Shown here piece after piece: positions 1 to 20,667 of a stretch of 20,667 bases of DNA. The stretch is taken from IMG/VR virus record IMGVR_UViG_3300032299_000477, positions 1-20,667 of that record; one strand, 5' to 3'. The notes under the pieces are model-generated. The model was not told the origin of the DNA, searched no databases, and saw only the letters and a program-made list of their open reading frames with translations. The translations under genes and the position numbers were made by a program. This stretch comes from a virus. Numbering within the stretch: position 1 is the first letter of the stretch; every line of letters begins with the position of its first letter.

Positions 1-285
1 CAGACGTTCAACACCTCCGCCTCCGGCGTGGGTGAAGCCACGGTCAGCACCGGCGCGGTCTACGCGAATGTGTTGCTCGGTGGTGGTGCGTTTGGCGTTC
101 CGAGCCTGTCCTCGGTCGCCGCTTCCGGCTCGCCCTTCGCTCCGAAGGTCACGATTCTGGACGCAGCCGACAAGTCCGACCCCTACGGCCAGCGCGTTGT
201 TGCGTCCTTCAAGACGTTCTACGCCGCCAAGCAGCTCGACCCTCGGTTCTTCCGGGTGTTGTTCAGCAAGTCGAACTACTCGTAA
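1..285 (+). CDS. Major capsid protein, C-terminal part (5' truncated)
   Basis: The open frame enters from the left edge in frame 1 and stops at TAA 283-285, giving the last 94 residues. The end of the protein, with Y-G-Q-R-V-V-A-S-F-K-T-F-Y-A-A (about residues 67-81 of the visible part) followed by a short R-F-F-R-V-L-F-S-K-S strand, resembles the C-terminus of phage major capsid proteins of the N4 gp56-like type, where a similar 'GQ..V.SWKTFFA..' stretch precedes the final beta strand. It would form the icosahedral shell. A strong hairpin lies 45 bases downstream, as expected for a highly expressed capsid gene with its own terminator. The assignment rests on recalled family resemblance and on its place ahead of tail genes. 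Another virion structural protein cannot be excluded because the N-terminal fold is outside the window. Confidence 0.62.
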   Translation, partial: QTFNTSASGVGEATVSTGAVYANVLLGGGAFGVPSLSSVAASGSPFAPKVTILDAADKSDPYGQRVVASFKTFYAAKQLDPRFFRVLFSKSNYS

Positions 286-329
286 TTCTAATGGGAGCCA
301 TGCTGATTATCGGTATGGGTCCCCGGAAG

Positions 330-355
330 GCGGGGGAGGGTAAAACCTCCCCCGC
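330..355 (+). terminator. GC-rich hairpin after capsid gene, likely terminator or attenuator
   Basis: A perfect 10-bp inverted repeat (GCGGGGGAGG at 330-339 with CCTCCCCCGC at 346-355) encloses a 6-base loop. It lies between the capsid stop codon and the ribosome binding site at 366-371 of the next gene. The downstream tail (TCCTTCC) is pyrimidine-rich but not a clean U-run, so it may act as a leaky terminator that lowers transcription past the capsid gene, or as an mRNA 3'-end stabiliser. Confidence 0.7.
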
Positions 356-377
356 TCCTTCCACCAAGGAGAAGTCG

Positions 378-635
378 ATGAAAGAAGGTATGGTTAAACT
401 TCCTCTGTCCATGTTTGAAATCAGCGAGGGCGAGGAAAATTCCGCGCCTGAAGTTGGCGACATGGTGGAACTCGAAGGCAAAGTGGATCGTATCGAAGGC
501 GATATGGCTATCGTGAGCGTGAGCAATGCGATGGCTGAAGAGTCTGAATCCGAAGAATCCAACAAGCCCGAGATGTCCGAGGAAGACCGGATGATGAAGA
601 TGGCCGAGGAGTCTGACAAGGAGAACTACGCCTAA
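378..635 (+). CDS. Small acidic protein, unknown function
   Basis: An 85-residue protein. The ATG at 378 is chosen because a good Shine-Dalgarno sequence (AAGGAG, 366-371) sits 6 bases upstream. Extending to an earlier ATG at 291 would run the gene through the terminator-like hairpin. Residues 1-50 include an alternating hydrophobic stretch (V-G-D-M-V-E-L-E-G-K-V-D-R-I) that looks like small beta strands. Residues 52-85 are dominated by Glu, Ser, Asp and Met and are probably disordered. There are no cysteines, no signal peptide and no membrane segment. It is not the usual head decoration protein as far as can be seen. Its place directly after the capsid gene fits a minor virion or assembly factor, but that is inference from position only. 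The stop overlaps the next start by one base (TAATG). Confidence 0.7.
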   Translation: MKEGMVKLPLSMFEISEGEENSAPEVGDMVELEGKVDRIEGDMAIVSVSNAMAEESESEESNKPEMSEEDRMMKMAEESDKENYA

Positions 636-925
636 TGCCGATCTACCAGTACGAAGACACCCGCAACGGATCTGTCGTCGAACTGGAGAAACCGGTGGCG
701 GAACGGGACTCAGTCCCGCGTTACCTTAAAAGGTTCCAAGTGCCACAAAGATTGAGCCTAGTGGGGGTTGGCGAACCCCTCGACAATCCGCTGGGAGTCA
801 ATCAAACAAACTTAATGAAGGGGTACTATCGCCAAGAACAAAAGCTTGGCAGTAGATTCAAAAGTAACTTCACGCCAGATAGTATCAAACGTGAAGCGCT
901 AAGGAGAAAAAAATATGTCAAATGA
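635..925 (+). CDS. Cys-less FmdB-like small protein, unknown function
   Basis: A 96-residue basic protein whose start overlaps the previous stop (TAATG). The first 28 residues (M-P-I-Y-Q-Y-E-D-T-R-N-G then V-V-E-L) follow the pattern of FmdB/CxxC zinc-ribbon proteins, which begin M-P-I-Y-E-Y and carry two CxxC pairs. Here there is no cysteine anywhere in the protein, so it cannot bind zinc that way. The C-terminal third (about residues 60-96) is rich in Lys and Arg and may bind nucleic acid or an acidic partner. The next gene starts 11 bases before this one ends, suggesting coupled translation. No function is assigned; the zinc-ribbon resemblance is short and could be convergent. Confidence 0.65.
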   Translation: MPIYQYEDTRNGSVVELEKPVAERDSVPRYLKRFQVPQRLSLVGVGEPLDNPLGVNQTNLMKGYYRQEQKLGSRFKSNFTPDSIKREALRRKKYVK

Positions 926-1109
926 GTTATTTCGCAGCCCGATTAAGGCTAAGAATAAAACTGTAAGAATTGTGAGTACGCCCTTTGAGAACGTAATTGA
1001 GTTTACGGCAAGCTCCAGCGGCGGCACTGTTAATACAGTTGCAACCGCCCCTGCGTCCTTGAATGTAACTCTCAACGGCACTTCCTACCGCATCGCGTTG
1101 CACAGCTAA
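915..1109 (+). CDS. Small beta-rich protein, unknown function
   Basis: A 64-residue protein with a clear ribosome binding site (AAGGAG at 901-906, 8 bases before ATG). It overlaps the end of the previous gene by 11 bases and the next start by one base. After a basic N-terminus (residues 5-17, R-S-P-I-K-A-K-N-K) the sequence alternates hydrophobic and Thr/Ser residues (T-V-R-I-V-S-T, V-I-E-F-T-A, L-N-V-T-L-N-G), as in small beta-sandwich virion proteins. No signal peptide or membrane segment is seen. It could be a minor structural or adhesion component of the particle; the evidence is composition and neighbourhood only. Confidence 0.65.
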   Translation: MSNELFRSPIKAKNKTVRIVSTPFENVIEFTASSSGGTVNTVATAPASLNVTLNGTSYRIALHS

Positions 1110-1351
1110 TGCGCCTTTTATCCAGACTTACTCTGGGTGAAGCGGGGACGACCATTGCAACCTCTGCTTCCACCAATGATGGATCTTTCGATGGCGTTAC
1201 GGCTCTCTCGGCTGGAACCATCGGGCTGACCATCAGTGGCGTGACGCACACGGGACTCGCCCTAGCTGGCGGGGCAACGGTTGTTGGGGATATTTCCCAA
1301 GTAATCCTGTCGTCCGGTGGGCCTATCGCAATCTACGTCCGCAAGGACTAA
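1109..1351 (+). CDS. Small Gly/Thr-rich beta protein, unknown function
   Basis: An 80-residue protein that begins with a one-base stop/start overlap (TAATG). Most of it is Gly, Ala, Thr, Ser and Ile/Val in alternating order (for example T-I-G-L-T-I-S-G-V-T-H-T-G-L-A-L), typical of phage decoration or fibre-associated beta proteins. It has no catalytic motif, cysteine or signal peptide. With the gene before it, it forms a pair of very small beta-rich proteins between the capsid and tail modules. Decoration or head-fibre attachment is plausible but not shown. Confidence 0.6.
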   Translation: MRLLSRLTLGEAGTTIATSASTNDGSFDGVTALSAGTIGLTISGVTHTGLALAGGATVVGDISQVILSSGGPIAIYVRKD

Positions 1352-1355
1352 ATTT

Positions 1356-1490
1356 GTGGTTAGGGCGTTGACGCTCTGCCTTCTGCTTGCCGGGTGCAAG
1401 CCGGAGCAGGGCGTTGACGACTTCCCAGAAACCATCTACCCTAATACCCCAACGATGCAGAGCGCAGTTGACGCAATGGAGACAAAATAA
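1356..1490 (+). CDS. Tiny predicted lipoprotein (44 aa)
   Basis: This 135-base frame starts at GTG 1356, 8 bases after AAGGA (1343-1347), and stops at TAA 1488-1490, whose last A opens the next gene. It exactly fills the gap between its neighbours. Residues 1-14 (V-V-R-A-L-T-L-C-L-L-L-A-G-C) make a short basic-plus-hydrophobic signal ending in a textbook lipobox, L-A-G-C, with Cys14 as the expected lipidated residue. The mature part of about 31 residues is polar and acidic and has several prolines. A lipoprotein from a phage would be sorted to the membrane of a Gram-negative host. Possible jobs are an outer-membrane spanin subunit or an exclusion factor, but no inner-membrane spanin partner is obvious, so the function stays open. 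Confidence 0.6.
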   Translation: MVRALTLCLLLAGCKPEQGVDDFPETIYPNTPTMQSAVDAMETK

Positions 1491-1903
1491 TGGGCCGCCA
1501 GTGGAACACGATTATTGAGAGCTTGGGACCGCTTTCCGGCGGGACCATGTCGATTAACGCCAACCTAACAGAGTTAGAGGCGTTGGTTACAACCCTTCAA
1601 GCTGACGTTGCCGATGGCGTGCGCATCCCCAACGCCACAACTGGCGGAACTGGCCCTACTACATTTACATCCACTAGCTATGGAACAATTGCAACCTCGT
1701 CAACAGCTAGGCTCGGATGTACTATTTTTAACGAAGGTGCTGGTAGACTATATGTAACATTGGGTACTAGAACAACCTCAACAACTTCATATACCGTTAG
1801 CGTTGGAAGTGGAGAGTATTACGAAGTTCCAATGAACTACACTGGACTTATTGGCGGAATTTTTGGCACAGCAGGAACAGCCAGAGTAACAGTATTGAGC
1901 TAG
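1490..1903 (+). CDS. Putative small tail or adhesin protein, beta-rich
   Basis: A 137-residue protein starting by a one-base overlap with the lipoprotein stop. The N-terminal part (residues 1-45) looks helical (L-T-E-L-E-A-L-V-T-T-L-Q-A-D-V) and could trimerise. The rest is Thr/Ser/Gly-rich beta sequence containing T-S-Y-G-T near residue 63, a motif also seen in the two larger fibre-like proteins encoded at 3346-3969 and 3971-5485. The DNA becomes markedly AT-rich from about 1650, within this gene. A helix-plus-beta-head layout fits a small fibre or adhesin tip. The exact role is inferred from layout and neighbours. Confidence 0.6.
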   Translation: MGRQWNTIIESLGPLSGGTMSINANLTELEALVTTLQADVADGVRIPNATTGGTGPTTFTSTSYGTIATSSTARLGCTIFNEGAGRLYVTLGTRTTSTTSYTVSVGSGEYYEVPMNYTGLIGGIFGTAGTARVTVLS

Positions 1904-1912
1904 AGGTAAACT

Positions 1913-2674
1913 GTGCCTCTGTACTCAACAGCTTGCCCACTTCCTATAAACAGGAAGATATTTAGGCATAGAGGATCTGCTCCATTTTCACCAGCAGATT
2001 TAACTGGCCTAGCTCTTTGGCTCAAGGCTGATGCTGGCGTTACTCTGTCTGGATCAGACGTTACAGCGTGGGCAGATCAAAGTGGGAATGGGAAAAATAT
2101 GACTTCCGATATTTCTCCAACTTTTGAAAGCAACGCAAAGAATGGAAAGCCTGCAATTGCATTTAGTGGGGACAGAATGACTGGATTAGGAATTTTCACC
2201 GGATCAGAGAGCAGAACATTCTTTGTTGTTTACTACACAGACAATACAGACTCAGTATCAAACACAATTTGCGGACAGAACAATCTTTCGGCAAGTGACA
2301 TTGGGACATTTTTTATGATGCAAGCAAGAAATGATTTCTTAGATTCTAGTCCATATCTAGCTTGTTATAATGCTGATTTATCTGGCCCTGCGTATGTAAA
2401 TAATGTATGGAATATAGCAACAGCAGACTACGACGGAACAACTGCAAATCTTTATGCAAATGGATCACTTGTTAACTCTGGAGAAATTGCCGTAGATACA
2501 TACAATTTTGGAAATTGTTTTACTATTGGATGTTTTTATGAGCCAGCGTTTTCTGATTATGCGGAATTTTTTGGTGGCAAATTGTGCGAAATTATTGCCT
2601 ACAATCGAGTCCTTAATGGAACAGAGCGTGGGCAAGTAAATACATATCTTAACACTAAATATGCAATTTATTAA
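1913..2674 (+). CDS. LamG/concanavalin A-like lectin domain protein
   Basis: A 253-residue protein starting at GTG 1913, with AGAGG (1902-1906) six bases upstream. From about residue 28 it shows the concanavalin A-like (LamG) pattern: L-A-L-W-L-K-A-D-A-G-V, then V-T-A-W-A-D-Q-S-G-N-G-K-N, then P-A-I-A-F-S-G-D, a central T-F-F-V-V-Y-Y strand, W-N-I-A-T-A-D-Y-D-G-T-T-A-N-L-Y-A-N-G, and a closing C-E-I-I-A-Y-N-R-V-L. These are hallmarks of lectin-like jelly-roll modules in phage tail fibres and environmental adhesins, which bind glycans. It probably acts on the virion in host-surface recognition. The gene is distinctly AT-rich compared with the capsid and nozzle genes, suggesting acquisition or fast exchange. 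Confidence 0.78.
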   Translation: MPLYSTACPLPINRKIFRHRGSAPFSPADLTGLALWLKADAGVTLSGSDVTAWADQSGNGKNMTSDISPTFESNAKNGKPAIAFSGDRMTGLGIFTGSESRTFFVVYYTDNTDSVSNTICGQNNLSASDIGTFFMMQARNDFLDSSPYLACYNADLSGPAYVNNVWNIATADYDGTTANLYANGSLVNSGEIAVDTYNFGNCFTIGCFYEPAFSDYAEFFGGKLCEIIAYNRVLNGTERGQVNTYLNTKYAIY

Positions 2675-2816
2675 ACTAATTTTAATCTGCCTTGTTGTGT
2701 CATCCTGCTCGCCCGCCCGTGCCGGAGGGGATGTGAATTTGAAAACCCGCAGTAGCTTCGGCGAAACGGCCCCCCTCACGCAAGATGAGGGTGTGTTTTT
2801 TGGGGAGGGCATCTAG
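2661..2816 (+). CDS. Second tiny predicted lipoprotein (51 aa)
   Basis: The frame starts at ATG 2661, inside the last 14 bases of the lectin gene, and ends at TAG 2814-2816, three bases before the next ATG. Residues 1-16 (M-Q-F-I-K-L-I-L-I-C-L-V-V-S-S-C) form a hydrophobic leader with a lipobox-compatible V-S-S-C and Cys16. Signal peptidase I cleavage after A-R-A (residues 19-21) is an alternative. The mature part is short and polar, ending in an acidic stretch. There is no strong ribosome binding site, so translation may depend on coupling to the lectin gene. It sits just ahead of a possible membrane/lysis pair (2820-3345), so an outer-membrane lysis lipoprotein is possible but unproven. Confidence 0.5.
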   Translation: MQFIKLILICLVVSSCSPARAGGDVNLKTRSSFGETAPLTQDEGVFFGEGI

Positions 2817-2819
2817 TCC

Positions 2820-3101
2820 ATGTGGAAAACACTCGCCATCTGGCTCACCAATTTGAGTTTGCGTTTCTTGATGACGCAAAAGGAGTACGCCTGTTTCAGG
2901 GAGGCGTTGAGGTTTGCCGGGGAGAACAACACGGTGGCGAGGGAAACGAAGTACATCGGGAAGGTGAAGCACCTGCTATCCGTCAACCGCTCGATCAAGC
3001 GCATTGTAGAGGAGGGTCGGGATCGGGACGAGATTGTGGACGCTGTCGTGCATCTGGCCGTTGCGTTAAAGTATCTGGAGGGTAGGGGTCGTGAGTCTTG
3101 A
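2820..3101 (+). CDS. Small helical basic protein, unknown function
   Basis: A 93-residue protein preceded by GGAGG (2804-2808). Residues 1-18 are rich in Trp, Leu and Phe with few charges and may be an amphipathic or weakly membrane-associated helix. The rest is strongly helical and charged (Y-I-G-K-V-K-H-L-L, I-V-E-E-G-R-D-R-D-E-I-V). The last 11 bases overlap the start of the XhlA-like gene, implying coupled expression. Overlapping frames on the minus strand (2700-2972 and 2813-3004) are weaker because they lack start signals and oppose the operon. It could be a lysis accessory protein or a small virion component; no family was recognised. Confidence 0.6.
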   Translation: MWKTLAIWLTNLSLRFLMTQKEYACFREALRFAGENNTVARETKYIGKVKHLLSVNRSIKRIVEEGRDRDEIVDAVVHLAVALKYLEGRGRES

Positions 3102-3345
3102 CGAGATCCATGATCTTCGGGAAAAATTCGGGTCGATGGCCGAGCGGCTGGCTAGGATGGAAGAACGCCAAGTTACCCTGATCGGGATGGTGGAACGCTC
3201 CCTATCCAGCTTTGGCGACCTGTCCAATAGGGTGACTTCCCTGGAACACCTTAAAACCAAGATGCTCCTTGTGGCAGGCTCGATTGGTGCTATTGTCAGT
3301 GTGGTCTGGGATGCCGTCCGCTCCAGACTTACCCCAGGAGGATAA
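3091..3345 (+). CDS. XhlA/holin-like coiled-coil membrane protein
   Basis: An 84-residue protein starting at GTG 3091, nine bases after GGAGG (3077-3081). Residues 3-55 form an amphipathic heptad-like helix (L-D-E-I-H-D-L-R-E-K-F, then R-M-E-E-R-Q-V-T-L, then L-S-N-R-V-T-S-L-E). Residues 57-76 are one hydrophobic segment (M-L-L-V-A-G-S-I-G-A-I-V-S-V-V), followed by a basic tail. This cytoplasmic coiled-coil plus C-terminal membrane anchor is the layout of the hemolysin XhlA family and related holin-associated phage proteins, which help open the inner membrane at lysis. No endolysin gene is adjacent. Other single-span phage membrane proteins share the layout, so lysis is a likely but not certain role. 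Confidence 0.6.
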   Translation: MSLDEIHDLREKFGSMAERLARMEERQVTLIGMVERSLSSFGDLSNRVTSLEHLKTKMLLVAGSIGAIVSVVWDAVRSRLTPGG

Positions 3346-3969
3346 ATGCCCACTTTAGGTACACAGAATATTTCGACCAGCTATCCGCAGCTATTAAAGG
3401 TTGCCACCACCAGCCCGATCAGCGGATCGCTTCAGGCTATTACCAGCGGCGATAATATCTCATCCGCATTGTCCCTTTCGACCACAGAAGTAAGAAGCAC
3501 CGGCTCTTTGGCGGTGGATGGAACCAGCCTTCTTTCCGGCATTGTTACTTTCGGAACCAGCCTAACGGCATCCACTGGAACCGCAACGCTAGGCACGATT
3601 GCCTCAACCACTATCAACAATAGCGGTCTTGCCACAGTTGGCACTCTCCAAGTTGCAACGAGTAGCACTGGTCCAAAAATAACCAATGTTTCCTATGGCA
3701 CATTTGCCTTTACTAGCGCAACGGTTCAGACACACGCTGCCAACGATACGACAACTGGCACATTTGGGTTGCCATGTCAGCTTGGCGACATTGTGATTGC
3801 TTCGATCAATAGTCTTGGATCAACCACTGGCGCTGGAGCTTTGATTTCAACAAGTTTCTTTCCGATAGCAACGGATGTTGTCGAATACAACATAATCGGA
3901 AAAGGCACAACCGCTGGGACAATTCCAGCAGGAACAATCTTCGCAACCGCACTGAGGTTTACAGCTTAA
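3346..3969 (+). CDS. Thr/Ser-rich tail fibre-like protein
   Basis: A 207-residue protein with a strong Shine-Dalgarno sequence (AGGAGG, 3336-3341) and a start directly after the previous stop. Residues 30-110 are repetitive Thr/Ser/Gly/Ala sequence with short regularly spaced hydrophobics (L-S-T-T-E-V-R-S-T-G-S-L-A-V-D-G, T-G-T-A-T-L-G-T-I-A-S), as in beta-solenoid fibre shafts. The motif N-V-S-Y-G-T near residue 115 recurs in the next, larger fibre protein. The C-terminal 90 residues are a more complex beta domain (G-L-P-C-Q-L-G-D-I-V-I-A-S-I) that may form a trimeric head. It has no chaperone or peptidase motif. It probably belongs to the tail or to a side fibre. Confidence 0.68.
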   Translation: MPTLGTQNISTSYPQLLKVATTSPISGSLQAITSGDNISSALSLSTTEVRSTGSLAVDGTSLLSGIVTFGTSLTASTGTATLGTIASTTINNSGLATVGTLQVATSSTGPKITNVSYGTFAFTSATVQTHAANDTTTGTFGLPCQLGDIVIASINSLGSTTGAGALISTSFFPIATDVVEYNIIGKGTTAGTIPAGTIFATALRFTA

Positions 3970-3970
3970 T

Positions 3971-5485
3971 ATGGCTATTAAATTCAATCGCTCCCAGACC
4001 TTTGCCACCAACGGCACGGTGACTGCCGCCGGGTTGCACAACCTGATTGACGGCACGGACATCTATCAGGCGTTAATCACCGACCAGACCAACCTTACTT
4101 CGGTTGGCTCTGCCGACGAGCTATTGATTGCCGATGCGGATCTGACCGCAAATGACGCGCCTCGCGCCGTTACGGTAAACGAGTTGTTTGAGGATGCGCT
4201 GACGATCAGCACCTACACCAACGCCAATATCAATAACATTTCCTACGGCACATCCACCGGCACTCGGATTGTTTCCACCAATGCCTCGATCACGACAGGA
4301 ACGATCCCGAATCTTACCTCTAGCACGGCCAGCATCACCATCGGAACCATCCCGACCCTAACCGCCGGAACCACGACATCGACCGCCGCCAACATCACCA
4401 ACGGAACGATCCAGACTCTTACCTCCAGCACTGCGACGATTACAGGCGGAATTAGTAGCACTTCTGGAACGATACCAACCCTAGTTGCAACAACCCTCAT
4501 TACCACAGGCACAGGCACAGCCGCAACCCCAGCAATCGTTCCAACAGGCGATACTAATACAGGCATATTCTTCCCCGCCGCCGACACGATTGCGGCGACT
4601 ACGCAAGGCACCGAACGACTCCGTATTGATTCGAGTGGTCGAGTTGGGATTGGGGTTGCACCATCAAACTACAAACTTGAGATTGATGGTACTGGGGCAA
4701 ATGGCGGATTTGTAGCAGGAGGATCATTAAATGGTGGTCAGTCTGGTGGTGATTATGACAGTATAGGATATAATTTCAGGCCAACGAACTCAAGCGATGT
4801 ATATAACTACAACTTAAACGATACTTCATCAAGAATTGAATTTTATAACGGCGGTTTTCTTTTTAAGACTGCATCATCTGGAATTGCTGGGAATGCGATA
4901 ACCTACGCAGAACGCCTCCGTATTGCCTCTGCTGGTCAAATCGGAATCGGTGGAGCAAACTACGGAACAAGCGGTCAGGTTCTAACAAGCAATGGAGCGG
5001 CTGCTGCTCCTAGTTGGCAGGCTGCTGGAAAAATTCTTCAGGTTGTAAGCGCAACAACTTCTTCAGTTGTAACCTGCGGAACCACAATTCCGTGGGACGA
5101 CACAATCCCACAAATAACAGAGGGCAACGAGGTTCTAAATCTTACAATTACACCGCTTTCCGCAACATCGGCTCTTTATATTAAATTTGATGCCAGTGGT
5201 TCAGCAAGCGGAGCCGTGAACAATGCGGCTACTATCGCATTTTTCAAGGATTCTGTAGCAAATGCGATTTATGCAACACAAGTTCACTTTTGGAACGCAA
5301 TTGGTTATGGAAACAAATTTAATGCAAGCTACAAGGAAAACTCATCATCCACAACATCAAGAACATATCGTGTTAGGGTCGGGGCAGATTCTCCAACTAT
5401 TTATATAAATGGCAATGGTTCTGGAGCAAGAAGGTACGGGGGCGTAAGCACAGCTATTCTTGAGATATGGGAGGTTGAAGTATGA
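3971..5485 (+). CDS. Tail fibre protein with repeat shaft
   Basis: A 504-residue fibre protein. The N-terminal 75 residues (F-N-R-S-Q-T-F, then G-L-H-N-L-I-D-G-T) look like the part that docks on the tail. Residues 85-195 carry imperfect G-T-I-P-x-L-T repeats. At about 197-230 comes a segment common in environmental phage fibres: D-T-N-T-G-I-F-F-P-A-A-D-T-I-A followed by G-T-E-R-L-R-I-D-S-S-G-R-V-G-I-G. A second copy, E-R-L-R-I-A-S-A-G-Q-I-G-I-G, occurs near 314-327, bracketing a variable insert. The last 150 residues form a jelly-roll-like head that would bind the host surface. The DNA turns AT-rich after about 4680, so the receptor-binding part appears to have a different history from the shaft. 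There is no S74 autoprotease or chaperone motif. Confidence 0.8.
   Translation: MAIKFNRSQTFATNGTVTAAGLHNLIDGTDIYQALITDQTNLTSVGSADELLIADADLTANDAPRAVTVNELFEDALTISTYTNANINNISYGTSTGTRIVSTNASITTGTIPNLTSSTASITIGTIPTLTAGTTTSTAANITNGTIQTLTSSTATITGGISSTSGTIPTLVATTLITTGTGTAATPAIVPTGDTNTGIFFPAADTIAATTQGTERLRIDSSGRVGIGVAPSNYKLEIDGTGANGGFVAGGSLNGGQSGGDYDSIGYNFRPTNSSDVYNYNLNDTSSRIEFYNGGFLFKTASSGIAGNAITYAERLRIASAGQIGIGGANYGTSGQVLTSNGAAAAPSWQAAGKILQVVSATTSSVVTCGTTIPWDDTIPQITEGNEVLNLTITPLSATSALYIKFDASGSASGAVNNAATIAFFKDSVANAIYATQVHFWNAIGYGNKFNASYKENSSSTTSRTYRVRVGADSPTIYINGNGSGARRYGGVSTAILEIWEVEV
4298..4507 (+). repeat. Imperfect in-frame repeats in fibre shaft
   Basis: Four units begin GGAACnATnC at 4298, 4343, 4403 and 4466, giving spacings of 45, 60 and 63 bases, all multiples of three. 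At protein level each begins G-T-I-P/Q-x-L-T/V, followed by Ser/Thr runs ending in I-T-x. The first and third units share the nearly identical stretch encoding L-T-S-S-T-A. Such in-frame repeats fit a beta-solenoid shaft whose length can change by recombination. Confidence 0.75.
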
Positions 5486-5691
5486 TTTTTGGAGAAAATG
5501 TTACATCCGAATTAAAATGGCAATCAGTGCGCGGTTCTAGGAATAGACTTTTGGCCGAATCCGATTGGACACAACTTCAGGATTCAGCGTCAGACAAACA
5601 GGCATGGGCATCTTACAGGAATTTACTTAGGAATATACCGCAGGATTTTAGCACACCAGAAAGCATTGTTTGGCCTGAAAAGCCTCAGTAG
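5482..5691 (+). CDS. Tail assembly chaperone-like protein (Phage_tail_APC type)
   Basis: A 69-residue protein starting in a 4-base ATGA overlap with the fibre gene, with GGAGG at 5470-5474. The sequence R-N-R-L-L-A-E-S-D-W-T-Q-L (residues 21-33), then W-A-S-Y-R-N-L-L-R-N-I-P (42-53), and the ending S-I-V-W-P-E-K-P match the conserved pattern of small phage tail assembly chaperone proteins of the PF16778 type. That family pattern is R..R...L..SDWTQ..D......Q.W..YRQ.LR..P, closing with WP.KP. Members are usually found at the end of, or just after, fibre genes and are thought to assist fibre or tail assembly. Position and motif agree well. The gene shares the AT-rich composition of the distal fibre segment. 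Confidence 0.78.
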   Translation: MIFGENVTSELKWQSVRGSRNRLLAESDWTQLQDSASDKQAWASYRNLLRNIPQDFSTPESIVWPEKPQ

Positions 5692-5694
5692 TAT

Positions 5695-6393
5695 ATGACC
5701 CTCTCCGAAATCGCCCAATACGCAGGCGAGAAGGTCGGGAAGACTGATGCCGATACGCTGACCTTCCTCCAGAAAGCCGCAAGCTTGGCTTACCGCCGGG
5801 TCTGGAACTTTGCCCCCTGGCGCGAGACTGTCACCAGTTCCACCTACTCGGTCGGGACCAACCGCACCATTACCCTCGGAACCAACGTGGAGACTCCGCT
5901 CTCCGTATCTTATGACCAATCCGAAGTTGAACCCATCGACCTTGCCACCATCATCAGCCAAGACGCTGATCTGCTCGAAGACACCCGCACGGGTACTCCG
6001 GTGCTGTATCACTTTACTGGCCGCAATACGAGCGGAGTTGCACAGCTTGATCTGTATCCGCGATTGGCGGATACTGGAACCGTAAGTCTGCGGGTGGTGG
6101 AGAAGCTGAAATGCCTTACACGCACCAACATCATTGTGGACTTCCCGCCGACCACGCAGGCGTTGGGTGACGAGCTTCGCCTGCCCCATGTTCACCAGGT
6201 CGTGCTTTCGCTTACCCACGCCGATGCCCTAGAGCGTGAGCGGCAATACGCCAAGGCGCAGTCGGTCGTTCAGACCGCCAATGCCGACCTTGCGGCGATG
6301 GCTAATTACGAACTGAGTCAGGTTGGCGGGATAAAGCAGATCACTCCTTCCAGCTTAGGCGACCTTTCCACCGAAGAAATTACCGCCTCCTAA
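5695..6393 (+). CDS. Head-tail adaptor / tail tubular A-like protein
   Basis: A 232-residue protein just after the chaperone-like gene, at a sharp return to GC-rich DNA. The helical N-terminus (I-A-Q-Y-A-G-E-K-V-G, then L-T-F-L-Q-K-A-A-S-L-A-Y-R-R-V-W-N-F-A-P-W-R-E) followed by beta strands and then a long C-terminal helix (residues 165-205, L-P-H-V-H-Q-V-V-L-S-L-T-H-A-D-A-L-E-R) is the architecture of podovirus adaptor proteins such as the T7 gp11 or P22 gp4 type, which form the ring below the portal. The residue pattern R-V-W-N-F-A-P-W-R is typical of such adaptors, where the N-terminal helices are followed by a conserved W. The stop overlaps the nozzle gene by one base, which strengthens the connector assignment. 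Direct homology was not tested. Confidence 0.6.
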   Translation: MTLSEIAQYAGEKVGKTDADTLTFLQKAASLAYRRVWNFAPWRETVTSSTYSVGTNRTITLGTNVETPLSVSYDQSEVEPIDLATIISQDADLLEDTRTGTPVLYHFTGRNTSGVAQLDLYPRLADTGTVSLRVVEKLKCLTRTNIIVDFPPTTQALGDELRLPHVHQVVLSLTHADALERERQYAKAQSVVQTANADLAAMANYELSQVGGIKQITPSSLGDLSTEEITAS

Positions 6394-8255
6394 TGCCCTA
6401 CTACTCGGACAACCTCGACGACCTTCTGGCGTTTGACGGAATCCGCAGTTTTGCGGGCGGTCAGGCCAGCGGTCTGCAATCCGACCTCTTGGCTGAGAAC
6501 CAAGTTCAGCAGTTGGTCAATATGACCCTGTCGCCCAAGGGGAGCCTTGAGACCCGGCGTGGGTTGGTCAACTTCAACACCACGGCGACCAGCCAAGAGG
6601 GGTCGATTGGAGGAATGCGGTATTTTGATACGGCGCAATACGAGAACCTTGTCACCGTAACGCAAGGCAGGCTTTACAGCATCAACTCCAACGGCAGCGC
6701 AACCCTGCACCCGGCGGATCAAATCTGGGATTCGTTCACCGGAGCAACTCGCATTTGGAATAACGAGAACCAGCAGTGGGCTGATGGATTTTCCACAAAC
6801 TTTGATGTCAAGGTCAGCATGGCTCAGTTCAATGACAAAATGTATCTGGCCGATGCGGACGGTCCGCTTTACTATTTTGATGGTGACGTTGCCACAAGGC
6901 AGGGCGGCAAGGTCAGGGCTATCACCATCTCGACAAGCGGAACTGGATACACCAGCGCAACTGCCATCGTTACCGGGCCGGATTTGGGTGGCACGCTTCC
7001 AACCATGATCACGCAAGTGGCCGGTGGAGCCGTCACGGGCGTAACCGTGGTGGATGGAGGATCTGGGTATTCCGGCGCACCGACCGTGACCATTATTGGC
7101 AACGGCTCCGGTGCTACCGCAACCGCCACGGTAAGCCCGCCTCCGCTCAATCTCAGGCTTTTAATCAACACCGGCAACCGCCTCTTTGGCGTTGGATCAG
7201 CCGGCAACCGCAACACGCTTTACGCTTCCGACATTCTGGATGCCTCTATTTGGGACGCGGCGAATAGCGCAATTATCAACGCCGATGACGGAGACGAGAT
7301 CACCGCCATCGTTCCCTATTACGAGAACCGAATCATCGTCTTCAAGAAACGGCGCATATTCCAAGTTACGATTCCTCCAGACATGACCAGCGCGGCGGAT
7401 TGGGTGATCCAGCTTATCTCCAATAACACCGGTTGCGTGGCTGAAGGTTCCGCCGTACAGGTCAATTCCGACATCTTCTTCCTTTCCGATGACGGCATCC
7501 GCTCGCTGGTCCGGTCTGCGGCGGACGATTTCACCTCGGTAGGTCTGCCATTGTCAGAGGTCGTCAAGGATGTGATTCAGGAAATCAACGTGGCCGAGAT
7601 TGGGATCTGCACGGCGGCCTTCTACGACAACCGCTACTTCCTTGCCGTGCCAACAGCGTCAAACGATTTTAACGATACCATCATTGTGTACAACACGGTA
7701 CTGGGGGCATTTGAGGGGACTTGGACTCCGAATGTAATGCAGTTTGCTTTGACCAATTTCCAAGACGAAGGGCTTCGGCTGATGAAGAAGTCTACCACGG
7801 GACAGATCCAAAAGTACAGTGGATACAAGACCCCGGCACAGGTCACAATTGCCGACTACCAAGATGCCGGAGTTGACTACGAATCCTATGTCCGCACCGC
7901 CGATATGGACTTTGGCGATCCTTTTGCCGAGAAGCATGGCAGCCACTTTGAGATTGTCTTTGACAACTCATTCTCGACCGATACGACCATCTCCATCCAG
8001 CGGGATATTGATGTTGGCGATATTGACGTTCAGCCAAACCTCAACATCTCCAGTGCCGCCCTAACCCTTCCCTTTGTTCTCCCGGCTCAGTTGCCATCCT
8101 CGGTCAAGAAAAGGCTTGCCAGCGATCTTCGGGCGTACCAGAAATGGCGTTTGTTGAATATCAAGATCCAATCGGCGGCTAACAAAATGGCCATCCGCCA
8201 AATCACGGCTGCGGCCAATCCTGACACCATCGAGGTGCAGAAGAACATTTCGTGA
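6393..8255 (+). CDS. Tail nozzle / beta-propeller stopper-like protein
   Basis: A 620-residue protein that begins with a one-base overlap. Near residues 42-62, L-V-N-M-T-L-S-P-K-G-S-L-E-T-R-R-G-L matches the 'NM.....GSLE.R.G' entry motif seen in tubular/nozzle and stopper beta-propeller proteins. Later segments (Y-Y-E-N-R-I-I-V-F-K-K-R-R-I-F-Q-V near 309, N-S-D-I-F-F-L-S-D-D-G-I-R-S-L near 358, Y-D-N-R-Y-F-L-A-V-P near 410) are recurring propeller-blade strands. Residues about 170-250 hold an insertion with two G-x-G-Y-x-S-A/G-P-T-V-T-I-like repeats, a beta module found in many phage structural proteins that may face outward. It would seal the connector and lead DNA into the cell. Overall length is close to T7-type nozzles, but the homology is pattern-based. 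Confidence 0.68.
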   Translation: MPYYSDNLDDLLAFDGIRSFAGGQASGLQSDLLAENQVQQLVNMTLSPKGSLETRRGLVNFNTTATSQEGSIGGMRYFDTAQYENLVTVTQGRLYSINSNGSATLHPADQIWDSFTGATRIWNNENQQWADGFSTNFDVKVSMAQFNDKMYLADADGPLYYFDGDVATRQGGKVRAITISTSGTGYTSATAIVTGPDLGGTLPTMITQVAGGAVTGVTVVDGGSGYSGAPTVTIIGNGSGATATATVSPPPLNLRLLINTGNRLFGVGSAGNRNTLYASDILDASIWDAANSAIINADDGDEITAIVPYYENRIIVFKKRRIFQVTIPPDMTSAADWVIQLISNNTGCVAEGSAVQVNSDIFFLSDDGIRSLVRSAADDFTSVGLPLSEVVKDVIQEINVAEIGICTAAFYDNRYFLAVPTASNDFNDTIIVYNTVLGAFEGTWTPNVMQFALTNFQDEGLRLMKKSTTGQIQKYSGYKTPAQVTIADYQDAGVDYESYVRTADMDFGDPFAEKHGSHFEIVFDNSFSTDTTISIQRDIDVGDIDVQPNLNISSAALTLPFVLPAQLPSSVKKRLASDLRAYQKWRLLNIKIQSAANKMAIRQITAAANPDTIEVQKNIS

Positions 8256-8641
8256 CGGCTGTGGAGTTTATCGAGGCTTCCGGCGTGCCGGAGTCAACCT
8301 GGCCAACCTTTAGGGAATGGTTTGATTGGCACTCCGAGCGTGGATTGGTTGGGGTGGCCAAGGATGGTGAAGAGGTGGCCGGAGTGGCCATTGCCAGGTG
8401 CGTAAAGGGCTTGGAAGTGCCTGAACCTTATGAACATGACGAGGCTGGCGAGAGTGTGTTTGTGGACTTGACGGTCACATCCATTGGTGGTATTACTACT
8501 GCCTTGAGTCGCAAGGCTCTAAAATGCCTGCTGTCGATCCTGTGGGATCGTTTTGGTCCGCGCAGGAGGATCACATTCAAGCGTAACGGCTTTTACAAGG
8601 AGTACGACTACTACAAATTTATGCGAAAGGCATTAAACTAA
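8252..8641 (+). CDS. GNAT-like small protein near ejection genes
   Basis: A 129-residue protein starting at GTG in a 4-base GTGA overlap with the nozzle stop. The order of elements is: N-terminal helix (W-P-T-F-R-E-W-F-D-W), strands G-L-V-G-V-A-K-D-G-E-E-V-A-G-V-A-I-A-R (about 33-51), strand E-S-V-F-V-D-L-T-V-T-S (69-79), helix A-L-K-C-L-L-S-I-L-W (90-99), then R-I-T-F-K-R-N-G and a basic tail. This resembles a trimmed GNAT acyltransferase fold. T7-like phages carry a GNAT-like small internal virion protein (gp13 type) at the equivalent place, before the ejection proteins, and this may be its counterpart. The usual acetyl-CoA loop R/Q-x-x-G-x-G/A is not seen, so catalysis is doubtful and a structural role is likelier. 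Confidence 0.5.
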   Translation: MTAVEFIEASGVPESTWPTFREWFDWHSERGLVGVAKDGEEVAGVAIARCVKGLEVPEPYEHDEAGESVFVDLTVTSIGGITTALSRKALKCLLSILWDRFGPRRRITFKRNGFYKEYDYYKFMRKALN

Positions 8642-9117
8642 TGGGCGGCGGACCATCCATCCCGGCACCTCCTCCTCCTCCGAATCCACGCGAGGTGGCA
8701 CAGGCCAATGCGGACGCTTACCGCATGAACGTCGATACCTACATCCAAAAGCTGCCTGAAATGACGGCGGTGGAAAACAAGATGCGGATGCAATATATGC
8801 CGCAGCAACGTGAACTGGAACGCCAGTTGTCCGCCCTTGACCAGTTGGCGGCTGTTCGCTCCGGTCTTGAAGCCGAGCGCACCTACGGACCTCAGCGTAG
8901 CCTTGAAACCCTGCGCCGCTCCTACGAACTATCCCCGCAGGGCTATGCCCTCCAGCGAGGTCTTGGCTCGCAGTTGACCCGTCAGTTCGCCCAGCTTTAC
9001 GGCAGAAGCCCGTATGAGTCGGTTGAGCCGCAGGTGGCTTTTGGCCCGCAGTCCGCACCCGCAACTTTCTACGGCACGATTGGTACGAATATAAGCCAGC
9101 CGAAGATGGGAGCTTAA
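8641..9117 (+). CDS. Internal virion (ejection) protein, gp14-like N-terminus
   Basis: A 158-residue protein with a one-base overlap at its start. It opens M-G-G-G-P-S-I-P followed by a run of prolines (residues 7-15), a start seen in small internal or ejection proteins of podoviruses. Residues 17-80 are a long amphipathic helix (E-V-A-Q-A-N-A-D-A-Y-R-M-N, then Q-Q-R-E-L-E-R-Q-L-S-A-L-D-Q-L), and the remainder is rich in Gln, Arg and Tyr (R-S-Y-E-L-S-P-Q-G-Y). No enzymatic motif is visible. Such proteins sit in the capsid and leave with the DNA to help form a conduit through the host envelope. Its place between the GNAT-like and larger coiled-coil proteins supports this. Sequence homology to T7 gp14 itself is not claimed. 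Confidence 0.58.
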   Translation: MGGGPSIPAPPPPPNPREVAQANADAYRMNVDTYIQKLPEMTAVENKMRMQYMPQQRELERQLSALDQLAAVRSGLEAERTYGPQRSLETLRRSYELSPQGYALQRGLGSQLTRQFAQLYGRSPYESVEPQVAFGPQSAPATFYGTIGTNISQPKMGA

Positions 9118-9118
9118 T

Positions 9119-10849
9119 ATGGCTAGTGTAGAAGAACTTAGAAAAAAAATTTCGGACCTGAACAGCAAGCTTTCTGGAATGGAAAGTTTTAGTGTTACAA
9201 CCTCAACATCGAAACAGAATGTTACAGCAAGAAATCCTCGCAGCGGAACAAGAATTGTTGGTCAAGTTGTTGTTCCATCTACAAGTGTTCAAAAAAATCC
9301 TGAATACGAAAAAACTCTTTCAAGCCTGCTTTCTGCACAAAATGAATTGCAAGATGCTATTTACAGTCGAGAAGGAAGCTACAATACATTAGCCGAACAA
9401 ATTCGCGCTCTTGGTGGCGCAGGAACTTCAGCCAACCAAGTTTCCCAGCCGCAGGCGATCAATCAAGCCTTAGCCTCCCTGGGTTCCGACCGCAACTTCG
9501 GTGCCTCTGATCTTTCCACGCGCATGAACTTTCAGGTTTCCGACGAGGAGATTTTGGCGGATTACAATAACACAAAGCTTAACCGCCTAAACCAGCTTGT
9601 AAACCAAGGCAACGCCCAGATCGCTGGAATCACCGAACGGCTTAACACCGCCCAGAACCTTCTTAACTCGCTGCCGTCCGGCGACCCGCGCCGTACATCC
9701 AGCGAGGTTGTGGTCAATCAGCTAAAGTCCGATTTGGCCAGCGTTCAGTCAGGCGTTGCCGATGCAACCAGCCAGATCCAGAACTTTAAGCCACTGACCC
9801 CTGGAAGCGAGGAAGCCCTCAAACAAGTCGTCGCCTTCCGCGAATACATCCAGTTGCCGGAAGAACGCGCCACCCAGCAGCTTCGCCAGATTGATCCAAA
9901 CACCTACAAGACTGCCGTTGGGCTTGGGAAGCGTTATCGCCAGATGGCGATGGAGCCGCTGCCCGAAACCACCACCGAGCCGACCGAGCAACTTCGCCAG
10001 ACCATCGAGCAGGAAGCCTTAAACCAGCTTCGCCTTGGCTCTACCATCGGAGCGGAAGAACGGCGTGGCTACGAGCAGGCGGTGCGTGCAGCGCAAACCG
10101 CCCGTGGTAACATCTTCGGCCTTGGACCGGCAGTGCAGGAAGCGGCCACCATTGGAGCCGCCGGGGAACAACGCAAGCTTGCGCGTTACGGGGCGGCGCA
10201 GCAGTTCCTTGCATCCGGCGAGACGACCGGAGCAGCCCAAGCCCGTGACCTTGCGCTCCGTGACGCGCTCAACCAGCAACGCCTAGGTGCCGCCGCCGGA
10301 TTCATCGCCGGTGGTCCTTCCATCGCCAACTTGGCGCAGGCCAGAACCGCACAGCAACAAGGCGCGTTCCAGAACTACATTCAGGCGACTCAGCCATTGC
10401 CTGGGCAGTTTGGTCAGGCTCCAAGTACGGCACAACCGTTCTTCCAGGTGGCCGAGCAGGCGATCCCGGTGGCGCTGACGGGCGAGTTCAACAAGCTTTA
10501 TGGGTCGCAGGCTGATTATGCGGCAAGGACCTACGGAGCATACACGCAGGCCAAGGCCAACCAGCCCACGTTCGCACAACAGTTCGCCGGAATTGCTGGT
10601 GGCTTTGGAGACATAGCTGGTGGATTTGCAAGACTTGGAAGTGCTGGGATTCTTTGCTGGGTTGCTAGAGAGGTTTATGGGGAAGACAATCCAAAATGGT
10701 TGCAGTTTAGGGAGTGGATGCTGACCAAGGCATCCGAAAATCTTAGAAACTATTACATTAAGTATGGCGAGAGAATTGCCAAATCAATACGCAATAAGCC
10801 TAAAATTAAGGCACTCATCCGCAAATGGATGGATTCAAAGATTGGGTAA
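9119..10849 (+). CDS. Coiled-coil virion protein with C-terminal CWVAREVYG module
   Basis: A 576-residue protein with GGGAG (9108-9112) six bases before ATG. Residues 3-25 and several later blocks are helical, and residues 120-290 are Gln/Asn/Leu-rich coiled coil. A glycine-rich stretch (about 490-510) leads into the C-terminal module at about 513, C-W-V-A-R-E-V-Y-G-E-D, then W-L-Q-F-R-E-W-M-L, then a basic tail ending K-W-M-D-S-K-I. This C-terminal module recurs at the ends of many otherwise unrelated phage structural proteins. The rest fits an internal or ejection protein. Base composition changes twice inside the gene: AT-rich to about 9420, GC-rich to about 10600, then AT-rich, so the ends may have been exchanged separately from the core. 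Confidence 0.68.
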   Translation: MASVEELRKKISDLNSKLSGMESFSVTTSTSKQNVTARNPRSGTRIVGQVVVPSTSVQKNPEYEKTLSSLLSAQNELQDAIYSREGSYNTLAEQIRALGGAGTSANQVSQPQAINQALASLGSDRNFGASDLSTRMNFQVSDEEILADYNNTKLNRLNQLVNQGNAQIAGITERLNTAQNLLNSLPSGDPRRTSSEVVVNQLKSDLASVQSGVADATSQIQNFKPLTPGSEEALKQVVAFREYIQLPEERATQQLRQIDPNTYKTAVGLGKRYRQMAMEPLPETTTEPTEQLRQTIEQEALNQLRLGSTIGAEERRGYEQAVRAAQTARGNIFGLGPAVQEAATIGAAGEQRKLARYGAAQQFLASGETTGAAQARDLALRDALNQQRLGAAAGFIAGGPSIANLAQARTAQQQGAFQNYIQATQPLPGQFGQAPSTAQPFFQVAEQAIPVALTGEFNKLYGSQADYAARTYGAYTQAKANQPTFAQQFAGIAGGFGDIAGGFARLGSAGILCWVAREVYGEDNPKWLQFREWMLTKASENLRNYYIKYGERIAKSIRNKPKIKALIRKWMDSKIG

Positions 10850-10852
10850 TTT

Positions 10853-11629
10853 ATGCCATTAGATCCAAACGATCCACTTATTCCATTGCCGTGGCAGATG
10901 GATAGAATTAGGGCGTATCGCGCAGGCAAGGAATTGGCTGCTGAAGAAGATGCGCTTAAAATGCAGAAGCTTCGACTTGATGTTGAGGAAAAGTTATCAG
11001 AAAGACCAGAAAGCAAAATAAGCAAAGCAGCAGAGCTTTATCAGGCAATGGAGCAGTTGAAGCAAGAGCAAGAAGGAATACCTTTTGAAGCTGTGGCAAA
11101 ACAAGCCGCACTAGACGAAAACATGAATTTACTTGAGGCAAACAAACAACAGGGGTTATATAATATCGAGCAGGCTGGTTTAAGGGGAAAGATGGCTGGA
11201 ATTGAAGCTCAATTAACTGGTCAAAAGAGTCTGGTTCCTACCGAGCAATACAAATATCAAGGAGTTTCCGGTACCGCATTAGGTGGTCAAGGAGCAGCGC
11301 AATTATCAAATGCAAGAAGGAATGTCTTCCAGGCTGATTACAATGATTTTTATGATATGGCAAAATTCCAAGGAGCAGATGACCAGCAGGCCCACCAGAT
11401 TGCCATACAAAAATCAGAACAAAAAGCATTGAAAAGCCAAGACAAAATCGTAATTGCGCTTCCTGGTGGTGGGACATTTGCTTCCACGCCAGAAAAAATA
11501 AATCAAATGCGTGATGACCCAGGCACTCCACAAGAAATTAGGGACGCAATTATAGCCCAATGGGGAGCCGGAAATAAACAAACCGCCCAAAGCTGGTTAA
11601 GCTCAAGAATACCAAAAGCGGTTAAATAA
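10853..11629 (+). CDS. Helical virion protein, likely ejection component
   Basis: A 258-residue protein starting three bases after the previous stop, without a strong ribosome binding site. Residues 14-135 are almost all amphipathic helix (A-A-E-E-D-A-L-K-M-Q-K-L-R-L-D-V-E-E-K-L, then A-M-E-Q-L-K-Q-E-Q). The C-terminal half contains A-L-P-G-G-G-T-F-A-S-T-P-E-K-I (about 196-210) and a helix ending in W-L-S-S-R-I-P-K. No enzyme motif, signal or membrane segment is seen. It lies between two larger internal protein genes, in the same AT-rich block as the end of the gene before and the start of the gene after. It is probably one of the ejected or core-stack proteins; no specific family is recognised. 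Confidence 0.6.
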   Translation: MPLDPNDPLIPLPWQMDRIRAYRAGKELAAEEDALKMQKLRLDVEEKLSERPESKISKAAELYQAMEQLKQEQEGIPFEAVAKQAALDENMNLLEANKQQGLYNIEQAGLRGKMAGIEAQLTGQKSLVPTEQYKYQGVSGTALGGQGAAQLSNARRNVFQADYNDFYDMAKFQGADDQQAHQIAIQKSEQKALKSQDKIVIALPGGGTFASTPEKINQMRDDPGTPQEIRDAIIAQWGAGNKQTAQSWLSSRIPKAVK

Positions 11630-11630
11630 C

Positions 11631-14600
11631 ATGGCGGAATTTATTTCCCGCCTTCCAGCGCAGGGTTCTGAGCCGCAAATTCAAGAACCTCCATCTTGGG
11701 ATGAAATCAAATCATCCGATGAATACAATGGATTATCCTATCCAGAGCAATTAAATCTAGCAAAACAATGGGGAAAGGAAGCAAAGGATTACGCATCCAC
11801 ATTGCCAGAATACTCACCAGAACAAGACGCACAGATTGACGATTTTGTGGCCAACGATGCCGTTGAGGTTCCGGCCAACATTAAACGTGCCTCGGCTGCG
11901 GCTGGGTTGGTTAAGGGTGCGGCTGCTGGATTAGGCGCGCTGGCTGGAGGATTGGGAGGTGCTGCCCTTGGTGGCCCTGTTGGCGCGATTGGAGGTGGCG
12001 TTGGCGGAATGATTTTGGCAGGCGAAGCTGCCGAGGCTGGCTTGCAGAAATTTGTTCCTGCCGTAGCCGAATCTCGCAAGTTTGCGCCAGGGTATGCAAC
12101 GGCTGGAGAATATGCTCCGTCTGTTGCTATGGCTGGATTGGGTGTGCGGGGTCTTGTTACAGCAGGAAAGGCCATGGCTCGCGAGCTTGGCACAAAGAAG
12201 GCCGTTGAGGAGATTGCCAAGACTGCGGCTGTTTCCGGTCTTGTTTCAGGTGGTGTCGGAACCGCAACCAGGTCAGTGCTTGGCGCAGAAGTCACGCCCA
12301 GGACAGTTGCGGAAGATGTGCTTTTCGGTGCCTTGTTTGCAGGTCTTGGAAGCGGCGCACGGGTTCAGGGCTACAACAGGGAACAAGCACTCAATCTAAA
12401 CGAAAGGGTCAAGTCAGGTCGCGCATCCGAGGCGGAATACAGAGATTGGCAAGGTATTCTTGCGGAGGCCGAAAGGACGCAGGCGCGGGGGATTGAAGGC
12501 GCAGGAAGAATGGAGGTTGAGCTTGGCGGGCGTCCAGTTTTCCAAAAGACCGAGCTTGTCACACCAGAAATGCGTCCGGTTCCAACTGGCGAATTGCCAG
12601 CACCAAGACCCACAGGCTTGCCGGAAGCCGGAGTGCGCGGAACAGTTCGAGGAACCCAGGCAGATACCGCAGAGATGCAGCGGCGCGGTGTCACAAGCGA
12701 GATGCAGGAAAGTCTTGTTAATCTTGACGAGCCAGCGACAATAAGAAAGATATTTTCAGTTGAATCACAAGGAATCAATCGTGAAGCCATCGTACCTGTT
12801 CCCAGAACTATTGTCACTGAACCTCCTCGCGGACCTCGCGAAGCAGAACTTGTGCGCGAAGGTGAAATCATTACGCCTCGCAGAGTTCTTCCGACCACAC
12901 AAAGGGCCGCTCTCCCAGAACGGGCGGAGATGGAGGTTCCTGCGCCAACAACCGAGCCTGCGGCTCCAGTTGGCCAGCCAATTCCGCGACCTATGGGCGG
13001 AAGGGGCGGAGAAGCTGGATTCGTCTCCTCCGACATAACAAAGTTAGTTAAGAATTACATGACATCCGCAGGCGCACTGACGGATGATATGGCTGAAACA
13101 TTATTGGCGCAGAAGTACAACAAGGCACAGCTTGAATATGAAGCCAAGTTTCGCCTGAGAGATTTTAATAGGGCAGTGCTTGAGGAAACTGGGTCAAGCA
13201 AAATGTCTCCAGAACTTATGCGATCTGTTAGTGATTATATCAATGGAAAATCAACAGACACATCAGCAATACCTCCAAAGGTTGTTGAGGCAGCAAACAA
13301 ATTTAGGTCGTTTCTAGATCAGGGGGCAAGAAAGATTATTGCTGAGCCTGGTCTGCTTACGCCGAAGCAGGCGCAAACCGTGGAAGCGAATATCGGATCA
13401 TATTTAAGCCGATCCTATGAAAAGTTTGACAATCCAAACTTTACGATGGATATGCTTGAGCAACGAGACAAAACAAGATTTGCCAAGAGTGTTGATTTTG
13501 TAAGAAGGCAATTTTTGGACAGGGCAAAGGAAGAGGTTCAGACAGCAGCCGAAGATGGAAGGCCGCCAATTGAATGGTTGAGGCAAATTAACGAAACTCA
13601 ATCCGTGCCTCGCGAGCGGCTTATGGGCGAAGTTCAAAGAATTATTGAAAGCGGCGGTGCGATGGAGGCAAGAAGAAGAGGCGAAACCATGAGGTTTACA
13701 CCTGAGTCATACGGAATCTCGAAAGATCTTCAAGGGCTAAAAAAGCGAAAAGAGATACCAGAAGAGATACGGTATCTGATGGGTGAATACGAAGACCCAC
13801 GTGTGAATTTCCTAAGATCAGCGCTAAAACAAATCAATCTTTACGTTGACCAAAGAACACTTACAAATTTGCGAGATCAGGGATTTGAGGCTGGCCTGTT
13901 TTTTGACTACCCAGCCCCAGGCACGGTTGAAATAGCACCCAAGGGAAGCGAGGTAATGTCACCGCTTAATGGAGTATATGCAGCTCCAGACGTTGCGGAA
14001 GCATTGAATAATTTTGATGTTTCCTACAGTTCGGGAGTGCCTGGATTGAGAACATTTGCAAAAATCAATGCGGCAATTAAGTGGTCAAAAACCGTGGGAT
14101 CGCTAAGAAGTCAGGCAAGAAACTTTATCTTCAACATACCAATTCAAATTCAAAACGGAAATTTTGACTTTTTGACTGGAAAGGATTTTGGAAGAACAAC
14201 GCAGATGATCATGTCGGACTACGGGATTGGCTCGGACACTCAGGCCATACGATCCGAGCTAAGGAGGGCAATCGGGCTTGGTGTTGTCAACAATGCAAAA
14301 TTCAACGAGATGGAAGCCATGATGAAAGATGCGGCTATGGATCGTGGGGATATACAAAATTTCGTGGAAAGGCATTTCTACAAATATGTCGCCAAGCCTG
14401 TTTCGGCTGGGCTTGATTCGGCGTTTGCAATCAAGGATTTTATGGACTTTATGTACCGAGCGGGTGACAATTTCCACAAGATAGCGCTATGGAAGTATCG
14501 CACGCGCGCGCTAATGGATGGCAAGAAAATGAGCAAGGAAGATGCCGAGGTTGAGGCGGCTGATTATGTCAACAACAGCTTTTCAACCTACGAAAAACTT

Positions 14601-15725
14601 GGAAGGTTGATGAAGTCGTTAAGGGCAAACCCGTTTTCAAAAAACTTTATTTCCTGGAACGCCGAAAGGGTAAGAAATTCTTACCACATATTAAAACAAG
14701 CCTCAAGGGATCTAAAAGATCCAGGCATGAGAAAATATGGGATTAGGACAATTATTGGAAATATTATTTCTGCCGGAATTTTTGCGACCACTCGGCTTAT
14801 GGCTGCTTATGCTTTTGGATGGACTTTGGAAAAAATCAAAGAATTGAACAAACTTGCTCCCAATTATCAAAAATCAGGAACGCTCCTTCCGGTTGGGTAT
14901 GATCCAAAGAAGAAAGAGGTGACATACATTGATCTTTCTTACTCAGATCCATTTGATATTTTCAGGCAACCGATCAACGCTTTTATGTCCGAGGAATCCC
15001 TGGACAAGGCTTTGATAGGTGCGATAGCAACATTTTTTGGAGACTTCCTTGGACTCAGCATTGCAACCGAAACTGCTGCTGGGATCATTAAAAACGAGCG
15101 TGCTGACGGAACACAAATTGTGAATCCGAAGGCAAGTCCAACCGTCAAGCTGATGAAGTATTCCGAATATGCCGGAAGGGTGATTGAGCCGGGTACAATA
15201 TCCGACATGAGGCAAATGTATTACGCAATCAAGGGCGAGCCTGATCCGTTCTTTGGGCCGAGAGCGCCTGTGCCTTCCATTGCCGGAATGGCTTCATCTG
15301 CCGCAGGATTCCGAGTGCAAAAACTGAATGTGGCCGACGAGGTTTTCAAAAAGGCCAGAAGCTTCAATAGCAACATGGGATTGTCAACAAGGCTGTTTAC
15401 GTCCGAACTTGTGGCCAGAGGAACTCCAGAAGAACGCAGACTTGCCGAAGGCAAACAGGAGATGGATCGCGCCAGAATAGAAACATTCAAGGATATGCGA
15501 AAGGTATACAATGCGGCTCTATCCTGGGGGCTTACATCATCCGAGGCTGCGGCGGAAATGAAGCGTGGTGGCATGAGTTCATCAAATATAGGTGCTGTCA
15601 TTACCGGTAGAATCCCGCGATATGAACCAAGCCGTAAGATGATGCGCGAGCTTTACCGTCAATCCCCGGAGGATTTTGAAAGAAGGCAAGCCATAACAAG
15701 GGAATTATTGCAGGAGTCTGAGTAA
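11631..15725 (+). CDS. Giant internal virion / DNA ejection protein
   Basis: A 1364-residue protein, the largest in the window. Residues about 85-135 are a glycine-zipper-like hydrophobic stretch (G-L-V-K-G-A-A-A-G-L-G-A-L-A-G-G-L-G-G) that could enter a membrane. About 300-470 is Pro/Arg-rich and probably disordered. From about 470 a helical region begins, containing W-S-K-T-V-G-S-L-R-S-Q-A-R-N-F (near 820), reminiscent of the 'NP..H.RN..SN' motif of large polyvalent phage proteins, and N-P-F-S-K-N-F-I-S-W-N (near 998). Another hydrophobic segment lies near 1037-1063. Size and place match podovirus ejection proteins of the T7 gp16 kind, injected to span the envelope. No N-terminal transglycosylase is visible; the next gene may supply that activity. 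The first 200 bases of the gene are AT-rich. Confidence 0.75.
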   Translation: MAEFISRLPAQGSEPQIQEPPSWDEIKSSDEYNGLSYPEQLNLAKQWGKEAKDYASTLPEYSPEQDAQIDDFVANDAVEVPANIKRASAAAGLVKGAAAGLGALAGGLGGAALGGPVGAIGGGVGGMILAGEAAEAGLQKFVPAVAESRKFAPGYATAGEYAPSVAMAGLGVRGLVTAGKAMARELGTKKAVEEIAKTAAVSGLVSGGVGTATRSVLGAEVTPRTVAEDVLFGALFAGLGSGARVQGYNREQALNLNERVKSGRASEAEYRDWQGILAEAERTQARGIEGAGRMEVELGGRPVFQKTELVTPEMRPVPTGELPAPRPTGLPEAGVRGTVRGTQADTAEMQRRGVTSEMQESLVNLDEPATIRKIFSVESQGINREAIVPVPRTIVTEPPRGPREAELVREGEIITPRRVLPTTQRAALPERAEMEVPAPTTEPAAPVGQPIPRPMGGRGGEAGFVSSDITKLVKNYMTSAGALTDDMAETLLAQKYNKAQLEYEAKFRLRDFNRAVLEETGSSKMSPELMRSVSDYINGKSTDTSAIPPKVVEAANKFRSFLDQGARKIIAEPGLLTPKQAQTVEANIGSYLSRSYEKFDNPNFTMDMLEQRDKTRFAKSVDFVRRQFLDRAKEEVQTAAEDGRPPIEWLRQINETQSVPRERLMGEVQRIIESGGAMEARRRGETMRFTPESYGISKDLQGLKKRKEIPEEIRYLMGEYEDPRVNFLRSALKQINLYVDQRTLTNLRDQGFEAGLFFDYPAPGTVEIAPKGSEVMSPLNGVYAAPDVAEALNNFDVSYSSGVPGLRTFAKINAAIKWSKTVGSLRSQARNFIFNIPIQIQNGNFDFLTGKDFGRTTQMIMSDYGIGSDTQAIRSELRRAIGLGVVNNAKFNEMEAMMKDAAMDRGDIQNFVERHFYKYVAKPVSAGLDSAFAIKDFMDFMYRAGDNFHKIALWKYRTRALMDGKKMSKEDAEVEAADYVNNSFSTYEKLGRLMKSLRANPFSKNFISWNAERVRNSYHILKQASRDLKDPGMRKYGIRTIIGNIISAGIFATTRLMAAYAFGWTLEKIKELNKLAPNYQKSGTLLPVGYDPKKKEVTYIDLSYSDPFDIFRQPINAFMSEESLDKALIGAIATFFGDFLGLSIATETAAGIIKNERADGTQIVNPKASPTVKLMKYSEYAGRVIEPGTISDMRQMYYAIKGEPDPFFGPRAPVPSIAGMASSAAGFRVQKLNVADEVFKKARSFNSNMGLSTRLFTSELVARGTPEERRLAEGKQEMDRARIETFKDMRKVYNAALSWGLTSSEAAAEMKRGGMSSSNIGAVITGRIPRYEPSRKMMRELYRQSPEDFERRQAITRELLQESE

Positions 15726-16474
15726 TGGCACGCTTTGACATATCTGGTTCCGCCAGCAGGCAGACCGGCTTGGATCGGCAAATGACAAACGATTCAATCC
15801 GGCGCGAAATTGAGCCAAGGCAAAAGGTTGAGGCTCAAAAAGCCTTCGTCGCTCCGCCGCAACCCAATCCACAAATTTCAACATTGACGGAATACGAAAG
15901 GCCGGAACCCATGAAAACACAATCCAATTTGGATGATTTACCGCTTCCCATGCAGACCGTAAATTGGGAAGCGCGGAGAGACAAACAGGGCAACCCGATT
16001 GTATACCAGTTGCCAGCCGGTGACATGGGGGGTAAGTTTGAGGTGGCTGGAATCAACGACCGGTACCATCCTGAAGCATTCAAAGCTATCTCGTCGCTCC
16101 CAGCGGAAGAAAGAGCGGAAGCGGCTGCGGAATATATCCGAAGCTACACCGCCCCATTCGTCTCCAAACTGCCCAAACCCATGCAGGCATTCGCGCAGGA
16201 TCTCGCGTTCAATCGAGGGCTGGGCGGCGCAGCACGATATATCCAGCAGGGATTGAGAAGTCTTGGCCAGAATGTTGCGGTTGACGGGAAGCTTGGACCC
16301 AAAACCATGGCCGCAATCAATAGCGTACAGCCACGCGCCTTGATGCAGGCTGCAAGCGAGGCGCAGCGCAATGACGAATACGCAAAAGCAAGAGCTAATC
16401 CTGCAAGAAAGGCTTTATTGCCTGGGCTAGAAAACAGGATTAGAAACAGATTTTCAATTCTTGGAAATGTTTAA
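15725..16474 (+). CDS. GH108/PG-binding-like virion muralytic protein
   Basis: A 249-residue protein with CAGGAG (15711-15716) before an ATG that overlaps the previous stop by one base. Residues 1-75 are polar linker. From about 80 the sequence resembles GH108-type N-acetylmuramidase domains: E82 in N-W-E-A, then D100-M-G-G-K-F-E-V-A-G-I-N-D, standing where such enzymes have Glu and then D-x-G-G...G-I. Next come F-A-Q-D-L-A-F-N-R-G-L-G-G-A-A (156-170) and V-D-G-K-L-G-P-K-T-M-A-A (186-197), the latter being the peptidoglycan-binding domain 3 pattern. It ends R-I-R-N-R-F. It would cut or bind peptidoglycan, most likely as a virion-borne lysin opening the cell wall during DNA entry, since it closes the ejection operon. 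It could also be the lysis endolysin, as no other lysin gene lies in the window. Confidence 0.72.
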   Translation: MARFDISGSASRQTGLDRQMTNDSIRREIEPRQKVEAQKAFVAPPQPNPQISTLTEYERPEPMKTQSNLDDLPLPMQTVNWEARRDKQGNPIVYQLPAGDMGGKFEVAGINDRYHPEAFKAISSLPAEERAEAAAEYIRSYTAPFVSKLPKPMQAFAQDLAFNRGLGGAARYIQQGLRSLGQNVAVDGKLGPKTMAAINSVQPRALMQAASEAQRNDEYAKARANPARKALLPGLENRIRNRFSILGNV

Positions 16475-16818
16475 GGCTTATCCATATAACTGCCAACGCT
16501 AATAGTTATTCCGTTTCTTCCAGAGTAGGCATTCCCGGTTCTAACAATTATGTCTTTATTGGATACAAATGAATTTCCAGCCCTTACAACCGCACGGTTG
16601 TCTTCGCTAAAATATGTGTTTCCAGCCCTTGTCGCAATTCCGCGTGAAGATACATAGGAATTTCCTGCTTTTGTAATAATGTCATGGCTTCCAACATAAG
16701 TATTTCCAACGCGCACAAATTGTCCGCGCCCACCATAAACAGCCGCAACATAATCATCGAAATCATCACCCATCACCGGTGCCACCAGCACCGCCATCAG
16801 GAATAGTATTGCTTTCAT
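16471..16818 (-). CDS. Secreted repeat protein, unknown function (only minus-strand gene)
   Basis: A 115-residue protein. The start at 16818 is preferred over an ATG at 16836 because a GGAG lies 9 bases upstream and because M-K-A-I-L-F-L-M-A-V-L-V-A-P-V-M-G then forms a clean N-terminal signal peptide with cleavage expected near residue 17. Residues 36-106 are five tandem repeats of 14-15 residues with consensus R-A-G-N-S/T-Y-V-S-S-x-x-I-I-T, and a sixth partial copy follows. There are no cysteines. Its stop codon overlaps the stop of the muralytic gene tail-to-tail by 4 bases, and only 37 bases separate it from the divergent nuclease gene. Composition is AT-rich. The family is not recognised. 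A moron-type gene acting in the periplasm or on the cell surface is an inference. Confidence 0.72.
   Translation of the reverse strand: MKAILFLMAVLVAPVMGDDFDDYVAAVYGGRGQFVRVGNTYVGSHDIITKAGNSYVSSRGIATRAGNTYFSEDNRAVVRAGNSFVSNKDIIVRTGNAYSGRNGITISVGSYMDKP
16501..16713 (-). repeat. Five 14-15 residue tandem repeats in secreted protein
   Basis: Reading on the minus strand, units begin at residues 36, 50, 64, 79 and 93, each starting R/K-x-G-N followed by an aromatic (Y/F), polar residues and a closing I-x-T or equivalent. Unit lengths are 14, 14, 15, 14 and 14 residues (42-45 bases). The DNA copies are diverged, so this is an old repeat held by protein structure rather than a recent slippage product. 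Confidence 0.8.
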
Positions 16819-16855
16819 GCGTAAAAACTCCAGCATCTGCGCCGCCTAGTCAAGC

Positions 16856-17236
16856 ATGAAATTATCCGCCAGACAAATCGGTGCAGTCGGCGTGGCCCGC
16901 GTGGCCGGTGCGCTGTTCCGCAACGGGTATAGCGTGCTGACCCCGATGGAGGATTTTTCCAGCTACGACCTGGTGGCCGAGCGCAACGGAAAGTTTCACC
17001 GAATCCAGATCAAGACCACCAGCAAGCCGGAACACGACAAACTTCATTATCGTTTTATGACGAGTTCCGGGCATCAGGGAAAGGTGATGTACACCAAGGC
17101 CAAGGTTGATTATATTATTTGCTGGGCGATGGATGAGGATTTATTCTGGATTCTAAAGCCGCATGAATGTCGCACCACCACCAAGAAGTTTTACCCAAAT
17201 TCAGGTTCCTCATGGCGAATCATAAACGACCTCTGA
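16856..17236 (+). CDS. PD-(D/E)XK nuclease, QxK type
   Basis: A 126-residue protein starting at ATG 16856. An N-terminal helix (I-G-A-V-G-V-A-R-V-A-G-A-L-F-R-N-G-Y) is followed by S-S-Y-D38-L-V-A-E and then H-R-I-Q51-I-K53-T-T. A D followed at about 13 residues by Q-x-K is the signature of the PDDEXK_5 / I-Ssp6803I-like group of small PD-(D/E)XK endonucleases, which includes intron-homing and resolvase-like enzymes. The Glu usually found in the first helix appears to be absent (the position reads V-A-R-V-A). The C-terminal half (Y-I-I-C-W-A-M-D-E-D-L-F-W-I-L) is the typical strand pair that follows the core. It is the first gene of the nucleic-acid module, divergent from the minus-strand gene. 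DNA cleavage is likely; the exact substrate is unknown. Confidence 0.74.
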   Translation: MKLSARQIGAVGVARVAGALFRNGYSVLTPMEDFSSYDLVAERNGKFHRIQIKTTSKPEHDKLHYRFMTSSGHQGKVMYTKAKVDYIICWAMDEDLFWILKPHECRTTTKKFYPNSGSSWRIINDL

Positions 17237-17394
17237 CCCCCAAACAGGCTTGGCGGATGTTTGAGGATGCCATTAGGGATACTAATGATATTGAAAAGGC
17301 TGCCGAATGGATACGCAGACACCCCCAAGTTGCCAAGAAGATGACCGGTGCTGGGTTATTAGCCTGCTTTGACGAGGACATAAAAAAGTATTGA
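17212..17394 (+). CDS. Small protein, unknown function
   Basis: A 60-residue protein. ATG 17212 gives a 25-base overlap with the nuclease gene; an in-frame ATG at 17167 would overlap by 70 bases and is less likely. Residues 9-55 look like two or three helices (Q-A-W-R-M-F-E-D-A-I-R, then I-E-K-A-A-E-W-I-R-R-H) with a basic N-terminus. There is no cysteine pair, signal or membrane segment. It may be a small DNA- or protein-binding helper of the surrounding nucleases, but that rests on position alone. Start choice is uncertain, as no good ribosome binding site precedes either ATG. Confidence 0.5.
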   Translation: MANHKRPLTPKQAWRMFEDAIRDTNDIEKAAEWIRRHPQVAKKMTGAGLLACFDEDIKKY

Positions 17395-17424
17395 CTCATT
17401 TTTGACACGCCCACAATGTGGGGC

Positions 17425-17859
17425 ATGGCAATCAATTCAAGACGCAAAGGCGCGGCAGGCGAGCGGGAGTTTGCCTCTTACCTAAGAGAGCAAGGCTGGC
17501 AGAAAGCACGGCGCACCCAACAATACGCCGGTGATCCAGAGGGCGGTTCCGGGGATGTGGTCTGCGCGAACTTTCCATTTCACTGCGAAATTAAGCGTTG
17601 CCAGCAGATCAAGCCGGAACAATGGATGGCGCAGGCCAAGGGCGATGCGCCGGAGGGCAAGATCCCAGCGGTGTTCTTTCGCCGCAACGGAGAGAAGAAG
17701 TGGCTGGCCATCATTGAAGCCGACGACCTTTGCGAAATCGCCCGTCATATTGCCCCTCCTAATTTCACGGTCGATGTCGTCCAGACCGCACCCGTTGCCA
17801 CGACCGTAGCCCAAGGATTTGTAATGCCTTCCACCCCACTAAACCCAAACCAAATATAG
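17425..17859 (+). CDS. PD-(D/E)XK endonuclease, resolvase-like
   Basis: A 144-residue protein from the ATG at 17425. The start at 17416 adds only three residues and is less typical of the family, which usually opens with a few residues before N-S-R-x-K-G-A-x-G-E-R-E. Here that motif reads I-N-S-R-R-K-G-A-A-G-E-R-E, with Glu at 13 and 15. Later come S-G-D44-V-V and C-E55-I-K57-R, completing the E...D...E-x-K metal site of archaeal Hjc-like and phage PD-(D/E)XK endonucleases. A C-terminal K-K-W-L-A-I-I strand supports the core sheet. It likely cleaves branched or recombination-intermediate DNA, useful for resolving replication concatemers before packaging. The tail after residue 120 is probably disordered. 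Confidence 0.75.
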   Translation: MAINSRRKGAAGEREFASYLREQGWQKARRTQQYAGDPEGGSGDVVCANFPFHCEIKRCQQIKPEQWMAQAKGDAPEGKIPAVFFRRNGEKKWLAIIEADDLCEIARHIAPPNFTVDVVQTAPVATTVAQGFVMPSTPLNPNQI

Positions 17860-17873
17860 AAAGGTAAAATAAC

Positions 17874-18521
17874 ATGAGCCTAACCATCAGCGAAACATCC
17901 AAAAACACGGAACGTCAGTTGCCCGAAGCCGGAGCGACCGTGGGCGTTCTATTCAGCCTAGTCGATCTCGGAACCCAGGAAGTGACCTGGGACGGAGAGA
18001 CCAAGTGGACCCCCAAACTCCGCTTGGCTTTCGAGTTGCCCGAACAGGTGATCGAAGGCGAGGTGACGGAGAACGGCAAGACGACCAAAGTGACGAAGCC
18101 GATGGTCGTTTCCATCGAACTCACCCGCAGCCTTGGCGAGCGCGCGACCTTGCGGAAGCACCTTGAAACTTGGCGCGGTCAGGCGTTCACCAGCAAGGAG
18201 CTTGCCAGCTTCAGTCTCAAGAACCTCTTGGGCAAGGCTTGCCTGCTGACGCTGGTTCACAAGACCAGCCAAGCCGGACGCAACTACTGCGCGATCCAAG
18301 GCATCGCCAAGTTGCCCAAGTCGATGAAGGCTCCGGCCACCACCCAAAACAGCCAGGTCTTTTACGAGATCGAGCAGGGTGAGGGAGGTCAGTTTGGCGA
18401 ACTGCCGGAATGGCTTCAAGAGAAGATCCGTTCCAGCAAAGAGTTGTCCGGTGCGTCTTCGGCACCGCAGGTCAAGGCTGCGACAAGCACTGACGCAGAC
18501 GGCAACCCGATGCCGTTCTAA
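17874..18521 (+). CDS. Single-stranded DNA-binding-like protein
   Basis: A 215-residue protein with AGAAAGG (17858-17864) nine bases before ATG. Residues 20-145 carry the pattern of a phage SSB-like OB-fold family: V-L-F-S-L-V-D-L-G-T-Q-E (25-36), K-W-T-P-K-L-R-L-A-F-E-L-P (44-56), L-R-K-H-L-E-T-W-R-G-Q-A-F (93-105), and L-K-N-L-L-G-K-A-C-L-L-T (115-126). Residues 150-205 are flexible, and the end D-A-D-G-N-P-M-P-F resembles the acidic, Phe-terminated tip that bacterial SSBs use to recruit partners (usual form D-D-D-I-P-F). It would coat replication or recombination intermediates. It lies directly before a RecB-like exonuclease, a common pairing. Identification is by recalled family pattern, not a search. 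Confidence 0.7.
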   Translation: MSLTISETSKNTERQLPEAGATVGVLFSLVDLGTQEVTWDGETKWTPKLRLAFELPEQVIEGEVTENGKTTKVTKPMVVSIELTRSLGERATLRKHLETWRGQAFTSKELASFSLKNLLGKACLLTLVHKTSQAGRNYCAIQGIAKLPKSMKAPATTQNSQVFYEIEQGEGGQFGELPEWLQEKIRSSKELSGASSAPQVKAATSTDADGNPMPF

Positions 18522-18525
18522 TCAG

Positions 18526-19350
18526 ATGGCTCTTACCCTAACCCAGAAAGAGCCTAGCCAATCCCGTCTGGTCCAAACGGACCAGGCGGGACATTGGTAT
18601 ACGGAACAAGGCGAATCCGCCCACGTTGTCATAGGAAAGAACGGCAACGAGCGCAACACCACGGTTACGGACGCACGCAAGATGGGTTTGCTCCCATCGG
18701 TCACCAGCGTCCAAGGGATCTTGCATAAAGAGCAACTGGTATCTTGGCGCATCGAACAAGCCATAATGTCTGCATTAACTCTTCCAAGAGAAGAGGGAGA
18801 GGATCTAGGCGAATATGCAAAAAGAGTTGTCAAGGACAGCAAGGAACAAACAACAAAAGCAGCGGAGCACGGGAGCCGCATGCACGAGTGCATGGAGAAC
18901 ATTCTCCTTGGAAGATCTGTTTCCACGGACGAAACTCTTGCTCCGTACATCAAGACATTCAAAAATTGGGCAGAAGAGAATGTCGACAAAACCTATTGGT
19001 GCGAGAAAAGCCTTATTGGTCCAGGTTATGCCGGACGCTGTGACGCATACGTCAGACTAAAAGGAATTGGAGATGCAATCATTGATCTGAAAAACCGCAA
19101 GATTAACAAGAAGTACAAAGCTGCGCCATGGTATCCAACTGATGCGCAACAATTGTGGGCCTATAGAAATGCGAGCGAGAATCCGCAGTGTGCCTGCGTC
19201 TCTGTTGTACTGGCATCAAATGATCCAGAATACATAAAGCATCATCAGTGGGACGAGGATGAATTGTACCAAGCCGGTATCGCTTTCTGCGCCATGCAGA
19301 AGGTTTGGGCGTGGGTTAAGGAGTATACACCACCGGGGATGAAGCTATGA
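18526..19350 (+). CDS. RecB/Cas4-like PD-(D/E)XK exonuclease
   Basis: A 274-residue protein; ATG 18526 follows the SSB stop by four bases. A GTG far upstream in the same frame would overlap the SSB gene by 140 bases and is rejected. RecB-family motifs occur in order: E-H-G-S-R-M-H120 (motif I), E160 in C-E-K-S-L, G-R-C-D173-A-Y (motif II), I-D187-L-K189-N (the DxK motif III), and Q-Q-L-W-A-Y (208-213), the RecB-family helix after the catalytic core. Such enzymes are phage 5'-3' or lambda/T7-type exonucleases acting in recombination or host-DNA degradation. There are few cysteines and no 4Fe-4S set, so a Cas4-style cluster is unlikely. A stable 13-bp hairpin lies near the start of the gene. 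Confidence 0.76.
   Translation: MALTLTQKEPSQSRLVQTDQAGHWYTEQGESAHVVIGKNGNERNTTVTDARKMGLLPSVTSVQGILHKEQLVSWRIEQAIMSALTLPREEGEDLGEYAKRVVKDSKEQTTKAAEHGSRMHECMENILLGRSVSTDETLAPYIKTFKNWAEENVDKTYWCEKSLIGPGYAGRCDAYVRLKGIGDAIIDLKNRKINKKYKAAPWYPTDAQQLWAYRNASENPQCACVSVVLASNDPEYIKHHQWDEDELYQAGIAFCAMQKVWAWVKEYTPPGMKL
18562..18591 (+). promoter_or_regulatory. 13-bp hairpin in start of exonuclease coding region
   Basis: Bases 18562-18574 pair with 18579-18591 (12 Watson-Crick pairs and one G-T wobble at 18567/18586) around a 4-base AAAC loop, beginning at about codon 13 of the exonuclease gene. A stem this long at this place could slow early translation or act as a protein-binding or RNase-processing site separating SSB from exonuclease expression. 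No U-run follows, so it is not a classic terminator. The pairing is certain from the sequence; any function is inference. Confidence 0.45.
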
Positions 19351-19643
19351 AGCCACCGACCATCGAGGAATTGGGCAAAGCCGCCGAGGACATAACGTGG
19401 CGCGTTATGGGCAAAGGCTCGGAGAAATCCGCCTACGGAGAATGGTTTCATGTTGACAAGCCGGTGCATGATTACCATATAGGTCGTGCTATGCGTCACT
19501 TGTCCACGGCCATGTTGCAGTTGCAGAAGTCAACGCCTTGCCCGGACAACAACGGCGAAACGGCTGCGGATCACCTCGAAAGGGCGTTGGTCCGCGCCTT
19601 GTTTGCCTGGGCGCAAATCAAAAAGGAAGTACCACGACTATGA
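19347..19643 (+). CDS. DUF5664-like small protein (uncertain)
   Basis: A 98-residue protein with an ATGA start overlap with the exonuclease stop. Residues 44-60 (H-I-G-R-A-M-R-H-L-S-T-A) and 75-90 (D-H-L-E-R-A-L-V-R-A-L-F-A-W) place His and Arg in two facing helices. This layout recalls DUF5664-type phage proteins linked to dNTP hydrolysis, where the pattern is R-H-x-W and H-x-x-x-A-x-x-x-x-L-F. The match is short. If right it would help control the host nucleotide pool, suiting its replication-module setting. If wrong, it is a helical phage hypothetical. It also overlaps the next gene by four bases. Confidence 0.55.
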   Translation: MKPPTIEELGKAAEDITWRVMGKGSEKSAYGEWFHVDKPVHDYHIGRAMRHLSTAMLQLQKSTPCPDNNGETAADHLERALVRALFAWAQIKKEVPRL

Positions 19644-19915
19644 AGAAAATAGAGGACATCAAAGTAACATTCATCTGGGGAGGCCGCGAAGTCACGGCAT
19701 GGGGCGACTGCGATTACAAGACGCACCGCATTGACATCGGGCCGCAGGGCTACCGCGAACACGTCATGGCGGACGTGCCTTACGATATGTCAATCTCGCG
19801 CATCACGGTTTGCCACGGTGACGCAGACATCGCCAACCCCGAGCCGGAACTGCTGGAATTTGCCGAGCAGCTTCTCATGGAGGAAGCCGACGAACAACTT
19901 TGCGAGGTGGCATGA
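19640..19915 (+). CDS. Small acidic protein, unknown function
   Basis: A 91-residue protein. ATG 19640 sits in a 4-base overlap with the gene before it, the same arrangement as at both ends of its neighbours, and is preferred over the in-frame upstream start at 19538. The first half has a beta pattern (I-K-V-T-F-I-W-G-G, then Y-K-T-H-R-I-D-I), and the second half is strongly acidic helix (E-P-E-L-L-E-F-A-E-Q-L-L-M-E-E-A-D-E). It has two cysteines outside any metal motif (residues 24 and 58) and one at the end. It is possibly an inhibitor or DNA mimic given the acidity, but that is speculation. Translation is coupled to both neighbours. Confidence 0.62.
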   Translation: MKKIEDIKVTFIWGGREVTAWGDCDYKTHRIDIGPQGYREHVMADVPYDMSISRITVCHGDADIANPEPELLEFAEQLLMEEADEQLCEVA

Positions 19916-20577
19916 AGAAAGTTGTGGTCACGCAGGCTTTCGGGGACGATTGGCTGGAGGTTCTAAAGCTGACCAAGCCGCGCATGGAGGAGTATTGCCG
20001 CAGGCACGAACAGGACTTTATCTCCATCGAGAAGCCGCTGGCGCACCCGGTGCAGTACAGCAAGCTTATCATCCCGCACCTGATGACGACCAAGGGCTAC
20101 GATGTCGTAACCTTCCTTGACGCTGATGTGCTGGTCGCGCTGGACTGCCCTGACATCTCCAAGGATGTCGAGAAGTTCTGCGCCTTTGACGAGGGTGCCT
20201 ACCTTGACCGCAAGCCGGGAATGACGGCACTGGCCAAGGCTTTTGGCTACAAGATCGAGTCAAGGTTCTACGTTAACACGGGTGTCTTTGTGGTTACGAA
20301 AAGCTTTGCCGGAATCTTCGCACAGCCGCCCATAGGATTGTTCCCCAATCACTTTGCCGAACAGACTTGGATGAACATCATGGCGCACCTGTGCGACCTG
20401 GACCTTCAGGAGCTTGATCCGTCCTTTAACTGCATGACCAGCGTGGAGGAACACTTCGGGCTGAACCGATATATGGATGCCCAGATGATCCACTACGCCG
20501 GACAATCCAACGACATGGCCAAGCTTCGCGGCCAGATTGAGGCTGACATCAAGAAGCTGGAAGAGGAGATCCGATGA
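19912..20577 (+). CDS. GT8-like glycosyltransferase
   Basis: A 221-residue protein starting in an ATGA overlap. The GT-A/GT8 pattern is clear: strand V-V-V-T-Q-A-F, helix, then F-L-D70-A-D72-V-L-V as the DxD metal-binding motif, R-F-Y-V-N122-T-G-V-F-V-V, A-E150-Q-T-W-M-N, and M-I-H194-Y-A-G197, matching the H-x-x-G tail motif of the family. It probably transfers a sugar from a nucleotide-sugar donor. Phages use such enzymes to glycosylate their own DNA bases, virion proteins, or host surface glycans. No membrane segment is present, so it is cytoplasmic. The gene sits in the replication module, which slightly favours DNA modification or a self-glycosylating role over surface conversion, but no base-modifying partner is visible. 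Confidence 0.75.
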   Translation: MKKVVVTQAFGDDWLEVLKLTKPRMEEYCRRHEQDFISIEKPLAHPVQYSKLIIPHLMTTKGYDVVTFLDADVLVALDCPDISKDVEKFCAFDEGAYLDRKPGMTALAKAFGYKIESRFYVNTGVFVVTKSFAGIFAQPPIGLFPNHFAEQTWMNIMAHLCDLDLQELDPSFNCMTSVEEHFGLNRYMDAQMIHYAGQSNDMAKLRGQIEADIKKLEEEIR

Positions 20578-20667
20578 CCCCGGTAAAGGTGATCCCGCAT
20601 GGCGACAAGTGGCGGGTAGTGACGGAGGCTATGGAGAACCCGGTTGGTCCGCGCCTGTGGGGTGCCG
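20574..20667 (+). CDS. Unknown protein, 3' truncated by window edge
   Basis: The last open frame starts at ATG 20574 in an ATGA overlap with the glycosyltransferase stop and has a strong ribosome binding site (GAGGAG, 20563-20568). The 31 visible residues (M-T-P-V-K-V-I-P-H-G-D-K-W-R-V-V) contain no stop and no recognisable domain. It continues the tightly coupled series of the replication module. Confidence 0.55.
   Translation, partial: MTPVKVIPHGDKWRVVTEAMENPVGPRLWGA

Follow-up and report, generated by a model that had tools for sequence, protein, structure and literature searches.

A fixed, reversed gene for a secreted repeat protein with exchanged mature classes at a module boundary of an uncultured tailed phage

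The reversed gene and its surroundings

The window, by which we mean the entire stretch of 20,667 nt that was analysed (positions 1 to 20,667 of IMG/VR virus record IMGVR_UViG_3300032299_000477), contains a lone minus-strand gene, which had been picked out as such in a first-pass annotation made from the sequence alone. The ORF is real, and all other plausible genes of the window, as judged by tiling from the sequence, lie on the plus strand. The features referred to below are as follows.

3971–5485, plus strand: tail-fibre candidate (phrog_9942 and phrog_18345, tail fibre), used in the covariation test
11631–15725, plus strand: large virion protein of the left block (phrog_22602, E-value 4.2e-25)
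15725–16474, plus strand: endolysin-like gene, convergent with the reversed gene (PG_binding_3, PF09374, E-value 9.4e-9; phrog_315, endolysin, E-value 2.7e-10)
16471–16818, minus strand: secreted repeat protein gene, 115 codons plus stop (from the ORF, a GGAG motif and ~50 relative loci)
16474–16767, minus strand: mature part, 98 aa, class m4; the swapped cassette, with a predicted helix, 12 short strands and five [RK]xGNx[YF] repeats
16768–16818, minus strand: signal peptide MKAILFLMAVLVAPVMG, signal peptidase I type by eye, conserved as DNA
16775–16863, no strand: conserved DNA anchor (divergent gap, Shine–Dalgarno sequence and first codons of both genes)
16819–16855, no strand: divergent gap between the two start codons, 37 nt (36–44 nt in further relatives)
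16856–17236, plus strand: PD-(D/E)XK nuclease gene, divergent from the reversed gene, ATG at 16856 (PF11645, E-value 5.9e-18)

In the ORF listing, the minus-strand frame spans 16471–16836 from its first ATG. The second ATG, at 16818, is preceded by GGAG 8 nt upstream and specifies a product of 115 aa, of which 17 residues form the signal peptide and 98 the mature part. We rejected the start at 16836 because the six intervening codons (MLEFLR) behave like a conserved 5′ UTR: they are not conserved as protein, and in the alignment of relatives L002 reads WVETFY at this position whilst other lineages carry unrelated sequence. As such, the sequence points to 16818 as the likely start, rather than 16836 or 16855. 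The range 16471–16855, originally assigned to the gene, does hold it but is not itself an ORF, as its right end takes in the 37 nt gap. The other junctions described at that stage, a tail-to-tail overlap of stops (the endolysin-like gene stop at 16474 overlaps that of the reversed gene at 16471–16473) and a divergent gap of 37 nt, were found as described. A chance frame was rejected because the gene is conserved in dozens of relatives, with a dN/dS of ~0.1 in several comparisons. A promoter scan returned no convincing sigma-70 site for this gene; a GATAAT box ~45 nt upstream of its ATG is a visual lead only.

The gene had also been called AT-rich, which holds for the mature part (G+C 0.41, against 0.51 for the window) but not for the signal (0.53); nor is the low value unique in the window, as the gene at 1913–2674 has a G+C of 0.39. 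By eye, this latter gene specifies a LamG/ConA-like virion protein; it had no match in the relatives examined and may have been inserted into the virion operon recently. Three short ORFs elsewhere in the window, namely 2661–2816 (small lipoprotein look, spanin-like), 3091–3345 (C-terminal transmembrane segment, holin- or spanin-like) and 1317–1490 (a second lipobox protein by appearance), are possible lysis genes distant from the endolysin-like gene.

The reversed gene sits at a real module boundary, as had been proposed. Variation in the large virion protein goes with variation in the endolysin-like protein (Mantel r 0.77), and the nuclease-side genes likewise covary with one another (r 0.57–0.93), whilst no joint variation was found between the left virion block and the nuclease-side block (r about −0.06 to 0.11). 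In close relatives the virion genes at 10853–11629 and 11631–15725 are replaced by unrelated types and covary with the endolysin-like gene; the large virion protein occurs in several types of about 1012–1610 aa, and its replacement is out of step with the classes of the secreted protein described below.

Fixed locus, conserved signal and exchanged mature part

Scans of IMG/VR with the protein, its 5′ DNA, both neighbours and three divergent relatives yielded about 50 usable loci. Wherever the junction is present the gene order is constant: the endolysin-like gene, the reversed gene, whose end lies only a few nucleotides away, a gap of ~36–44 nt and the PD-(D/E)XK nuclease gene. The secreted protein gene is present at all 17 loci that were reached by way of the nuclease and that include about 100 nt or more of the junction, so the locus is fixed and does not behave as an optional moron. 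Of the earlier suggestion of a moron with a periplasmic or surface role, then, the envelope role remains likely, but the sense of optional cargo does not fit. Frame disruption in relatives, proposed as a test of the gene, came out in its favour: the only disrupted copy is L006 (2335–2616), where a deletion removes the last two repeats and leaves a short altered tail, and all other complete copies are intact. No close relative was found in the cultured phage and plasmid collections, and nothing in the phage collection is more than a distant relative of the group of uncultured tailed phages to which the window belongs.

Every complete copy among the ~50 relatives has a signal peptide, in agreement with the first reading of this protein. 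That of the window, MKAILFLMAVLVAPVMG, has no lipobox cysteine, cleavage is predicted by eye between ...APVMG and DD, and the mature part contains no cysteine. Among 15 phages, DNA identity is highest at the divergent gap and start codons, with a mean pairwise sliding identity in the anchor of ~0.95 at −45 to −31 and 0.90–0.95 at −15 to +14 relative to the ATG. For 17 dereplicated phages the signal DNA covaries with PDDEXK (Mantel r 0.58), whereas the mature part does not (r −0.11, p 0.86). Comparison of these phage sequences shows the signal peptide to belong to the nuclease-side module. One relative carries a hybrid signal, MKAILFLMAVLVMASRCMA (L018:3775–3832), in which the exchange point seems to fall within the signal itself. 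The anchor signal was found in no bacterial genome of the genome collection, which was scanned with one signal pattern only.

Aligned to its relatives with blastn, the window is covered across the nuclease module and the signal; homology then ends at ~16754–16783 and often picks up again at ~16455–16480, where the endolysin-like gene ends. When clustered by single linkage at 50 % identity, the mature parts of 50 phages fall into 12 classes. A clear example is the pair L006 and L017, which are ~90–98 % identical on both flanks and 97 % identical in the signal, but only 37–50 % identical, that is unrelated, in the mature part. Mapped onto a tree of the nuclease module (PDDEXK and the RusA-like protein), the classes require 22 changes, compared with a minimum of 11 and a shuffled mean of 25.8, and L006 and L007, with identical rows in that tree, differ in class. 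Conversely, single classes stand behind different signals and are shared by two phage lineages: class m1 (the L060 type) is paired with at least three kinds (MKTIIILLMMVAGVWA, MKAIITMTLTAMLMASVMA and MKAILIAMAVLVAPVMA); class m2, present in both lineages, with two; and class m3 also with two, in one case behind the L060 signal (L153). Comparison of the loci thus shows that the mature part falls into discrete classes, 12 or more in number, and that these have been exchanged through recombination between the signal DNA and the final part of the endolysin-like gene. As read from the sequences, this swapped allele cassette, mounted on a signal that belongs to the neighbouring module, is the main feature of the locus, and it was absent from the first-pass annotation.

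Within classes, several comparisons gave a dN/dS of ~0.1 (0.12 against 2.08; 0.06 against 0.47), and the protein sequence is therefore constrained; the classes appear mostly to be under purifying selection internally. Between classes, synonymous sites are near or at saturation, with the signal DNA differing little. Taken as a whole, a signal that stays with its neighbouring genes and a mature part exchanged among very different versions would be expected of a protein matching a changing partner in the bacterial cell envelope.

We found little that the class follows within the phage. For the 17 dereplicated phages the mature part showed a weak association with the endolysin-like protein (r 0.21, p 0.02; r 0.21–0.25 over tests) and with the large virion protein (r 0.23, p 0.014), and its correlation with tail-fibre tip similarity was r 0.13 (p 0.058, n=20). 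One fibre-tip group holds classes m1, m3 and m9, and tip groups cut across classes. The fibre candidate used here (3971–5485), whose receptor-binding role is itself a prediction, is the nearest to the secreted protein gene, at 11 kb; its N-terminal ~160–200 aa are conserved, and its tips are exchanged in about ten groups of relatives. A scan of 14 genes gave weak values for those at 5695, 8252 and 9119 (r 0.4–0.5, n 8–11, p about 0.02, uncorrected), which we do not count as shown links. Correlations in the larger set come out too high, because classes m1 and m2 were sampled by searching for them. We rejected a coupling between class and any of four candidates (large virion protein, endolysin-like protein, nuclease module and fibre tip), having found nothing beyond these weak values.

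Repeats and predicted structure of the mature part

The five 14-residue repeats recorded at the outset are borne out: [RK]xGNx[YF] motifs begin at mature residues 19, 33, 47, 62 and 76, spaced 14–15 residues apart, and at period 14 there are 22 self-matches (z 6.6), a value reached by no shuffle. Nor did profile searches alter the earlier statement that no family is recognised; the secreted protein had no match in Pfam, NCBIfam or PADLOC, and no convincing family in PHROG. We also ran the structure prediction that had been suggested for the 98-residue mature part. AlphaFold2 returned a confident model (pLDDT 94.1, pTM 0.85) with one N-terminal helix and 12 short strands. For class m3, which is ~25 % identical to the class of the window, it predicted a helix and 11 strands in the same places (pLDDT 87.9); the two models are not independent, because the runs share alignment rows. 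Judging by the short turns and the barrel-like rows of the structure comparison, the strands would run antiparallel as a meander.

Foldseek searches of the PDB and BFVD with the model gave nothing significant (best E-values 0.2 and 0.12, respectively). The best VIA scores, Z 4.5 and 4.6, were to the phage lyase CpeT for two different classes, and are below VIA's own trust threshold. Given non-significant Foldseek results and VIA scores of Z 4.6 or less, we claim no fold family. A match to PknD (1rwi, E-value 0.0065) was set aside as it looks like generic repeat resemblance. Of the lysozyme inhibitors (PliC/MliC), Brucella PliC (4mir) appeared only as a non-significant Foldseek row (E-value 2.6), and Pfam searches gave no match.

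Proposed role and comparison with known systems

Taking these observations together, we propose, with a probability of roughly 35 %, that the gene specifies a protein secreted to the periplasm, where it would bind a polymorphic target in the envelope and most likely block superinfecting or competing phages. On this proposal, a fixed and independently oriented gene would supply the periplasm of infected cells with a small, soluble protein of beta repeats, as predicted from its signal, with expression probably early and from a putative divergent promoter region shared with the nuclease gene. The mature part would serve as the binding module, its specificity set by class, and its target would be a polymorphic component of the host envelope and not one of the tested proteins of the phage. 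We prefer a host target to one in the virion of the same phage, since class does not strictly follow the nuclease module, fibre tip, large virion protein or endolysin-like protein. Binding would most likely stop superinfecting or competing phages at the envelope, a benefit that we take to be the likeliest in view of Llp and Rtp45. Selection for classes that are rare, or that newly match a target, would account for the pool of alleles that the phages share. Speaking against exclusion are the lack of a lipid anchor and of either linkage or clear covariation with a receptor-binding gene, and the weak association with left-block virion genes leaves some probability to a target in the virion.

The same envelope location would also suit a protein that works in the periplasm against an enzyme or defence of the host envelope, such as a lysozyme-like hydrolase, a protease or an envelope-stress sensor; it would protect infection or set lysis timing, and its classes would match variants of that host protein. 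This is possible, although we hold it to be the less probable account: the protein is secreted, beta-rich and adjoins the endolysin-like gene, its classes vary independently of nuclease module and tail tip in the phage itself, and lysozyme- and protease-inhibitor folds (PliC; U-Omp19, 7mhw) are among the weak, non-significant structural rows, but these rows are generic (best Z 4.5, no Foldseek match below E 0.1), and the class does not match the phage's own endolysin-like protein, which is 98 % alike in L006 and L017 despite their unrelated mature parts. This last pair also weighs on a lysis accessory (spanin, antiholin or endolysin regulator) serving the neighbouring lysis gene, for which the adjacent endolysin-like gene with its overlapping stop and the presence of a signal peptide would speak. 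Here, however, the class changes whilst the endolysin-like gene stays 98 % the same, the strand is opposite to that of the virion operon, and the mature part has a predicted beta fold with no lipobox or transmembrane segment; neither the lipobox of an o-spanin nor the transmembrane segment of an i- or u-spanin is present in the secreted protein sequence, and we regard such a role as improbable.

An exclusion factor based on self-recognition, blocking a specific virion protein of same-type phages during ejection into the periplasm, much as Ltp acts on the tape measure protein, would fit the predicted location, through which ejected proteins pass, and the weak association with left-block virion genes. 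It is nevertheless unlikely: the window and G001 share a mature class but have unrelated large virion proteins, whilst in G006 and G017 the left-block proteins are 97–98 % alike (97 % for the virion proteins) and the mature parts unrelated. We give as little credence as to a lysis role to a surface or secreted protein for masking or host benefit, derived from bacterial 14-residue repeat proteins (GNT...SDG type) and exported past the outer membrane. Similar proteins with a signal and repeats do occur in Burkholderiales (L125 and L126) and a Helicobacter pullorum prophage (L108), and hhalign against single bacterial-type repeat sequences gave probabilities of 72 and 66 % for two of them. The third value, however, was 26 % (L126), the likeness is confined to the repeat motif, we recognised no outer-membrane export signal in the secreted protein, and we noticed no integrase anywhere in the window; benefit to the host is worth little to a phage that is strictly lytic.

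Returning to exclusion at a polymorphic envelope target, a bolder version of this proposal, which we consider doubtful, is that of a specificity-type locus, at which old, discrete classes would be pooled across lineages by balancing selection and would set which infected cells exclude which phages, independently of receptor-binding type. If true, phages would have here their own equivalent of an incompatibility or exclusion-group system. More generally, this uncultured phage group appears to keep a dedicated and often shuffled gene whose product would act on the cell envelope after entry, and its class pattern could tie metagenomic alleles to exclusion or host-range rules, which to our knowledge are poorly known outside coliphages.

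Among known systems, T5 Llp (PMC9586334) and Rtp45 (PMC12685063) are small exported phage proteins that block entry. Together with the T1-type Cor, they resemble the window protein in being small phage proteins with a signal for export to the periplasm, and provide a working model for an envelope exclusion factor. In contrast, they are acylated lipoproteins encoded beside a receptor-binding gene and matched to its receptor, whereas the window protein is predicted to be soluble, has no lipobox cysteine, is encoded between the endolysin-like and nuclease genes and has a class independent of the fibre tip (r 0.13, as above). We rejected membership in this group because both of its defining features that were examined, the lipid anchor and the linkage to a receptor-binding gene, are lacking. 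Ltp of Streptococcus phage TP-J34, which reportedly acts on the tape measure protein (title of a reference cited in PMC11480721), is likewise an exported phage protein of repeated units, and excludes other phages; it belongs, however, to a Gram-positive system and is a lipoprotein whose two repeated domains are helix-turn-helix, whilst the window protein is predicted to be all-beta after one short helix and has no lipobox.

The bacterial 14-residue repeat proteins (L125, L126 and L108) share with it a signal peptide followed by G-N-T-x-[YFI] and a glycine turn per 14 residues, but their repeats are more regular and they have no DDFVGG-type N-terminal helix. The relation is one of motif and a weak profile score only. 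The two from Burkholderiales (L125:682–1032 and L126:2941–3276) are secreted proteins of the RIGNTTxxSDGTTYN type, apparently without a family name; the genome scan that found them used a self-made consensus, and two matches show existence, not frequency. Finally, plasmid exclusion groups have specificity types (PMC11493245), and Eex, TraS, TraT and Sfx resemble the present locus in offering discrete specificity types of one function. These serve conjugation, however, and their specificity, where shown, follows a cognate protein of the same element, a pattern that the phage gene does not display. What is new here, in comparison, is that mature classes from a common pool are freely exchanged at a locus that is itself fixed.
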